From NCBI RefSeq assembly GCF_000178955.2, contig NC_016631.1:6076001-6140000 (forward strand): DNA of 64,000 bases. Direction: 5' to 3'. Shown here piece by piece: positions 1-64,000 of the stretch. Each line of letters opens with the position of its first letter. Positions within the stretch are counted from its first letter, which is position 1. Source of the stretch: Granulicella mallensis MP5ACTX8. GTDB lineage: Bacteria; Acidobacteriota; Terriglobia; Terriglobales; Acidobacteriaceae. Under the pieces are notes generated by a model. That model saw only the letters and a list, made by a program, of their open reading frames with translations. It ran no database searches and was not told where the DNA came from. A program made the translations under genes and the position numbers.

Positions 1-293
1 CCGCGTGGCACCTCGAGTATCGCGGCGGAGACGGCTGGCATCCCGTAGCCAATGCGAGCGGCTATCCAACGACCGTCGGCGAGTTCGTCGACGTGAAGTT
101 CGATCCCATCACCACGCGCTGCCTTCGCGCCGTGTTCGATGCCTCGGGCGACGGCCAGCAGTACGCCGCAGTCGCCGTCCAGGAGTGGGAGACACTCGGA
201 CCGAAGGTGGTTTCCCTCACCTCGCTGCCGAAACCTCCGTCCGCCAGCGACCCCAATTCGGGCTGTTCGGCAGCTCCAGCAACCCACCCATAA
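1..293 (+). CDS. C-terminal fragment of an extracellular protein with a discoidin-like (F5/8 type C) domain
   Basis: The reading frame is open from the window edge to the TAA at 291-293, so only about 97 C-terminal residues are visible. They read like the end of a discoidin-like carbohydrate-binding module: W-H-L-E-Y-R, W-H-P-V-A, then a T-T-R-C-L-R-A-V-F-D strand and a closing A-V-Q-E-W strand. The same layout occurs in the N-terminal module of the GH127 enzyme at 7092-9974 (its Y-R-I-L-Y-W, F-V-P-V-A and I-L-E-W-Q-V). The missing part is probably a secreted glycoside hydrolase, perhaps a second arabinosidase, but its catalytic domain lies outside the window. The codon at the left edge is incomplete. 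Confidence 0.6.
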   Translation, partial: AWHLEYRGGDGWHPVANASGYPTTVGEFVDVKFDPITTRCLRAVFDASGDGQQYAAVAVQEWETLGPKVVSLTSLPKPPSASDPNSGCSAAPATHP

Positions 294-302
294 GCTTTTT
301 GG

Positions 303-332
303 TTGACAACAATGGCCCAATCGCGCGATGTT
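303..332 (+). promoter_or_regulatory. Possible sigma70 promoter ahead of the permease/ara genes
   Basis: A perfect TTGACA at 303-308 is followed 18 bases later by a weak -10 match, GATGTT at 327-332. It lies just after the stop of the first gene and about 75 bases before the strong Shine-Dalgarno at 390-396. Only the -35 box is convincing. Confidence 0.25.
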
Positions 333-406
333 CTATGTACTCGAAATTGTATCCGTTAATTGCACGACTACCGAAACCACCGCTAACAGAAGGAGGAACC
401 TTGGAC

Positions 407-598
407 ATGAAACTCGCACACAGGCTCTTTCTTGGGGGCGCAGGCGCAATGAACACCACAACCCTCCTGCGCGCGAACGCGGAAACGTTTTCTTACGACG
501 CTTCCGCATCGTTTAGCCTCGTAGCGAACAGCACACTCACGCTTCGGCGGGTCCCTGGCATAGGGCCGCTCCCGGCATCTCTCACTCAGAAGGCATAA
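407..598 (+). CDS. Possible 63-residue small protein or leader upstream of the permease
   Basis: ATG at 407 follows a strong Shine-Dalgarno (AAGGAGGA at 390-397) at about 10 bases, and the frame runs to TAA at 596-598, five bases before the permease ATG. The product starts with a basic, signal-like stretch (MKLAHRLFLGGAGAM) and has a bland Ala/Ser/Thr-rich remainder. I do not recognise a family. The spacing would let it be translationally coupled to the permease. The unusually good ribosome binding site is the main argument for it being real. It could also be the remnant of a longer exported protein. Confidence 0.35.
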   Translation: MKLAHRLFLGGAGAMNTTTLLRANAETFSYDASASFSLVANSTLTLRRVPGIGPLPASLTQKA

Positions 599-602
599 GC
601 GC

Positions 603-2144
603 ATGCAGCAGATCGATACAGACTTGCAGCTCATTCATGACGGGGAGACCGGCGTATCCCCTACCGAGTTTCGCAAGGCGCTGGGTCTCTTCGACTCCGT
701 GATGATCGTTGCCGGCATCATGGTCGGCTCCGGCATCTTCATCGTCAGCGCGGAGATCTCCCGGCAGGTCGGCTCGGCCGGCTGGCTTCTCGTCGCCTGG
801 GTCATCACCGGCATCCTCACCGTCTTCGGCGCGCTCAGTTACGGAGAGCTCGCCGCGATGATGCCCACCGCCGGCGGCATGTATGTCTATCTTCGCGAGG
901 CCTTCTCGCCGCTGCTCGGCTTCCTCTATGGCTGGACGCTCCTGACCGTCATCCAGACCGGCTCTATCGCCGCCGTCGCCATCGCCTTCGCCCGCTTCAG
1001 CGGCGTGATGTTCCCCTCGATCAGCGAGACCCACTACTTCATCCCGCCCGTCCGCGTCCTTCCCGGCTATGCGTTCTCGCTCTCCTCCGCACAGGCGGTC
1101 GCACTCGCCGTCATCCTGCTCACCTGCTTCATCAACACGCGCGGCGTCACCTGGGGCAAGCTGGTCCAGAACATCTTCACCGTTGCAAAGCTCGCGGGCA
1201 TGGTCGTGCTCCTCGGCCTGGGCGCGTATGCCTTCGTGCGCAACCCGTCTGTCTTCCACCTGAACTTCGCCGACGCCTGGCATCCCAAGCACATCTCGCT
1301 CATCCACACGATCGACGCCACCACCGGCTTCGGTCTTCTCGTCGCGCTCTGCGTCTCACAGACCGGCTCACTCTTCTCCGCGGACTCCTGGCACGACATC
1401 ACGTTTGTCGCCGGTGAGGTCCGCAACCCCAAGCGCAATCTGCCGTTGGCGCTCGGCCTCGGCACCTCGATGGTGATCGCGCTCTACCTGCTCTGCAATC
1501 TTTGCTACCTCGCCGTGCTGCCCATCAGTGCCATCCAAACGGCCCCCGGCGATCGCGTTGCAACCCTGGTCGTCGATACCGTGCTGCCCGGCATCGGCAA
1601 GCTGGCTATGGGCTGCCTCATCATGGTCTCCACCTTCGGCACGGTGAACGCGCTCACCCTCGCGGGAGGGCGCGCCTGTTACGCGATGGCGCAGGATGGG
1701 CTCTTCTTCCGCCGCGCGGGCAAGCTCAATGAAGCCCGTGTCCCCGGCTGGGCACTCGCGATCCAATGTTTCTGGGCGCTGCTGCTGGTTCTTCCGCGCA
1801 CCTACGATGCCGCCACCCAGACCTACGGCAATCTCTACAGCAATCTTCTCGACTACGTGATCTCTGCCGCCCTCATCTTCTACATCCTCACGGTGATCGG
1901 CCTGTTTCGCCTTCGCTCCACGCGGCCCGATGCGCCCAGACCCTATCGTTGCTGGGGTTATCCCTGGCTGCCGGCGCTCTACATCACCGGCTCCTCCGTC
2001 GTCCTGGTCATACTCTTCATTTATCGGACATCGACTACCTGGCCCGGCCTGCTCATCGTCCTGAGCGGAGTTCCGGTGTATCTGTTCTTACGCAAAGGCA
2101 AATTGCAGGCAGACCTGGTGGCAGCCCAGAACACTTCTGGGTAA
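603..2144 (+). CDS. APC-superfamily amino acid permease
   Basis: A 513-residue integral membrane protein of the amino acid-polyamine-organocation superfamily, most like the LAT/SteT-type exchangers. The N-terminus shows the hallmark GIMVGSGIFIV helix-1 motif with its unwound G-S-G-I-F substrate site, followed by about 11 further hydrophobic segments (for example W-L-L-V-A-W-V-I-T-G-I and G-L-L-V-A-L-C-V-S). It starts five bases after the small upstream ORF and is followed 139 bases later by ribulokinase, so it probably belongs to the arabinose gene set. A sugar substrate would be atypical for APC. An amino acid such as hydroxyproline, released from arabinosylated plant protein, is a plausible inference but is not shown by the sequence. 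Confidence 0.88.
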   Translation: MQQIDTDLQLIHDGETGVSPTEFRKALGLFDSVMIVAGIMVGSGIFIVSAEISRQVGSAGWLLVAWVITGILTVFGALSYGELAAMMPTAGGMYVYLREAFSPLLGFLYGWTLLTVIQTGSIAAVAIAFARFSGVMFPSISETHYFIPPVRVLPGYAFSLSSAQAVALAVILLTCFINTRGVTWGKLVQNIFTVAKLAGMVVLLGLGAYAFVRNPSVFHLNFADAWHPKHISLIHTIDATTGFGLLVALCVSQTGSLFSADSWHDITFVAGEVRNPKRNLPLALGLGTSMVIALYLLCNLCYLAVLPISAIQTAPGDRVATLVVDTVLPGIGKLAMGCLIMVSTFGTVNALTLAGGRACYAMAQDGLFFRRAGKLNEARVPGWALAIQCFWALLLVLPRTYDAATQTYGNLYSNLLDYVISAALIFYILTVIGLFRLRSTRPDAPRPYRCWGYPWLPALYITGSSVVLVILFIYRTSTTWPGLLIVLSGVPVYLFLRKGKLQADLVAAQNTSG

Positions 2145-2186
2145 CGCTTCAAGCCACCCTCATACCCAAGCCCTAAGAAAACAAGG

Positions 2187-2197
2187 GAAACGCTTTC
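2187..2197 (+). promoter_or_regulatory. Possible LacI-type operator upstream of araB
   Basis: The 11-base near-palindrome GAAACGCTTTC (GAAA, central CGC, TTTC) lies in the 139-base gap before ribulokinase. Its form matches operators generally bound by LacI/GalR regulators. No regulator gene is adjacent, so the assignment is by form only. Confidence 0.3.
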
Positions 2198-2283
2198 TCA
2201 AAGTCGCGACTCTCGCGGAATACCACTCTCAACGAGCCCGCTGGCTCCCAAATGTTTGTTCTGAAGCAAAGGAAACCGGATTC

Positions 2284-3873
2284 ATGGCCATCGTCGCCGG
2301 AGTAGATTTTGGAACGCTCAGCGTGCGAGTCACCTTGCTCGACAGCGAGCGGGGACGGCTCGGAACATCCTCCGCAAACTACCCTCTGCATCGCCGCAGA
2401 GAAGATCCGGACTTCGCCACCCAGTCTCACCACGATCAGATGCAGGCCCTGGCCGCAGCCACACGACAGGTGCTGGCCGAAACGGGAGTCGCCGGCGCGA
2501 ACGTCGTGGGTCTGGCCCTCGACACGACCGGATCGAGCGTCATCCCCGTCGATGCCCAGCTCCAGCCGCTCGATGAGTACATGCTCTGGTGCGACCATCG
2601 CGCCCACAAGGAAGCCCAGCTCATCACCGAGATGGCGCACGCCCAGAACCTCGAAGCCATTGCATGGTGCGGCGGCGTCTACTCGTACGAGTGGGGCTTT
2701 GCCAAGCTGCTCTACTGGCTTCGCAACAATCCCGGCAAGCGCGCGTACTTCGCCACCGCCCTGGAGCACTGCGACATGGTCGCCGCCACGCTGATCGGCA
2801 TCACCGATCCGGCCGAGGTGCCGCGCAGCATCTGCGCCATGGGGCACAAGTGGATGTGGAATCCGCGCTGGGGTGGTCTGCCCTCGCAGGCATTCCTCTC
2901 CAGCCTCGATCCTCTCTTCGACGGCATTCGCGAAAAGCTTCAGGGCAAGTACGCAACGTCCGATGCCATCGCCGGCACGCTCAGCAAACACTGGGCCGAG
3001 CAGATGGGGCTTCGCGCCGGCATTCCTATTCCCGTCGGTGCCTTCGACGCGCACTGGGACGCGATCGGTGCCGGCTGCAAAGAAGGCGATGTCGTCAACG
3101 TCGTCGGCACGTCGACGTGCATCATCGCGATGGCCTCGCATACGAACCTGATTCCCGGCGTGTGCGGTGTGGTACCGGGCAGCGTGCATCCGGCCTTCAC
3201 GGGAATAGAAGCCGGTCTCTCTGCTACCGGGGACATCTTCGAAGCCATCGCGCGCCGCGCAGGCACCGATGTCCGCACGCTTTCGCAGGGCCTTGAAGAA
3301 TATGCCCCCGCGCAGACAGGGCTGCTGCGCCTGAGTTGGGATAACGGGGATCGCACCGTGCTGGTCAACTCGGAACTGGGTGGGATGACCCTCGGCTGGA
3401 ACCTGCTGCACTCGGCTCAGGACGAACTCTTCGCCGCCATCGAAGGCACCGCCTTCCACACGCGCATCATCCTCGAGCGTATGGCCGAGCACGGCGTTGC
3501 CGTCGAGCGCGTGATCAATGCGGGCGGCATTCCGCAGAACAACAGCGTCCTGAACCAGGTATATGCCAACGTGCTCGGCAAGCCTGTGCTGGTGCCGGAT
3601 GGAATCCCCACCAGCCTGGGCTCGGGAATCGTCGCCATGGTGGCATCGGGAATCTATCCGTCCATCGAGGCCGCGCAAGAAGCGTTATGCCTTCCCTTCA
3701 AAACCTACCGGCCGCAGCCCGAAGCCGTTGCGCGTTACGACGAACTCTTTACTCACTATCGCAATCTGTACTTCGCCTTCGGGGAAAAGAAAGCCACTCC
3801 CGCATCGTTCGGGGAGGTTCTTCCAACCCTTCGCAGGATCGCCACCGAGGCACGCACGTCCTCCGCCACCTAA
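2284..3873 (+). CDS. araB: L-ribulokinase
   Basis: A 529-residue FGGY-family kinase that phosphorylates L-ribulose with ATP to L-ribulose 5-phosphate, the second step of the isomerase route for L-arabinose. Visible are the N-terminal [10 protein letters not shown] phosphate-1 motif, the substrate-binding LWCDHRA stretch, the [11 protein letters not shown] region with the expected catalytic Asp, and V-G-T-S-T-C, which is typical of AraB rather than XylB. The C-terminal adenosine motif appears as NAGGIPQNN. An AAGGAAA Shine-Dalgarno precedes the ATG. L-arabinose isomerase follows 28 bases after the stop, indicating one operon. The usual third gene, araD (ribulose-phosphate 4-epimerase), is not in this window. 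Confidence 0.95.
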
Positions 3874-3901
3874 AACTTGTTCGATTGAAAGGAAGTTCAA
3901 G

Positions 3902-5353
3902 ATGAATCTGAAATCTCTCGAAGTCTGGTTCGTTACAGGAAGCCAGCATCTTTACGGAGCCGAAGCGCTCGCGAAGGTTGCGGAAAACTCGCAGAAGATC
4001 GCCGCTTCTCTCAATGCCGAAAGTGCCATCCCGGTCACCATCGTCTTCAAGCCGGTGATGACCACGAGCGACCAGATTCGCGAGCTCTGCCGAGAAGCCA
4101 ACAACGCCAAAAACTGCATCGGCCTCGTGCTCTGGATGCACACGTTCTCGCCGGCAAAGATGTGGATCGCCGGTCTCAAGTCGCTGGCCAAGCCGTTCCT
4201 GCATCTGCATACGCAGTTCAATCGCGAGCTTCCCTGGGCCTCCATCGACATGGACTTCATGAACCTGAACCAAGCCGCGCACGGCGACCGCGAGTTCGGC
4301 TTCATCACCGCCCGCCTGCGCCTGCCGCGCAAAGTCGTGGTCGGCTTCTGGCAGGACGCGGGTACCGTGTCGGAGATCGCCGCGTGGACCCGCGCCGCGG
4401 CAGGCTGGAACGAATCGCAGACCCTCAAGGTCGCACGCTTCGGCGACAACATGCGTGACGTCGCGGTCACCGACGGCAATAAGGTCTCCGCGGAGATGCA
4501 GCTCGGTTACAGCGTGAACGGGTATGGCGTCGGCGATCTCGTCGAGCGCATGAATCAGTTCAGCGACGCCGAGGTCGATAAGCTCGTCGCCGAATATCGC
4601 AAGGCCTACACCATCACCAAGGCCCACGACCGCCCCGCCTCCCTCCGCAACGCCGCGAAGATCGAGCTCGGCCTGCGGGCGTTCCTCGAAGAAGGCGGCT
4701 TCGGCGCCTTTACCGACACCTTCCAGGACCTCCACGGCATGGATCAGCTTCCCGGTATCGCAGCCCAGCGCCTTATGGCAGACGGCTATGGCTTTGCGGG
4801 TGAAGGCGACTGGAAGACAGCCGCCCTGGTACGCACGATGAAGGTGATGGCACTCGGCATGCAGGGAGGCACCTCCTTCATGGAGGACTACACCTACGAC
4901 TTCAGCGGAACGCCGAAGGTCCTCGGCTCGCACATGCTGGAGATCTGCCCCTCAATCGCTGCCGGCAAGCCGTCGCTCGAGGTCCATCCACTCGGCATCG
5001 GCGGCAAGGCCGATCCGGCACGTCTTGTCTTCACCGCACCCAGCGGGCCGGCCGTCGTAGCGACTCTCGTCGAGATGAGCGAAGGCTTCCGGTTAATCGT
5101 TAATGAGGTCGATGTCGTCCCACCAGAAGAGGAGTTGCCGAAGCTCCCTGTTGCACGCGCAGTATGGCTCCCGAAGCCAAGTCTCAAGGTAGCCGCCGCT
5201 GCCTGGATCTATGCTGGAGGGGCGCATCACACCGGCTTCAGCCAGGCGCTCACCACGGAGCACCTGGAAGACTTTGCGGAGATCGCCGGCATTGAGTTGA
5301 TCGTCATTGACGCGGATACGCGCCTGCGCGAACTGCGCCGGCAGCTTCGCTAA
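3902..5353 (+). CDS. araA: L-arabinose isomerase
   Basis: A 483-residue protein converting L-arabinose to L-ribulose in the cytoplasm. The start [19 protein letters not shown] is the classic AraA N-terminus. Conserved [25 protein letters not shown] and [12 protein letters not shown] stretches follow, and these carry the expected metal and active-site Glu/His residues. Length matches the family (about 500). The ATG at 3902 is preceded by GGAAG; the longer upstream reading frame is only the out-of-frame end of araB. The gap to araB is 28 bases and to the next gene 30 bases, so all three are probably co-transcribed. Confidence 0.96.
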
Positions 5354-5383
5354 CAGATATTCATAGAAGTTCAGGAGTTACAG

Positions 5384-6970
5384 ATGCAGTTGACTGGTGA
5401 GATGTTGATCGGCGCACGCGCCGTTCCCGGAATGGTAGGCAAGCTTCGTGCAATAAACCCCTCGACGGGTGCAGAGATGGAGCCCGCCTTCAGTGGCGGC
5501 TCCGTCAGCGACGTCGACGCAGCCTGCGCCCTGGCTGCCGCGGCCTTCAATACGTACCGGGCCACAAGCCTGGAGCAGCGCGCGCAGTTCCTGGAAGCCA
5601 TCGCACAAGGCATCGTCGATCTCGGCGATGTGCTCGTCGAGCGCGTGATGGCAGAGTCGGGTCTTCCGCGTCCTCGTGTCGAAGGAGAACGCGCCCGCAC
5701 CGCTGGGCAGCTTCGTCTCTTTGCCTCACTCGCGCGCGAAGGCCGCTTTCTGAGCGCGACTCTCGACACGCCTCTTCCCGAACGCAAGCCGCTTCCCCGC
5801 GCCGACCTGCGCGCCCAGAAGATTCCACTGGGCCCGGTCGCTGTCTTTGGTGCCAGCAACTTCCCGCTCGCCTTCTCGGTCGCCGGAGGAGATACGGCTT
5901 CCGCACTGGCCGCAGGTTGTCCCGTCGTCGCCAAGGCTCATCCTTCGCACCTTGGAACCTCCGAGCTGGTCGGTCGCGTCATTCAAAAGGCCGTTGCCGA
6001 CAGCGGACTTCCCGAAGGCGTCTTCTCTCTCCTCATTGACAGTGGCAACAACGAAGTAGGGACAGCTCTCGTTCAACATCCGGCGATCCAGGCTGTTGGC
6101 TTCACCGGCTCGCGGCGCGTCGGGCGTATTCTCGTCGCGCTTGGGGCAGGCCGCGAAGTCCCGATTCCCGTCTATGCGGAGATGAGCAGCATCAATCCGG
6201 TCTTTCTTCTGCCTGGCGCTCTCAAGCAGCGCGCGGAGGCCATCGCGCAGGGCTTCATCGACTCCCTCACGATGGGCACCGGTCAGTTCTGCACCAAGCC
6301 GGGTATCGTCATCGGCCTCGCGAGCCCGGACTTCGACCGCTTCCGCACTGCCGCGCAATCCGCCATCGAAGCCAAGGCCGCGACCACCATGCTCAACACG
6401 GGCATTCATCGTGCCTACTGTCACGGCACCGATGAGTGGTCGAAAGACAGCGGCCTCCAGGCCCTTTCCAGCGGCGCAGCGCCCGCGCCAGAGGCAACCG
6501 CGGGCCAGCCAAAGTTCTTCAGCACGAAGGCGAGCTACTTCCTTCAGTCTCCGCACCTTCTCGAAGAAGTCTTCGGGCCTGCGGGTCTGCTGATCGAATG
6601 CAGCAGCACGGATGAGTTGGTCGCCGTCGCCAACCATCTGAACGGGCAGCTCACGGCGACACTTCATCTCGAAGCAGCCGATACGGCTCTCGCACGGACA
6701 CTGGTGCCGATCCTCGAGCGCAAAGCCGGTCGCATTCTCGTCAACGGCTTCCCGACCGGAGTCGAGGTCAGTTATGCGATGGTGCATGGAGGACCTTCGC
6801 CCGCGACCTCCGACAGCCGCGTTACCTCGGTCGGTGCGATGGCGATCGAACGGTTCCTGCGTCCAGTCTGCTATCAGGACTTCCCGGCGTCCCTGCTGCC
6901 CGAGTCGCTTCAGGATGCCAATCCACTGCAGGTCTGGCGTCTTGTGGACGGAAAGCTACAGCAACCGTAA
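5384..6970 (+). CDS. Aldehyde dehydrogenase, 2-oxoglutarate semialdehyde (2,5-dioxovalerate) type
   Basis: A 528-residue NAD(P)+-dependent aldehyde dehydrogenase of the alpha-ketoglutaric-semialdehyde subgroup. Evidence is the GPVAVFGASNFPLAFS entrance, the NAD-site V-G-F-T-G-S, the general-base Glu in YAEMSSINPV and the catalytic Cys in GTGQFCTKPG. The reaction would be 2-oxoglutarate semialdehyde to 2-oxoglutarate, the last step of the oxidative pentose (Weimberg-like) route, of trans-4-hydroxyproline degradation and of glucarate degradation. It sits 30 bases downstream of araA. That is odd beside an isomerase/kinase route, because the two pathways do not share this step. Substrate is inferred from subfamily resemblance. 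Confidence 0.85.
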   Translation: MQLTGEMLIGARAVPGMVGKLRAINPSTGAEMEPAFSGGSVSDVDAACALAAAAFNTYRATSLEQRAQFLEAIAQGIVDLGDVLVERVMAESGLPRPRVEGERARTAGQLRLFASLAREGRFLSATLDTPLPERKPLPRADLRAQKIPLGPVAVFGASNFPLAFSVAGGDTASALAAGCPVVAKAHPSHLGTSELVGRVIQKAVADSGLPEGVFSLLIDSGNNEVGTALVQHPAIQAVGFTGSRRVGRILVALGAGREVPIPVYAEMSSINPVFLLPGALKQRAEAIAQGFIDSLTMGTGQFCTKPGIVIGLASPDFDRFRTAAQSAIEAKAATTMLNTGIHRAYCHGTDEWSKDSGLQALSSGAAPAPEATAGQPKFFSTKASYFLQSPHLLEEVFGPAGLLIECSSTDELVAVANHLNGQLTATLHLEAADTALARTLVPILERKAGRILVNGFPTGVEVSYAMVHGGPSPATSDSRVTSVGAMAIERFLRPVCYQDFPASLLPESLQDANPLQVWRLVDGKLQQP

Positions 6971-7018
6971 GGAAATCTGGACACTTTCAGTTCAGCCGAT
7001 GTAGGCTGTTCACAGTTT

Positions 7019-7052
7019 CGTATACGTTGTCGCATACAAAGAAAACGTATAC
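7019..7052 (+). promoter_or_regulatory. Operator-like cluster of CGTATAC motifs before the GH127 gene
   Basis: CGTATAC occurs at 7019-7025 and 7046-7052 with a GCATAC at 7032-7037 between them. Positions 7020-7037 form an 18-base inverted repeat with arms GTATACG and CGCATAC. GTATAC-rich DNA stands out in this GC-rich sequence. The same CGTATAC core appears at 38358-38364 upstream of xylB. This is consistent with a binding site for a sugar-responsive repressor; the regulator is unknown. Confidence 0.4.
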
Positions 7053-7091
7053 TCAAAACCCTGCGGCAGATTCGAAGGAGTACCTCTCAAT

Positions 7092-9974
7092 ATGTCTAGC
7101 AAACTCTCCAACAGCTTGATGAATCGCCCGACGGCCCAAGATGCCGTTGCCCTCCCCGAAACCGCAGGGTCCGACAGTCTTCTGAACAGACGAAACTTCC
7201 TCGCTGGCGTGGCAGGAACCGCACTGCTGACTGCGGTGCATCCATCTAAAGCCCTGGCGCAGGACAGCACCTCTCTCAATCTCGCAAAGGTCGCCACGCC
7301 TTCGAGCCTCTATATCTCCGGCGACACCAACCTCACCGCATTGAACGACGGCAACACCCCCGCCAATTCGCGCGATCAGGTTCATGGCTCCTACGGCAAC
7401 TGGCCCAAAACGGATACCCAATGGGTGCAGTACGACTGGAGCAAGCCGGTCACCACGAACAAGGTCGACGTTTACTGGTGGATGGATCGCGGCGGCGTAG
7501 GCGCACCGAAGTCCTACCGGATTCTCTACTGGAACGGAAGCGACTTCGTTCCGGTTGCAAACGCCCAGGGATTGGGAGTTGCCGCAGACACCTTCAACAC
7601 CACCACCTTCGATGAAGTAAAGACAGACAAGCTGCGTCTTGAGATCGCCTCGGACGGCACGCACTCCACCGGCATCCTCGAGTGGCAGGTGCTTAGTTCG
7701 GGTCCTGTTCCCGACTTTCCTCCGACCGTCAACGCCGGCATCGACCGGACGGTCGTACTCGGCGGAGAGACGTACCTCATGGGCAAAGCGGACTGGCTCA
7801 AGCCGGCGCGGGGCAACACGGCTCGCTGGACCAAGGAAGCCGGCCCCGGCCATGTGCTCTTCGCGGACGCTGCCGCGCCCAACACCAGCGCGGCCTTTTC
7901 CGCACCGGGCGACTACGTACTCAAGCTGACCGCCAACGGCAGCCAGGAGCAGGTCACTTCCACGCTCAAAGTACGCGCGGAGGTTGCCCCACCGAAGGAT
8001 CGGCTCGACGTCGTTTATACCAAGAAGTATGCGATCGATAGCCCGCTGTGGAATGCGCGTGCCAAGACACTGATCGTCAGCTGGATTCCCCATTGCATCG
8101 AGTACTGCGAGCGCACCGACCTCACGCAGGGACAAGGTGGCATCGACAACTTCATCGAAGCCGGCAAGGCTGTTCGCGGTGAACCGCACGCTCGTCATAA
8201 GGGCTACGTCTTCGCCAATGCGTGGGTCCACCAGACGGTGGAATCCATGTGCATCGCGCAGATGGTCGATCCGCAGGGAGATCCCGAGATCATTGCGGCC
8301 CAGGCCAAGATGAAGGAGACGTTGGAGCGCTGGATTCCCATCATCCTCGCCGCGCGCGAGCCCGACGGCTATCTGCAGACGGCTTACACGCTGGCGGACC
8401 GCAGCCACTGGCCGGAACGCTGGTCGCCCGCGCAACGCGGCAACCACGAGGGCTACGTCTCCGGTTACTTCATCGAATCCGCGATCAACCACTACACGCT
8501 GACCGATGGCCAGGATCTGCGCCTCTATGACGCTGCCAAGAAGCTCGCCGACTGCTGGGTGGCGAACCTCGGTCCCGGGAAGAAAGCGTGGTTCGACGGA
8601 CACCAGGAGATGGAGCAGGCACTCGTCCGCTTCGGGCGCTTCGTCAACGACATGGAAGGCAATGGACGCGGAGACTCGTACATCAAGCTCGCCAAGTTCC
8701 TTCTCGACTCCCGCCGCGGCGGTCAGGAGTACGACCAGAGCCATCTGCCTCCGGGCCAGCAGTACGAAGCCGTAGGCCACGCCGTGCGCGCGACCTACTT
8801 CTACTCCGGCATGGCCGACATCGCCGCGGAGACTGGCGACAAGGACTACCAGAGCGCGGTGATCTCACTCTGGGACAACATGGTCAACCGGAAGTACTAT
8901 CTGACCGGCGGCATCGGCAGCGGTGAAACCTCCGAAGGGTTTGGCCCGAACTATTCGCTTCGCAATGAGGCCTACTGCGAATCCTGCTCCAGTTGTGGGC
9001 TCATCTTCTTCCAGTACAAGCTCAACCTCGCCTATCACGACGCCCGCTTTGCCGACCTCTACGAGCAGACGATGTACAACGCTCTGCTGGGCGGCGTGGA
9101 TCTGGCGGGCAAGAACTTTGCCTACACCAACCCGCTCACCAATACGCTGCGTACCCCCTGGCACGTCTGCCCGTGCTGTGTCGGCAACATTCCCCGCACG
9201 CTGCTCATGATGCCGACGTGGAGCTACGTGAAGGGCAACAAGGGACTCTACGTCAACATGTTCGTCGGCAGCCGCATCCACGTCGGCAAGGTAGCGGGCA
9301 CGAACGTGGAGATGGTGCAGAAGACCAACTATCCCTGGAGCGGCAAGGTAAGCATCACGGTCAATCCAGAAGAAGCCAGGACCTTCTCGGTGTACGTGCG
9401 CATTCCTGACCGCAACACCAGCGAACTGTACACAGAGACGCCGGTGGTCAGCGGGATGAAGAGCTTTGCCGTCAACGGTCACGAGGTAAAGCCTCGTATC
9501 GAGAAGGGCTATGCCGTCGTCACGCGCGAGTGGAAGACCGGCGACCGCATCGATCTGGAGCTGCCGATGGAACCGCAGCGCGTCAAAGCAGACAGCCGCA
9601 TCAAGGCCGACGTCGATCTGGTCGCGCTGAAGTACGGCCCACTCGTCTACAACGTGGAGACTGCGGACCAGCACAATCTCGAACAGGCATTGAGCGATGC
9701 TCCGCTCAAGATGGAGTGGCGGCCCGACCTGCTTGGCGGTGTGATGGCGATGAGCGGCAAGTGGCAGGACGGCACGCCCATGCTGGCCGTTCCAAACTAT
9801 GCGCGCATGAATCGCGTCGAAGTCCCCAGGGAGCAGACTGCAGGAGATCCCTCCGTCAACTACGCACCGGGTTCAACGACGAATGCTGGGGCCAATCCCG
9901 CAGCCGCTGCGAATCAGCGCCGTATTCGCATGAGGACGGTTCAATCCAAGGTCTGGATGAAGAACCAGGTCTAG
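7092..9974 (+). CDS. Tat-exported GH127 beta-L-arabinofuranosidase with discoidin-like and Ig-like modules
   Basis: A 960-residue secreted enzyme. A twin-arginine signal is present (N-R-R-N-F-L at residues 32-37, hydrophobic stretch, then A-L-A-Q). Next comes a discoidin-like module (about 55-205: W-V-Q-Y-D-W, V-D-V-Y-W-W, I-L-E-W-Q-V), an Ig/PKD-like module (about 210-300), and a GH127 (former DUF1680) catalytic domain. The metal/thiolate centre of GH127 is intact. C-E-S-C supplies Glu630 and Cys632, and H-V-C-P-C-C supplies Cys695 and Cys696; by alignment to HypBA1, Cys695 would be the nucleophile and Glu615 the acid/base. HypBA1 removes beta-L-arabinofuranose from hydroxyproline-linked arabino-oligosaccharides. 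A GAAGGAG Shine-Dalgarno precedes the ATG. The 121-base gap from the dehydrogenase carries operator-like repeats, so it may have its own promoter. Confidence 0.93.
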   Translation: MSSKLSNSLMNRPTAQDAVALPETAGSDSLLNRRNFLAGVAGTALLTAVHPSKALAQDSTSLNLAKVATPSSLYISGDTNLTALNDGNTPANSRDQVHGSYGNWPKTDTQWVQYDWSKPVTTNKVDVYWWMDRGGVGAPKSYRILYWNGSDFVPVANAQGLGVAADTFNTTTFDEVKTDKLRLEIASDGTHSTGILEWQVLSSGPVPDFPPTVNAGIDRTVVLGGETYLMGKADWLKPARGNTARWTKEAGPGHVLFADAAAPNTSAAFSAPGDYVLKLTANGSQEQVTSTLKVRAEVAPPKDRLDVVYTKKYAIDSPLWNARAKTLIVSWIPHCIEYCERTDLTQGQGGIDNFIEAGKAVRGEPHARHKGYVFANAWVHQTVESMCIAQMVDPQGDPEIIAAQAKMKETLERWIPIILAAREPDGYLQTAYTLADRSHWPERWSPAQRGNHEGYVSGYFIESAINHYTLTDGQDLRLYDAAKKLADCWVANLGPGKKAWFDGHQEMEQALVRFGRFVNDMEGNGRGDSYIKLAKFLLDSRRGGQEYDQSHLPPGQQYEAVGHAVRATYFYSGMADIAAETGDKDYQSAVISLWDNMVNRKYYLTGGIGSGETSEGFGPNYSLRNEAYCESCSSCGLIFFQYKLNLAYHDARFADLYEQTMYNALLGGVDLAGKNFAYTNPLTNTLRTPWHVCPCCVGNIPRTLLMMPTWSYVKGNKGLYVNMFVGSRIHVGKVAGTNVEMVQKTNYPWSGKVSITVNPEEARTFSVYVRIPDRNTSELYTETPVVSGMKSFAVNGHEVKPRIEKGYAVVTREWKTGDRIDLELPMEPQRVKADSRIKADVDLVALKYGPLVYNVETADQHNLEQALSDAPLKMEWRPDLLGGVMAMSGKWQDGTPMLAVPNYARMNRVEVPREQTAGDPSVNYAPGSTTNAGANPAAAANQRRIRMRTVQSKVWMKNQV

Positions 9975-9981
9975 CGATGCC

Positions 9982-11196
9982 CTACCAGGCAGCCTGCAGG
10001 GTCTCTACGCCTCGCACCGTGCTTAGATGTAGCCAGCGAAGATCGTCGAGATTGGTCAGTCGCATATCGGGGATGCGGCGAAACAAAGTGCGGAGCGCAA
10101 TTTCAAGCTCTGCCGTAGCGAGCATGGCTCCGATGCAGTAATGGGCGCCTGCCCCGAAGGCAAGGTTTCGTGAGCCTGGGTCGGATCGGGTGATGACTAG
10201 ACGGTCGGGGTCGATGAACCGTTGCGGATCGCGGTTGACGGCTCCCAGGCAGATGACGATCGTCTCTCCTTCGGAGAAGGAGATGCCTTCGAACTCCATG
10301 TCTTCCAGGGCATGACGACTGGTGATCTGCAAAGAGGTCTCATACCGGAGGCATTCGTTAATGCACGGTGGGATCAGTGAATGATTCTGCCGGACGAGTT
10401 CAAGCTGGTCCGGGTTGCGATAGAGGCTGATCAGAATGTTTGCGACCATGTTGATGGTCGTCTCGTGTCCTGCGACGAAGGTGATAAAGATGCTCGCAAC
10501 AATCTCTTCATCCGTCAGACGCTGGCCGTTCTCCTCTGCAGTGAGCAGCGTCGAGATAAGATCGTCGCCAGGCGACTGACGAAGCTTGCGCAACTTCCTG
10601 GTGAAGAACTCGTCTAGGCTTTTCGTGGCTGCATTGGCAGCTTCGATCTGGTCCATGCTTATCTCTGCGATATCGAGGACGCGGAGAAATGGCCGAACCA
10701 TGGCAGCTCCTTCCGTGAGCAGAAAGAGTGTCTCCTCTTCGTCCAGCCCCAGAAGGATGCAGATGGCAGTAATAGGCAGGGGATAGGCGAAGTGTTTGAC
10801 TAGATCGACTGAACCTTTGTCGATGAAACTATCGACGAGATGCTCCGTAGTAGCTTGCAGATTACTTCTGAATTCGGCGATCCGTTCCGCATTGAAGGTT
10901 TTCATGAGGAGGCCCTTCATATACGTATGCTCCGGTGGGTTCAACATCAGGACGGAGCGATGCACGGTCTGAAAGGCAGCATCCTTCGTGCGTTCTTCAC
11001 CGTGACGCATGTGAACATACGCAAGATATTCTTTACCCCACCGTTTATCTCTTAAGAGCATCTCTGTGGTCGCGTAAGATCCTGTTGCCCAGATGCCGGG
11101 CATGAGAGGAACGAATGCACCTTCTTTACGAAGCCGTTCATAGACCGGGTAGGGATCTGCATAGAACGAGGGACTGGAGAAATCTGCCATCTTCAT
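9982..11196 (-). CDS. Cytochrome P450 monooxygenase
   Basis: A 404-residue soluble bacterial P450. The heme-binding loop F-G-A-G-A-H-Y-C-I-G places the axial thiolate at Cys354. The I-helix oxygen-activation motif reads AGHETT, and the K-helix ExxR reads E-C-L-R in NECLRYETSLQ. No membrane anchor is visible. An AGAGGAA Shine-Dalgarno lies seven bases before the ATG. It begins 46 bases after the KASIII-like gene on the same strand, so the two probably form an operon and may act on one product. No ferredoxin or ferredoxin reductase gene is nearby. It is convergent with the GH127 gene, only seven bases apart. Substrate is unknown; carotenoid or polyketide oxidation is only contextual inference. 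Confidence 0.93.
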   Translation of the reverse strand: MKMADFSSPSFYADPYPVYERLRKEGAFVPLMPGIWATGSYATTEMLLRDKRWGKEYLAYVHMRHGEERTKDAAFQTVHRSVLMLNPPEHTYMKGLLMKTFNAERIAEFRSNLQATTEHLVDSFIDKGSVDLVKHFAYPLPITAICILLGLDEEETLFLLTEGAAMVRPFLRVLDIAEISMDQIEAANAATKSLDEFFTRKLRKLRQSPGDDLISTLLTAEENGQRLTDEEIVASIFITFVAGHETTINMVANILISLYRNPDQLELVRQNHSLIPPCINECLRYETSLQITSRHALEDMEFEGISFSEGETIVICLGAVNRDPQRFIDPDRLVITRSDPGSRNLAFGAGAHYCIGAMLATAELEIALRTLFRRIPDMRLTNLDDLRWLHLSTVRGVETLQAAW

Positions 11197-11242
11197 GCTG
11201 TGTTCCTCTTGTGAAAGCTACGTTCGCAACAATAGGAGAGCG

Positions 11243-12286
11243 TCAGAACTGAAATGAAAACGAGGCGAAGGACATACCAGCGCTTCCTACCCATCCGGCA
11301 AGCGTCTCGCCCCTCTGAATCGTTCCCTCTTCTTGCGCCATGGCGATTGCCGCAGGGACAGAGGCTGAGACAAGATTTCCGTAATCGGGATAGATGAACC
11401 TGATCTTGTCCTCCACGCCGACCGCGGCCCCCATATCCATCCACAACCGCTTGGATGCAGCGTGCGGAAAGATCTCCTTGATCTCGTCATGAGGGATGGA
11501 GAGGCGCGTGAAGATTTCTATGCCATGTTCCTTTCCAAGACGGAACATATCGTTACCGAAAGCTGTGAACTGGTTGGGACCGTTGCGTCCGAGGCGTGGT
11601 TGTGGCTGGCAATACCGGTCGAAACCCTCCAGAGGCACGGAGCAGAGATCGCTGAGATCGGCCTGGCTACTGAAGTGGAACTCCCATGGCCTCGAGTCGT
11701 CGCGAACCAGAAAAGTTGCGGAGGCTGCCTCTCCTACTGTGTATGCAGGAAAGTTCCATTCGACCTCATCGACGTTGTCGAGGTGGAAACACCCTGGATT
11801 AACGCGGCCTCCGGGATGCATACTGAATTCGCAGTTGACGATCAGAGCATTTTTATACAGACCAGTGCCGAACATGCTGTAGGCCACAAAGATGGCTCGC
11901 ACCCAGCTCATGCAGGCATCAACAATGTCGAAGCAATGGGCCTGCGGCATACCAAAAGCAGCGCCTACCATGTAGGCCATTGCGGGTTCGAGGAAGCCGC
12001 GATCGACGCCGGTGTAGATGATGAGATCGACATCCGATCTTCTGACCCCTGCCTGATCGAGCGCCCCAGAGATGGCTTGTTGTAGAAGATCGAACGGCTT
12101 TTCGCCGTCCCCTAACCAATGTCTTTTATTCGAGCCCGAATAGATCAGGTAGTACCCTATGCGTTTGAGGGCATCGCGCAGTTGCTCACTGGTCAGATCG
12201 ACGCTTTGTTCCGTCACCATGGCTTTGATTCTGCGGTTGTCTATTACCTGTGACGGCATGACCGCCTTGACTCCTGCAATTCTCAT
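11243..12286 (-). CDS. 3-oxoacyl-ACP synthase III (KASIII/FabH)-like enzyme
   Basis: A 347-residue thiolase-fold condensing enzyme or acyltransferase. The catalytic triad is complete: Cys125 in DIVDACMSW, His275 in IFPHAASK and Asn304 in YGNLVSAS. The His-Asn spacing (29) is close to that of FabH. The active-site motif D-A-C-M-S-W and the long first third (R-H-W-L-G-D-G) differ from housekeeping FabH. It therefore more likely belongs to the specialised FabH-like group that starts or transfers acyl chains in secondary metabolism (inference). GAGGAG precedes the ATG. The P450 gene follows in the same operon. A palindrome with TATCGAC/GTCGATA arms lies in its upstream region. Confidence 0.88.
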   Translation of the reverse strand: MRIAGVKAVMPSQVIDNRRIKAMVTEQSVDLTSEQLRDALKRIGYYLIYSGSNKRHWLGDGEKPFDLLQQAISGALDQAGVRRSDVDLIIYTGVDRGFLEPAMAYMVGAAFGMPQAHCFDIVDACMSWVRAIFVAYSMFGTGLYKNALIVNCEFSMHPGGRVNPGCFHLDNVDEVEWNFPAYTVGEAASATFLVRDDSRPWEFHFSSQADLSDLCSVPLEGFDRYCQPQPRLGRNGPNQFTAFGNDMFRLGKEHGIEIFTRLSIPHDEIKEIFPHAASKRLWMDMGAAVGVEDKIRFIYPDYGNLVSASVPAAIAMAQEEGTIQRGETLAGWVGSAGMSFASFSFQF

Positions 12287-12682
12287 TGTCTTCTCCTCGT
12301 GAAAGGCCAGAAGAGGCCACTAGCCTTCATGGAAGGCTGGTGACTTGCAAATTCCATCGCCTGACACTCTGCAAAAAAGCGATTCTCCACTGCACGAACG
12401 CATGTAAGCCTTCGTTCGACAGGTAGATAGAAATTACTTAAGAACGATGTGAGGTATCGACACGACGTCGATATTTAAGTAAATAGAATTTATGGGAGAG
12501 TAATGGGGACCGTATGCCTAATCAAGGTCTATTCAGTAAAGCTCAGCAAAAGGGTCTGATAGAAAGCCCTGTACAAAAGGTAACGTTGCACGAATAGTAG
12601 CACGGCAGCCTGCAGGATCAAACGAAATATTGAAGGCAAAAAATGAACACTGAATTAAATCAGTAGAGATCTGATAACAGCG
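12287..12682. promoter_or_regulatory. AT-richer intergenic stretch with a palindrome at 12455-12473
   Basis: About 400 bases without a gene, noticeably richer in A+T than the flanks. The one clear structure is the inverted repeat TATCGAC-acgac-GTCGATA at 12455-12473, flanked by ACTTAAG (12437-12443) and TTTAAGTAA. It lies about 170 bases upstream of the KASIII-like start and could be an operator for that operon. Nothing else is recognisable. Confidence 0.35.
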
Positions 12683-13177
12683 TTATTGCGGAGGAGCATC
12701 GGTGTTGCTGATGTCTTCCACTGCCTTCCAGTGTCCATCGATCTGTTTCTTATACAAAGTAAGATACTTATAGCGGCTTGTCACTGGAGACTTTGTCTTT
12801 GGATCGGTCACCGTCATCGTCGCTACCCCTTTTATGTACGCAAGGTCACCGCTCTTCGAAACGACGGTTGAGGTTGCAGTCCAGTCCATCGCTATATTGG
12901 GATCGGCAAAAAGAACATCGGCGATCGCGCGAATTGCAACCTTTCCATGGGCTGCCGGCATGCCTTGCAGCATGAGTGTTGCGTCGTCGGCATAGTAGCT
13001 AACGATCTTATCGATATCTTTAGCGGCAACATCCCGGCGCCATGATGCTTCGATACTGTGAAGAGCTTCTAAATCTGCAGTCTGGGTATCACTCTTTGCC
13101 GCATAAGCCAGCGATAGACAGATCGTTGAGAGGATGCAAAGTCCAACCGCGTATCCAGAGAGTGTTTTATAAGTCAT
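12683..13177 (-). CDS. Secreted SnoaL/NTF2-like protein (DUF4440 type)
   Basis: A 164-residue protein. I chose the ATG at 13177 (MTYKTLSGYAVG) because a signal peptide then starts at once (G-L-C-I-L-S-T-I-C-L-S-L-A-Y-A-A); the longer frame would add a proline-rich non-signal stretch. The mature part has the cystatin-like/NTF2 pattern of small SnoaL-like proteins: I-E-A-S-W-R-R-D-V-A-A-K-D, Y-Y-A-D-D-A-T-L-M, and a C-terminal G-H-W-K-A-V-E-D. Such proteins bind small hydrophobic ligands or act as cyclases or isomerases. No catalytic role can be assigned. It stands alone on the minus strand with about 400 bases on one side and 520 on the other. Confidence 0.7.
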   Translation of the reverse strand: MTYKTLSGYAVGLCILSTICLSLAYAAKSDTQTADLEALHSIEASWRRDVAAKDIDKIVSYYADDATLMLQGMPAAHGKVAIRAIADVLFADPNIAMDWTATSTVVSKSGDLAYIKGVATMTVTDPKTKSPVTSRYKYLTLYKKQIDGHWKAVEDISNTDAPPQ

Positions 13178-13700
13178 CGTAGCTTTCTCGATTTGATGGG
13201 AATAAAGCGCTCGGAAGGGAACTGAGCCACACAAACGAATATCTGGCCCAGGTGGGCATGTTGGACGCAATCATCACATATTGCGTATGACCTGGCAACT
13301 TCATTCTGATGGTGGATAGTGAATAGCAGATGAACCTGACAAGTTGGCCTCGATCATTACACCTCGGCTTCGCCACGCTTCAATTTCTCAACTGGTGGAA
13401 TCTCGCAGAGCAGCTCAGCGGGGAGTTTGGCGCTTTCGACGACGGCAAGATGGACTCGATACCAGGAAACTGTATGGAACGGCTGGCAGGTTCGAATCCT
13501 CTTCATCGTCATACCGAGGTCAGTTCCACTGTGCGTCTCCTGGGGGCACGTGTCGCCACTGCGGCCTCTGATAAAGTTTCTTACGAATCAAAATTTTTGA
13601 AGACTCCTCCGCGAATCTTGAGTTATAGTTGCTGCTCTGAGCGTTTAGGTTAGCGTTCAGGTATCTAAATCAAACATACAAAATAGAGAAAGAGGGAAAT
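13178..13700. other. Gene-free stretch of about 520 bases
   Basis: No convincing coding sequence. A GGTTCGAATCC at 13491-13501 resembles a tRNA T-loop, but the T-stem does not pair and no acceptor stem or cloverleaf can be drawn. The end near 13620-13700 presumably holds the promoter and Shine-Dalgarno (AGAGGGAAAT) of the next gene. Confidence 0.5.
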
Positions 13701-14144
13701 ATGTCGAGCACCCCCACCACCAAGCAAGTTCAGAGTCCCCTCAATTTGAAGTTGACCATCACCAAGGGGAAAAACGAAGCGATTCTGAAATATTTGGGTG
13801 ACCCAGAAAATTCCAAGGCAATCGAGGCGGGATTGAAGAAAGTAGGAACGGTACATTTTGCGCGTTTTCTTCCAGAGCCAGGGTTCCTCCTGGGACTCTC
13901 ACAGACTCTGTGGGTGATAACCGAATTCGACGGCACTTTCGATGACTACATTACAGACTTCGTTAACGCGATGGGCCCGGTCTTCGATGCCCTGCTCTCC
14001 TTCGTGGATGCCCCCCCACCCTTGCCTGTGGAAGATCCTAAGAATAGCGCTGCCTTCGGAAAGTGGGTCAAAGCTAACGATCACGCCAGCAACCTATACT
14101 CGGCCTACCCCAATTTGACGGTGCAAATGATCCTGAATAGCTAA
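13701..14144 (+). CDS. Conserved hypothetical protein, possible alpha/beta-barrel fold
   Basis: A 147-residue cytoplasmic-looking protein without signal or membrane segment, preceded by GAGGGAAAT. Its core V-H-F-A-R-F-L-P-E-P followed by L-W-V-I-T-E-F-D-G-T-F-D-D-Y-I-T-D-F-V resembles small ferredoxin-like (dimeric alpha/beta barrel) domains that I recall near peroxidase-like enzymes; this is a weak memory-level match. It ends in a proline-rich linker and a short C-terminal helix. Two strong hairpins separate it from the mono-heme protein gene on the same strand, so the two may be co-transcribed with processing between. Function unknown. Confidence 0.7.
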   Translation: MSSTPTTKQVQSPLNLKLTITKGKNEAILKYLGDPENSKAIEAGLKKVGTVHFARFLPEPGFLLGLSQTLWVITEFDGTFDDYITDFVNAMGPVFDALLSFVDAPPPLPVEDPKNSAAFGKWVKANDHASNLYSAYPNLTVQMILNS

Positions 14145-14175
14145 TCGCTAGCTTAAATAATCGCCGAAACAATCT

Positions 14176-14207
14176 GCACAGGGCCCATGTACATCGGGGC
14201 CCTGTGC
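14176..14207 (+). terminator. Strong hairpin after the 13701-14144 gene
   Basis: A perfect 11-base inverted repeat, GCACAGGGCCC (14176-14186) with GGGCCCTGTGC (14197-14207), encloses a 10-base loop. No T-run follows, so it may be an RNA stability element rather than an intrinsic terminator. Confidence 0.5.
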
Positions 14208-14227
14208 GCGTTAAGGAGTCGATTTGT

Positions 14228-14269
14228 CACGGTGCGGGAGGGCGAAGAGATTCGGCCTCCCGCACCGTG
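14228..14269 (+). promoter_or_regulatory. Long hairpin with GAGA tetraloop in the leader of the mono-heme protein gene
   Basis: The 14-base arm at 14228-14241 (CACGGTGCGGGAGG) pairs perfectly with 14256-14269. Inside it, after one mismatch, CGAA (14243-14246) pairs with TTCG (14251-14254) around a GAGA (GNRA-class) tetraloop. It ends 24 bases before the Shine-Dalgarno CAGGAGA of the next gene. It could be an attenuator or mRNA-protecting structure. Confidence 0.5.
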
Positions 14270-14306
14270 CAAGATCTGTTTCTGTCTTAAAAACAGGAGA
14301 CCAAGT

Positions 14307-15992
14307 ATGAAATATCTTTTCGTCATTGCGCTGATCATGACCGGGACCTTGCTTCCGGCACAAACTATTCCTTCGGACGCGGCTCCCAACTGCCCGGTTT
14401 CTTCGACGACGTTCGATCAATGGTTCCAGTCGGGGAAACCTGCCGTGGACGGGGTCGTTAATCCCGCGAATAGCGTTGGCTTTGCTAAAGGGAGCACATG
14501 CAACTTCTACGCATGGGCAAAACAGATGTTCCTCTGGGTGACGTCGGAGTCGGGCGGCGGCCGCGTCTTCGACTCAGCGGCTTTCTATGATGTTTCTCCT
14601 CCCGACAGCGGCAAAAGAACGTTCCTCCGGCACGATAACAGTAATGGTTCGTTTATTCATTCGATGATGCTGCGGGCCGCAAAAGGAGGTCCCCATGATT
14701 TGCCGATCATCGAGGACAAATCGGGCCAGCTGTTCGAGGTGATGGAGCCACCTATCGATCATTCAGGAAAGCAGATTGTCGTTAATAGCGCAGGCAATCT
14801 CGTGGAAGTGAGCAAGGCGTCGATCACATCGAATCACAGGTTGGCGTTTCAGGATAAAACTGGCAATAAGATCGAGCTACCGTCTGCTGGGATTCGCAGA
14901 AGTGAGTCCTTGCCGACGGACACGATCCAGACGGCAGAGGAGTTCATGGTTAACGGAGAACCGGTGTTCATCGACTCCAGCGGCAATATCATCAACGTGG
15001 AACAGGGGCAGGCAGGAGGCTCCGGAGTTTTGGAAACGCAACAAGACGGCCTGGTCTATTACTTGACGATGACAAACGATGTCTACGCCTACTTCCTGAC
15101 AAAAGTTAAAAATGAGGCCATCGCTAACGCGGAATTTCCGACAACGCAGGCAGAGCTTAACGACATCAAGAAATATGCTGCCGCCAATGGGAAGCCAGGC
15201 TTTACCGACGAACAGGCGCTCACCGTGGAATTAAAGAGTTCCTGGATTGAAGTAACCGACGCCACGAAAAGCAACTACATCACGACGACGGCCATGATTC
15301 CCGTTTACGACACGTCTAACCCACAGAAGTGGGTTCAGACAAGCCAGAGGAAAGCCACGCTGGGGTTGGTCGGCTTGCACATTGTGGGCAGCGTCAAAGA
15401 CCATCCGGAGATGATCTGGGCTACGTTCGAACGCTTCGGGAACACTCCAAATGGTGCATACACATATACCAAGGCGGACGGGACGACTGGAACTGTCCTT
15501 CAGAGCACAGACGGCAATTGGCTGTTCTCAAAAACGGGTTCGACCGCCCCGTTTAATATCGCGCATATGACGGCAAAAGAAGCGAGCATTATCGCTGCAG
15601 CCAAGCAGACGATCAGTCCCAGCGACTCCTTGCGAGTCTACGCATGGGGTGCGGGCCCCAACAACGCGGAGTCTAACAGCTATCTCATTTCAATTCATAA
15701 CAGTGTAAATACACTCATGCCTAAAGGCGATATCCGCTCCAATTACTTCCTCGTTGGGGCTACCTGGACGACGAATGGTACTGCACCTCCAGTCGGAATC
15801 ACAGGATCAACCAACGTCGCCAACTCGACGATGGAGACGTACACACAGAGCACAAAGAGCACAGACAATGTTAGAGGGTGCTTCCTGTGCCATACAGGAT
15901 CATTGGCTCCAGGCACAATAAGCCACATCTTCGGGGGCGACACGAACGGACTGCAGCCGCTGTTCCCAGCGAGCAGTGGTAACTCCAGGTAG
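14307..15992 (+). CDS. Secreted protein with one C-terminal c-type heme motif
   Basis: A 561-residue protein. I placed the start at ATG 14307 because CAGGAGA lies six bases upstream and a clean signal peptide begins there (MKYLFVIALIMTGTLLPAQ). The long middle part has few recognisable motifs: W-A-K-Q-M-F-L-W-V-T-S near the N-terminus, and L-H-I-V-G-S-V-K-D-H-P-E-M-I-W-A-T-F-E around residue 350. Near the C-terminus, C-F-L-C-H at residues 525-529 is a canonical heme c attachment site. The product is therefore probably a periplasmic mono-heme protein, perhaps the electron-transfer tail of an unknown oxidoreductase. No partner oxidase or reductase is adjacent. I do not recognise the family by name. 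Confidence 0.75.
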   Translation: MKYLFVIALIMTGTLLPAQTIPSDAAPNCPVSSTTFDQWFQSGKPAVDGVVNPANSVGFAKGSTCNFYAWAKQMFLWVTSESGGGRVFDSAAFYDVSPPDSGKRTFLRHDNSNGSFIHSMMLRAAKGGPHDLPIIEDKSGQLFEVMEPPIDHSGKQIVVNSAGNLVEVSKASITSNHRLAFQDKTGNKIELPSAGIRRSESLPTDTIQTAEEFMVNGEPVFIDSSGNIINVEQGQAGGSGVLETQQDGLVYYLTMTNDVYAYFLTKVKNEAIANAEFPTTQAELNDIKKYAAANGKPGFTDEQALTVELKSSWIEVTDATKSNYITTTAMIPVYDTSNPQKWVQTSQRKATLGLVGLHIVGSVKDHPEMIWATFERFGNTPNGAYTYTKADGTTGTVLQSTDGNWLFSKTGSTAPFNIAHMTAKEASIIAAAKQTISPSDSLRVYAWGAGPNNAESNSYLISIHNSVNTLMPKGDIRSNYFLVGATWTTNGTAPPVGITGSTNVANSTMETYTQSTKSTDNVRGCFLCHTGSLAPGTISHIFGGDTNGLQPLFPASSGNSR

Positions 15993-16001
15993 GGGTACTT
16001 T

Positions 16002-16038
16002 GCGTCGGAGCAGCCGCTGCTTGCGGCCGTTCCGACGC
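16002..16038 (+). terminator. Hairpin downstream of the mono-heme protein gene
   Basis: GCGTCGGA (16002-16009) pairs with TCCGACGC (16031-16038), with further pairing of GCCGC and GCGGC inside. It lies 10 bases after the stop codon. No clear T-run follows. Confidence 0.5.
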
Positions 16039-16123
16039 TGGCCTACATGCTTGGCCAGGACCAAACCAGAAATGATCGAAGGATCGTCTTCGACGCTCTA
16101 TGCGAGCGCATAGGGAGGCGATG

Positions 16124-17398
16124 TTAGCCCTCCCGCTCCTCCAACTCAAAGGCTCTTTCCAAAATATCTGCGGCAATCGAAAGACCGTCGGTGCTGCGGA
16201 TGGCTTCCTGCATTCTCTGAGCGTTATCGCGAAACGTGGGATCTCCCAGCACCCGTTTGATCGCTGTTACAAAATCCGCCGGGGACGCCTGCTGCGGAGA
16301 GAGAACAACGCCCACATTCTTGTTCGCTATTCTTGCTGCCACACCCGGTTGATCATTCGTTACAGGTAGCGCAATCATGGGCACATCGCTGGAGAGGGAT
16401 TCAAGGACGGTGTTCAATCCGCCGTGAGTGATGCACAGGGAACTGCGTTTGAGAATTTCGATTTGGGGCGCGTGACTCACCACAATCACATTCGCAGGGA
16501 CGTCTCCGAGCTGTTTCTGATCGAGCTGGCCACCAACAGCAAGGACAAACTGTAGTTCCTTCAATCCAAGCGCAGCCTGCGTGATCGAACGAAAAACTTC
16601 TACCAATCCATTCTGTAGCGTGCCCATCGAAGCATAGACGAGCGGCGCACCTGTGAGCTGCTGCCATGGAAAATCGAAGTCCATCCGACCGTGCCCATCG
16701 TGGAATGGTCCGGCATAGTGGAATTGGGGAAAGTCGGGAGCGCTATCAAAGTCGAATTCCTTAGGGCACTGAGTAATCCAGGCAAGAGGCGAAAGTGTTG
16801 AATGCGGATTATTCCAGTCAACGGAGAGCCCAACTTCGCTTGCGTAAGACTGGGCCATGGCCGTGCAAGGCTCCAGGATTTTTCTGGAGAGTCGGACTCC
16901 CTCGATATTTCTGGCAAGAGCATCAGCTCCAGTCTCGTTTTGCCAATCCATGAAACAGACAGGAGTGCGTCCCGTGTAATCAACGTGAAGCGCATTGGAC
17001 ACATGGACGAAGGGCATTCGAAGGTGCATCGGTATCAATTCAACATAAGGCTGATACTGATCAAGGACAAGCACATCCACCCCAGCTTTCGAGAGTGTAT
17101 CCGGAAGGGTCTTATACAACGCTGCGGTATATCCCTTCATCATCGTATTGACGGTAAAGTGCAGAGCATCCTCACCGGACAACTTACAGAGGTGGCGTAT
17201 GAATGTTTCCATCGTGCCGGCTGGATATATCGTCTCCGTACAGGGTACAAATGGCAGTCCCGCCGCCTCAGCAAAAGGCACCATATCAATTAGGGAAATA
17301 AATACCACGTCATGACCGCGTGACTGGAACTTACGGGCCAGGCTTGTCATGGGATTAGCATGTCCAGGTACAGGCAGGCTAAGAAAACCGATTCGCAT
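16124..17398 (-). CDS. GT1-family glycosyltransferase (zeaxanthin-glucosyltransferase/macrolide-GT-like)
   Basis: A 424-residue GT-B fold enzyme transferring sugar from a nucleotide donor. The N-terminus MRIGFLSLPVPGHANPMTSLAR has the acceptor-domain G-H motif. The donor domain shows V-Y-A-S-M-G-T-L-Q-N, then the PSPG-like block H-A-P-Q-I-E-I-L-K, I-T-H-G-G-L-N-T-V-L-E-S-L and P-M-I-A-L-P-V-T-N-D-Q-P-G-V-A-A-R-I. These are typical of GT1 enzymes including CrtX and macrolide transferases. It is a close paralogue of the gene at 19046-20308, from which it is separated by a divergent AraC regulator. The acceptor could be a carotenoid given the CruF-like gene nearby (inference). Confidence 0.88.
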   Translation of the reverse strand: MRIGFLSLPVPGHANPMTSLARKFQSRGHDVVFISLIDMVPFAEAAGLPFVPCTETIYPAGTMETFIRHLCKLSGEDALHFTVNTMMKGYTAALYKTLPDTLSKAGVDVLVLDQYQPYVELIPMHLRMPFVHVSNALHVDYTGRTPVCFMDWQNETGADALARNIEGVRLSRKILEPCTAMAQSYASEVGLSVDWNNPHSTLSPLAWITQCPKEFDFDSAPDFPQFHYAGPFHDGHGRMDFDFPWQQLTGAPLVYASMGTLQNGLVEVFRSITQAALGLKELQFVLAVGGQLDQKQLGDVPANVIVVSHAPQIEILKRSSLCITHGGLNTVLESLSSDVPMIALPVTNDQPGVAARIANKNVGVVLSPQQASPADFVTAIKRVLGDPTFRDNAQRMQEAIRSTDGLSIAADILERAFELEEREG

Positions 17399-17646
17399 AA
17401 TTTCATCCTCAAATAGTCCGCATGAACAAGCAGCGCAGACGTTGATATCAGGAACACGTCAAAGCAGTGTTCAGCTGATTCGAAATTACGGCAGTAGATG
17501 TGGCGAGGCTTGCCGGAAAGTAGCCTATTGTCACAATTGGACCCTTTTCCGGGGATATCGGCTTCGTCGGGCACGGCCACACTCATTGAGGGCAGCGAGT
17601 AGATAAGTAACATCGCTCTTCGCGAAGGGCTTGCCCAGCAGTGAAT

Positions 17647-18537
17647 TCAAGGCCGCAAGCTGCGGCGGTAGGCACTCGGAGTGACCCCAACACTCTTATG
17701 AAATAAGCGGCTCATGTGGGAATGGCTCGAAAAACCGCAATCGAGAGCGATGTCAATAAGCGATAGTGACGGGTTTCTCAGCAATTCCCGAGCTCGTTCG
17801 AGCCTCAGATTGAGCAAGTAATTGTGTGGACTGTACCCAGTCGCTGCTCTAAACATCCTGATGAAATGAACACGGCTATAGCCGCTCTCGTTCGCCAGAG
17901 CCTGGAGGCTCAGATCACAACTAAAACACCGCATGCGCTCGATGATCCGTCGCAATATGTGTCTAGGCAGACCGGATGTGTCCCTATTGTTGGTTTGCGG
18001 CTTAGCCGACGTGCCCAGGTAGAGCATCCTCACGACCAGAGCCTGTGTAAGGTACTCCGTGTATAACCTTTCAGTTGTATAGCCCTCGTTCGCATCGGCA
18101 ATGAGAAGCGTTATGAGTTGCCGAGTGGCATGATCCTGGAGGTTCACCTGCAAACGCAACTCGTCCTTTGGGCGATGCTCCAATTCGGAATCTAAAGCAC
18201 GTACCAGCGAGGAATCCAAGGCGCATACTACAAGATCAAACTCCGTCTCAGCACGAATCAAGGGGCACATGCCAGCGGGCACTAAAGAAATTGATCCCGG
18301 CGCCTTCGTGTAAGAAACCATGTTATTCGCCCGATGACCTATTTCAAAACGGGACGAATGCTTTGAACACATCGTGAAGATGTGATTGTCCAACATAGTT
18401 TCCGGCCCGTCACCTCGTGATCCACAATAAGGTTCGATAGCGACACCTCTAGCGAACGCATCCCTTGAGGTCGCCTGCGAGGACAAGTGGTTCAGGAACA
18501 AACTAAACGACTTATTCACACTAACGCCCAAGACCAA
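17647..18537 (-). CDS. AraC-family transcriptional regulator
   Basis: A 296-residue regulator with a variable N-terminal sensor part (about 1-190) and a C-terminal double helix-turn-helix. The first helix-turn-helix contains L-S-L-Q-A-L-A-N-E-S-G-Y-S-R-V-H-F-I-R-M-F. The second contains L-S-L-I-D-I-A-L-D-C-G-F-S-S-H-S-H-M-S-R-L-F, followed by the conserved G-V-T-P-S-A-Y-R-R. The frame opens with TTG at 18537; a second TTG at 18531 has better spacing (8 bases) from the AAGGA and may be the true start. It lies between the two GT1 genes, divergent from the second. Direct repeats in the shared upstream region (18742-18788 and 18950-19029) are candidate binding sites, as AraC proteins favour direct repeats. 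Confidence 0.9.
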   Translation of the reverse strand: MVLGVSVNKSFSLFLNHLSSQATSRDAFARGVAIEPYCGSRGDGPETMLDNHIFTMCSKHSSRFEIGHRANNMVSYTKAPGSISLVPAGMCPLIRAETEFDLVVCALDSSLVRALDSELEHRPKDELRLQVNLQDHATRQLITLLIADANEGYTTERLYTEYLTQALVVRMLYLGTSAKPQTNNRDTSGLPRHILRRIIERMRCFSCDLSLQALANESGYSRVHFIRMFRAATGYSPHNYLLNLRLERARELLRNPSLSLIDIALDCGFSSHSHMSRLFHKSVGVTPSAYRRSLRP

Positions 18538-18741
18538 TTTCCTTCGATGGAGAAATCACAGAGACAGAGCATTGTGCTTCGCCTGATTGTTTTTGATGGC
18601 GAAAATCCACCTAAGCCGCTGAGGATACTCTACGCAAGTCGGCACAATGGAGCTGGCGCCACAGGTGGTTGACGCAGTAAGTGTATCAGTTACCGCCGCC
18701 GGGGGAACGCCGATGCGTGTTGCACACTAGCGCTTTTGCTC

Positions 18742-18788
18742 CTGGTGCAGTAGCGGTGTTCCAGTGTGCCTCTTATGTCACTGGTGCA
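18742..18788 (+). promoter_or_regulatory. Direct repeat CTGGTGCA, candidate AraC-type site
   Basis: CTGGTGCA occurs at 18742-18749 and again at 18781-18788, an offset of 39 bases (nearly four helical turns), in the region between the AraC regulator and the second glycosyltransferase. This is consistent with, but does not prove, AraC-family binding. Confidence 0.3.
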
Positions 18789-18949
18789 AAGCAAACCGGG
18801 CGGACCACCGGCAATATCTAGATTGACTTCCCTTCAAGCGAAAGTCGCGCAATCTTTCGTACCAGAGGGTGGCTATCTTCGACTGCTCGTTGCCAGGTGG
18901 ACTCTCCTGCCCCGCTCAGTTTTGCTATTGCTCACCGTCAAATTTAATC

Positions 18950-19029
18950 GATGTATTAGGGAATATTTTTCCGAAAACTTTGTTTAAACAGATGTGTTGG
19001 GGAATATTTCCGAAAACTTTGTTCAACCA
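18950..19029 (+). repeat. Abutting tandem duplication (41 + 39 bases) before the second glycosyltransferase
   Basis: Copy 1 (18950-18990) and copy 2 (18991-19029) are directly adjacent and share about 35 of 39 positions. Both start GATGT, contain GGGAATATTT and then CCGAAAACTTTGTT. Copy 1 has two extra T residues in its T-run. Copy 2 ends exactly at the Shine-Dalgarno region (GGAGATAGGAG) of the downstream gene. It may be a duplicated regulator site in the promoter or leader. Confidence 0.75.
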
Positions 19030-19045
19030 GGAGATAGGAGACTTG

Positions 19046-20308
19046 ATGAGAATTGCATTTTTGGGAGTCCGTGTGCCCGGGCACCTCTACCCAATGACCA
19101 CACTCGCCCGCAAGTTGAAAGCTCGTGGCCATGACGTAGTATTCATATCTGTTCTCGATACTGAGCCCTTCGTAATCGCGGCGAACCTTCCCTATGTCCC
19201 GTTCTGCGAACAAGATTTTCCATTAGGCTCCGTGCGGAAAACTATCGATCAACTGAGTAAGCTGCAGGGACATGCTGCCCTGGAGTTCGCCCTTAGGTCG
19301 GTCGCCAAGAGCCTGAGCTCATCGTTCAAGAACTTGCCACAGACTCTGCGGGAGGCTGAAGTGGATGCATTAGTTCTCGATCAGGCGGACTACGGACTCG
19401 GTCTTGTTCCGATGCATCTCGGCATGCCCTATGCCCATGTCTCAAACGCTCTTCACATTGACTTCTCCGCGGTTACTCCGGTCTGTACCGTTGATTGGCA
19501 ACATGAGACTACCTCGGAAGCACTGGCCAGAAATCAGGCCGGTCTCAAGGCATTCATGCAGATTTATGAACCAGCTACGTCGATAGCGCACAATTATGCA
19601 AAGCAGGTTGGATTGGATGTCGACTGGAGCGATCCTTTCGTTTCGCTCTCGAAACTGGCCTGGATTACACAGGCTCCTAAGGAATTCGACTTTAAAAGTT
19701 CTCATTGGCCTGCACAGTTTCACTACGCAGGCCCGCTTCACGACGGGCTTGGCCGGATTGAATCTAACTTTCCGTGGGACCGTTTGACGGGTGAGCCCCT
19801 CATTTACGCTTCGATGGGAACACTACAGAACGGTCTAGAATCTGTCTTCAGTGCGATCGCGGAGGCGGTCGGGACAAAGCCCGGAATGCAGCTTGTCCTC
19901 TCCATTGGAGAGTCTCTCGATCCCGGAAAGATCAACTCGTTACCTGTCAATTGCATCGTCGTGAAGAATGCGCCGCAGATAGAACTTCTCAAGCGTGCGG
20001 CACTATGCATCACGCACGCGGGACTCAACACCGCGCTTGAATCTCTGGCACAAGGCGTTCCTATGGTCGCGATTCCGGTTTCGACCGACCAGCCTGGCGT
20101 GGCGGCGCGGATTGCTTATACGAAGACGGGTTCCTATGTGCCGTTACAAGAGTTGACGGCTCCCAAGCTTTCGACTCTCATCGACGAAGTTTTAACTAAC
20201 CCAGAGTATCGACAGAACGCCAACAAGATGCGGGAAGCAATCGCCAAGACAAACGGACTCGAAGTGGCGGCAGATATCCTGGAACAGGCATTTAACCTCC
20301 CCCGATGA
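19046..20308 (+). CDS. GT1-family glycosyltransferase, second paralogue
   Basis: A 420-residue GT-B enzyme. ATG 19046 was chosen because TAGGAG lies six bases upstream and MRIAFLGVRVPGHLYPMTTLAR aligns with the start of the 16124-17398 paralogue; upstream in-frame residues would be translated from the tandem repeat. The donor-site block is N-A-P-Q-I-E-L-L-K, I-T-H-A-G-L-N-T-A-L-E-S-L and P-M-V-A-I-P-V-S-T-D-Q-P-G-V-A-A-R-I. His-Gly of the usual HGG is His-Ala here, while the paralogue keeps H-G-G. A CruF-like carotenoid gene follows 190 bases downstream on the same strand, supporting an O-glycosylation role on a hydroxylated carotenoid (inference). Confidence 0.88.
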   Translation: MRIAFLGVRVPGHLYPMTTLARKLKARGHDVVFISVLDTEPFVIAANLPYVPFCEQDFPLGSVRKTIDQLSKLQGHAALEFALRSVAKSLSSSFKNLPQTLREAEVDALVLDQADYGLGLVPMHLGMPYAHVSNALHIDFSAVTPVCTVDWQHETTSEALARNQAGLKAFMQIYEPATSIAHNYAKQVGLDVDWSDPFVSLSKLAWITQAPKEFDFKSSHWPAQFHYAGPLHDGLGRIESNFPWDRLTGEPLIYASMGTLQNGLESVFSAIAEAVGTKPGMQLVLSIGESLDPGKINSLPVNCIVVKNAPQIELLKRAALCITHAGLNTALESLAQGVPMVAIPVSTDQPGVAARIAYTKTGSYVPLQELTAPKLSTLIDEVLTNPEYRQNANKMREAIAKTNGLEVAADILEQAFNLPR

Positions 20309-20406
20309 GGGAATTGGCGTTTGCGAGCGTCGTGAGCCTGATCTCGGAGAGATTGTCGAGGACCGTGTAGCAATGAATAAATATGGTTCACACTGCGCTC
20401 GATGTG

Positions 20407-20423
20407 CCAGCCATCATGGCTGG
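20407..20423 (+). terminator. Small hairpin between the glycosyltransferase and the CruF-like gene
   Basis: CCAGCC (20407-20412) pairs with GGCTGG (20418-20423) around the loop ATCAT. It has no T-run, so termination is doubtful. Confidence 0.25.
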
Positions 20424-20497
20424 ACCACCAGACCTACATAGAAGATCCTACGGTTCCTCGACTTCGCGAAGTTCATAGCTGAAATAGATAGGAGTAC

Positions 20498-21298
20498 TTG
20501 TTGAAAGATATGTTGAAAAAAATGGCGTGGCTTTTCTTCGCTATTACTTCGTACTTAATACTGGCAGATGCCGTTCAGCCATGGATGCGCCTTCCAAAGC
20601 TAGGCCACGCTGGGTTTACGATGGTATTCGTACTTTTTTCTCTGCTTCACTGTGCCGTCCTGAAAGGTAAAAAAACAACAGCTTATTTCTTTGCAGTATC
20701 TGCTTTCATTTCCTTTGCGCTGGAGGAGATCGGCGTCCGCACAGGTTTGATTTATGGGCACTATCACTACAGCAACCTGTTGGGACCGAAACTAGGCTCT
20801 GTGCCCATCATCATCCCGCTGGCCTGGTTCATGATGATCTATCCGTCCTGGAGATTGGCGGGCGTGCTGACCCGTGCAATCAATAGCAACTCCCTTTTCG
20901 GGCGTTCGACGCAAGCGCTCATCGCGGCAATGGTGATGACGGCATGGGACATGGTGATGGATCCGGCAAATACGGCAGCTGGCCTATGGATATGGGAGCG
21001 GGGCGGAATCTATTTTGGCGTTCCTCGTCAGAACTATCTCGGCTGGATATTTACTACCTTCCTTATCTACTGGACGATGAGCCTTCTCTCGAATGGAAAG
21101 CAGCAAACAACTGTAGACAGAGGATTTTCAGTGTTACCTGTTATGGTGTATGCGTTATATGCCGTTCGCTATATTGTTGCTGATCGTGTCCCGGCACTTC
21201 AGCTAGTTGCGCTCTTTGCCATGGGAATGCCGGCATTCTTAGCGCTGGCGTCGATTTATCTGAACCGACAATCCAATATCGCTGTCATTCCAGAGTAG
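20498..21298 (+). CDS. CruF-type (DUF422) carotenoid biosynthesis membrane protein
   Basis: A 266-residue polytopic membrane protein with about seven hydrophobic segments. Diagnostic stretches are L-E-E-I-G-V-R-T-G, G-H-Y-H-Y-S-N-L-L-G-P-K, P-L-A-W-F-M-M-I-Y-P, T-A-W-D-M-V-M-D-P and G-I-Y-F-G-V-P-R-Q-N-Y-L-G-W. These match the DUF422 family, which contains CruF (carotenoid 1',2'-hydratase of myxol-glycoside and deinoxanthin synthesis) and haloarchaeal bacterioruberin hydratases. The His and Asp in these motifs are the likely catalytic residues. The start is uncertain: TTG at 20498 or 20501 after TAGGAG (20501 has the better spacing), or ATG 20510. Adjacency to a GT1 gene parallels the CruF-CruG (hydratase-glycosyltransferase) pairing known in cyanobacteria. 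Confidence 0.82.
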   Translation: MLKDMLKKMAWLFFAITSYLILADAVQPWMRLPKLGHAGFTMVFVLFSLLHCAVLKGKKTTAYFFAVSAFISFALEEIGVRTGLIYGHYHYSNLLGPKLGSVPIIIPLAWFMMIYPSWRLAGVLTRAINSNSLFGRSTQALIAAMVMTAWDMVMDPANTAAGLWIWERGGIYFGVPRQNYLGWIFTTFLIYWTMSLLSNGKQQTTVDRGFSVLPVMVYALYAVRYIVADRVPALQLVALFAMGMPAFLALASIYLNRQSNIAVIPE

Positions 21299-21385
21299 CT
21301 GGGCTGCGAACTGCGATTTATTCGACAAGTTATAAGAGGTATTTATTTCGTATCTATCCAGAACCATCAACAAATAGGAGAGCTC

Positions 21386-21736
21386 ATGTCTCGCTTCAAA
21401 TCGCGTTTCTGCATCGTCGCATTGCCCCTGGCAGTCTTGTTCGTGAGCATTAACCAATCTGCGTCAGCGCAGGAGGCTACGGGGGCCATCACCGGCATTG
21501 GAGATCCAGGAGCCCAAATCATCGTCACCCAAGTGGGCAACGGAGAAGTAATCGGAGTCGTTGTGAAGTGTGACGGAAGCTATCGGGTTAAAGGTCTGAA
21601 GCCCGCGGACTATGAGATTGTCGAAAAAGGACCGCATCATGCCGTCAGGAAGCTCTCGGTTTCGGCTGGCCATGACTCTCACGTCGATCTCGCCCCGGCT
21701 CAAACGGTGAAAGATACCTGCCGGCACAACAACTAG
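21386..21736 (+). CDS. Small secreted protein with carboxypeptidase-regulatory-like domain
   Basis: A 116-residue protein with a strong Shine-Dalgarno (TAGGAGAG) and a clear signal peptide ending S-A-S-A-Q. The mature 87 residues form one CarboxypepD-reg/transthyretin-like beta sandwich: G-A-I-T-G-I-G-D-P-G-A-Q-I-I-V-T-Q, then D-G-S-Y-R-V-K-G-L-K-P-A-D-Y-E-I-V. The same fold starts the TonB-dependent receptor at 56332. Here it stands alone with no barrel or peptidase domain, so it may be an adhesion or surface-binding module. It is a single gene after the carotenoid gene, on the same strand but 87 bases away. Confidence 0.75.
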   Translation: MSRFKSRFCIVALPLAVLFVSINQSASAQEATGAITGIGDPGAQIIVTQVGNGEVIGVVVKCDGSYRVKGLKPADYEIVEKGPHHAVRKLSVSAGHDSHVDLAPAQTVKDTCRHNN

Positions 21737-21839
21737 AGCGTATCCCAGATACTTACAGTAAAAATACACCGTGAAGCAACATCAGATCTCTGTCATTCGG
21801 TAGGGATGAATTCGAACAGGCCTCTCTCTGGCTCTTCAG

Positions 21840-23846
21840 CTACTCCACCGTTACGCTCTTCGCAAGATTTCTCGGCTGATCCACATCGCATCCTCGCCGC
21901 ACAGCGATGTGGTACGCGAGCAGTTGTAGAGGCACGACTTCGAGGATGGGCAATAGCAGCTCATGGCTCTGCGGAATGTGGATGACATGTTCCACCAGTT
22001 GGCCGATGTGCTCGTCGCCTTCAATGGCAATGGCGATCACGCGGCCGGAGCGGGCTGTGACCTCCTGGATGTTCGAGAGCGTCTTTTCGTACTTCAGGAC
22101 GCTGCTGGGGTCGCTGGGATCTTTGGTTGCGATGCAGACCACCGGCAGCGTCTCGTCGATCAGCGCGTTGGGGCCGTGCTTCATCTCGCCGGCGGGGTAG
22201 CCCTCGGCATGGATGTAGCTGATCTCCTTCAGCTTCAGCGCACCTTCGAGAGCGATCGGGTAGTGGATGCCGCGACCGAGGAAGAGGAAATCGCGGGCCG
22301 TGGAGAAGTGCTTCGCCAGCTCATGGCATTGGTCGTCCACGGAGCGCAGGATCTCTTCTATCTTGCCCGGAACGCGTGACAACTCCGTCACCAGATGCAG
22401 CGAGGTGGTGTCATCCACCGTGCCGCGCACCTGCGCGAGATAGAGCGCGAAGGTGAAGAGCGCCGTGAGTTGGGCCGTGAAGGCCTTGGTGCTGGCGACG
22501 CCGATCTCCGGACCGGCGTTGGTGGTGATCGTGCCCTGCGCAAGACGCGTGACCGCCGCGCCCACTACGTTGCAGATGGCCAGCGTCTTCGAGCCCTTAG
22601 CGATAAGTTCGTGCTGCGCCGCGATGGTGTCGGCCGTCTCGCCCGACTGCGTGATGAGCAGGCCGATGTCCGTGGGCGAGGGGATCGGGTCGCGGTAGCG
22701 GTACTCGCTGGCGTAGTCGACGTCGACCGGCAGGCGCGCTAGGCGCTCGATCATGAACTTGCCCGCGAGCCCGGCGTGCCAGCTCGTTCCGCAGGCTGCA
22801 ATGGTGATGCCCGTCGCCGCGCGGAACTCCGCAGGCGAAATCTTCATGTCCGGCAGAAAGACCTTGCCGGTCTCGAGCGAGACGCGGCCCAGCGTGGTGT
22901 CGCGGACGGCGCGGGGCTGCTCGTTGATCTCCTTGAGCATGAAGTGCTTGTAGCCGGCCTTCTCGGCCTGGATCGGGTCCCACGTAATGCGCTGCGGCGT
23001 GAGCGTTCGGGCCTGGCCCGCGAAGTCCGTCAACTCGATGCCCTGCGTGGTGAGCGTGGCGACTTCGCCGTCCTGCAGGAAGTAGATCGTGCGGGTATGG
23101 TGCAGAATGCCGGGAACGTCGGAGGCGAGGAAGTACTCGCCCTCGCCGATGCCCAGCACCGCGGGCGGGCCCATGCGCGCGGCAACCAGCTTGTCCGGCT
23201 CGTGCGCGGAGAGCACACCGATGGCGAAGGCTCCGGTGAGCCGCTTGACCGCGCGACGAACGGCTTCTTCGAGCGATAAAGAGGGCGGGGCAGTGAGGAC
23301 GGTTTGAGATTCGTCGCTGCCGTCGATTGCCTCCGAGGCTAAAGCCCCTGCTTTCTGGGCAGCGTTAATGGACGGGCTGAAGCCCGTCCCCTTCAAAGCG
23401 GCGTCGGTACGGGTACTGGCAACCGCTAGTTCCAGTTCGTCCTGGATGACATGCGCGATGATCTCGGTGTCGGTTTCACTGGCGAACTTATGGCCTTTGG
23501 CGATGAGCGCGTTCTTGAGTTGCAGGTAGTTTTCGACGATGCCGTTATGCACCACGACCAGCGTTCCGGTGCCGTCGCGATGCGGGTGGGCGTTCTCTTC
23601 GGTGGGGCGGCCGTGCGTGGCCCAGCGCGTGTGGCCGATGCCGTAGGTTCCGTGCACAGGGTCTTCGCGCAGGATGGCGTCGAGGTTGCGAAGCTTTCCG
23701 GGAGCACGGCGAAGCTGCAGCGCGTGGCCTCCACCGGCGACGGCGATGCCTGCGGAGTCATAACCGCGGTACTCGAGGCGAGCGAGCCCTTCCATGATGA
23801 CGGGGACGCAGGGTTTAGGGCCGATATAACCGACGATTCCACACAT
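21840..23846 (-). CDS. glmS: Glutamine-fructose-6-phosphate aminotransferase (isomerising)
   Basis: A 668-residue enzyme making glucosamine 6-phosphate from fructose 6-phosphate and glutamine, the entry to peptidoglycan precursors. I chose ATG 23846 because the product then begins MCGIVGYIG, which exposes the catalytic Cys after Met removal; the longer frame would bury it. The glutaminase domain shows R-W-A-T-H-G-R and the SIS domains show [18 protein letters not shown] and the C-terminal K-S-V-T-V-E. It is about 60 residues longer than usual because of an extra segment at about residues 140-189 in the glutaminase domain, encoded partly by a palindromic repeat (see 23370-23389). No glmS ribozyme is apparent. 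Confidence 0.96.
23370..23389. repeat. Palindrome inside the extra segment of glmS
   Basis: Positions 23370-23378 (GGACGGGCT) and 23381-23389 (AGCCCGTCC) form a perfect inverted repeat with a two-base spacer. It encodes residues about 153-159 (G-T-G-F-S-P-S) of the extra GlmS segment. It resembles palindromic elements that can insert in frame into coding genes. Confidence 0.6.
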
Positions 23847-24002
23847 GGTTAGCAGTGTAGACCGTGAAGGACAGGGAACAGGAATTAGAAAACAGAAAAT
23901 AATCAGGCAGAGGGGCAGGGGGGATTTGACAGGATGGCAGCGAGCTTGCGGTAGCATCGAAGCGTTCTGGGAATGCTGTCGCAATAGCTGTGAGGCTTTT
24001 TG

Positions 24003-24178
24003 CTTTTCTAGTTGTCATTCCGAGTAAAACGAAGAACCTGCTGTCTCCCGCTCTTCGCCCTTGCTGCCCACACCGTTATGCATCAGCAGGATGCAGCTTT
24101 GCCCCACGTTTTGGCGGCACCTTAAAAACGGGAGACAGCAGGTTCCTCGGTACGCTCGGAATGACAACTAGAAAAACA
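24003..24178. repeat. Long inverted-repeat element, family B copy 1
   Basis: Left end reads TTCTAGTTGTCATTCCGAG and continues to AACCTGCTGTCTCCCG; the right end is the inverse (CGGGAGACAGCAGGTT to CTCGGAATGACAACTAG). The arms are about 50 bases with mismatches in the middle. It shares its arm sequence with the copy at 55945-56136. It sits in the divergent gap between glmS and the cupin-like gene. Confidence 0.85.
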
Positions 24179-24233
24179 AAAGCAAAGGCAACTACAAGTT
24201 CTGAGCAGGGTATTGGCATTGAGGAGTCATGGA

Positions 24234-24917
24234 ATGCGGCGAATCGCAATGATGCTGTTGGCGGTGATGAGCGTAGCGCTCTACGGGCGAGCACAGGACC
24301 CACTGAAGACACTGCCGAAAAACTACTGGGGAGAGTTCGAAGACCCGTGGGTGCGCGTGATCCACGCGCACTATGGCGCGGGCGAGCATGTACCGCAGCA
24401 CGACCATCCGAAGACGCCGACGCTGTACGTCTATCTCTCCGATGCGGGGCCGGTGAAGTTTATCCATACCGGCGATGACGATTTCTCCATCACCCGCCAG
24501 CCGGTGCATATCGGGCAACTGCGTCTGAACGCAGGACGCGAGGAGACACACAAAGTCGAAAGCCTGAGCAAAACGCCAAGCGACTTTCTGCGTGTCGAGT
24601 TCAAGACGCTGCCGCTGCATCTCGACTCGCTGCATTCGCGATCACCCGCAGCGGGAAAGGCCTTCTGGCATGCAGCGCAGCCGGAGAAGGTGGAGTTCGA
24701 AGACACGCACATCCGCATCGTGCGGCAGGGAGTACAGCCAGGAAAGAGTGCGCTCCTGCACTCGGAGGCGAAACACGTGGTGTGGCTGGCGATCCAGGTT
24801 GAAGGTGCGCAGTGTGCGGGGAAGATAGCGCATGCGGGCGAGAGCTGGGATACGGCGAAACTCAATGTGCAGGCGGGTGCGAAGCGGGTGGAATTTTTGC
24901 GGGTCGAGTTGAAGTAA
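24234..24917 (+). CDS. Secreted cupin-like protein
   Basis: A 227-residue protein; ATG 24234 is preceded by TTGAGGAG at seven bases and a signal peptide begins there (M-R-R-I-A-M-M-L-L-A-V-M-S-V-A-L-Y-G-R-A-Q). The mature part seems to hold two cupin-like repeats. The first has W-V-R-V-I-H-A-H-Y-G-A-G-E-H-V-P-Q-H-D-H-P with a plausible metal-binding His set; the second has H-I-R-I-V-R-Q-G-V-Q-P-G-K-S without the histidines. That suggests a bicupin in which one half lost metal binding. Substrate unknown. It is convergent with the GH79-type gene. Confidence 0.65.
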   Translation: MRRIAMMLLAVMSVALYGRAQDPLKTLPKNYWGEFEDPWVRVIHAHYGAGEHVPQHDHPKTPTLYVYLSDAGPVKFIHTGDDDFSITRQPVHIGQLRLNAGREETHKVESLSKTPSDFLRVEFKTLPLHLDSLHSRSPAAGKAFWHAAQPEKVEFEDTHIRIVRQGVQPGKSALLHSEAKHVVWLAIQVEGAQCAGKIAHAGESWDTAKLNVQAGAKRVEFLRVELK

Positions 24918-24927
24918 GGTGTTATCT

Positions 24928-24976
24928 GTATTTCGTCGTCATCCTGAGCCGTAGGCTCAGGATGACGACGAAATAC
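24928..24976. terminator. Perfect 23-base hairpin between convergent genes (family C copy 1)
   Basis: Positions 24928-24950 pair perfectly with 24954-24976 around a GTA loop. The arm contains TCGTCATCCTGAGCC, the end sequence of the family C repeats. It lies between two convergent stop codons (24917 and 24994) and would work as a bidirectional terminator. It may be a minimal repeat reused for that job. Confidence 0.75.
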
Positions 24977-24993
24977 AAAGACGGCGCTAAAAC

Positions 24994-26490
24994 CTACCCC
25001 TGCGACCCGTACAACAAAACGGCACTGGCAGGCGCAACAATCGACGCCTCACGAAACTTCGACGGCTCCGTAAGTTCTACCTTGGTAGAAGCCAACGATG
25101 GCGCGCTCAACGTGAACGCCAGGCTGTAGCCCGCCAGATCGATGTGAAGCGCTTTTGCCTTGTCCTTGTTGATGATCGCGACAACGATCTGGCCGGTGGG
25201 CAGCTTCGCTGCAAAGGCCGTGGCGTTCACCTCGCCGGAGTTGAAGTCGACCGGGATAAACGTCGCCCCGGCAAAGTGCCCGGCGAACCGCATGCCGTAA
25301 GACACGGGCTCGGCGACATAGCGGCCTTCAACCTCAGCGATGGGCGTATAGAACGGGCGCGGATGCGGAGCCTTGGGGTCGGGCATTAGCAACTCGCCGG
25401 GCAGCGTGCCGCCAAGAGAGTCCGCCACAGCCTTGCCGCTGCCGCCGTGCAGGTTCGCTCCTGCGTAACCGAGGGAGGCGAGGGTCAGCAGGTAGTCCGC
25501 CGACCAGAGCGCAGCACCAAAGACATCCGACATACCCGGACGGCCGCCACGGTAGCAGCTATTGCCCTCCGTCATGCGGTACTTCGTGCCGATCCTGGCG
25601 GCTGCAGCGCGGGTCGTCTCGGCTACGCTCTGTACCTTGGGATTGGACTTGAGCAGTTCGTCGAGATTGGCCTTGGGGTTCGATGGAGGTCCGGTGAAGT
25701 AGTAGTGGTGCGAGATGGCAGCGATCTCCGGGTGCTCGTGCATGGCAGCGAGACGGGTGGAGATGGTGGTCGACCATTCCGGATTGCCGGCGGTATCGGG
25801 CAATCCGAAGCGCGCGGAGGGAACGCGGGCGCGGATGGCGTTGGCGGCGGCGAGCCACTCGTCGAGATAGGCGTCGGCAGTCCACTTGGCCTTCTCGCGG
25901 AAGCGGCGTGTGAAGCCGTCGGGCTCATTGCCGACCTGGAAGTATTCGAGTTTGGAGCCGAGCGTCTTCGCGACGAAGACAGCCTCCTCCGCAGCGCGTG
26001 CGGGCGTGCTGGTACCGAGATTGATTCCGTACAGGCAGGTCCAGCCGGTCGCGTCGAGGAAGGAGCGAAGATTCGTGACGGCCTCAGGAGTGACGGAATA
26101 AGCAAGCTCCTGAAAAGGGCGCTCGTCCGGTCCTGGAGTGACGATGACGACACTGGGCGGCAGAGGCGGCTGCTTGCTGGTGGGCGTGGGCTTCCACCAG
26201 CCGACGTCAGAGGTGTTACCGCCGATGCGGAGAACACCATTCGGAGAAAGCTCGCGGAACCGCGCGACGAGGCCTTCGTTGTTGGCCGAAAAGAAAGCGG
26301 GGTCGGAGAGCTGCTGCGTCTCGTAGCTCAGGCCGATGAAGTTCTGCGGAACCGTGGGGCCGGGGGCGTCAGGATGCAGCGTGAGTTTCGCAACAGCAGC
26401 AGGAGATTGGGCAAGAGCGCGGAGAGAGGGAAGCGTTGCCGCAGTAGCGGCGGTCGTAAGCAGAAAGCGTCGGCGGTCCATGAACTTCAT
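24994..26490 (-). CDS. Tat-exported glycoside hydrolase, GH79 (beta-glucuronidase) type
   Basis: A 498-residue (beta/alpha)8-barrel hydrolase. An N-terminal twin-arginine signal (D-R-R-R-F-L-L-T-T-A-A-T-A-A-T-L) predicts Tat export. The acid/base Glu lies in F-Q-V-G-N-E-P-D (around residue 190) and the candidate nucleophile Glu in R-M-T-E-G-N-S (around 305). L-R-I-G-G-N-T-S-D and the C-terminal beta domain fit GH79, which cleaves glucuronide or 4-O-methylglucuronide from plant arabinogalactan proteins and similar glycans. Start could be ATG 26490 or 26481; neither has a strong Shine-Dalgarno. A perfect AAAGCGCTTT palindrome lies 42 bases upstream. Confidence 0.8.
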   Translation of the reverse strand: MKFMDRRRFLLTTAATAATLPSLRALAQSPAAVAKLTLHPDAPGPTVPQNFIGLSYETQQLSDPAFFSANNEGLVARFRELSPNGVLRIGGNTSDVGWWKPTPTSKQPPLPPSVVIVTPGPDERPFQELAYSVTPEAVTNLRSFLDATGWTCLYGINLGTSTPARAAEEAVFVAKTLGSKLEYFQVGNEPDGFTRRFREKAKWTADAYLDEWLAAANAIRARVPSARFGLPDTAGNPEWSTTISTRLAAMHEHPEIAAISHHYYFTGPPSNPKANLDELLKSNPKVQSVAETTRAAAARIGTKYRMTEGNSCYRGGRPGMSDVFGAALWSADYLLTLASLGYAGANLHGGSGKAVADSLGGTLPGELLMPDPKAPHPRPFYTPIAEVEGRYVAEPVSYGMRFAGHFAGATFIPVDFNSGEVNATAFAAKLPTGQIVVAIINKDKAKALHIDLAGYSLAFTLSAPSLASTKVELTEPSKFREASIVAPASAVLLYGSQG

Positions 26491-26531
26491 GCACAGAAGG
26501 GTATGGGTTACAGACGAGAAGTTGCAAGTGT

Positions 26532-26541
26532 AAAGCGCTTT
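26532..26541. promoter_or_regulatory. Palindromic operator candidate AAAGCGCTTT upstream of the GH79-type gene
   Basis: A perfect 10-base palindrome 42 bases upstream of the hydrolase start. The A-rich arms around a central GCGC are typical of LacI/GalR-family operators. No such regulator is in the window. Confidence 0.35.
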
Positions 26542-26676
26542 TATTAGGTGTTATAGCTTTTCTGCCGTCAACTGAGATGTAGCCGAACGAACCTGCTTCT
26601 CGCCCGGCCCACAAACTTCGAGGGTCGGGTGGAAGCAGAGTGGTTTGGCTTTTAGCTACGAGTTTCGAGAGGCGAG

Positions 26677-27735
26677 TTACGAGTGCTGCATGACCTGCTT
26701 CGCGAAGCGTGCCATCTCCGTGTGCTGCGGCGAGGATTGCAGCAGCACGAGCGAGCAGCCTGCGCCTTCGAAGTCGGCGAGGCGCTGCTTGACCTGTTCG
26801 GGTGTACCGATCAGGCCGCTGTGCAGACCGCGGTTGGAGACAGAATAATCGCGCAGGTTGATCTTCTTTTCAAGCTGCGAGCCGGTAACCCACTGCTGAA
26901 AGTTGGCGAAGCCGGCGGGCGATTGCGAGGGGTCGGGCTGCGCGGTAATGCGATCGACCTCCTGCTGCGCCTCGGCCTCTGAGTCGCGCAGGATGCAGTA
27001 GCCTGTGACGCCGAAGGTCATCGGCGGCAGGCCTGTCTTTTCGCGGCGCTGCTTCATGTCGGTAACTTTGGCAGCGATGGTATTGGGATCGTCGCCGTGC
27101 ATCAGGTAGGCGTCGCACTTGGCGGCGATGAGGTTCTTCGCGGTCTCTGATTCGCCCCCGGCATAGAGCGTGGGACGGCCAGAGCTTGCGCCGCCCGAAT
27201 AGGTGCGATGCGGAAACGGTTTGGGCGAGAGGAGATTGTCTTCGACGTTGTAGAAGCGGCCGGAGTGCGAGGTGTGCTGCTGACTCCAGCAGTTGTCGAG
27301 GACGTCGAGCCACTCGTTCGTACGGGCGTAGCGGTCATCGTGTTCGTCAAAGGCGATGCCGTACTTCTTCGCCTCGTCCGCCCACCAACTCGAGACGACA
27401 TTCAACGTCAGCCGACCGCCGCTGATGCGATCGATGTTTGCAGCCTGCTTGGCAAGCAATGCGGGATTGTGGAACGTGGGCCGAACGGCAACCATCAGTT
27501 CGAGCTTCTTCGTCACCGCTGCGAGCGCCGCAGCGGTCGACCAGGCGTCGAGCGAGTCGGACTCGGGCCCCTTGATGTCGTTGAGGTTCAGCTCAGCGAT
27601 GAGAGTGAGGTCGTAGCCGAGTTCTTCAGCCTGCTCGCAGAGCGCGCGGGTGTACTCCCACGTCGCGGGCATCCGTTCGTCGTCGATGTTGCGAAGCCAG
27701 CCGCCGAAGACGGGAAGCCAGAAGCCATAACGCAT
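26677..27735 (-). CDS. LLM-class FMN-dependent monooxygenase (SsuD/SfnG-like)
   Basis: A 352-residue luciferase-like (beta/alpha)8-barrel flavin monooxygenase. Characteristic stretches are F-W-L-P-V-F-G-G-W-L-R-N, T-L-I-A-E-L-N-L-N-D-I-K-G, V-A-V-R-P-T-F-H-N-P-A-L-L-A-K-Q-A-A-N-I-D and G-R-L-T-L-N-V-V-S-S-W-W-A-D-E. These fit the alkanesulfonate/sulfone monooxygenase branch, which uses FMNH2 from a separate reductase to desulfonate organosulfur compounds. No flavin reductase or sulfonate ABC transporter is adjacent. It lies 33 bases downstream of the ATP-grasp gene on the same strand... the two may be co-transcribed. Exact substrate unknown. Confidence 0.82.
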   Translation of the reverse strand: MRYGFWLPVFGGWLRNIDDERMPATWEYTRALCEQAEELGYDLTLIAELNLNDIKGPESDSLDAWSTAAALAAVTKKLELMVAVRPTFHNPALLAKQAANIDRISGGRLTLNVVSSWWADEAKKYGIAFDEHDDRYARTNEWLDVLDNCWSQQHTSHSGRFYNVEDNLLSPKPFPHRTYSGGASSGRPTLYAGGESETAKNLIAAKCDAYLMHGDDPNTIAAKVTDMKQRREKTGLPPMTFGVTGYCILRDSEAEAQQEVDRITAQPDPSQSPAGFANFQQWVTGSQLEKKINLRDYSVSNRGLHSGLIGTPEQVKQRLADFEGAGCSLVLLQSSPQHTEMARFAKQVMQHS

Positions 27736-27767
27736 GTGTTGTCCGATCTCCGTTCGCGTGTTGTCTG

Positions 27768-28763
27768 TTACTGTGCGCTGAGAGCGGACACACCGGCCTC
27801 AGCTTCGAGCCAGTCCACCAGCTTCGCAAAGGGATCGAAGCCGATGACGTTCGGCCCATCGGCGACGAAGTTACTCAGCGCATTGGTGTCGTAGTAGTAG
27901 CGCTGGCCGTCGCGTGAGTCGGTGATGTACTCCACGCCACCGATGTCGATGCCGGAGTGGCGCATGATCGTCTCAACGTCCGCAATCGCTTCGGCCGGAG
28001 GCGTGTAGCCTTCGACCGTGATGCCGGACTTGGGGGCATCGATGGCGCAGGCGGCGCGGTTCAGATCAACGCCGGTGGTCGTCCGGCAGATGTCTGCGGG
28101 GCACAGGTCGAAGGTCTCGCCCGTGATGTGGACCTTGATCGCGTAGAGGAACTTGCCGTTCAGAACTTCGACGCGGACGATGTGCGCATCCTGTGCGGGG
28201 ATGAACTCCTGCACGAGGGCTGTCGAATCGAGACCGAACTGAAGCGCATCGGGGGAGCCGGGCTCAGCGGCAATCGCGGCGCGAAGCTGCGACATGCCGT
28301 CGAAGCGCTTGACGCCAGCACCGCTGCCGCCGATGTTTGGCTTGACGACGATGGGCCAGCGTAGACCTTCGCTCGCGGCTTCCGCCTGTGCGGGCCGGTG
28401 GATGACGCGGGCCTTGGGATAGGCGATGCCGAGAGAGTCCATCAGCGTAAGCTGGCCGGCCTTGCTGAGCTCGGAACTGAACGCCTTGAAGCCGTTGATC
28501 ACCTTCACGCCGCGGCTCTCGAGGTGCTCGAGATAGCCGAGAGTGTAGAAGATCTGGTCGCCATGGTCGCGATTCCACGCCGAGGGCGACATGCGGTTGA
28601 AGACCAGCGAATACTTCTCCTCGGGATGATCCTCGGGCGAGTAGAAGTGGTCGGGCGCAAACAGCTTCACGTAAGGCGTGCCGCGACGGTCAAGCTCGAC
28701 GAAGAGCGGTTTGAACCAGTTCGGCTGCTCGTAGTAGATCGCGATGGGGAGTGAGTTCGTCAT
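27768..28763 (-). CDS. ATP-grasp superfamily protein (RimK/glutathione-synthetase-like)
   Basis: A 331-residue enzyme. The frame stays open far upstream, but ATG 28763 (MTNSLPIAIYYEQPNWF) begins the conserved fold and the upstream part is antisense to the CoA-transferase genes. The ATP-grasp core shows W-P-I-V-V-K-P-N-I-G-G-S-G-A-G-V (phosphate-binding loop) and I-D-I-G-G-V-E-Y-I near the end, with a catalytic metal-binding Asp/Asn in Y-Y-Y-D-T-N-A-L-S-N. Such enzymes ligate a carboxylate to an amine or thiol via acyl phosphate. Substrates cannot be told. It is followed by the flavin monooxygenase gene on the same strand and is divergent from the CoA-transferase genes. Confidence 0.8.
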   Translation of the reverse strand: MTNSLPIAIYYEQPNWFKPLFVELDRRGTPYVKLFAPDHFYSPEDHPEEKYSLVFNRMSPSAWNRDHGDQIFYTLGYLEHLESRGVKVINGFKAFSSELSKAGQLTLMDSLGIAYPKARVIHRPAQAEAASEGLRWPIVVKPNIGGSGAGVKRFDGMSQLRAAIAAEPGSPDALQFGLDSTALVQEFIPAQDAHIVRVEVLNGKFLYAIKVHITGETFDLCPADICRTTTGVDLNRAACAIDAPKSGITVEGYTPPAEAIADVETIMRHSGIDIGGVEYITDSRDGQRYYYDTNALSNFVADGPNVIGFDPFAKLVDWLEAEAGVSALSAQ

Positions 28764-28919
28764 CTTGTTCAGGATAAGACGTGCGAGGGGGTCTTGGCGA
28801 TGCAGGGGGCGATGCAGGTTTGACCTCGCTTCCGTGAGACGCGTACTCTCGGCTTTCGGTCTGCGCCGGTTACAGGCCGGAAGAAATGACGTCGGGCAGT
28901 CGTCCGGCGGGTGTAACGG

Positions 28920-29624
28920 ATGAACAAGGTCTTCGAAAGTGCGGATGCGGCGTTGCACGACCTCCCCGAGGGAGCAATCGTCATGCTTGGCGGTTTTGGG
29001 CTGTGCGGCATTCCTGAGAACTCCATCGCGGCCCTGATCCGGCGCGGCGTGCGTGGGCTGCACACCATCTCCAACAACATGGGCGTCGACGGCTTCGGCC
29101 TGGGCCTGATGCTGGAGGCCGGGCTGATCGCCTCGCACACCGGAAGCTATGTCGGTGAAAACAAGCTGCTGGAACAGCAGGTGATTGCGGGCAAACTGAA
29201 GGTCAACCTGATCCCGCAGGGCACGCTGGCGGAGGGGATTCGTGCAGGCGGAGCGGGGATTCCCGCCTTCTACACCCCGGCGGGTGTAGGCACAGTGATC
29301 GCCGAAGGAAAAGAGACGCGCGAGTTCGACGGCAAGATGTATCTGCTGGAGAGGGCCCTGCATGCGGACTTTGCCCTGATAAAGGCCTGGCGCGGCGATC
29401 GTGCGGGAAATCTCGTCTATAGGCGGACGGCCCGGAACTTCAATCCGATGATGGCCACAGCCGCGCGTGTGACGGTCGCCGAGGTGGAAGAGCTGGTCGA
29501 GCCGGGCGAGCTGGATCCGGACCTGATTCATACGCCGGGAATCTACGTGCAGCGAATCTACTGCGCGCCGTGCGAGAAGAGGATCGAGCGAAGAACCGTG
29601 CGCAAGGTGGAGGCACCCCGATGA
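28920..29624 (+). CDS. 3-oxoacid CoA-transferase, subunit A
   Basis: A 234-residue subunit of a class I CoA-transferase. The glycine-rich [14 protein letters not shown] and [10 protein letters not shown] stretches are typical of ScoA/AtoD-like alpha subunits. With subunit B it would move CoA from succinyl-CoA to acetoacetate or a similar 3-oxoacid. Its stop overlaps the start of subunit B by four bases (ATGA at 29621-29624), so translation is coupled. Confidence 0.92.
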
Positions 29625-30304
29625 GCTCTGAGATATTGGCAAAGACCGCGGATACGGCCAAGCGCGACCGCATTGTGCGGCGTGTGGCGCAGGAGCTGCG
29701 CGATGGCTTTTATGTGAACCTCGGCATCGGCATGCCTACGCTGATCGCTAACCATGTGCCGACGGGGATGGATGTCGTGCTGCAGTCGGAGAATGGGATG
29801 CTCGGCATTGGACCCTATCCGCTGGAGGGCGAAGAAGACCCGGACCTCATCAACGCAGGCAAGGAGACGGTGTCCGTGCTGCCGGGAACGTCCTTCTTCT
29901 CTTCGGCAGAGAGCTTCGCGATGATCCGCGGCGGCCACGTCGACCTGAGCATCCTCGGCGCAATGGAGGTCGATGAACAGGGCTCGCTGGCCAACTGGAT
30001 GATCCCCGGCAAGGTCGTCAAAGGTATGGGCGGGGCGATGGATCTGGTCGCGAGCGCGCGGAGGGTGATCGTCGCCATGGAGCACACGACACGCGAAGGC
30101 CGGCCCAAGATCCTGCACCGCTGCACACTGCCGCTCACCGGCGTGAGCGTCGTTCATACGATTGCGACAGAGCTGGCGTGGATCGTAGTCACACCCGAGG
30201 GATTGGTTCTGGAAGAGATCGCGGAAGGCGTAACGGTGGAACAGGTGCAGGCAGCGACGGAGGCGAAGTTGATCATCTCGCCGAGGTTGAAGGCGATGCT
30301 TTAG
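29621..30304 (+). CDS. 3-oxoacid CoA-transferase, subunit B
   Basis: A 227-residue subunit carrying the catalytic glutamate in [11 protein letters not shown], which forms the glutamyl-CoA thioester in class I transferases. N-L-G-I-G-M-P-T-L and [14 protein letters not shown] are also typical of ScoB. I chose ATG 29621 (MSSEILAK), inside the ATGA overlap, over an upstream in-frame start. Its 3' end overlaps the convergent RES toxin gene by 32 bases, which is unusual and suggests that the toxin pair arrived later or that the toxin's tail is degenerate. Confidence 0.92.
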
Positions 30305-30923
30305 AGCTGTGCAAGCCTATTGGCTTGGGAATCAACCCGGTCACTTCGGCTTGAAGAAGACCGTTCTGGTCAAGCACCGCGACGCGCTCTCCGACAACGA
30401 GGGATTCGACAAGAATATCCAGGCAATACCCTTGCGGATTCACGGCGCTTGGGACCTTCAGGGCGGATATATTTCCGGAGCGAAAACAGGCCTGCCCAAG
30501 TTGTTGCGTGGGCGTCTCCTGATTGCGTGCATTCGCGATGAAGCGTGAAGGAGTATTGCTGATCAACTCCTCATGCGACGTGCCCAGATCGGCGTAGAGG
30601 TTCTCAACCGTAAGATCCAGAACGCGCAACAGCGTGCAGTCGAGCGTAAGAATCAGGTCTGGATTGCGAGGTACGCCGCGCAATCGCTCCTTGGCGTCGA
30701 GGAAGAGAGCCTCAACCTCAAGCAGCGCGGTCAACTGGCTGTCCGCGCTATAGAGGACTGGAAACATGCGCGGCGCATTGAATCGGCCACCGCGCTCGAA
30801 GGCTCCGATGGCAGACAGAGGCGATGCCCGCCACCGGTCCGCGATGACACGAAAGCTGAACCCTGCCTGGGAAACGAGCGGGGCCTTCTCCAAAACCGGA
30901 ATGAGTCTTTCAACAGAGTGCAA
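30273..30923 (-). CDS. RES-domain toxin (NAD+-degrading family)
   Basis: A 216-residue RES-domain protein. Family features are the early [33 protein letters not shown] (the R-Y-S-E-like core) and [16 protein letters not shown] toxins such as MbcT deplete NAD+. The only possible start downstream of an in-frame TAG is a TTG at 30923, 11 bases after the antitoxin stop, so translation may be weak or coupled. The length is somewhat above typical RES toxins because the C-terminal tail runs into the convergent CoA-transferase gene. Confidence 0.8.
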
Positions 30924-30934
30924 TGGCTACTCGA

Positions 30935-31309
30935 TCAGGCGGGTTGCCGGAAATTCATAGCATCGACGAATAACTCCAACGGGGCAAGATCGCCGTTCTG
31001 GATGAACTCGATCGGAGCATGGTTCTCAAGATGCCGATTGGGCGCATTGAGAAAGATGCGCGCATTGCCTTTATCGCCAGCGTAGAGGTCCACGAGCGCC
31101 ACCCAGATACGATAGAGCCGCCGCAGTCCGCCCTGCAGGCTGCTGGCATCGGGATGCTTGCGAACACCAGGAGCCTTGCGGCCAATGGCCTCCGCAATCG
31201 TGCCGACGGGGACATTCATCTCGCGAGCGATCCGCGCCGCGTCCAGGCGACCGGTCTGCGGATTGAAGAGCACGGGTTCCGTCACTTGAAATACATGAGC
31301 AGCAGCCAT
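30935..31309 (-). CDS. Xre/MbcA/ParS-type antitoxin (DUF2384)
   Basis: A 124-residue antitoxin. I chose ATG 31309 (MAAAHVFQV) because GGAGGTG lies just upstream; the longer frame has no ribosome site. The N-terminal half has a helix-turn-helix (A-A-R-I-A-R-E-M-N-V-P-V-G-T-I-A-E-A-I-G). The C-terminal half is the toxin-binding antitoxin domain ending D-G-D/N-G-D-L-A-P-L-E-L-F. It precedes the RES toxin in the standard antitoxin-first order and probably represses its own promoter. Confidence 0.82.
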   Translation of the reverse strand: MAAAHVFQVTEPVLFNPQTGRLDAARIAREMNVPVGTIAEAIGRKAPGVRKHPDASSLQGGLRRLYRIWVALVDLYAGDKGNARIFLNAPNRHLENHAPIEFIQNGDLAPLELFVDAMNFRQPA

Positions 31310-31436
31310 CGAACACCTCCAATATAGGATCATAAGGTATCGAAAAGGTTGCGTCAAAGTAGCTTTATTGTAGCCAAACTCATACTATAAGCCGATAGAA
31401 GCAAGAAGTAGTAAGATTTGCTACTATGAGGACTTT

Positions 31437-31700
31437 ATGCCGGATATCCAAAAAGTAAGCGTTGCGCTAACAGGCGAACAACTTACAGCTCTGAAAGCCG
31501 CTGTTGAAACCGGGGAGTATGCAACGACCAGCGAGATCGTCCGTGAGGCCCTTCGCGATTGGCAGTTCAAACACGAACAGCGTCAGTTGGATATCAAACG
31601 GCTCAGGGAGATGTGGGCTGAGGGGAAGGCCAGCGGACCTGCCGTGCCTCTGGATTTTGCCGAATTGCGACAGGAAGCCCGGCAAACCAATAAGCGTTAG
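31437..31700 (+). CDS. ParD-like ribbon-helix-helix antitoxin without a toxin partner
   Basis: An 87-residue protein of the ParD/CC2985 type: V-S-V-A-L-T-G-E-Q-L-T-A-L-K-A-A-V-E-T-G-E-Y-A-T-T-S-E-I-V-R-E-A-L-R-D-W, with a charged C-terminal toxin-binding helix. In ParDE operons a parE toxin gene normally overlaps or follows at once. Here the only sequence after the stop is a long inverted-repeat element from 31722, and no ParE-like frame exists. It is divergent from the RES/Xre pair, sharing its upstream region. It could be an orphan antitoxin left after loss of its toxin. Confidence 0.8.
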   Translation: MPDIQKVSVALTGEQLTALKAAVETGEYATTSEIVREALRDWQFKHEQRQLDIKRLREMWAEGKASGPAVPLDFAELRQEARQTNKR

Positions 31701-31721
31701 GGCCGTTCCACTGCAGTCGCA

Positions 31722-31883
31722 CCAAAACTGTCATCTCGACCGAAGCATGATGGCTTTATCGTCATGCGTAGTGGAGAGACCTGCAGGTTGCCCGCGCAGG
31801 CGATAGTGCCAGTACAAACAAGCTGCAGGTCTCTCCACTACGGCGGCAAAGAACGCCGCCTTCGGTCGAGATGACAGTTTTGG
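31722..31883. repeat. Long inverted-repeat element, family A copy 1
   Basis: Perfect 24-base arms at 31722-31745 and 31860-31883 (each containing CATCTCGACCGAAG or its inverse). Inside are second arms, GTGGAGAGACCTGCAG and its inverse. It begins 22 bases after the orphan ParD stop. Copies 2 and 3 are at 52014-52161 and 61744-61906. Confidence 0.88.
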
Positions 31884-31962
31884 GGGTGATCTCGTCGGAA
31901 ACAATACCCTATAGAGTGGATCTGTGTTCAGAGTCGACCTAACTCGTCCGTTTTAGTTCCAG

Positions 31963-32018
31963 AACAAGAAAGCCCCTCTTTGCGGCAGTAAATCACCGCA
32001 AAAAGGGGCTTTCTTGTT
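31963..32018 (-). terminator. Strong intrinsic terminator of the RNA helicase gene
   Basis: A 23-base arm at 31963-31985 pairs with 31996-32018 with one mismatch, forming a hairpin with GCCCC/GGGGC core and T-rich flanks on the minus strand. It lies eight bases past the helicase stop codon. Confidence 0.8.
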
Positions 32019-32025
32019 TCATCCG

Positions 32026-33498
32026 TTAGCGTCCGCGGCTGGCGCCACGGCCGTTGCGAGGTCCGCCGCTACCGCTACGCGAGCGGCCACCACCGGCAGG
32101 GCCACGTGAGCCCGAGTTGGAGCGGCCGAAGTTCCCGCCGCCGCTGCGCGAACGCTGCGGTGCCGGCTGGCTGCTGGAGTCGGCGTCGCCGCTCTTCCAG
32201 CTACGCGTCTCCATCTGCAGCAGATCGCCGCCTGCAGCGTTGTTCATGTCGATGGGCTGGTTGCGCTGTTCCTTCTCGAGGTTCTTATCGGCCTCGTGCC
32301 ACTGGAACTTGATCTTCAGCTCGCGCTCCAGCTTGCGGGCGTCGCCCTTTTCGAGCGGTGTCACGAAGGTCGTCGCCACACCCTTTGCACCCGCACGGCC
32401 GGTGCGGCCGATACGGTGAACAAAGTCGTCCGAGCCGTTGGGCAGATCGTAGTTCACGACATGCGCGATGTGCGAGACGTCGATGCCGCGAGCGGCTACG
32501 TCGGTCGCCACCAGGATGCGGGCCTTGCCCATCGTGAAGTTTCTGAGGGCTGCGGTGCGCTGCGACTGCGAGCGATCGCCATGAATAACCTCGGTCAGAT
32601 GGCCGGCCTTCTCGAGCTTCTTGGCGATGCGGTCCGCGCCGTGCTTGGTGCGCGAGAAGACGAGGTAGGTGCCCTCTTCTTCCTTCAGCATCTTGTCCAG
32701 TTGCGCGAGCTTCTGGTCCTGCATGACGGTGTAGACGCGGAGTTCAACGCGGTCGCTCGGCTTCGAGGTGGTGCCGATCTCGATGCGGACGGGGTTGTTC
32801 ACGTAGTCGCGAACGATCTCGCGGATGCTGGCATCCAGCGTGGCCGAGTAGCACATGGTCTGGCGATCTTTCGGCAGGGCCTGCACGATGCGCTTGATGG
32901 CAGGGAGAAAGCCCATGTCCAGCATGCGGTCGACTTCGTCGAGCACGAGCATGTCGACGTCCTTGAGCGAAACCGAACGGCGGCGCAGGAAGTCTTCCAG
33001 GCGGCCGGGGGTTGCAACCACCAGGCGAGGGCCACGGCTCAGCTGCTCGAGCTGCGTGTTCTCCGAGAGACCACCGCAAACCAGCACGGCATCGCTCTTG
33101 AGCGTGGGGCAGATCTTGAAGTAGGAGTCCAGTACCTGCATCGCGAGCTCGCGCGTGGGCAGCAGGATCAGGGCCAGGATGGGGTTCTTCGCGCCACGGG
33201 TCGAGGGCTTCGAGATCTCTTCGAGGCGATCGATCATGGGGATCAGGAAGCTGAGGGTCTTGCCGGTGCCGGTAGAGGCGGTAGCAAGGATGTCGTCGCC
33301 TTCAAGCGCGGGAGGAATGGCTCCGGCCTGCACGGGCGTCGGCGTAACGAAACCGGCGGCGGCGAGGCGGTCCTTGAGGGGCTGTGAGATGTCGAAGTCG
33401 GCAAAGGTGACGGTAGTAGCAGCGTCGGTGGCGATGATGGTCCGCGTGGGTTCCAGGGGTTCGGGGTTCAAAATTGATTCAAGCGTAAGAGTAGACAA
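32026..33498 (-). CDS. DEAD-box ATP-dependent RNA helicase (RhlE-like)
   Basis: A 490-residue RNA helicase. Motifs in order: Q motif (F-A-D-F-D-I, Q at V-Q-A-G), I (A-S-T-G-T-G-K-T), Ia (P-T-R-E-L-A), II (D-E-V-D rather than D-E-A-D), III (S-A-T), V (A-R-G-I-D-V) and VI (H-R-I-G-R-T-G-R-A-G). The C-terminal 60 residues are rich in Arg/Gly/Ser, an RNA-binding tail. The start is a TTG at 33498 with AAGGAA at the right distance. Family role is remodelling rRNA or mRNA duplexes, often in the cold. Confidence 0.93.
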   Translation of the reverse strand: MSTLTLESILNPEPLEPTRTIIATDAATTVTFADFDISQPLKDRLAAAGFVTPTPVQAGAIPPALEGDDILATASTGTGKTLSFLIPMIDRLEEISKPSTRGAKNPILALILLPTRELAMQVLDSYFKICPTLKSDAVLVCGGLSENTQLEQLSRGPRLVVATPGRLEDFLRRRSVSLKDVDMLVLDEVDRMLDMGFLPAIKRIVQALPKDRQTMCYSATLDASIREIVRDYVNNPVRIEIGTTSKPSDRVELRVYTVMQDQKLAQLDKMLKEEEGTYLVFSRTKHGADRIAKKLEKAGHLTEVIHGDRSQSQRTAALRNFTMGKARILVATDVAARGIDVSHIAHVVNYDLPNGSDDFVHRIGRTGRAGAKGVATTFVTPLEKGDARKLERELKIKFQWHEADKNLEKEQRNQPIDMNNAAGGDLLQMETRSWKSGDADSSSQPAPQRSRSGGGNFGRSNSGSRGPAGGGRSRSGSGGPRNGRGASRGR

Positions 33499-33870
33499 GA
33501 TATTCCTTCAAAAACAGGTGGATGAAGCGGCGAACAAATGCAGAGACGCAGACCGGCATAGGCGCACGATAGGCGTCATGGATTCCGATTCAGCATTGCC
33601 TGGTTTCATTCCCATTTCCGAAGCTCGGAGGGTTCGAAGCACTGCTGCTGCACGGCGAGGAAAGTCCCGATGGACCGACCTTCTAGCCAGAGCAACCAAC
33701 GCACATAAAGCAAGCGGTGGAAGGGGTACAGGGTGGTTGGCGTTCGCGGTCTCTGGCCAGACTCGAATCCATTTGGAGTCATCTGCCCGCGGCGCCCTGC
33801 GTCTAGTTTTCAACGCAATTTCATTGTAGCACGTGCGATGTTCGCATCGATGAGGTATTCCCACAGAAGC

Positions 33871-34194
33871 GTCATCCTGAGCGAAGTCACTCGCGAACTT
33901 TGCGAGTGACGCAGTCGAAGGACCCCGAAGCATCCCTTCTTACCGATACAGCTCACCCCTTTTCCACCACAAGGGCCAGTGCACAGGCTCGTCCCGCGCC
34001 AAACATCTTGAACGCTACGAGTTCATCTTCTCGTGCACGGTGATCATCCAACCCCAGGCCAGAGATGATTGCCACCCACCAGCGCACGAATATTATGGTT
34101 GAAAAGGTGTGAGGTGCATGGGTAACGTGGACAGCTTTGGGGTCCTTCGACTGCGCGTCTCGCAAAGGACGCGAGACGCTTCGCTCAGGATGAC
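33871..34194. repeat. Long inverted-repeat element, family C copy 2, filling the helicase/GT2 gap
   Basis: GTCATCCTGAGCGAAG at 33871-33886 is inverted at 34179-34194. Inside, a second pair of arms carries GCAGTCGAAGGACCCC and its inverse. The roughly 210-base middle has no gene. The remaining intergenic sequence (33499-33870 and 34195-34232) shows no convincing coding sequence. Confidence 0.75.
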
Positions 34195-34232
34195 GAGTCG
34201 GTGGTGATTGAAAAGGAAGAGAAACAGAAGTT

Positions 34233-35306
34233 CTACGTCTGCTTCCGCCAGAACCCCGGCAGATGCGCCATGTAAATCAGCTTGCTAAGCATCGCCGTCA
34301 CACGCGTGTAGAGCTTCGCCAGCGGAAGCGGCCACGTCAACGCCGGATAGGTAAAGATCCAATATCGTGAGTTGTTCCCGAACGTCTGCTGCAGAGCAGC
34401 GTGTGCTTCGTCGAGCTTCAGCGTCTCGTTGCCGGCGCTGCGCACATCCAGCAGAATCGAAGGGAACCAGCGCCGCAGCGTGAAGTTGAGGATGGGGTCC
34501 GAGAGGTCTGGCCTGCCCGGCAACAACCTCGTCACGTTGCCCGCCAGGTGCTCACCGAAGACCCTCCCCAGGGAGTAGCCATTCGCATTCCCCTGACGCG
34601 CCGCCACCGGACGCTCCCACAGCACGATGGAGCGGCGATGATGCAGCAGCAGGGGCAGCGCCCACGACAACTGCACGAGGTTCGTTCCGATAAACGCTGC
34701 AGGGTCCTCATGCGGCAGCGATTCGAGGCGTTCCTTGTTCACCACCATGCCGCTGATGAAGGTGAACATGATGTTCACCACCATGCTGACGTCCCGCGGA
34801 TTGCGCAGGGTGTGGAACCGGCGGCCGAAGGGGTCCACCTGCCGCTCACGTTGATAGTCTTCGCGGAAGCCATAGCTCGTGGCATAGACCAGGTCGACGT
34901 CCGAGGGCTTCCCCTCCGCATCCTGCAGATGCGGCATGAGCTGTGCCAGACCTCCGGGGACGATGAGGTCGTCATCCCCGCACAGCCAGAAAAAGCGTCC
35001 CCGCGCACGGTGATAGCAGGAGACAAAGTTGGCGTCGGAGCCGATGTTCTCGGCATGGCGTTGAATCTCCAGCCTGATTCCCTGGGCCGCAAAGCGCTCC
35101 TGCGCGGCTGCCAGGACCTGGGGCGTGTCGTCCGCGGAGGCGTTATCCGAGACCAGCACCTCGACCTGCGGATAGGCGACGAGCTGCGGCTCGAGCACCA
35201 TCAAGGCCGCGATGAGATCCTGCGCTCGATTGAAGGTAGGAATCGCGATGGTCAGCAGAGGCCGGGCTGTGGAATTGGAATCGGAAAACGTCGTCTCAGG
35301 CCTCAT
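34233..35306 (-). CDS. Family 2 glycosyltransferase
   Basis: A 357-residue GT-A enzyme. T-I-A-I-P-T-F-N-R and V-L-V-S-D-N-A-S-A-D-D-T form the nucleotide-binding start, and F-F-W-L-C-G-D-D-D-L-I-V carries the metal-binding Asp motif. No N-terminal membrane anchor is visible; a weakly hydrophobic C-terminus may touch the membrane. Its start overlaps the end of the flippase gene by 11 bases, so both belong to one operon for a surface polysaccharide or glycolipid. The sugar is unknown. Confidence 0.9.
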   Translation of the reverse strand: MRPETTFSDSNSTARPLLTIAIPTFNRAQDLIAALMVLEPQLVAYPQVEVLVSDNASADDTPQVLAAAQERFAAQGIRLEIQRHAENIGSDANFVSCYHRARGRFFWLCGDDDLIVPGGLAQLMPHLQDAEGKPSDVDLVYATSYGFREDYQRERQVDPFGRRFHTLRNPRDVSMVVNIMFTFISGMVVNKERLESLPHEDPAAFIGTNLVQLSWALPLLLHHRRSIVLWERPVAARQGNANGYSLGRVFGEHLAGNVTRLLPGRPDLSDPILNFTLRRWFPSILLDVRSAGNETLKLDEAHAALQQTFGNNSRYWIFTYPALTWPLPLAKLYTRVTAMLSKLIYMAHLPGFWRKQT

Positions 35307-36846
35307 GCCAAATTCTTCTCCACTTCAGGAAGGTGTAGGTCCCGTAGCCCAGCCCGATAACAGCCGTCCCCAGGGCATACGAGGCGGCGATGCCCCAGGC
35401 GCCGCCGTGCGGAGACTGCATGGTGCCGATCACCAGCGCGACAGGGATCGAATACAGCGCACCCAGGATGGAATTCACCATGAACTTCTCCTGTTTGTGT
35501 GCGCGGATATAGAGGGCCTCGGCAGTAACCACCACGTTGCCGACGGTACCGAAGAAGAGCATCGCCAGCGGGATCGGAGACAGCAGGCGGTTCGCCAGAA
35601 GGACGCCGTGCATCTTCACCTGGTGCACCAGCAGCCACTGCACGACGACCCAGACGGCGATACACGCCAGCACAGCCGCTCCCGTGGATTGCACCAGCGC
35701 TCGCGTGAAGACGCCGTCGAGCTTGCGGTACTCTTTGCGCGCGATCATCTGCCCGAAAGGCGAAGCTTTCGTGTTCATCCAGGAGACGGCCATCGTGCTC
35801 AGGGTGGCGCATACAGTCAGGCTCATGCCCAGGCGTCCCGCTTCTACCGGCCCGCGCGAGTTCATCAGTACCGGGACAAAGAGCGAGCTCGTCAGATATC
35901 CAGCGAGCCACGAAACAGCGATCCGCCATTGGAACGGCCAGATCTCCTTGCCCCAGTCGATGCGGAAGTTCCGCGTACTGTGGCGCAGCAAGGGGAGTAG
36001 CAGATGGCGTTTGGTAAAGATGAACCATCCCCCCGCAATCGCCTGCCCCAGGATGAAGAACCCCGGAGCATAGAGGCCATGATGCAGCAGAAAGGCACTC
36101 CAGCCCAGAACCGTACTCAAAAGAGATTGACGGAGCCGTGTGCGGTAGACCTCGGGAATATATCCACAACCTTCGAGGAAGGAGAAGATGGGGTCGATCT
36201 GAAAGGTGCAGCTCGAAGCGAAGACCACCAGCAGCCAGGGGAGCACGAAGTGAACGTCGCCGGCGTTGGACTTGTTCGCAATGTGGCGAAAGAAAGCGAT
36301 GCCGACCGGCATCAGCGTCAGCGCCATCAGAATGGCGGCGATGGTGTACCAGCGAAAGGCCTTCTGCAGCACCGAGGCCAGGCGTGCGTGGCTCTGTTCC
36401 GGGCCCGTGATCGTTCCGTCGGGCGCAAGGTTAAGGTGCGCAGCCTCATGGGAGGCCGCCTGCAGAATGACCACCGAGAATCCCAGCTCGAAGATGATCT
36501 GCATCTGAACGAGCGAGTAGAAGGCGTAGTAAAAACCCTGGTCCGCGGGCGAAAGGAAGCGCGCAATCAGGGCCAGGGTACCGACGCCGGCCAGTGACGA
36601 CCAGCCGCGCGCCAGCACCGTAAACGCTATGGCGCGGTCGACGCCGACAAAGTGCAGGAGACGGCGTAGCAGACCAGTAGGGGCGCCAGCAGGCTCCGGA
36701 TCTGGATGCCGTTCAGGAGGCGTTGCCTCCGGTGGTGATGGCGGCAGCGTGGCATCCGGCTGCACAAAGGCAGCCTCCCCCGCTGCCGTGAGCGCTCTCT
36801 CGGGGTCCTGGGGTTCCGTCGTCTTTGGGGTATTCGGTATCGGCAT
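35296..36846 (-). CDS. Polysaccharide flippase (Wzx-like, MOP superfamily)
   Basis: About 516 residues with some 12 hydrophobic segments after a proline-rich cytosolic N-terminus (about residues 1-70). The first membrane part G-V-G-T-L-A-L-I-A-R-F-L-S-P-A-D-Q-G-F-Y-Y fits the oligosaccharide-flippase family. It would flip lipid-linked oligosaccharide across the inner membrane. I used ATG 36846; the frame also allows a TTG at 36855, and neither has a clear Shine-Dalgarno. It is coupled to the downstream GT2 gene. No polymerase (Wzy) or chain-length regulator is in the window. Confidence 0.82.
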   Translation of the reverse strand: MPIPNTPKTTEPQDPERALTAAGEAAFVQPDATLPPSPPEATPPERHPDPEPAGAPTGLLRRLLHFVGVDRAIAFTVLARGWSSLAGVGTLALIARFLSPADQGFYYAFYSLVQMQIIFELGFSVVILQAASHEAAHLNLAPDGTITGPEQSHARLASVLQKAFRWYTIAAILMALTLMPVGIAFFRHIANKSNAGDVHFVLPWLLVVFASSCTFQIDPIFSFLEGCGYIPEVYRTRLRQSLLSTVLGWSAFLLHHGLYAPGFFILGQAIAGGWFIFTKRHLLLPLLRHSTRNFRIDWGKEIWPFQWRIAVSWLAGYLTSSLFVPVLMNSRGPVEAGRLGMSLTVCATLSTMAVSWMNTKASPFGQMIARKEYRKLDGVFTRALVQSTGAAVLACIAVWVVVQWLLVHQVKMHGVLLANRLLSPIPLAMLFFGTVGNVVVTAEALYIRAHKQEKFMVNSILGALYSIPVALVIGTMQSPHGGAWGIAASYALGTAVIGLGYGTYTFLKWRRIWHEA

Positions 36847-37058
36847 CCGGCTCAAGAGAGAGACTGCATTCCTGCTAAAAAACTACTGAAAATAAGAGAT
36901 GCAGCTCGGTTGCCGGAGAGCACGACAGGGGTGTTCCGGGGTAAAGTTTATCAGCCGTTGAACCGGCATCGAACGAACGACTCAGAACACTAGGACGCAC
37001 TTCACACGGTTTGGGATGCTGCAAGCATTTTTTCGCGTGTCGTATGATTGTGACCACC

Positions 37059-38348
37059 ATGAGCAAGAAACGCATCGCCGAATCGGCGGCCAGGCAATAT
37101 GTATCCGGAAGATCTCATGGGGTCCGCAACATCGATCTCTCCTCCGCGCAATCAGCCTCCAGTGAGATAGCGCGCGACATCAACCGGGACATCGTTCTCG
37201 AGTTCATCCGCTTTCGCCAGCCGGTCTCACGCGTCGATCTCTCGCGCCTCTCAGGCCTGCAGCCCAGCACCATCTCCGCCATCGTCGAGCAGTTGCTCGA
37301 GGAAAAGTGGATCAAGGAAGGCGCCGTGGTGCAGGGAGCACGCGGCCGTCCGTCGACCATGCTCTCGGTCAACTCCGATCTCGTAACCCTGGCGCTGGAC
37401 CTTCGTCCCGACCGGGCCATCGTGGCCATCATCGACCTCAGCGGGCGCTTCCTGGCGCATGAGACAGTCATGCTGTTATCGGACCCCACCGCGGCCATCG
37501 CCCGCATCGTGGACAGGATGCAGCAACTACGCAAGCAGCACGCCGACAAGTCGTTTGAAGGCGTGGGCGTAAGCGTCCCGGGACGCGTTCATCCCGTCAC
37601 ACAGCGCATCCTGATGGCCCCCAACCTCAAGTGGCATGACTTCGACCTGAAAGGGGCGCTCGAGGCGGGTCTCGGTCTGCAGGTAGAACTCGACAACGAC
37701 GCCAACGCCTGCCTCGCCTCCGAACTCTGGAACGGCCGGCTTCAAGGCGTGAAAAATGCCGTTCTCGTGGCCATATCCGAAGGCGTCGGCACATCCATCT
37801 TTGCCGGAGGGCAGCTTCAATCGGGGTTCAACGGCCTTGCCGGAGAGTTCGGCCACATTCCCGTCGACTCCTCAGGCCCGGTCTGCGGTTGCGGCCAGCG
37901 TGGCTGCTGGGAGATCTTTGCCTCCTCGCGCGCGGCGCTCCGTATCTACAAGGAGCTGGCCCCCAAAGCTCCAAGCTGCAATATCCAGGAACTCCTGCGT
38001 ATGGCAGAAGAGGGCGAGGCCGCTGCCGAGAAGGCCGTCTTCCGCCAGGCGAAATCACTGGGGCAGGGCCTGCGCCTGATTACCGCCGCGCTCTCGCCGG
38101 AGCTCATTCTCATCACCGGAGAGATCACCTCCTGCTGGGACAAGTTCGGCCCGACCGTAGAGCAGGAGCTGCAGGCGACCATGCTGGTAAAACCCGCTCC
38201 ACGGCTGGCTATCGCCGGGGACGGCTATCTCGCCCGGCTCAGCGGCGCCTCCGCCATGCTGTTGCATCGGCATGCCAGCTACCATCGCTCCACACATCCC
38301 GTGCAATCGAGGAAGCGCCCGGTCAAAACTGCCCGGAAGAAGAAATGA
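37059..38348 (+). CDS. ROK-family transcriptional regulator (XylR/NagC-like)
   Basis: About 429 residues. An N-terminal winged helix-turn-helix (V-S-R-V-D-L-S-R-L-S-G-L-Q-P-S-T-I-S-A-I-V-E-Q-L) is fused to a ROK sugar-kinase-like domain. That domain has V-S-V-P-G-R-V, the D-N-D-A-N-A-C motif, G-E-F-G-H-I-P-V and the zinc motif C-G-C-G-Q-R-G-C-W-E. ROK repressors of this build usually sense xylose or N-acetylglucosamine. It lies 114 bases upstream of xylB in the same direction, so it probably controls that operon. ATG 37059 is used; in-frame ATG 37044 is an alternative. Confidence 0.88.
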   Translation: MSKKRIAESAARQYVSGRSHGVRNIDLSSAQSASSEIARDINRDIVLEFIRFRQPVSRVDLSRLSGLQPSTISAIVEQLLEEKWIKEGAVVQGARGRPSTMLSVNSDLVTLALDLRPDRAIVAIIDLSGRFLAHETVMLLSDPTAAIARIVDRMQQLRKQHADKSFEGVGVSVPGRVHPVTQRILMAPNLKWHDFDLKGALEAGLGLQVELDNDANACLASELWNGRLQGVKNAVLVAISEGVGTSIFAGGQLQSGFNGLAGEFGHIPVDSSGPVCGCGQRGCWEIFASSRAALRIYKELAPKAPSCNIQELLRMAEEGEAAAEKAVFRQAKSLGQGLRLITAALSPELILITGEITSCWDKFGPTVEQELQATMLVKPAPRLAIAGDGYLARLSGASAMLLHRHASYHRSTHPVQSRKRPVKTARKKK

Positions 38349-38381
38349 CGATGAATACGTATACATGGCAGGGCGGTTGCC

Positions 38382-38409
38382 TTGACAAAGGGCGCACCTC
38401 TAACATAAT
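38382..38409 (+). promoter_or_regulatory. Sigma70-type promoter of the xylB operon
   Basis: TTGACA at 38382-38387 and CATAAT at 38404-38409 with a 16-base spacer, about 54 bases before the xylB start. A CGTATAC (38358-38364) 17 bases upstream of the -35 box matches the motif before the GH127 gene and could be an operator. Confidence 0.65.
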
Positions 38410-38462
38410 TTCGAGACACGAAAAATAGTTACGATCTGCTATTGATTAGGCAAGGACAGTTG

Positions 38463-39950
38463 ATGTATCTCGGAATTGATTGCGGCACGCAGGGCACCAA
38501 GGCGCTTCTCATGGACGAGAGTGGCAACCCTCTAGGAAGAGGTTATGCCGCGCATGCGCTCATCGAACGCCCGAACGGCGCGCGCGAGCAGGACCCACAG
38601 TGGTGGGTGGATGCCCTGTGCGACTCCGTGAAGCAGGCGTTGGCCGGAGTTCCCACCGCCGACGTTCTCGCGCTCGGCGTCTCCGGCCAGCAACACGGCC
38701 TGGTGGTGCTGGATGAAGACCTCCAGGTCATTCGCCCGGCCAAGCTGTGGAACGATACCGAGACCGCCCCGCAGAACGCCGAGCTGATCGAACGCCTCGG
38801 AGGCAAAGAGGCCTGCTTCCAGCGCTTCGGCATTGTGCCGCTCACCGGCTATACCGTGTCGAAGCTGCTTTGGCTGAAGGAGCACGAGCCGGAGAACTTC
38901 GCCCGCGTCCGCCATATCCTGCTGCCTCACGAGTACCTGAACTTCTGGCTGACCGGCAGGCTCTGTGCGGAGTACGGCGACGCCTCCGGCACAGCCTTCT
39001 TCGATGGGCGCACGCGCCAATGGGCCAGGGAAGTATTGGACGAGATCGATGGCGGCAGCGGACAGCTCTATCGCGCACTGCCGGAACTCCTCACCTCCGA
39101 GCAATCAGTCGGAACGCTTCGCGAAGAGGTAGCTGCGCAACTTGGCCTGCCGCAGACGTGCCTCGTCTCGACGGGCGGCGGCGACAACATGATGGGTGCG
39201 ATCGGCACGGGCAACGTCCGCGAGGGCGTCGTCACGCTCAGCCTGGGCACGTCCTCGACGGTGTACTCCTACACCGAACAGCCAGTGCTCGATCCCACCG
39301 GCAACGTTGCGTCGTTCTGCTCCTCCTCCGGCGGCTGGCTTCCGCTGGTCTGCACGATGAACGCTACGAACGTCGTGACACAAACATTGACCGTGCTGGG
39401 CAAGACCGTCGCGGACATCGAGCCTGCACTGGCTTCGACGCAACCCGGCAGCGAGAGTCTGTGCTTTCTCCCGTTCCTGAACGGAGAGCGAACCCCCGAT
39501 CTTCCGCAGGCCCAGGGCTCGGTCGTTGGACTCACCTCCAATAACTTCACCCCCGCAAATATCATTCGCGCCGCTATCGAAGGCGTCAGCTTTGGAGTTC
39601 TGAACGGCCTGGAACTTATCCTCCACGGCAAGCAGGCCGAGGTCATCCTGGTCATCGGAGGAGGGGCACGGTCCGCCGAGTGGCGGCAACTGTTGGCCGA
39701 TGCTACCGGCGCTACCATCCGTGTTCCGGCTGAAGCCGAGGCCGGGTGCCTCGGAGCAGCCATGCAGGCGATCCATGCCTACAGCCACTCCATCGGCCAC
39801 CCCCAGAGCTTCACCGAGATCACCAGCCGCTGCGTCCGGCTGGAAGAGAGCGGCACGGCGACTCCGAGAAAAGAGCTGCGCGAGGCCTACCGCCAGGCCA
39901 TGGCAAACTATCGTCTGCGCCTCACGGAACTCTATGCGGTGAGCCTGTGA
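38463..39950 (+). CDS. xylB: Xylulokinase
   Basis: A 495-residue FGGY kinase phosphorylating D-xylulose to xylulose 5-phosphate. MYLGIDCGTQGTKALLMD is the phosphate-binding start; V-S-G-Q-Q-H-G-L-V, K-L-W-N-D-T-E-T, G-G-G-D-N-M-M-G-A and the C-terminal V-I-G-G-G-A-R-S match XylB. ATG 38463 has AAGGA at six to seven bases and beats the in-frame ATG 38442. It follows the ROK regulator and its own promoter and precedes an isomerase and a mutarotase. No xylose isomerase XylA is nearby. Confidence 0.95.
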   Translation: MYLGIDCGTQGTKALLMDESGNPLGRGYAAHALIERPNGAREQDPQWWVDALCDSVKQALAGVPTADVLALGVSGQQHGLVVLDEDLQVIRPAKLWNDTETAPQNAELIERLGGKEACFQRFGIVPLTGYTVSKLLWLKEHEPENFARVRHILLPHEYLNFWLTGRLCAEYGDASGTAFFDGRTRQWAREVLDEIDGGSGQLYRALPELLTSEQSVGTLREEVAAQLGLPQTCLVSTGGGDNMMGAIGTGNVREGVVTLSLGTSSTVYSYTEQPVLDPTGNVASFCSSSGGWLPLVCTMNATNVVTQTLTVLGKTVADIEPALASTQPGSESLCFLPFLNGERTPDLPQAQGSVVGLTSNNFTPANIIRAAIEGVSFGVLNGLELILHGKQAEVILVIGGGARSAEWRQLLADATGATIRVPAEAEAGCLGAAMQAIHAYSHSIGHPQSFTEITSRCVRLEESGTATPRKELREAYRQAMANYRLRLTELYAVSL

Positions 39951-40094
39951 CGTAATCGGCAGACAACCTGAGAGGAGCGCCGTTATTGGCGTTTGGCCGC
40001 TTCTTTCGATTCACCTCGCTCGCCCGGAGACAAACGCATACCAACGTAAGGGCGATAGATTAACAATGTTTTGAAAGACTTTTTGGAGAATACG

Positions 40095-41507
40095 ATGGGT
40101 AGACAGATGACGATGGGCGTAGTGGTGGGCAACCGTGGGTTCTTTCCGGGCCACCTGGCAACAAGCGGACGATTGGAGATGATCGCCGCGCTGGAAGCGG
40201 CGGGCATCAAGGCCATCGTGCTGACGCCGGAAGAGACGGCACACGGCGCCGTCGAGACCTATGAGGACGCGAAGAAGTGTGCGGCCCTGTTCAAAAAACA
40301 CGCCTCCGAGATCGACGGCATCATCATCACGCTGCCGAACTTCGGCGAAGAGCGCGGCCTGGCCGATGCGCTGCGGCTCGCGAATCTTCAGGTGCCAGTG
40401 CTCATCCAGGCCACACCCGACCACGCCGGCAAGATGGGCATCGCGTTCCGTCGCGACAGCTTCTGCGGCAAGATGTCGATCTGCAACAATCTGAAGCAGT
40501 ACGGTATCCCGTACTCGCTGACCACGCTGCACACGGAGGCTCCGGACTCGACCGAGTTCAAGAGCGACCTGCAGTGGTTCGCCGCGGTCTGCCGCATCGT
40601 GCGCGGGTTGAGAAACGTGCGCTTCGGCGCAATTGGCGCGCGGCCTACGGCCTTCAACACCGTGCGCTACTCGGAGAAACTGCTCGAACGATCCGGCATT
40701 ACCGTTGAGACACTCGATCTGAGCGAGGTCATGGGCCGCATCGAAAAGTCGAAGGACAACGACGATGCCGTGCAGGCCAAGCTCGCGGCCATCAAGAAGT
40801 ACATCCCCATCGGCGACACTCCTGAAGCGGCCCTGATGAAGATGGCCAAGCTCGGCGCAGTGATCGACGGTTGGATGGCGGCGTCAGAACTCACCGTCAG
40901 CGCCGTGCAGTGCTGGACCTCGATCGAAGAGTATCTGGGCATCGTGCCCTGCACCGTGATGTCGATGATGAGCGAACAGCTCATCCCCTCGGCCTGCGAG
41001 GTCGACATCCTCGGCACACTCTCGATGTACGCGCTCACGCTGGCCAGCGAGACGCCCTCGGCGCTGTTGGACTGGAACAACAACTACGGCGACAACCCGG
41101 ACAAGGCCGTCTGCTTCCACTGCTCGAACCTGCCCAAGCACTTCTTCCGCGAGGGCGTGAAGATGGATTACCAGCTCATCATCGCGGGCACCGTGGGCAA
41201 GGAAAACGCGCACGGCACGCTCGACGGTACCGTCAAGGCCGGCGACATGAGCTTCGCGCGCTTCTCCACCGACGACTTCCAGGGCCAGATCACCGGCTAC
41301 GTCGGCCAGGGCCGCTTCACCGACGATCCTCTGCAGACCTTCGGCGGAGCCGGTGTCGTCGAGATCCCCAACATGCAGAAGCTGCTGCGCTATATCTGCG
41401 AGAACGGCTTCGAACACCACGTCGCAGCCAACTTCGCCTCCGTCGCGGGGCCCGTGTACGAGGCGGCGAATAACTATCTCGGATGGAAGATGCATCGCCA
41501 CGAGTAA
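40095..41507 (+). CDS. L-fucose/L-arabinose isomerase-superfamily protein
   Basis: A 470-residue protein of the FucI/AraA fold. The N-terminus M-G-V-V-V-G-N-R-G-F-F-P-G-H-L, the middle P-N-F-G-E-E-R and the C-terminal C-W-T-S-I-E-E-Y-L-G, D-W-N-N-N-Y-G and C-F-H-C-S-N-L match the isomerase family. It is not canonical FucI (about 590) or AraA. Position after xylB suggests it supplies the ketose, replacing XylA or acting on another pentose (inference). ATG 40095 follows TTGGAGAA; an in-frame ATG 40071 lacks such a site. Confidence 0.82.
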   Translation: MGRQMTMGVVVGNRGFFPGHLATSGRLEMIAALEAAGIKAIVLTPEETAHGAVETYEDAKKCAALFKKHASEIDGIIITLPNFGEERGLADALRLANLQVPVLIQATPDHAGKMGIAFRRDSFCGKMSICNNLKQYGIPYSLTTLHTEAPDSTEFKSDLQWFAAVCRIVRGLRNVRFGAIGARPTAFNTVRYSEKLLERSGITVETLDLSEVMGRIEKSKDNDDAVQAKLAAIKKYIPIGDTPEAALMKMAKLGAVIDGWMAASELTVSAVQCWTSIEEYLGIVPCTVMSMMSEQLIPSACEVDILGTLSMYALTLASETPSALLDWNNNYGDNPDKAVCFHCSNLPKHFFREGVKMDYQLIIAGTVGKENAHGTLDGTVKAGDMSFARFSTDDFQGQITGYVGQGRFTDDPLQTFGGAGVVEIPNMQKLLRYICENGFEHHVAANFASVAGPVYEAANNYLGWKMHRHE

Positions 41508-41618
41508 GGGTTTTCAAAGCAGCCTCACACTGACAGTGAGGCTGTTTTCTCTCGCAACTCGAAACTCGTCTCTCGAAACTCATCACGAAAACCTGTACCC
41601 TGCTTAGGTCGCTTACAT

Positions 41619-42665
41619 ATGTCTTCCATCACACAGGTCCAATCCATCGCCTGGGGCACGACGCCCCAGGGAGAGCCCGTTCATCTCTTCACCCTTCGTA
41701 ATGCGCAGGTAGAAGCCAGCATCGCCACCTATGGCGCACGGCTCACCTCGGTGCGCACGCACGACCGCAAGGGCACGATGGGCGAGATTTCGCTCGGCGC
41801 GGATGAGCTGGCGCCCTACCTCACCAATAAGTCCTACATTGGCGCGACCATCGGCCGGCTCGGCAACCGCCTTGCGAACGGCCGGTTCACACTCGATGGA
41901 ACGGGATATCAGATCCCGCTCAACAACGGCCCCAATGCGCTGCACGGCGGGCCTGTCGGCTTCGACCGCAAGGTGTGGACGGCGCAGGAAGTCCCTGACG
42001 GCGTGGAGATGTCCTATGTCTCCCCCGATGGCGAGATGGGCTTTCCCGGCACGCTCCATGTGACGGTGCGCTATACGCTGACGGACAACAGCCTCCGCCT
42101 GGACTACGAAGCTTCCTGCGACAAGCCGACCATCGTGAACCTGACGAACCATGCCTACTGGAACCTGACCGGAGACATGGGCGACCTGTCGCACCATCTG
42201 TTGAAGCTGAACTCCGAGAGCTTCACTCCGATTAACAGCACGCTGATTCCCACCGGCGAGCTTCGCCCGGTTGAAAACACGCCGCTCGACTTCCGCACTC
42301 CGAAAGAGATCGGCCTGCAGTGGGACAGCGAGGACGAACAGGTGCAGCTTGCGGGCGGATACGACCATAACCACGTGCTGGCAAGTGCTGAAGAGCCCCT
42401 GAGGCTCGCGGCGGAGGTAACCGAGCCAGTCTCAGGCAGGACGATGCAGGTGCTCACAACGGAGCCCGGCGTGCAGTTCTACTCCGGCAACTTCCTCGAT
42501 GGATCGTTCCAGGGTAGAGGCGGCAGTATCTACAAGAGGCGCTCCGGTTTCTGCCTCGAAACCCAGCACTTTCCGGATTCGCCGAACCATCCGGAGTTCC
42601 CCTCCGTACGGATCGAGCCGAATGCGCCGCTGCGGAGTACGACCATTCATCGTTTCTCGGCATAA
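41619..42665 (+). CDS. galM: Aldose 1-epimerase (mutarotase)
   Basis: A 348-residue beta-sandwich mutarotase. N-N-G-P-N-A-L-H-G-G-P-V-G-F-D and N-L-T-N-H-A-Y-W-N-L carry the two active-site histidines. T-T-E-P-G-V-Q-F-Y-S-G-N has the conserved C-terminal motif with the catalytic Glu. It interconverts alpha and beta anomers so that the isomerase and kinase receive the right form. It follows the isomerase by 111 bases and completes the operon. Confidence 0.94.
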   Translation: MSSITQVQSIAWGTTPQGEPVHLFTLRNAQVEASIATYGARLTSVRTHDRKGTMGEISLGADELAPYLTNKSYIGATIGRLGNRLANGRFTLDGTGYQIPLNNGPNALHGGPVGFDRKVWTAQEVPDGVEMSYVSPDGEMGFPGTLHVTVRYTLTDNSLRLDYEASCDKPTIVNLTNHAYWNLTGDMGDLSHHLLKLNSESFTPINSTLIPTGELRPVENTPLDFRTPKEIGLQWDSEDEQVQLAGGYDHNHVLASAEEPLRLAAEVTEPVSGRTMQVLTTEPGVQFYSGNFLDGSFQGRGGSIYKRRSGFCLETQHFPDSPNHPEFPSVRIEPNAPLRSTTIHRFSA

Positions 42666-42690
42666 ACAGGGAGACAAGGCGTTAGCCCAT

Positions 42691-42740
42691 AGCGCGAAGC
42701 GCAAACCGTGACGCTTTAGCGTCACGGAACGCTTCGCGCT
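42691..42740. terminator. Double palindromic terminator between convergent genes
   Basis: Outer arms AGCGCGAAGCG (42691-42701) and CGCTTCGCGCT (42730-42740) enclose inner arms CCGTGACGCT (42706-42715) and AGCGTCACGG (42718-42727). Both pairs are perfect. It lies between galM and the convergent ankyrin gene. Confidence 0.75.
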
Positions 42741-42784
42741 GCGCTGAACAGGCCATCATCTTTCAATGACCTAGTGACTCACCA

Positions 42785-44698
42785 TTACCGCGTACTCCTC
42801 AGGGCATCGGCCAGTTGAGTGAGGTGCAGTCGTGCCGCAGCCTGTTCGGGGGTCTCACCCTCTTTGTCTTTAAGGTCTCTCTTCGCTCCAGCCGCCAGCA
42901 GCTTCCGGATCATCTCCGTGTCGCCATAGTCTGTCATGGCAGCATAGTGTAAGGCAGTCATCCCGTACTCATCAGCGGCATTCACGTTGAAGTTTTTCTC
43001 GATCAACACAGAGAGGACGTCCGGATAGTCCGCCAGAACTGCATGCTGTAGAGCTTCGGATTGCAGCTTGTCTCCCTGGATATTGGCTCCCGATTCAATC
43101 AGGAACCGCACCATCGGCGCGTCTCCCATGTCGATGGCATTGGTGAGAGAGGTTTTTCCTTTGATGTTGCTGACGATGCTTTCGAGTGCGTCTCCGTGCT
43201 GGATCAGCAGCCTGGCGGTTTCGATCTCACCTGTTCCTACGGCCAGGAACAGAGGCGTAGGCACCGATGTATCTACATCTCCTTTGTCAGTCTTTTCCGG
43301 CCGTTCGATCTTGGCTCCATGGTCGAGCAGGTAGCGTACGACCTCAATCGTCCCGCGGGCGCTGGCGGCAGCCGAAAGAGCGCTGAAACCGTTCTTGGTG
43401 CGATAGTTCACATCCGCTCCACGCGCAAGCAAAAGCCGTGTCTTGTCGAGATCGGTGGCTGCTACCTGCAGCAGAGAGGCTCCACCCGGCGTTGTTGCAT
43501 TGGCGCTCAAGCCGTTGTCGAGAAGATGCTGCAGGTCGGCTGTCGTTCCGAAGAGTACCGTCTCAACCCACGCGGGCTGCTGCACTTCGTCGATCAGACC
43601 ATACTTGAACTTTGCCGCGTCATAGATCTTCTCAGGCCTTGGAATACGAGGAAGTGTGAGCATCAGTGCCTGGTCGGCCCATCCCGTGCCGAAGTACGAG
43701 ATGATGTAGTCGTCATCGTAGGGCAGTTTGAAATCGAAGGGTGGGGGGCTCAGCTCTGCGGGTGACAGGAGTCGCGTCTTCACATGCCAGCTTCCGTCCG
43801 GGGCTTGAGTCCTGAGCAGGTAGGCGACTCCTCTGCGGTACACAGGATCGCTTGTGCGCAGGGCGCCCGCCTCATTGAGCGCGACCAGAATCTTTCCTGT
43901 CGCGTAGGCGTCGCTCTCCCGAGTCTTCAATTGAGCCCATCCGCCGTCCTGCCTCTGTTCGTTGATCAAGAGCTTTGCAATCGGCTCAATCTCTTTCTTA
44001 GTGGCTCCCGCTGACTTCAACCCGAAGAGTTGCATGGCTCTGTCTTCGTTGTCCCGTGGCGGAGTCGTCAGCAGCCAGTGCTTTGCCCTGGCCAATACTG
44101 CGCGCTTCTCTGCGGCAGCCTGCTCCGGGAGATAGTCGTTGATGGCTTCCATCGCAAAGGCAGTCTGAGTGAACCGGCTCGCGATCTGTGGGGGCCTGGC
44201 ATCCGTCGTCGCCCAATATCCCTCTGGTCTTTGCAGCTTTACCAGCATCTGCGCCGTCGCCTCAAAAGAGGTGCTTGAAGGCACTCCGAGGTCATGCATC
44301 GATATAAGCGCGATGCCGGGAAGCAAAGCAGGATCGATCAGCTGCTGTCCTCGTGCAGTCGCATCCACCCCAAACAAGGGGATGTCATGGAAGCGGGCCT
44401 GCGGCTGACCTACGGCTCTTCGAAGATGCTCGTTCTCCGCGCTTCGATCCACGGAAAGCCCATGCTCCGCGGCAATACGGTCCACGCGAAACTGCATGGC
44501 TTCGTGATGGCAGCTATAACAATAGGCCTGCGGAACCCATGCATTGCGACTGGTCTCCAATAGATCCGTTGTCTGGTGGATGGCACGCAGAACTTGTTCG
44601 GTGGTGCCATGATCAGGGAGTTCGGCAAACGCAGAGGGTGCAAGCACGGCCAGAAAAAGCAGTGCACAATGTTGAAACTTCGAGAGAGATTGCCGCAA
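42785..44698 (-). CDS. Secreted fusion: c-type heme motif, terpenoid-cyclase-like repeats and ankyrin repeats
   Basis: A 637-residue protein with a signal peptide (ending S-A-F-A). C-Y-S-C-H at residues 60-64 is a heme c attachment motif. Residues about 130-340 hold repeats of the squalene-cyclase/prenyltransferase alpha-alpha barrel kind (P-E-G-Y-W-A-T-T, D-G-G-W-A-Q-L, D-G-S-W-H-V). The C-terminal third (about 385-630) has five or six ankyrin repeats (G-A-S-L-L-Q-V-A-A-T-D, G-F-S-A-L-S-A-A-A, G-M-T-A-L-H-Y-A-A-M-T-D). No DxDD cyclase acid motif is visible, so the barrel is probably structural. Function unknown. Confidence 0.75.
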   Translation of the reverse strand: MRQSLSKFQHCALLFLAVLAPSAFAELPDHGTTEQVLRAIHQTTDLLETSRNAWVPQAYCYSCHHEAMQFRVDRIAAEHGLSVDRSAENEHLRRAVGQPQARFHDIPLFGVDATARGQQLIDPALLPGIALISMHDLGVPSSTSFEATAQMLVKLQRPEGYWATTDARPPQIASRFTQTAFAMEAINDYLPEQAAAEKRAVLARAKHWLLTTPPRDNEDRAMQLFGLKSAGATKKEIEPIAKLLINEQRQDGGWAQLKTRESDAYATGKILVALNEAGALRTSDPVYRRGVAYLLRTQAPDGSWHVKTRLLSPAELSPPPFDFKLPYDDDYIISYFGTGWADQALMLTLPRIPRPEKIYDAAKFKYGLIDEVQQPAWVETVLFGTTADLQHLLDNGLSANATTPGGASLLQVAATDLDKTRLLLARGADVNYRTKNGFSALSAAASARGTIEVVRYLLDHGAKIERPEKTDKGDVDTSVPTPLFLAVGTGEIETARLLIQHGDALESIVSNIKGKTSLTNAIDMGDAPMVRFLIESGANIQGDKLQSEALQHAVLADYPDVLSVLIEKNFNVNAADEYGMTALHYAAMTDYGDTEMIRKLLAAGAKRDLKDKEGETPEQAAARLHLTQLADALRSTR

Positions 44699-44874
44699 AA
44701 GAGTTCCACCGTTCCGGCGCTAGACATGGATCTAAAAAATCACTTCGACTTTGAACCAAAGGCCCGCCGTATGAAGAACAACTTCTCTCTCTGTTTATTC
44801 CCGCTCTTTGAGTGATAGCTCAAATGTAGCTTTGGCAATGCAGCCGTTGGCGCGAGTTAGCTTTGTTGTTGCCG

Positions 44875-45065
44875 TTGCTTGTTTTTCGCCGTCATCCTGA
44901 GCCAACGGCGAAGGACCCCCGCATTCTGCACGATGCCAGCTAGAGCTAACCACCTATACAGGCACCCACTGGCCGCGCTCTCCTTACTCTCCGGAGATAT
45001 AAGTGGCAGCCCTAGATGCGGGGGTCCTTCAGCTACGCTTCAGGATGACGACGAAAAACAAGCAA
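44875..45065. repeat. Long inverted-repeat element, family C copy 3
   Basis: TTGCTTGTTTTTCG plus CCGTCATCCTGAGC at the left end are inverted at the right (ending 45065). Inner arms hold GAAGGACCCCCGCAT and its inverse. It fills the gap between the ankyrin-fusion and M61 peptidase genes; the rest of the 382-base gap shows no gene. Confidence 0.8.
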
Positions 45066-45080
45066 CAACAGCAGAGCAAA

Positions 45081-46967
45081 CTACTTCGTCATCGGTTGCA
45101 GGATGTCATCCATCCGTGCCGGTGTACCGCTGACGCGCTCCATCTGTGGGTACTTCTCGCCATCGTGATAGTCGAGGCGGATCACCTTGTAGTACCCCGT
45201 GTTTTCTACGATGAACTCAATCGAAGGGCCCTTGCCTGTGGCTTCCTTGATGGCGGCATGCAGCAGGCCGCCCGTGAAGGCACGTCCGTTGACCGCAAGA
45301 ATATGCATGCCGGGGCCGAAACCGGCCTTGTCCGCAAGGCTGCCGACGATCACGTCTCCCACGCGGCCATCGCCACCCACCTGCAGGCCCAGCGAGAACT
45401 GAGCGTACACCATGCCGGTCTGTGACTCCATCAACTGCTCCCAGTAGTTCTGCTTGTCGGTGTAGGTGAGCTTGTAGCCGCTCAGTGCGGCGATGCCTGC
45501 AACCTCCGGCGCATGGAACTCGTTCGAGTCCAGACGCTGATGCAGGAAGCCCGCCCAGTCGTTCGGCACAACGGCGTTCAGGCCTGCCACCACATCCTCA
45601 AACGTGTAGGGAACGACCTTCGGTCCGGTGTTGCCGCCGAAGCCGTGAAAAGCCGCCGTGAAGTCGTCGATGTTTTTCTTTCCGTTGGTCTTCTCGCGAA
45701 TGGTGAGGTCGATTTCGAGCCAGAGCAGTTCGCCCTCATCGTAATAGTCCGTATCGCGGCGGTAGTTATCGTAGGGCCCGCCGGTATAGTAGAGCACCTG
45801 CGCCATGGTCGCGGTGTCCTGCAAATCGCGCCAGGTGCGGCCGGGACGAGCATCGTTGAGATAACCGGCGACCGTGGCCAGGCGGTCGCGATAGACCGAC
45901 GGTGCCCAGATGCCGCAGCGCGCAGCGAGGATATCGCCAAGATACTCAGTGAGACCTTCATAGACCCAGAGCAGATCACCCTCCATCGGCTTCTGATAGT
46001 TGTCTGTGGCCAGGCCTGCAGGACGGCGATACTTGCCGTTCCACGAGTGCGTGAACTCATGCGGCAGCAGCAGTCCGTTGGCGATGAACTGGTTGTCGTC
46101 CACGAAGGTCTTTTCTCCAACGCGATCGTCGGAGGACTGGTGATGCTCCAGTCCAAAGTGAGAAACCTGATCGCTGAGCGTGACGAGGAAGTGATAGCTG
46201 GCATAGTGGCGCGACTTGTAGAGCGCGCCGGTCTCGCGAACGAGCTTGGAGAACTGGTCGATGTGCTCCTGAGAGAGATCGATATCCTCCGGGCCGTCTC
46301 CGGCGAGATCGAGGAAGTGCTTGGGACTGACCTCAGGAGCCAGCGGAATCTCACGGAACCAGCGGCCCGCAAGGACGGGAGAATCGATGAGCTGCTCAAG
46401 GGAGACGGTCTTGAAGCCGACGTCGTTGCCTTGCGGCTTCGAGGTAGCCTCCAGCGCAGTGCCGAAGTTCCAGCCGCTGGGAACCTTGATGGACGGCGTA
46501 ATCATCACGTCGGAGGCCTTGGCTCCATCCGGATAAACCAGCATCTCGTTCCAGCTCAGTAGCGCGAGGTTGGCGCTGGTGCTGGCTCCTGCAGAGAAGC
46601 CCGACGCAGCGGCGGTCACAAGAAAATCCATTTTGATGTCGAGACTGGCTGCTCCTGCGGGAACGGTGATGTGATACGCGTACATATCCACCTTGTCGCG
46701 CTCCCACTTCACGGGCTGACCATTAGCCGTAATGACAAAGCCCGCCTGGTTATCGATGGGGCCATCCGGAGCGTGCTCGCCGGGAATCCACTTCGGATAG
46801 ACCAGCGTCATCGGGCCGGGCTGTACGGGGATGGTCTCGGTGGCGTGAAGGATCTTGCGAGGGGCGTCGGTGAGATCGACAGCGAGTGCGATGGGCGCCG
46901 TCTGGGCCGAGGCAACGACAGCACAGCCGCAGAGAGCGGCTAGGGGAACAAGGCGGAACAGGGACAT
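45081..46967 (-). CDS. M61-family metallopeptidase with C-terminal PDZ domain
   Basis: A 628-residue secreted peptidase. ATG 46967 has AGGAGT upstream and starts the signal peptide M-S-L-F-R-L-V-P-L-A-A-L-C-G-C-A-V-V-A-S-A-Q. The catalytic zinc site is H-E-F-T-H-S-W-N-G-K (HExxH) followed by W-V-Y-E-G-L-T-E-Y-L, which supplies the third ligand Glu. A PDZ domain near the C-terminus (V-G-G-D-G-R-V-G-D-V-I, then G-P-G-M-H-I-L-A-V-N-G) would bind substrate tails. M61 members are glycyl or broad aminopeptidase-like enzymes. It is divergent from the M1 aminopeptidase across a 181-base gap. Confidence 0.9.
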   Translation of the reverse strand: MSLFRLVPLAALCGCAVVASAQTAPIALAVDLTDAPRKILHATETIPVQPGPMTLVYPKWIPGEHAPDGPIDNQAGFVITANGQPVKWERDKVDMYAYHITVPAGAASLDIKMDFLVTAAASGFSAGASTSANLALLSWNEMLVYPDGAKASDVMITPSIKVPSGWNFGTALEATSKPQGNDVGFKTVSLEQLIDSPVLAGRWFREIPLAPEVSPKHFLDLAGDGPEDIDLSQEHIDQFSKLVRETGALYKSRHYASYHFLVTLSDQVSHFGLEHHQSSDDRVGEKTFVDDNQFIANGLLLPHEFTHSWNGKYRRPAGLATDNYQKPMEGDLLWVYEGLTEYLGDILAARCGIWAPSVYRDRLATVAGYLNDARPGRTWRDLQDTATMAQVLYYTGGPYDNYRRDTDYYDEGELLWLEIDLTIREKTNGKKNIDDFTAAFHGFGGNTGPKVVPYTFEDVVAGLNAVVPNDWAGFLHQRLDSNEFHAPEVAGIAALSGYKLTYTDKQNYWEQLMESQTGMVYAQFSLGLQVGGDGRVGDVIVGSLADKAGFGPGMHILAVNGRAFTGGLLHAAIKEATGKGPSIEFIVENTGYYKVIRLDYHDGEKYPQMERVSGTPARMDDILQPMTK

Positions 46968-47148
46968 TTGTGGAACTCCTGAAGAGGTGCTGCGCAAGCA
47001 GATGATTAAAGATACGCGCGAGGAATGGGAATAGTCGCGGCTGGAGAGACAGGTGCCGGCACTGTGCACGACCGGTAAAGTTGACGGTTACTGACACACC
47101 GCGTCTCATGGAGATACATCATTAAATCGTTCTTCATGAGGGCTTCAA

Positions 47149-49728
47149 TTGTTACAGAAAACACTTCTTGCCGCCGCCTGTCTTTCGATGGCGGTCCTCA
47201 CCGCACAAGCTCAGCGTCTTTCCACAAAAGTCCTGCCCTCACACTACACGCTGGCACTTACACCAGACCTCCATGCAGCTACCTTTCACGGCGAAGAGAC
47301 GATCGATATCACGCTGGCGCAACCTGCGACAGCGATTACGCTCAATGCCATCGAGATCAGGTTCGGAACTGTCAGCGTAATCGCCGGCGGCCAGACGCTG
47401 CCCGGCACCGTCAGCCTCAACGAGAAGGACCAACAGGCGACCTTAGCTTTTCCGTCCACCGTACCGGCCGGGCAAGCGCATCTTAAGATCAGTTACGACG
47501 GCATTCTGAACAACGAGCTTCATGGGTTCTATCTTTCCAAGAGCGACAAGCGCAACTATGCCGTCACGCAGCTTGAAGCCACCGACGCACGGCGCGCCTT
47601 CCCCAGCTTCGATGAACCGGCCATGAAGGCCACTTTCGATATCTCACTCTCCGTGGATAAGGGCGACAACGTCATCTCGAACACTAACGTCGTCTCCGAT
47701 ACGCCCCAGGGCGCAGAGAAGCACACGATCACCTTCGCGCGTACGCCGAAGATGTCCACCTATCTCGTCGCGTTCCTGGTCGGAGACTTCGAGTGCCAGA
47801 CCGGCTCCGCCGATGGCATTCCAATTCGTGCCTGTGCCACGCCGGACAAATTGGGCCAGCTTCAGTTCGCGGTCAAAACGGCCGAGTTCGTCCTGCACTA
47901 TTACGACACCTACTTCGGCATCAAGTATCCGATGCCCAAGCTGGACATGATCGGCATACCCGACTTCGAAGCAGGCGCCATGGAGAACTTCGGCGCCATC
48001 ACTTATCGTGAGACGGCCATTCTCATCGACCCGCAGACCGCAACCGAGGGGCAGAAAGCCCAGGTTGCTGCAGTCATCGCGCACGAGATGGCGCACCAGT
48101 GGTTCGGCGATATGGTGACCATGCAGTGGTGGGACAATCTCTGGCTCAACGAGGGCTTTGCGACCTGGTTGGAGCATAAGCCGGTCAATGCCTTGAACTC
48201 CGAGTGGAACATTCCGCAGGCTGCCGCAGAGGAACTCGACGGCGCACTCAACTACGATGCGGGCCGCGTAACACGCACCATTCGTTCCAAGGCAGACACA
48301 CCCGACGAGATCAATCAGCAGGGCGACGAGCTCAGCTACGGCAAGGCGGGAGGTGTACTCGCCATGGTTGAGAACTATATCGGCGAAGAGACTTTCCGCC
48401 AGGGTGTACACAACTACCTGCAGGCGCATATGTTCGGCAACGCCACCGCAGAGGACTTCTGGAATGCGCAGACTGCGAACAGCCACAAGCCTGTGGACAA
48501 GATCATGGAGAGCCTCATCGCCCAGCCCGGCGTACCTTTGCTCGAGTTCTCCGTCGCAGCCGGAGGCAAAACGGAGGTCAGACAGCAACGCTTCTACCTC
48601 TCCTCAAGCATGAAGGACACAACCGGCGAGACCTGGACACTTCCTGTCTGCTTCAAGACCGCAGGCGCTCCCACCTGCGAACTTCTTGGCGCAAAGTCCA
48701 CCAGCACCCTCAACGTGCCTGCCGCGCCCTATCTGTTTGCAAACGCGGCGGCGAAGGGCTACTACCGAACCGTCTATGCTCCGGCAGACTATGCCAGGCT
48801 GGTCGCACACGCAGAGACCGGACTTACGGCTCCGGAGCGCATTGTCATGCTCGACAACCAGTGGGCTCTCGTTCGCGCAGGCAAGGTCAAGGTCGGTGAT
48901 TTTCTCGACCTCGTTACAGCGATCGGCAAGGACCAGGACTCCGGCGTCCAGGCTTCAGCGCTCGGCTCGGTGGGCTCCATCCGGGAACGCATCGCAGACG
49001 ATGCAGACCGCGACAAGCTGGCAAGCTGGATCCGCACAACCTATCTGCCCCTTTATGAAACCCTCGGCGTGCCATCTCCGTCCGATTCGCCGGACAAAAA
49101 ACAACTTCGGGCTCAGTTGTTCGGCCTGCTTGGCGGTGCGAAAGACGAGGCCATCATCACTCAATCTCGTGAACTGGTCGGCGAGTTCATGAAGGACCCG
49201 ACCTCGGTCGATCCAACGCTGTTCCAGGCCGCCACAGCTGTTGCTGCGACAAATGGCGATGCGGCCTTCTATGAACACGTTCTGCAGGCCAGCAAGAATA
49301 CGCAAAACCCACAGATGAGCGAACAGGCGCTCCACCTGCTCGCCTACTTCAAGGATCCCGAGCTGGTCACGCGCACCCTGGACTATGCTACCTCCGGCCA
49401 GGTCCGCAATCAGGATTCCTGGATACTGCTTGCGATCGAGCTGCAAAAGCGCATGTCGCGGGTGCAGACATGGCAGTACGTTCAACAGAACTGGGACAAG
49501 GTGAAGGCCCAGTTCACCACGGCGTCCGGAGCCTATGTAGTCGGCTCGACCGGGGCGTTCTGCGATGCGACACACCGCGATGAGGTGAAAAGCTTCTTTG
49601 CTTCGCATCCTGTCCCCTCGTCCAATCGTTCGCTCCAGCGTGCCGTGGACCAGATCAACGACTGCATCGAACTGCACGATTCTCAGGAGGCTAACCTGAA
49701 GAACTGGCTTGCTACCAACGTGCCGTAA
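47149..49728 (+). CDS. M1-family aminopeptidase, exported
   Basis: An 859-residue aminopeptidase with signal peptide (L-L-A-A-A-C-L-S-M-A-V-L-T-A-Q-A-Q). The exopeptidase motif G-A-M-E-N is at residues 276-280. H-E-M-A-H at 312-316 and Glu335 form the zinc site (HExxH, 18 residues, E). A long C-terminal helical ERAP1-like domain follows. It starts with TTG at 47149, with GAGGG six bases upstream. It would trim N-terminal residues of peptides in the periplasm. Pairing with the divergent M61 enzyme suggests a peptide-scavenging pair. Confidence 0.93.
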   Translation: MLQKTLLAAACLSMAVLTAQAQRLSTKVLPSHYTLALTPDLHAATFHGEETIDITLAQPATAITLNAIEIRFGTVSVIAGGQTLPGTVSLNEKDQQATLAFPSTVPAGQAHLKISYDGILNNELHGFYLSKSDKRNYAVTQLEATDARRAFPSFDEPAMKATFDISLSVDKGDNVISNTNVVSDTPQGAEKHTITFARTPKMSTYLVAFLVGDFECQTGSADGIPIRACATPDKLGQLQFAVKTAEFVLHYYDTYFGIKYPMPKLDMIGIPDFEAGAMENFGAITYRETAILIDPQTATEGQKAQVAAVIAHEMAHQWFGDMVTMQWWDNLWLNEGFATWLEHKPVNALNSEWNIPQAAAEELDGALNYDAGRVTRTIRSKADTPDEINQQGDELSYGKAGGVLAMVENYIGEETFRQGVHNYLQAHMFGNATAEDFWNAQTANSHKPVDKIMESLIAQPGVPLLEFSVAAGGKTEVRQQRFYLSSSMKDTTGETWTLPVCFKTAGAPTCELLGAKSTSTLNVPAAPYLFANAAAKGYYRTVYAPADYARLVAHAETGLTAPERIVMLDNQWALVRAGKVKVGDFLDLVTAIGKDQDSGVQASALGSVGSIRERIADDADRDKLASWIRTTYLPLYETLGVPSPSDSPDKKQLRAQLFGLLGGAKDEAIITQSRELVGEFMKDPTSVDPTLFQAATAVAATNGDAAFYEHVLQASKNTQNPQMSEQALHLLAYFKDPELVTRTLDYATSGQVRNQDSWILLAIELQKRMSRVQTWQYVQQNWDKVKAQFTTASGAYVVGSTGAFCDATHRDEVKSFFASHPVPSSNRSLQRAVDQINDCIELHDSQEANLKNWLATNVP

Positions 49729-49760
49729 CCCTGGAGCGGTTCGAATGGACTCGTTCTGCC

Positions 49761-49930
49761 GAAAGCCGTGTGGGAGGTCTCCGTGGGAGGACCTCACACA
49801 CGGCTTTCGCGCCGTTAGAGCATTTCCCCTGTAGGTGTAGAGCGGTGCCTCGATTTTTATGGGCGTTTTCCCCAATGAAAACGCCACTGCACGCCCGCTT
49901 CCAGATTCCCCGCAACAGGGAAAATGCTCT
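49761..49930. terminator. Hairpin and larger inverted repeat after the M1 gene
   Basis: GAAAGCCGTGTG (49761-49772) pairs with CACACGGCTTTC (49797-49808), extended inside by GAGGTC and GACCTC: a probable terminator. A second element at 49817-49930 has 16-base arms (AGAGCATTTCCCCTGT, one mismatch) enclosing a further hairpin GGCGTTTT/AAAACGCC. The rest of the gap up to 50054 shows no gene. Confidence 0.6.
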
Positions 49931-50053
49931 AAAGACCTAAGCCGAAACTGCTGTAAGAGCGGCAGCTCGAGAACGAAGGCAGGGTTAGGCGCCTTCGGTG
50001 TAGCACGATCGCAGACTACGGCCACGCCTCTCCGTTAGAATTGGCGCACGTAC

Positions 50054-51490
50054 ATGAATCTTTACGCGATCGTTCTCGGCATCATTGTGGTCACACTGCT
50101 CAGCGTCTCGCTGGCACGTCTGGGCAAAGTAAAAACCAAGGCCGACTATCTCGTCGCGGGGCGCTCCCTGCCGGCGTTTGTGCTGGTATTTACGCTGCTC
50201 TCCAGTTGGATCGGCTCCGGCTCTCTGCTCGGTGGCGCGGAGAACGCCTACAGGCATGGCTTCGCCGCGCTCTGGCAGGGCGGCGGCGGATGGGCCGGGC
50301 TGCTGCTGATCTACTTCATCGCGCCACGCGCCCGGAAGTTCGCGCAGTTCACCATTCCCGACCTGCTGGAATCGCGCTACAACCAGACGGCACGCGTGCT
50401 CGGCGTCATCGCCGTGCTGTTCACCTACACGGCCATCACCAGCTACCAGTTCATCGGCGGCGGCGATATCGTGCACCTCATCTTTCCCTCCGTCACAGCC
50501 GTACAGGGACAGTACATCCTGGCGGGCTTCGTGATCGTGTTCACGGCGATTGCGGGCATGGGCTCCGTCGCCTACATGGACGTAGTGATCGGACTGCTGG
50601 CGACGTTCACGATGCTTGCCGCGCTGCCGGTGCTGGTTCACTTGGCGGGAGGATGGAAGGGAGTTCGCGCAACGCTGCCTGCGACGCACTTCCAGGTATT
50701 CGGCGATCTCACCCCGATCAATGCGCTGGAGTTGTTTTTGCCAACCTGCCTGCTGATGCTTGGCAACCAGTCGATGTACCAGAAGTTCTTCTCCGCCAAG
50801 AGCGAGAAGGACGCAACCCGCGCGGTGAGCGGATGGATCGTCGGCACGGTCATTCTGGAGACGATCATCGTAGCGATTGCGGTCGTGGGTTCGGCGCTAT
50901 ATCGCACAGGCGAGGTGCATGACCGTCCGCGCGAGATTCTTGCCTACACGGCTATTCATGGCTTCGGTGGCTCTAAAGCGCTCGCAGTACTCGGAGCCCT
51001 GCTGGTCGGAGCGATCTTTGCGAAGGTGGTTTCGACGGCGAACAACTATCTATTTTCGCCTGCGACCAATCTCGTGAACGATGTGTTCGCGCGTTACATC
51101 AAGCGCGACGCCTCGAACAAGCAGATCCTGCTGGTATCCCGTTTGATGGTCGTAGCTCTGGGCCTCTGGGCGCTCTATCAGTCGCTGGGCACGACCTCGG
51201 TGCTGAAGAAGTCGCTCTATGCCTACACCATCTATTCAGCGGCGCTGACGCCGGTGATCCTGGCGGCCTTCTTCTGGAAACGGGCGACGGCGGCAGGTGC
51301 GGTGGCCAGCATCGCAGCCGGAACCGTGGTCACTGTCGCGTGGGACTCGCTGACGCCGCATCTGCCGCCGGTAATCGCCGCGCGCGATGCCATTCTGCCT
51401 GCGTTGGTGGCCTCGCTAATCTGCCTGTTTGCCGTAAGCCTGGCGACAAAACGGCCCAGCGAACAGCAACTGGCGCCCTTCGCCAGTTGA
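50054..51490 (+). CDS. Sodium:solute symporter family transporter
   Basis: A 478-residue membrane protein with about 13 hydrophobic segments of the SSS (SLC5) family. Family signs are the early V-K-T-K-A-D-Y-L-V-A-G-R-S-L-P, S-S-W-I-G-S-G-S-L-L-G-G-A-E-N-A-Y in helix 1, and V-V-S-T-A-N-N-Y-L-F-S-P-A-T-N around the sodium site. It would import a small solute with Na+. The substrate cannot be told. It is a single gene on the plus strand. Confidence 0.9.
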   Translation: MNLYAIVLGIIVVTLLSVSLARLGKVKTKADYLVAGRSLPAFVLVFTLLSSWIGSGSLLGGAENAYRHGFAALWQGGGGWAGLLLIYFIAPRARKFAQFTIPDLLESRYNQTARVLGVIAVLFTYTAITSYQFIGGGDIVHLIFPSVTAVQGQYILAGFVIVFTAIAGMGSVAYMDVVIGLLATFTMLAALPVLVHLAGGWKGVRATLPATHFQVFGDLTPINALELFLPTCLLMLGNQSMYQKFFSAKSEKDATRAVSGWIVGTVILETIIVAIAVVGSALYRTGEVHDRPREILAYTAIHGFGGSKALAVLGALLVGAIFAKVVSTANNYLFSPATNLVNDVFARYIKRDASNKQILLVSRLMVVALGLWALYQSLGTTSVLKKSLYAYTIYSAALTPVILAAFFWKRATAAGAVASIAAGTVVTVAWDSLTPHLPPVIAARDAILPALVASLICLFAVSLATKRPSEQQLAPFAS

Positions 51491-51564
51491 TCCTAAAGAC
51501 CTGCGTTAATAGCTCATCAAATGTGCCTTGCGGAAGCCACCGAAACGAGGCTCTCGGTATCTAA

Positions 51565-51595
51565 TGGCGGCAGGTGGGAAAGACTCCTGCCACCA
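51565..51595 (+). promoter_or_regulatory. Hairpin abutting the Shine-Dalgarno of the acidic protein
   Basis: TGG-C-GGCAGG (51565-51574) pairs with CCTGCC-A-CCA (51586-51595), and the last paired base is the first A of the AAGGAG ribosome site (51595-51600). The position could let folding affect translation. Confidence 0.4.
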
Positions 51596-51608
51596 AGGAG
51601 AGAAACGC

Positions 51609-51977
51609 ATGGCATACACCAACCTTGCTACAGATAGCGCTACCACCCTTCGCCCCCTGACCGGCGATGATGCAACCGCAACCTTCGAAAACGATCCACG
51701 CTTTGCGGGATCGGACGCCGCAGCCTTCGCCTCCAGCGAAAACCTCAACGTCGCAGGCGCCGAGGAAGATGAGGACGACTTCGAAGACGAAGACGAGACC
51801 GAAGTCGCCGAGGATGAGGATGACGAAGAGGACGACGAAGACGAAGATGAAGATGAAGATGAAGACGATGAAGATGAGGACGAAGACGAGGACACTGACG
51901 ACGAAGATGAGGATGAAGACGACGCCGTCGCCGAGCACGATGACGAGGACGCCGTCGCAGAGAAGCAGGCTGCGTAG
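51609..51977 (+). CDS. Extremely acidic protein with Asp/Glu repeat tail
   Basis: A 122-residue protein. ATG 51609 was chosen because AAGGAG lies eight bases upstream. The first 50 residues are ordinary and Ala/Thr-rich. From about residue 51 to 105 nearly every residue is Asp or Glu, broken only by occasional Phe, Thr, Val or Ala. The tail ends A-V-A-E-K-Q-A-A. The DNA there is a drifting GAN/GAR repeat. I know no family for it; acidic tails of this kind bind basic proteins or metal ions, or mimic nucleic acid. It stands between a transporter gene and a long repeat element, with no operon partner. Confidence 0.7.
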   Translation: MAYTNLATDSATTLRPLTGDDATATFENDPRFAGSDAAAFASSENLNVAGAEEDEDDFEDEDETEVAEDEDDEEDDEDEDEDEDEDDEDEDEDEDTDDEDEDEDDAVAEHDDEDAVAEKQAA

Positions 51978-52013
51978 TTTCTCGCTCGGGGTCTAGTTCG
52001 CTCCACCCCAAAT

Positions 52014-52161
52014 CTTGTCATCTCGACCGAAGCATGACGGCTTCATGTCATGCGAAGTGGAGAGACCCGCAGTTTGTTTGCGCAAACGATATTGCCTGGG
52101 CAAACAAACTGCGGGTCTCTCCACTTCGGCGCAAAAGCGCGCCTTCGGTCGAGATGACAAG
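52014..52161. repeat. Long inverted-repeat element, family A copy 2
   Basis: Perfect 19-base arms (CTTGTCATCTCGACCGAAG at 52014-52032, inverse at 52143-52161) with inner arms GTGGAGAGACCCGCAG and its inverse. It starts 37 bases after the acidic protein and lies before the queE stop (convergent). Confidence 0.88.
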
Positions 52162-52198
52162 GTATAGATGAGTCAAAACGATAAAACAAACGAAGCAG

Positions 52199-52882
52199 CT
52201 ACACGCCCTTCTTGCGCGGCTCCCAGATGTATTTGTGAATCTGCAGGCTCAGACGCGCGGGCAGGCCATCGGCCAGCATCCACTCCACCACAAAACGCGG
52301 ATCGAGCGTGGCATTATCCGTCGTACGCAGCTCGCTCGGAGCCTTGCTGAATGCGGGCGAAAGCAGAATGCTGCCGCACGTCGTCTCCAGGGCGTGCGTA
52401 CGGATAAAGTCGCGCGCAAACTCGTAGTCCGCGCGGTTGCTCAGCACGAACTTCACCTCGTCGTGGGGGGTGAGCGCGTCGAGATTCGCCATGTGGAACG
52501 AGTTGGCCGCCGAACCCGCGCCCGGGCACTTTACATCGACGATCTTGTGCACGGCCTTTGGCACATCGGCCAGGGGGCGCTCGCCGCTGGTCTCCATCAT
52601 CAAGGTGTAATTGGCGTCGAGCAGCCGCTGCATCAACGGCAGCAGCTCTTTTTGCTGCAACATCGGCTCACCGCCGGTGAACTCGATCAGAGGGCAGGGC
52701 TGCAGCGCTTCGATCTGCGCGACGATCTCGTCGGTCGTGAAGGGCTTGCCGCCGGTAAAGGTGTACTCGGAGTCGCACCACGCACAGCGCAGATTGCAGC
52801 CGGCCAGACGCACGAAGATACACGGAACGCCCGCGAAAGAGCTCTCGCCCTGGACCGATTTGTAGAGTTCGATGAGATGCAT
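52199..52882 (-). CDS. queE: 7-carboxy-7-deazaguanine synthase
   Basis: A 227-residue radical SAM enzyme. The cluster-binding C-N-L-R-C-A-W-C motif is at residues about 29-36, after S-V-Q-G-E-S-S-F-A-G-V-P. The G-G-E-P-M-L motif binds SAM. It makes CDG from 6-carboxytetrahydropterin in queuosine and deazapurine synthesis. ATG 52882 (MHLIELYKSVQGE) is the family start; the longer frame is not conserved. The upstream neighbour on the same strand is queD, which supplies its substrate. queC and queF are not in the window. Confidence 0.95.
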   Translation of the reverse strand: MHLIELYKSVQGESSFAGVPCIFVRLAGCNLRCAWCDSEYTFTGGKPFTTDEIVAQIEALQPCPLIEFTGGEPMLQQKELLPLMQRLLDANYTLMMETSGERPLADVPKAVHKIVDVKCPGAGSAANSFHMANLDALTPHDEVKFVLSNRADYEFARDFIRTHALETTCGSILLSPAFSKAPSELRTTDNATLDPRFVVEWMLADGLPARLSLQIHKYIWEPRKKGV

Positions 52883-52983
52883 GGGGTTCCTTGGATCACT
52901 TGCCACAGCGGGCCGGAAGCAGATTCCCTTCGGGAATGACAACAGGAAAAGCAAAAGCTAAAGACAACAACGAAAATCTATCG

Positions 52984-53361
52984 CTATTCGTAGTACCGCG
53001 CGAAGCTGGTGTCCGTCTCGTAGACGGTGCAATCCTTCACCCGCACCCGGCCCTGTGCCATGTTGAGGAGCTGGCTGGCAGTCTGCTCGAAGAAATACCG
53101 CGCAAGATTTTCAGCCGACGGGTTGAGCGTCGTAAAGGGCTCGAGGTCGTTGATCATCTGGTGGTCCAGGTACTCGACCGTCGGGCGCAGGACCTGCTTC
53201 AGCAGCTTGAAGTCGAGCAGCATGCCGGCCTCATCGAGCTCCGAGCCGACGAGGGTGACGAACACGCGGTAGTTGTGGCCGTGTGGGTTTTCGCATTTGC
53301 CGTGATAGTTGCGAAGGTAGTGGCCCGAGGAGAACCCGGCCTGTACCGTAACTTCAAACAT
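52984..53361 (-). CDS. queD: 6-carboxy-5,6,7,8-tetrahydropterin synthase
   Basis: A 125-residue T-fold enzyme. Zinc-binding histidines are in F-S-S-G-H-Y-L and N-P-H-G-H-N-Y, and the catalytic Cys in H-G-K-C-E-N-P. L-D-F-K-L-L-K and the Asp/His near Y-L-D-H-Q-M-I complete the site. It converts dihydroneopterin triphosphate to 6-carboxytetrahydropterin. ATG 53361 (MFEVTVQAGF) is preferred; an upstream ATG at 53403 would add 14 unconserved residues. It lies 101 bases upstream of queE. Confidence 0.94.
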   Translation of the reverse strand: MFEVTVQAGFSSGHYLRNYHGKCENPHGHNYRVFVTLVGSELDEAGMLLDFKLLKQVLRPTVEYLDHQMINDLEPFTTLNPSAENLARYFFEQTASQLLNMAQGRVRVKDCTVYETDTSFARYYE

Positions 53362-53408
53362 TATGGGTGCAGCTCCAATCGAGGCGCGATTGAGCGCCAT
53401 CAACCATT

Positions 53409-53657
53409 CTACCGGTGGCGGCGCTTTTGCTGGCGCTGTTCCGCATCACGGCGCTCGGCCTGCTCAATGAGCGACGACAGAATCCCCCCCAGCGCCACAG
53501 CCAGCGCGACTACCAGCAATCCGAGCCCCATGGTGCGCCAGAGCCGGATATCGCCGGGCGAACCGGGCTGTTGCGCGATGTTGGTGAACGACAAAATGCC
53601 GCAGACCAGCGCGAGAACGCCGAGGGTGGCTGCGAGAATGTAGAGGTTGCGTCCCAA
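53409..53657 (-). CDS. Small two-helix membrane protein
   Basis: An 82-residue protein with two hydrophobic helices (I-L-A-A-T-L-G-V-L-A-L-V-C-G-I-L and M-G-L-G-L-L-V-V-A-L-A-V-A-L-G-G-I-L) and a basic, Arg/Gln-rich C-terminus. It starts with TTG after GGAG. It is upstream of queD on the same strand. No family recognised. Confidence 0.6.
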   Translation of the reverse strand: MGRNLYILAATLGVLALVCGILSFTNIAQQPGSPGDIRLWRTMGLGLLVVALAVALGGILSSLIEQAERRDAEQRQQKRRHR

Positions 53658-53748
53658 GTGAATGGCTCCGCTTTTAGTCTAGAGGAAGTGGGGCGCGAGC
53701 TTCGGCACAGATGTCGTCGTTGCTGCGAAAAACAAACGACGAAAAAGG

Positions 53749-55830
53749 CTACAAAGCCTCGAAGAACTTCTCCACCTCGCCGATCTCCTCCGTCCGCCGA
53801 TACGGCGGCAGCGAGTCGAGAAAGGTCGCGCCATAGCGCGTCGTGCGGATGCGCGGATCAAGCAGCATCAGCACCCCGCGGTCCGACAGCGAACGAATCA
53901 GCCGTCCAAAACCCTGCTTAAGCGCGATAACCGCCTGCGGAACCTGCAGGTCGTTGAAAGCATTGCCGCCGGCAGCGGTGATCGCATCCGTGCGAGCCTT
54001 CATGATCGGGTCGGTGGGCACGGCGAACGGCAGCTTGTCGATGATGACGCAGCTCAACTGCTCGCCCTGCACATCGATGCCCTGCCAGAACGACGACGTA
54101 CCGAAGAGCACGGCGTTCGGCGTCTCGCGAAACTGCTGCAGCAACACGTGGCGCGGCGCGCTGCCCTGCATCAGCAGCGGGTAGGGCAGTTGCGCCAGCA
54201 GGCGCTCGTGCATCTCGCGCATCTGCGCGTAGCTGGTGAAGAGGCAGAAGGCGCGGCCGCGCGAGATCTCCAGCACGCGGCGGGTCTTCTCCGTGGCCTG
54301 TGCGATGAAGTCCGCATGGCGCGGATCGGGCATCGTCGGCGGAAGGTAGAGAAGCGCCTGCTTCGCGTAGTCGAAGTGCGAGGGCACGACAAGCTCTTTG
54401 GGAAAGGGAATGCCGAGGCGTTTTTTGAGATGCGCGAAGCTCGGCACGCCGTCTGCCCCGGCAACCGTGAGCGTCGCCGAAGTAAGAATGACGCTCGGAT
54501 AGTGCGTAAAAAGCGTCTCGGCCAGCAGCGTGGAGACGTCGATCGGCGTGGCCTGGAGATGCGTGCTGAAGGCCTGCGGAGGCGGTGCCTGCGAGGGCTC
54601 GACGAGGCGTGCATTGCGAGCAGCATTACGCAGGCCGCTGGTGGCGCGGCGCTCGATCCAGAAGACTGTGTTCGGATCTTCAGACTCGAGCAGAAATTTC
54701 ATATGGTGGCGGATGTCCGCCGCACGCTTGCGCAGACCCGCGGCCTCTTCTACCTCGCGCAAACGTTCCAGTTCGCCTTCAAGCCGCTGCAGCGCGTTCG
54801 ACGCGCCAAGATAGGCATCGCCGCGCGACTCCAGAAAGTCTGCCCGGTCGATAAACTCCAGCCGCCCCAGGTGCGACGGCCCCGCAGGCAGCGAGCCGAA
54901 GAAGAGCTTCGACCGTTCGCGGATGGTCTGTGTCGCGCTTTCGATCGCGCTCGTACTCACGCCCTTGGCGCGCAGCATCGACTCCGTATCGCGAGCCAGC
55001 TCGTCAAAACGCGCATTTGACAGAGCGATGCCAAAGTACTGCGAGGCTACGTCTTCCAGCTCATGCGCCTCGTCGAAGATCACCGCCGCGGCCTCGGGCA
55101 GAATCCCCGCGTCCGGCGCGCCCGCGGCCTGCTGCTTGATGCTGAGGTCGGCGAAGAAGAGATGGTGATTGACGATGACGATGTCCGACTCCAGCGCCTT
55201 GCGCCGCATGCCGGTGACGAAGCACGGCTCCCAGTTGGGGCACGACTGCCCGAGGCAGACCTCGCTACGCGCGTCGAGCTTGTGCCACAGTGGCGACTGC
55301 TCGGGCAGCGCGTCGATCTCGGAGCGGTCACCGGTCTCGGTGGTGCGCTCCCACTTCAGGATGTGGTGGAACTGGTCGATCTCCTCCAGCCCGCTGAGGA
55401 TGGGATTGTCGCGCAACGCGTAGAGCTTCTGCTTGCAGAGGTAGTTCGCGCGGCCCTTCATGTAGCAGACCTTCAGCGGCCCGAGCAGCGATTCGAGGAA
55501 CGGGATGTCCTTGAAGTAGAGCTGTTCCTGGAGGTTCTTCGTTCCGGTCGAGATGATGATGCGCTGCTTCTGCTCGCGGGCCCGCCGCAACGCGGGCAGC
55601 AGGTAGGCGAGCGTCTTGCCGGTACCCGTGCCGGCCTCGGCGATGAGGTGTCGACGGTCGGCAAAGCACTGCTCGATGGTCTTCGCCATCAGGTACTGGC
55701 CGGGGCGATGCTCGAAGGCAAGCGAAGATTTCGCCAGCAATCCGCCGGGATGGAAGAAGTCATACAGCGATGGAAGCTTCTGCTCCGGCAGAGCTTCGTG
55801 CATCGCGGGAAGTGGAGTGGCGGAGGGCAT
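53749..55830 (-). CDS. DinG/XPD-type ATP-dependent DNA helicase
   Basis: A 693-residue superfamily 2 helicase with an iron-sulfur cluster. Walker A is E-A-G-T-G-T-G-K-T, motif II is D-E-A-H in V-I-F-D-E-A-H-E-L, and motif VI is Q-G-F-G-R-L-I-R-S. The four cluster Cys are plausible in C-Y-M-K-G-R-A-N-Y-L-C and C-L-G-Q-S-C-P-N-W-E-P-C. The layout and C-terminal A-V-L-F-G-T-S-S-F-W-Q-G-I-D-V match DinG/YoaA helicases in DNA repair. Start ATG 55830. It stands alone. Confidence 0.93.
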   Translation of the reverse strand: MPSATPLPAMHEALPEQKLPSLYDFFHPGGLLAKSSLAFEHRPGQYLMAKTIEQCFADRRHLIAEAGTGTGKTLAYLLPALRRAREQKQRIIISTGTKNLQEQLYFKDIPFLESLLGPLKVCYMKGRANYLCKQKLYALRDNPILSGLEEIDQFHHILKWERTTETGDRSEIDALPEQSPLWHKLDARSEVCLGQSCPNWEPCFVTGMRRKALESDIVIVNHHLFFADLSIKQQAAGAPDAGILPEAAAVIFDEAHELEDVASQYFGIALSNARFDELARDTESMLRAKGVSTSAIESATQTIRERSKLFFGSLPAGPSHLGRLEFIDRADFLESRGDAYLGASNALQRLEGELERLREVEEAAGLRKRAADIRHHMKFLLESEDPNTVFWIERRATSGLRNAARNARLVEPSQAPPPQAFSTHLQATPIDVSTLLAETLFTHYPSVILTSATLTVAGADGVPSFAHLKKRLGIPFPKELVVPSHFDYAKQALLYLPPTMPDPRHADFIAQATEKTRRVLEISRGRAFCLFTSYAQMREMHERLLAQLPYPLLMQGSAPRHVLLQQFRETPNAVLFGTSSFWQGIDVQGEQLSCVIIDKLPFAVPTDPIMKARTDAITAAGGNAFNDLQVPQAVIALKQGFGRLIRSLSDRGVLMLLDPRIRTTRYGATFLDSLPPYRRTEEIGEVEKFFEAL

Positions 55831-55944
55831 CGACTACGTTGATGATAATCGCCGTTTCTTCGCCATGCTTCCGAGACCCCCAAAAGATGAATTCCAAAGC
55901 CTTCACAAGGCTTGACCAAGCAGGGTTGCCTTTGCTTTGCAGTT

Positions 55945-56136
55945 GCCTTTCTGGTTGTCATTCCGAGCGTAGCGAGAAACCTGCTGTCTCCCGTTTTTTG
56001 CCAGTACTACTACAAGGGTTATGCGTCGTTCGTTCAAACCGATCCACCGTTTTAGCTCACATACTTCCAGGTGATACGAACGAAGAGCGGGAGACAGCAG
56101 GTTTCTCGCTACGCTCGGAATGACAACCAGAAAGGC
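55945..56136. repeat. Long inverted-repeat element, family B copy 2, with 49-base perfect arms
   Basis: Positions 55945-55993 and 56088-56136 are exact inverse copies over 49 bases, with a 94-base loop. The arms contain GTTGTCATTCCGAGCG, AGCGAGAAACCTGCTG and TCTCCCG. It sits in the 500-base gap between the dinG-type helicase and the TonB-dependent receptor. The remainder of that gap shows no gene. Confidence 0.92.
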
Positions 56137-56331
56137 AGGAACAAAGACAACGACAGCAGCAATGGCAACATTGATTATCCACAGGAACCTGCGATCGAAC
56201 GTCACCTTTCGGATTCACATTCGGCCCAGGGAACTTTAAGAAGCCTTCCAGCGTAGAGACCCAGATACACTGCAGGTCTTCGGCCGTGCTGCGTCCGCCG
56301 CACGGCACGTTGCCGCAGGTGATGGGGTCAC

Positions 56332-59070
56332 ATGAAAAAATTATTTTTCGCCGCGAGCTTTGCGGCGCTTGCGTTCTCGCACGCCTTTGCGGAAACGGTC
56401 TGCCACGGAACGACTCTCACCGGTATCGTGCGCGACAGCACGCTTGCGCTCATTCCCGGCGCGATGATTACTCTGGATGGCAACCAGAATGCTGAGAGCG
56501 GCTCCGACGGCAGCTTTCGCTTTACCTGTATCGGCGATGGTTCGCATCGTCTATCCGTAAACGTTGAAGGCTTTGAGAAGCGTGACCTCACGCTCACCAC
56601 CCCCCACGGGGGGCAGGTGGATTTCGTGTTGAAACCGGAAGCCGTTGAGAGCGAGGTCGATGTAAGCGCAGACGGCGGGCCCAGTGTCAGCGTTACGTCC
56701 GCCGGCCCTTCACAGACCCTCTCCGGCAAACGCCTGCAGTCCCTCGCCGACGACCCCGACGATCTTCTGCGCGAGTTGCAGCAGATGGCCGCGGCCGGCG
56801 GCGGCAGCCCGGGCAACTCCACCATCAGCATCGACGGCTTCCAGGGCGGCGGCGACGGCAATACCACCCTTCCGCCCAAGAGTTCCATTGCCTACATCAA
56901 GGTCAACCCCGACCTCTTCTCCGCCGAGTATCGCTCGCCGCCGTTTGGCGGCGGCCACATCGAGGTCTACACCAAGCCCGGCCTGAGCGCTTATCACGGG
57001 GCGCTCTTCGCCACCAACGGAAGCCCCTGGATGAACGCCCGCGATCCGTTTTCTACCAGTAAGGCTTCTCTCGGTAAACAGCGCTATGGCTTCGAGTTCA
57101 CCGGCCCCATCTTCAGGAAGGGTAGCGACTTCAGCATGACGCTCGAACATCGCAGCATCGACAACTTCGCCGTTGTGAATGCCGTCACCATCGATGGCGC
57201 AGGCAATCAGTCCAGCATCGTTCAGAACGTTGCCGCACCGCAGCGCCTCTGGGTCGGCACCGCGCGCACGGACTGGCAGCTTGGGCCCAAAAACACCTTC
57301 ATTGCCACCTTCAACTCCTATTTGAACCATCTCGAGAACGTCGGCGTCGGAGGCGCCTCGCTCGCCGAGACCGGCTATGACCAGGAGAAGTACGACCATA
57401 CCCTGCGCTTCACCGACGTCACCACCATCTCCCCTAAACTCATGCACGAGGCGCGCCTGGGTATCGAGTGGGATGGCAATAACGACGCCCCGAACTCTAC
57501 CGCTCCGCAGGTGCAGGTAGCCGGCGCCTTCACCGGAGGAGGCTCAACCGCCGGTCCGGTACGCGATCACGAACTGGATATCGAAGGCGACGACGACGTC
57601 ATCCTCACCACCACCAATCACCTGATGAAGTTCGGCTTCCAGGCCGAGATCCTCGACGAACATCTGCGCCTCACCACGAACTTCAATGGAACCTACACCT
57701 TCGGCGGCGGCACTGTTCCGGGCCAGGCCGTAGCGCTCACCGGCCTCCAGCAATACTCACTGGCGTTGAGCGGTCAGCCCAACGGCTCGCCCACCGACTA
57801 CTCCAATGTGGCCGGCAACCCCGAGGTCGATCTCGTCCAGACCCGCTTTGCCCCCTTCTTCCAGGACGACTGGAAGGTCCGCCCCAACCTGCATATCGCT
57901 TACGGCGTACGCTACTACACCCAGACCGACCCTAAGGTGGTCGATAGCCTCACGCCGCGTCTCGGCGTCGCGTGGTCTCCGGACAAGAAGTCCACCTGGA
58001 CTCTGCACAGCCACGCCGGTCTCTTCGCCGACCGTTTCTTCGCCCATACCTATGCCGAGATTCTGCGCATGGACGGCGTCCAGCGCGTCACCAGCACGAT
58101 CTACAACCCCACCTGCACCGGCATCTTCAACCCGGCGACGTGCAATCCCTTCAATGGCGCCACGCCCATCCATTCCATCCGCACCGTCGCTCCCAGCTTC
58201 CCCAATACCTTCTACAGCATTGAGAACATCGGCTTCACGCATACGCTGCCCCACGGCTGGAACCTCTCCGGCGACTATCACATAGCGCAGATATGGCACG
58301 CTACGCGCTCGGAGAACATCAACTCTCCGCTGAACAACTCACCCACCGGACCACGCCCCGGCGCAGCCAATCTGAATGTGCTGCAGATGCAGGGCACCGG
58401 CCGCGGCTACGGCAACGTCGAGTTTGCCGGACTGGAGCAACATTCACTCAAGCATGTGCAGCTCTTCATGGGCGCAGTCCGCGTGCAGATCATCGACGAC
58501 AACGATGGCAACTCAAACAATGGAAACAGCGAATTTTCCACCCCGCAGACCACTGGCTCCAACGCCGGAGAGTACGCCCGTTCCACAGGGAACGGCCTGT
58601 GGAACGTCTTTGGCAACGCCACATTCTCGTTGCCGGAGAAGATCCAACTCAGCGGCAACTTCAATGCCTCCGGCGACGCACCCTACAACATCACCACCGG
58701 CTTCGACAACAACGGCGACGGCAACTTCAACGACCGTCCACAGTACGCCGCTCCGGGAACGCCGGGTGCCATCTCTACCCCTTATGGCCTGTTGGTGGCC
58801 TCGGGAGGCAAGGGCGTCTTCCCGCGCAACAAGGGCACGATGCCCTGGACGTTCTATCTCGATTCGAACCTGGAGCGCACCTTTACACTGACGCACAACC
58901 CGAAGGCAGAACATCAGCAGACCCTGCAGGTGAACATCCGATCGTCCAACCTGCTGAACCATACCAACGTGACGCAGGTGGGTGGAGTGCTGGGCTCCCC
59001 GCAATTCGGAGTGCCCTATGCAGCCGACAATGGCCGCCGCGTTGAAGGTGGAGTGCGGTATAGCTTTTGA
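56332..59070 (+). CDS. TonB-dependent receptor with carboxypeptidase-regulatory-like N-terminus (acidobacterial type)
   Basis: A 912-residue outer-membrane protein. Signal peptide (A-A-L-A-F-S-H-A-F-A), a CarboxypepD-reg-like domain (about 28-105: L-T-G-I-V-R-D-S-T-L-A-L-I-P-G-A-M-I-T, then D-G-S-F-R-F), a plug (about 120-235) and a beta barrel. The C-terminal Y-S-F ends in the Phe expected for outer-membrane assembly. This layout is abundant in Acidobacteria, where it is thought to take up plant polymer fragments. No TonB box is plain, and no SusD partner is adjacent. Confidence 0.88.
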   Translation: MKKLFFAASFAALAFSHAFAETVCHGTTLTGIVRDSTLALIPGAMITLDGNQNAESGSDGSFRFTCIGDGSHRLSVNVEGFEKRDLTLTTPHGGQVDFVLKPEAVESEVDVSADGGPSVSVTSAGPSQTLSGKRLQSLADDPDDLLRELQQMAAAGGGSPGNSTISIDGFQGGGDGNTTLPPKSSIAYIKVNPDLFSAEYRSPPFGGGHIEVYTKPGLSAYHGALFATNGSPWMNARDPFSTSKASLGKQRYGFEFTGPIFRKGSDFSMTLEHRSIDNFAVVNAVTIDGAGNQSSIVQNVAAPQRLWVGTARTDWQLGPKNTFIATFNSYLNHLENVGVGGASLAETGYDQEKYDHTLRFTDVTTISPKLMHEARLGIEWDGNNDAPNSTAPQVQVAGAFTGGGSTAGPVRDHELDIEGDDDVILTTTNHLMKFGFQAEILDEHLRLTTNFNGTYTFGGGTVPGQAVALTGLQQYSLALSGQPNGSPTDYSNVAGNPEVDLVQTRFAPFFQDDWKVRPNLHIAYGVRYYTQTDPKVVDSLTPRLGVAWSPDKKSTWTLHSHAGLFADRFFAHTYAEILRMDGVQRVTSTIYNPTCTGIFNPATCNPFNGATPIHSIRTVAPSFPNTFYSIENIGFTHTLPHGWNLSGDYHIAQIWHATRSENINSPLNNSPTGPRPGAANLNVLQMQGTGRGYGNVEFAGLEQHSLKHVQLFMGAVRVQIIDDNDGNSNNGNSEFSTPQTTGSNAGEYARSTGNGLWNVFGNATFSLPEKIQLSGNFNASGDAPYNITTGFDNNGDGNFNDRPQYAAPGTPGAISTPYGLLVASGGKGVFPRNKGTMPWTFYLDSNLERTFTLTHNPKAEHQQTLQVNIRSSNLLNHTNVTQVGGVLGSPQFGVPYAADNGRRVEGGVRYSF

Positions 59071-59121
59071 CGCACCTATGTGTTTGGATAGTGCGCTCAG
59101 GGTTATGGCGTGTGAAGTACC

Positions 59122-59461
59122 ACGGGTACAAGCCCCGAAGGGGCGGCATATCCCAGCCCAGGGTGGAGGCATCCGTAGCGAGCGTTTTTTGCTCGCTGCG
59201 GTGCCGGAACCCTGGGTCAAGTCATAAAGGAAGTTGAGCCCTGAAGGGGCGACCTATCGTGGCTCCACAACACAATAGGTCGCCCCTTCAGGGCTCTACC
59301 TTCTTCTGGGAGCCATAACCCAGGGCTCCGGCGACCCGGCGAGCAAAAGCGCTCGCCAGCCGCCTCCACCCTTGACGCAGAGCGCGATGCGAATGCTTGT
59401 GGGGCGCTTTGCGTCACCACCCTGGGCTGGGATATACCGCCCCTTCGGGGCTTGTACCCGT
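59122..59461. repeat. Nested inverted-repeat cluster with GCCCCGAAGGGGC cores
   Basis: An outer pair of 45-base arms (59122-59166 and 59417-59461, one mismatch) contains AGCCCCGAAGGGGCGG. An inner pair of 21-base arms (59237-59257 and 59275-59295, perfect) contains AGCCCTGAAGGGGCG. The 340-base block fills the gap between the TonB-dependent receptor and der. Similar half-elements are at 61575-61630. Confidence 0.85.
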
Positions 59462-59643
59462 GACTGTCTGGAACTCTGCGCTTCATTGCATCGATGTCGT
59501 CGTCCGTTATTAGAAAACGGGTGACAACTCCCCTCCTGCATGAAGACAGACCGCTGAATCCCCGCCATAAAAACGCCATGAACGCAGAGGATGCGTATCG
59601 TTCTTATAATGAAGGATGCGCTGTGGCGCGGAGGACAGGCACC

Positions 59644-61539
59644 ATGGCACCGAAACGCGAACAGAAAAAAAGATTAGGCAAGAAGCACCGGCAGGCGAGC
59701 ACTCGGCCGAAGCTGGGCAAGACCGCTCCCAGGGCGACGGCGACAACCGGCGCGGTTTCGCCGAAGAAGCGCAAGGAGATTGCGGCGAAGAAGGCCGCAG
59801 CCACCAAGGCCGCGAAGACGCCGACTCGCAGTCCGGAAAAAGAACGGCACGTCGTTATCAGCCCTCGCGACGCCAGTGGCGAGCAGCGTGGCCACGCGAG
59901 CGAGAGGCAGGCACCCCCACGCGTTCGTGCGATCAAGAAGCCGCTCGATCCCGATGCCGCGGAAAAGCGCGAATGGCGTGAGGCCGAAGCCCTGGCGACG
60001 GAGCTTACGCTCGTTGCCGACAGGCATCATGAGCCCACCCGGCTGCCGTTGGTTGCGATCTGCGGCCGGCCCAACGTCGGCAAGTCGACGCTCTTCAACC
60101 GCCTCACCCAGACGCGGCGCTCCATCGTCGGCGACGAGCCGGGCATTACGCGCGACCGCATCTACGGCGAGGTCGAGTGGGCTGGGCGCGATGTGCGCCT
60201 CGTCGACACCGGCGGCGTCATCCCCGACGACGAAGCGCTCATTCCCGCCGAGATCTTCCGCCAGGCCAAGGTCGGCCTCGAAGAAGCGGACGTGATCATC
60301 ATGGTCGTCGACGGACGCACGGAACTGGCCGCGCCCGACATCGAACTGGCCCGTCTTCTGCTGCGCGGCGGCAAGCCGATCTTCCTGGCCGTCAACAAGA
60401 TGGATACCCCAGAACTGGAGGCCGGCGCGGAGAACTTTCGCCGCCTGGGCTTCAGGAACGTGCTGCCCATCTCCGCCGAACATGCCGCAGGCATCGGCGA
60501 TCTACTCGACGAGGTATGGGCGGCGCTGCCGCCGGAGTTCGTCGCGGAAGAGCCCGAAGAGGCGATGGAAGGCTTCGAAGAAGAGTTCGAAGAGGACATG
60601 GACGGCGGCGGCGATCCTCTGCCCGGCGCACAGGACGCTCCTGACGAAGAGTCCAAACCGGGCCGCAGATTGCGTTCGCACGGCGAACACATCTCCCGCG
60701 AGACGAAGATAGCCATCATCGGTCGCCCGAACGTCGGCAAGAGCACGCTGTTGAACGCGCTCACCGGATCGGACCGCGCCATTGTCTCGCCTATCGCCGG
60801 AACGACGCGCGATGCCGTGGACGAGGTAGTCACACGAGAAGGCCATGACTTCCGCTTCATCGACACCGCAGGCATCCGGCGCAAGGGCAAGACAAAGCTG
60901 CTCGCTGAAAAGCTCAGCGTCATCATGAGCCGCAAGCATCTCGAGGCCGCCGACGTGGCGCTGCTGGTGATCGACGCCGCCGAAGGCGTTGCCGCTGCCG
61001 ACGCGAACATCGGAGGCTATGCGCATGAGAGCGGACGCAGCGTCATCATCATCGTGAACAAGTGGGATCTGATGACCGAGGTCGGCCCCGACGGCAAGCG
61101 GCTGCTCGACGGCAAACCACCCGCGGACCAGAAGGTCTACGAACAGCAGGTGCGGGACTCGCTGAAGTATCTCGACTACGCACCGTTATTGTTCGTCTCG
61201 GCCTCGGAATCCCAGGGCATCGAGCAGGTCTTCAAGAAGGTAGAACTGGTAGCTCGCGAACGCCGCAAGCGCGTCTCGACCGGATCGATGAACCGCTTCC
61301 TGGACAAGATCGACTTCCAGCGGGCGTCGGTTCCCATGGCAAAGCGCGTCAGGATCTATTACATGACGCAGGCCGCGGTGGCACCGCCCACATTCGTGCT
61401 CTTCACCGATCGAGATGTGAAGCTGCACTTCAGCTACGAGCGCTTCCTCGCCAACGAGATTCGCGACACCTTCAAGTTCATCGGGTCGCCGATCTGGTTC
61501 AAAGTGAAGGCGAGGAATAAGAAGAAAAAAGAAGAGTAG
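59644..61539 (+). CDS. der: Der/EngA-type ribosome-assembly GTPase with basic N-terminal extension
   Basis: About 631 residues: a tandem GTPase acting in 50S ribosome assembly. The first G domain (G-R-P-N-V-G-K-S at residue 141) and the second (residue 360) are followed by the C-terminal KH domain. The N-terminal 120 residues are Lys/Ala-rich, absent from ordinary Der (about 440-490 residues). A strongly acidic linker (about 298-340) separates the G domains. I chose ATG 59644 because GGAGG lies nine bases upstream; a TATAAT at 59605-59610 may be the -10 box. Longer in-frame starts at 59494 and 59578 exist. Confidence 0.9.
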   Translation: MAPKREQKKRLGKKHRQASTRPKLGKTAPRATATTGAVSPKKRKEIAAKKAAATKAAKTPTRSPEKERHVVISPRDASGEQRGHASERQAPPRVRAIKKPLDPDAAEKREWREAEALATELTLVADRHHEPTRLPLVAICGRPNVGKSTLFNRLTQTRRSIVGDEPGITRDRIYGEVEWAGRDVRLVDTGGVIPDDEALIPAEIFRQAKVGLEEADVIIMVVDGRTELAAPDIELARLLLRGGKPIFLAVNKMDTPELEAGAENFRRLGFRNVLPISAEHAAGIGDLLDEVWAALPPEFVAEEPEEAMEGFEEEFEEDMDGGGDPLPGAQDAPDEESKPGRRLRSHGEHISRETKIAIIGRPNVGKSTLLNALTGSDRAIVSPIAGTTRDAVDEVVTREGHDFRFIDTAGIRRKGKTKLLAEKLSVIMSRKHLEAADVALLVIDAAEGVAAADANIGGYAHESGRSVIIIVNKWDLMTEVGPDGKRLLDGKPPADQKVYEQQVRDSLKYLDYAPLLFVSASESQGIEQVFKKVELVARERRKRVSTGSMNRFLDKIDFQRASVPMAKRVRIYYMTQAAVAPPTFVLFTDRDVKLHFSYERFLANEIRDTFKFIGSPIWFKVKARNKKKKEE

Positions 61540-61602
61540 CGATTACATACCCAAACTCCAAAGGCGACATGGTTTCAGCCCCGAAGCGGCGATATATCCC
61601 AG

Positions 61603-61705
61603 CCTGGGGCGCGAGCCCCAGGTACTAGGTCCACAACGAAACCGAGGGTTGAAAGCTCGATATATCTCGCTAATGCAGACGAGATATATCGGGCTTTCAA
61701 CCCTC
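61603..61705. terminator. Hairpins after der
   Basis: CCTGGGGC (61603-61610) pairs with GCCCCAGG (61615-61622) around GCGA. A larger pair of 26-base arms at 61644-61669 and 61680-61705 (one mismatch) contains CGATATATC and its inverse. The larger hairpin is 100 bases past the der stop and may end transcription in both directions. Confidence 0.6.
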
Positions 61706-61743
61706 AATGATTTGGAAACTGCGATTGCTTCTTGCACGCATTA

Positions 61744-61906
61744 CCCAAAACTTGTCATCTCGACCCGAGCGATAGCTTTATCGTCATGCGAAGTGGAGAG
61801 ACCTGCAGTTTGCTCGCACTAGCAATATTGCCTGTGCGAGCAAACTGCAGGTCTCTCCACTTCGGCGGCAAAAGCGCCGCCTTCGGTCGAGATGACAAAT
61901 TTGGGG
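61744..61906. repeat. Long inverted-repeat element, family A copy 3
   Basis: CTTGTCATCTCGACC near the left end is inverted (GGTCGAGATGACAA) at the right. Inner arms carry GTGGAGAGACCTGCAG and its inverse, as in copies 1 and 2, with one base inserted in the left arm. It lies in the gap between der and the convergent oxidoreductase gene. Confidence 0.85.
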
Positions 61907-61970
61907 TAGGTCTATCGAACGAAGATCATTCCTCGATTACAGCCTATCCCCTGACATTCCTTCAGGCAGC

Positions 61971-63086
61971 TCAGTTCGGCAACGGCTGCAGCGTCACCGT
62001 GCGTCCGGTTTTCGCCGACTCGCGGGCCGCGTCGAGAATCTGCACCACGATCATGTTGGTGTCGAGCGCCGAAAGATCTCCATCCGGCTTGATCTCTCCG
62101 CGCAACACCGCAGCCAGATAGTCCATCGAGTTCTGCCGCTCCGGCGTAAGCGGGGGAGCCGTCATCGTCGACTCTTTCTGCTCATGCGCATAGCGGACGC
62201 GCATCTCGTCGGAGGCTACCGTGATGGCATAACCGGTCGCTCCATAGACCTCCATGTCCTTGCGGCTGAAGGGCCAATTCCACGAGGGCATCAGCACAGC
62301 CTGCGCGCGGGGGTAACGCAGAATGATCGTCGCATCGTCGTCGACCTTCGGATAGATATCAGGCTTGTCGGTCTGGGCCACGGCGGTGACGCTGAGCGGG
62401 GCCTTGCCGTGCATCATCTGCGTCATCAGGTCCGCGCCGTAGCAGCCGAAGTCGAACAGGGCTCCCGCACCGTTCTGGACCGGATCGGTAAGCCACGGCA
62501 GCCACTCCGGACCGACGCCGATCTCCTTCGGCCCAAAGTGCCCATCATGGATGACGACCTTGCGCACGTCGCCCAGCTTGCCTGAGACCACTTCGTTGTA
62601 AGCCTCCTGGTTGCTGGCGTACCAGGTCGTCTCATAGTTCACCAGCACCTGCACATGGTGCTCGGCCGCAGCCTTGCGAATGGCGAGCGCATCGGCCACC
62701 GTGGTGGCGAGCGGCTTCTCCACCATCGAGCTGACACCGTGGCGCGCGGCCAGTTCAATCACCTTGCGATGGTCGAGGATCGTTGTGTACACCAGCACGG
62801 CCTGCGGATGCACGGCGTTAAGCATGGCCTCGGTATCGGTATAGAAGAGGGCGTGGTCCAGGTGAAACTCTTTTTCGTACTGAGCCGCAACGGCGGTGTT
62901 GGGTTCGGCGATGCCTACGAGTTGAACGTTCTTGTCCTTGGACAGCGGGCCAAACAAGCCCTGCGCATGACCATGCACCAGGCCGACGATGGCAACTCGC
63001 ACAGGAGCAGCCTGTGCGTGGACTGCCTGGGAGAGGAATGTTGTTACAAGGACGAGGAGTGCGCAACGGACGAACGAAAGCTTCAC
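61971..63086 (-). CDS. Exported Gfo/Idh/MocA-family oxidoreductase
   Basis: A 371-residue NAD(P)-dependent dehydrogenase with a signal peptide (M-K-L-S-F-V-R-C-A-L-L-V-L-V-T-T-F-L-S-Q-A-V-H-A-Q). After it comes the Rossmann start V-R-V-A-I-V-G-L-V-H-G-H-A, and the catalytic E-K-P-L-A-T-T motif follows. Export is unusual for a cofactor-dependent enzyme but common in acidobacterial and bacteroidete members, which often carry bound cofactor. Substrate is probably a sugar or inositol derivative. No partner gene is adjacent. Confidence 0.88.
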   Translation of the reverse strand: MKLSFVRCALLVLVTTFLSQAVHAQAAPVRVAIVGLVHGHAQGLFGPLSKDKNVQLVGIAEPNTAVAAQYEKEFHLDHALFYTDTEAMLNAVHPQAVLVYTTILDHRKVIELAARHGVSSMVEKPLATTVADALAIRKAAAEHHVQVLVNYETTWYASNQEAYNEVVSGKLGDVRKVVIHDGHFGPKEIGVGPEWLPWLTDPVQNGAGALFDFGCYGADLMTQMMHGKAPLSVTAVAQTDKPDIYPKVDDDATIILRYPRAQAVLMPSWNWPFSRKDMEVYGATGYAITVASDEMRVRYAHEQKESTMTAPPLTPERQNSMDYLAAVLRGEIKPDGDLSALDTNMIVVQILDAARESAKTGRTVTLQPLPN

Positions 63087-63164
63087 GGCGTTTCCTTTGG
63101 TACAGCGAAATTGTTTCTATCTTAGAACTGTTCCTGAATCTGCCGTACTATCTGGAGTTGAAAG

Positions 63165-63452
63165 ATGAAACCTCCCCGGCAGATATTCGAGTTCGACGCG
63201 GCCAAAGCGGCCAGCAACCTGGAGAAGCATGGTGTTTCATTTGCAGAAGCAATGACGGTTTTCGACGATGCGCTCTCCTCCACACTTCCAGATGATCAAC
63301 GCTCGAACGACGAACTCCGCTTCATCACGGTTGGAATGTCTTCGCGGCAACGTCTGCTTTTTGTCGTTTACACTGACACTGTCTCCAGCATCCGTATCAT
63401 CGGGGCTCGTCTTGCCACTGCAACGGAGAGAAAACAGTATGAAGAAACGTGA
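63165..63452 (+). CDS. brnT: BrnT-family ribonuclease toxin
   Basis: A 95-residue toxin of the BrnT/RelE-like kind. Family features: F-E-F-D-A-A-K-A-A-S-N-L-E-K-H-G-V-S-F-A-E-A-M-T-V-F-D-D, then F-I-T-V-G-M-S-S-R-Q-R-L-L-F-V-V-Y-T and the closing I-I-G-A-R-L-A-T-A-T-E-R. The toxin gene comes first and overlaps the antitoxin by 14 bases, the standard BrnTA order. Confidence 0.88.
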   Translation: MKPPRQIFEFDAAKAASNLEKHGVSFAEAMTVFDDALSSTLPDDQRSNDELRFITVGMSSRQRLLFVVYTDTVSSIRIIGARLATATERKQYEET

Positions 63453-63690
63453 ACTCGATCCCCTCGCTCCTCGACCGGCTCTGGATTTCAGCAAGGGCGT
63501 TCGCGGGAAGCACCATGGCCGCATGCAACAGGGAACGAATGTTGTTCTTATCGCTCCAGATCTCCTTGAAACTTTTCCAGACTCCGAAGCCGTCAATGAG
63601 GCGCTCCGCAGCTTGAAGAAGATAGCGGAACGAACTACGAAACCAGCTTCTCGCTCTACCCCTAAAAGATCTACCGCCCTGGCCAGCTAG
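63439..63690 (+). CDS. brnA: BrnA-type antitoxin
   Basis: An 83-residue protein. ATG 63439 lies within the end of brnT, so translation is coupled. The middle N-V-V-L-I-A-P-D-L-L-E-T-F-P-D-S-E-A-V-N-E-A-L-R-S-L matches the ribbon-helix-helix of BrnA/CopG-type antitoxins. The basic tail (K-P-A-S-R-S-T-P-K-R-S) is unusual. Its stop overlaps the convergent membrane-protein gene by four bases. Confidence 0.78.
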   Translation: MKKRELDPLAPRPALDFSKGVRGKHHGRMQQGTNVVLIAPDLLETFPDSEAVNEALRSLKKIAERTTKPASRSTPKRSTALAS

Positions 63691-63968
63691 TACCGGTCTA
63701 CCACCTGGCGATGCCGCTGCAACCACCAGCACGCCCCACTGCCTGCCTGCGGAAATAGAGAGTAGCTGCAATCCACCACGTTAACGTCTCCCAGGTAATA
63801 CTCCTCTTTGTTGTTCTTCATCTCCGCCGCAACGACGCTGATCACCTGAACCTTGCCCATTCCGTTGCCGTGGGAGACGCGCAACTTCCAGACCGCCCAG
63901 TCGACGGGATACGACAAGGCCGCAATGATCAGCAGTCCTACAAGCGTTCTAAGCAGAATCCGTTTCAT
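63687..63968 (-). CDS. Small single-helix membrane protein
   Basis: A 93-residue protein with an N-terminal hydrophobic helix (I-L-L-R-T-L-V-G-L-L-I-I-A-A-L-S-Y-P-V-D-W) and a soluble tail rich in Tyr and charged residues (K-N-N-K-E-E-Y-Y-L-G-D). ATG 63968 gives the compact start; GTG 63977 would extend it three residues. No family recognised. It is convergent with brnA. Confidence 0.55.
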   Translation of the reverse strand: MKRILLRTLVGLLIIAALSYPVDWAVWKLRVSHGNGMGKVQVISVVAAEMKNNKEEYYLGDVNVVDCSYSLFPQAGSGACWWLQRHRQVVDRY

Positions 63969-64000
63969 GAGAGCCACGCCCTATTATGCAGGCAGGCGAT

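Follow-up and report, generated by a model that had tools for sequence, protein, structure and literature searches.

Genes for hydroxyproline and arabinose use in Granulicella mallensis: a possible kit for hydroxyproline-rich plant wall glycoproteins

The bacterial degradation of trans-4-hydroxyproline is encoded in operons for 4HypE, a c4Hyp oxidase, a Pyr4H2C deaminase and a 2-oxoglutarate-semialdehyde dehydrogenase, and these enzymes are drawn from the proline racemase, DAAO, DHDPS and ALDH superfamilies, as are those described here (PMC4113996). In Streptomyces the regulator HypR is of the GntR type, again as here (PMC6608401). For the sugar side, HypBA1, HypBA2 and HypAA of Bifidobacterium longum and XCV2724, XCV2728 and XCV2729 of Xanthomonas combine GH127 and GH43 enzymes for hydroxyproline-linked arabinose, a pairing found in our locus too, and in Xanthomonas a disrupted prolyl oligopeptidase gene adjoins HypAA, which parallels the S9 peptidase of the G. 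mallensis locus (PMC6085000, PMC8106489). In the accessible portions of those reports the clusters end at arabinose, and hydroxyproline catabolism is not described with them (PMC6085000, PMC8106489). A reconstruction of Latescibacteria proposes GH127 for extensin arabinose, a role close to the one considered here, and its available text describes no hydroxyproline catabolic operon (PMC4454575). A survey of Acidobacteriota reported hydroxyproline degradation to be enriched in SPL (apparently soil-preferring lineage) genomes; it counts the pathway only, and its available text holds neither GH127 nor any "arabino" word (PMC11778308). No described bacterial locus joining glycoprotein deglycosylation to hydroxyproline catabolism was found in the open-access literature, and what is new here is the combination of known parts.

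Granulicella mallensis is a tundra soil bacterium, and the genome of strain MP5ACTX8 (G000) comprises 6,237,577 bp. Near the start of the window, the whole 64-kb stretch of DNA that was analysed, lie five intact ORFs on the plus strand (window positions here; seven-digit numbers are genome positions): an APC-family permease of 513 aa (603..2144; AA_permease_2, 176.8 bits), araB for an L-ribulokinase of 529 aa (2284..3873), araA for an L-arabinose isomerase of 483 aa (3902..5353), an aldehyde dehydrogenase of 528 aa (5384..6970) and a GH127 glycosidase of 960 aa (7092..9974). The gaps between them are, in order, 139, 28, 30 and 121 bases, which bears out the compact locus that an earlier note on this DNA had drawn. 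That note began the locus at 294, and this was sound: the first 293 bases form the 3' tail of a same-strand gene that it had left unnamed, a GH43 with a C-terminal F5/8-type domain (3..293, plus strand; whole gene G000:C1:6074641-6076293). We consider it quite probable that the window genes form the right-hand end of a locus of about 34 kb, perhaps 57 kb, for hydroxyproline-rich plant glycoproteins. That genes for hydroxyproline and arabinose use share one chromosome stretch with sugar- and peptide-cutting enzymes suggests a kit for such wall glycoproteins, and the earlier interpretation, a joint locus for hydroxyproline and arabinose, is supported.

The rest of the hydroxyproline pathway, which the note had proposed to look for to the left and elsewhere in the genome, was found entire in one operon at 6052343-6057762: a GntR regulator, a 4-hydroxyproline epimerase, a three-subunit D-hydroxyproline dehydrogenase and a DHDPS-type deaminase. 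The best model for the epimerase is that of 4-hydroxyproline epimerase (NF052296, 414 bits, just under the curated cut-off of 450), against 216 bits for the proline racemase model; PF05544 gives 334 bits, and both catalytic cysteines, C91 and C241, are retained. The DAAO-type dehydrogenase and the deaminase are adjacent, and an ORF for the 2Fe-2S (Fer2_4) gamma subunit is present. The aldehyde dehydrogenase, the last gene of the pathway, is absent from this operon. Unlike the described bacterial operons, G. mallensis has its last gene and permease behind glycosidase genes, the leftward distance to the epimerase being 22 kb from the permease and 27 kb from the dehydrogenase, with araB and araA between those two. 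Part of the gene calls come from a simple ORF picker, and some gene names were assigned by eye, without profile or tblastn backing.

The window dehydrogenase scores 160.0 bits with Aldedh and 107.7 bits with its best NCBIfam model, whose cut-off is 770. The label "2-oxoglutarate-semialdehyde type", as proposed before, fits these models; they are no proof of substrate, and the case for the enzyme as the last step of hydroxyproline degradation comes from context, since the family models leave the substrate unassigned. The gene is the genome's sole member of its subfamily, the other matches being at most 28% identical. Synteny, the comparison suggested earlier, agrees with the assignment: of 20 loci in the genus with a dehydrogenase of this subfamily, 12 have it inside a hydroxyproline operon or close to one, two small fragments left out. 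The four members of the window clade (support 100/99) are all within 28 kb of an epimerase, and the G026 copy is inside the operon. A Weimberg-type role in oxidative pentose or sugar-acid breakdown, unrelated to hydroxyproline, draws on homologues 51-53% identical in G023 and G011, each accompanied by an ILVD_EDD dehydratase as well as an FAA_hydrolase-family protein (both named by eye in G023), on a 48% homologue in G008 with an FAA_hydrolase-family protein alone, and on two Azospirillum plasmid relatives (62-63%) accompanied by a lactonase, a DHDPS-family protein and sugar ABC transporters. The dehydratase of the pentonate route, named in the earlier note as the partner that would point away from hydroxyproline, was looked for in G. 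mallensis with the ILVD_EDD enzyme of locus L042 and gave no match at E 1e-60, although 8 of 28 genomes have one. In the tree the three pentonate-type dehydrogenases form one group with that of G024, separate from the window clade, where a hydroxyproline-operon member is found; moreover, AraA and AraB belong to a non-oxidative route. On the dehydratase search and the tree the Weimberg role was set aside as most improbable. Proteobacterial plasmid relatives of the dehydrogenase reach 64% identity, and in none of the five neighbourhoods examined is there an annotated proline-racemase-type gene; the S. meliloti pSymB record, which bears no annotation, is left out of this count.

The permease is a candidate hydroxyproline importer, judged by its family and by the neighbours of its relatives. 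Among relatives at least 56% identical, hydroxyproline genes are nearby in 22 of 61 loci, against none of 19 among those at most 36% identical, and in two loci (L175 and L186) a gene of the permease clade stands directly behind the hydroxyproline genes; this association, seen in Acidobacteriota, is in line with the role that the permease had been given. All ten genus genomes that carry the clade also have an epimerase match (a fragment in G016), the epimerase being present in 14 of 28 overall (p = 8e-5, relatedness not corrected). For 3 of the 23 close relatives and 18 of the 38 that are more distant, the examined flank contains none of the locus genes, and in six of these cases it spans at least 20 kb. 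As to the claim that the locus imports both products of glycoprotein breakdown, only the amino acid permease was recognised, and no arabinose importer.

An operator-like motif, TGTATCCAAAATAGT, has three sites in the genome with at most one mismatch, all within this locus, and 11 other genomes of the genus have it, with at most two mismatches, in front of the epimerase or of what remains of that gene. It was not found at up to two mismatches in the operons of G017 and G024 or in the intact operon of G014, and the core motif is absent from the window at up to three. A matrix built from ten sites in epimerase promoters gives scores of 18.1 at 6061828, 17.1 at 6066476 and 14.8 at 6074613 (before GH43), values reached by 0, 1 and 3 of the 20 shuffles made of some 120 kb; because three shuffles reach 14.8, the score by itself does not make the GH43 site significant. 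The argument for that site is its recurrence, with a related site before GH43 in 5 of the 6 genomes looked at, part of which may be plain relatedness; the best matrix score there is just 5.4 in G012 and 8.5 in G019. The motif, as a putative operator, would tie together the epimerase, the GH27 and outer-membrane genes and, as a variant, GH43.

The gene mix is itself conserved. Glycosidase, peptidase and hydroxyproline genes recur together in G004, G012, G019, G021 and G026, and G019 has the order epimerase...deaminase-GH27-DUF5695-GH43-GH127b-permease-dehydrogenase; G009 has glycosidases without peptidases in the stretch examined, and outside the genus the mix is seen in G128 and in Terriglobus albidus (locus L150). 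This recurrence and the common motif argue against chance neighbours, that is, a locus for the sugars of plant arabinan or pectin (RG-II) that happens to adjoin an unrelated hydroxyproline operon, which we regard as unlikely. Such a reading gains from the sparse joining of araA and araB to the locus and from the GH127 clade, which is solitary, with no other locus gene in the examined flank, in 5 of the 12 genomes carrying it; in the family sample the epimerase occurs in 4 of 7 genomes with the clade, and in two of these the genes are more than 0.5 Mb apart. It gains also from the affinities of the GH127 itself. The enzyme has a catalytic domain (213.7 bits), middle and C-terminal GH127 domains, an N-terminal F5/8-type domain and a twin-arginine motif near its start (R33-R34). 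Its Cys/Glu centre is complete, as had been stated, six residues (E615, E630, C632, C693, C695 and C696) aligning with the Zn/Cys centre of HypBA1 structures. The likeness to HypBA1 held less well: the closest solved structure is 6ex6 (330 bits), followed by 4qjy (295), with HypBA1 at 184, so that orthology to HypBA1 is unsupported, and the best NCBIfam model, far under its cut-off, is aceric acid hydrolase. Unlike the HypBA2 cluster of B. longum, where the GH127 partner is a GH121, the G. mallensis genome has no GH121 over cut-off; of the model's four hits, rejected as candidates, three fall on parts of this locus's own GH43 and GH127 genes and the fourth is short and lies near the other araBA. 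The GH127 may act on hydroxyproline-linked arabinose.

The polymer could also be arabinogalactan-protein, in which hydroxyproline carries type II arabinogalactan, rather than extensin. This would be a variant of the glycoprotein reading, not a denial of it, and we hold it as a serious though less favoured possibility. The GH27 and GH43 families are also active on arabinogalactan side chains, and the missing HypBA2 relative fits; on the other hand, no endo-galactanase or glucuronidase family was seen among the 18 proteins of the locus that were scanned to the left of the window. A source in animal collagen or free soil pools, with the sugar genes serving something else, is a weaker proposal still and quite improbable. 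The catabolic operon alone says nothing about where its hydroxyproline comes from, but GH127-type, GH43, GH27 and DUF5695 genes recur with it, and collagen is not known to carry arabinose.

Gene families, linkage and the shared motif together point to a use of plant glycoproteins whose substrates, export, control and physiology would be as follows. The GH127, probably exported, with the GH43, GH27 and DUF5695 proteins encoded left of the window, would strip the sugars, and peptidases (S9/DPP4-like, M1 and DUF885), likewise predicted to be exported, would cut the backbone. Trans-4-hydroxy-L-proline would enter through the APC permease and be taken by the epimerase, the three-subunit dehydrogenase and the deaminase (about 19 to 28 kb to the left) to 2-oxoglutarate semialdehyde, which the window dehydrogenase would convert to 2-oxoglutarate. 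Control of these genes probably falls to the GntR/FCD regulator encoded next to the epimerase. L-arabinose would pass through AraA, AraB and AraD to xylulose 5-phosphate. The araB product scores 551.5 bits with its NCBIfam model (cut-off 428) and 351.8 with a second ribulokinase model (cut-off 583), and araA, whose longest ORF begins earlier, at 3563, scores 802.5 (cut-off 622). No araD accompanies araB and araA here, none of the ORFs between 603 and 9974 being one. The genome has araA twice, and its other copy, at 3.59 Mb, lies together with araB and an Aldolase_II (araD-like) gene, which would supply the AraD step. The locus was seen to include araB along with araA in just two genomes, both of G. 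mallensis, and in two further MAGs it is joined by araA alone. In the accessible part of the physiological description, neither hydroxyproline nor L-arabinose is among the substrates listed as used.

Hydroxyproline-rich glycoproteins are a store of carbon and nitrogen in plant litter. For the hydroxyproline degradation that the survey reported as enriched among soil Acidobacteriota, the locus supplies a concrete source and a set of genes open to testing; it also yields a candidate hydroxyproline permease and draws attention to two uncharacterised protein families. One is DUF5695, and the other is a conserved 782-aa protein with no Pfam match. Predicted structures had a mean pLDDT of 45.6 for the 782-aa protein (3 sequences) and 42.9 for DUF5695 (5 sequences), values too poor for a fold comparison. 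There is perhaps an even chance that in Acidobacteria the locus is dedicated to hydroxyproline-rich glycoproteins and regulated as a unit, so that glycan, peptide backbone and hydroxyproline all pass by it from a cell-wall polymer into central metabolism; the DUF5695 proteins and the 782-aa protein would then be new hydrolases that act on hydroxyproline glycosides or on their neighbours. Of the three GTATAC hexamers in the 64-kb window, two lie at 7020..7052 in the GH127 promoter region, as palindromes that may form an operator.

The five compact plus-strand genes that an earlier note had described in the window, those for an APC-family amino acid permease (603-2144), AraB (2284-3873), AraA (3902-5353), an aldehyde dehydrogenase (5384-6970) and a GH127 enzyme (7092-9974), are all intact, with spacings of 139, 28, 30 and 121 bases. 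The window spans bases 6076001-6140000 of one 6,237,577-bp contig. AraB and AraA exceed their NCBIfam cut-offs, and the permease, dehydrogenase and GH127 enzyme are assigned by Pfam to family only. The note saw in these genes a possible joint locus for arabinose and hydroxyproline; the assignment of the dehydrogenase and permease to hydroxyproline catabolism is well supported, and the whole locus likely serves hydroxyproline-rich glycoproteins. Extensin as the particular target, action of the GH127 enzyme on Hyp-arabinosides and import of arabinose are hypothetical. No joint locus of this kind is described in the titles and abstract beginnings of the open-access literature searched. A survey (PMC11778308) reports hydroxyproline degradation to be enriched in the genomes of soil-lineage Acidobacteriota.

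The other hydroxyproline genes, proposed as something to seek elsewhere in the genome, were found grouped to the left of the window. A profile built from the hydroxyproline epimerases of four relatives gave a single match in the window's own genome (G000; other G numbers are comparison genomes and L numbers extracted loci); its coordinates, 6053220-6054158, place it 22 kb to the left of the permease. Beside it lies a GntR/FCD regulator, and its surroundings hold a DAO-family protein, a small 2Fe-2S ORF, a pyridine-nucleotide-disulphide oxidoreductase and a DHDPS-family protein; no aldehyde dehydrogenase gene is among the ORFs picked in this operon. The epimerase has both cysteines and scores 414 bits against the 4-hydroxyproline epimerase model, just under the cut-off of 450, vs 216 for proline racemase and 176 for trans-3-hydroxyproline dehydratase. 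The stretch from operon to window encodes two CarboxypepD_reg/outer-membrane-barrel proteins, a GH27, two DUF5695 proteins and a GH43, whose terminal part occupies window bases 1-293. The DUF5695 genes are adjacent (G000:C1:6068547-6074561; L003:8547-14561), and many acidobacterial loci carry the first of the two close to the permease. The region farther left holds genes for an M1 peptidase, an S9/DPP4 peptidase, two peptidase-like DUF885 proteins, a GH31 and a 782-amino acid protein, together with an arsenic-resistance-like set (SBF transporter and low-molecular-weight phosphatase-family gene by Pfam, ArsR-like regulator by eye) at G000:C1:6042416-6044476, between the peptidase genes and the operon. 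The 782-amino acid protein (G000:C1:6028574-6030922; L107:6574-8922; minus strand) begins in a twin-arginine-like manner, matches nothing in Pfam or NCBIfam and has a predicted structure of low confidence; it recurs in the hydroxyproline loci of G006, G012, G016, G019 and G128.

Relatives of the permease with at least 77% identity occur in 10 of the 28 genus genomes, and all ten also have an epimerase match, a fragment in G016 (hypergeometric p 8e-5, relatedness ignored). In seven of the ten the two share a contig and are no more than 25 kb apart (the epimerase match of G014 being a remnant); among the remaining three, G006 and G016 have short contigs and the G026 permease is on a different contig. 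The copies of G006 and G026 contain a stop. From a scan of named genomes for the permease, the best 80 of 92 loci were compared with 24 locus proteins. Among these 80, loci with a permease of at least 74% identity had a hydroxyproline-operon gene in the available flank in 11/23 cases and any locus gene in 20/23; at 56-67% identity the counts were 11/38 and 20/38, and at 36% or below both were 0/19. Five of the 20 in the middle class qualify solely by a protein of the proline-racemase superfamily that is about 30% identical and may have another activity, perhaps a different hydroxyproline or proline one. In L172, L176, L181, L189 and L190 such a protein, about 30% identical to the epimerase, adjoins a permease of about 60% identity. 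Proximity to hydroxyproline genes, again in the best 80 of 92 loci, was thus 22/61 vs 0/19 (Fisher's p 8e-4), or 12/26 vs 0/11 with flanks of at least 20 kb (p 0.005), and in L175 and L186 the permease stands directly behind the hydroxyproline genes.

The window dehydrogenase is the sole member of its subfamily in its genome, where three other matches are only 26-28% identical; an epimerase match exists in 14 of the 28 genus genomes, its own included (only a fragment in G016). Counting 20 subfamily loci at E 1e-47 or better, with the smaller fragments G006:C85 and G018:C166 excluded, the synteny suggested for checking in relatives held up: the dehydrogenase lies in or near the hydroxyproline operon in 12 (G000, G003, G019, G026, G012, G014, G017, G006, G009, G004, G021 and G018, where the adjoining partial epimerase contains a stop and a different contig carries a complete copy). 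G003 adds little, because it is a near-copy of the window locus. The most telling gene order is that of G019, where one stretch runs from epimerase to deaminase and on through GH27, DUF5695, GH43, a GH127-type gene (GH127b), permease and dehydrogenase. Three loci are of pentonate type, with an ILVD_EDD dehydratase and a FAA_hydrolase-family protein in G023 and G011 and the latter only in G008. The remaining five comprise four with neighbours of other kinds (two loci in G005, one each in G024 and G002) and a fragment in G013.

Co-occurrence of the dehydrogenase with pentonate dehydratases had been named as one finding that would refute the hydroxyproline reading. In G000 no match at E 1e-60 was found to the ILVD_EDD enzyme adjoining the G011 homologue; such matches occur in 8 of the 28 genomes, five of which also have an epimerase match. 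In a midpoint-rooted tree of 24 rows, nine of them unlabelled, the dehydrogenases of the window, G003, G019 and the operon-borne one of G026 form one clade (100/99), those of pentonate type plus G024 a separate one (99/100), and other operon-borne ones fall in two further clades. The nearest plasmid relatives of the window clade, proteobacterial and up to 64% identical, count against a hydroxyproline role: among five neighbourhoods examined out of 40 listed records, two from Azospirillum carry sugar-acid genes and three are mixed, and none of the five, in an incomplete gene table, has an annotated proline-racemase-type gene. The window clade groups with proteobacterial plasmid proteins (58-63% for the rows used), not with most genus homologues (about 50%), an arrangement that looks as after horizontal replacement.

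In the GH127 enzyme the complete Cys/Glu centre claimed earlier was borne out by alignment with HypBA1 structures, the Zn/Cys-centre residues being kept; of these, Cys417 and Glu322 are named in the HypBA1 paper. By sequence the enzyme matches PDB 6ex6 (330 bits), an aceric acid hydrolase, and 4qjy (295) better than HypBA1 (184), and its best NCBIfam model is aceric acid hydrolase, at 263 of 950 bits. Searches of the genus (28 genomes) and family (150 genomes) placed its clade in 12 genomes. It lies 2-31 kb from the epimerase in G000, G003, G004, G026 and G128, adjoins other locus-type genes without an epimerase in G020 (a 59% complete genome) and is on small fragments in G006. No other locus gene is in the available flank in G042, G057 (contig ending in the gene), G115, G127 and G144, the epimerase being 0.66 Mb away in G127 and 0.55 Mb in G144. 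Across the family sample, 4/7 genomes with this GH127 have the epimerase vs 48/150 overall. A cytochrome P450 and a ketoacyl-synthase-III-like protein adjoin the GH127 end (9982-12286, minus strand).

A second araA of G000, at 3.59 Mb, is accompanied by araB, an Aldolase_II (araD-like) gene and a LacI-family regulator; no araD accompanies the window copy. Among the best 80 of 92 loci, araA adjoins the permease in G. mallensis X5P3 (plus araB) and, unaccompanied by araB, in two Granulicella MAGs (L143, L145); GH127 is a neighbour in all three. L164 and L171 have an araB homologue about 6 kb away from a 62-63% permease, with no araA in the available flank. Since araA/araB accompany the permease in so few loci, the arabinose genes seem to have been added locally.

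An operator-like motif, TGTATCCAAAATAGT, was found with up to two mismatches upstream of the epimerase in G000 and 11 other genus genomes, preceding an epimerase remnant in G014 and G016; at this threshold the operons of G017 and G024 and the intact operon of G014 gave no site. With up to one mismatch, the whole of G000 has three sites, all in this locus: at 6053174 before the epimerase, and at 6061831 and 6066479 by the outer-membrane proteins and GH27. Four further sites have two mismatches, one preceding GH31 (6032805); the reversed motif, as a control, gave three sites with up to two. A variant, TGTATACAATAAMGTAT, stands before GH43 in G000, G012, G019, L143 and L144 and is absent there in G004. 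The window has no core motif site within three mismatches, but two of its three GTATAC hexamers precede GH127. A single GntR protein may bind all these sites.
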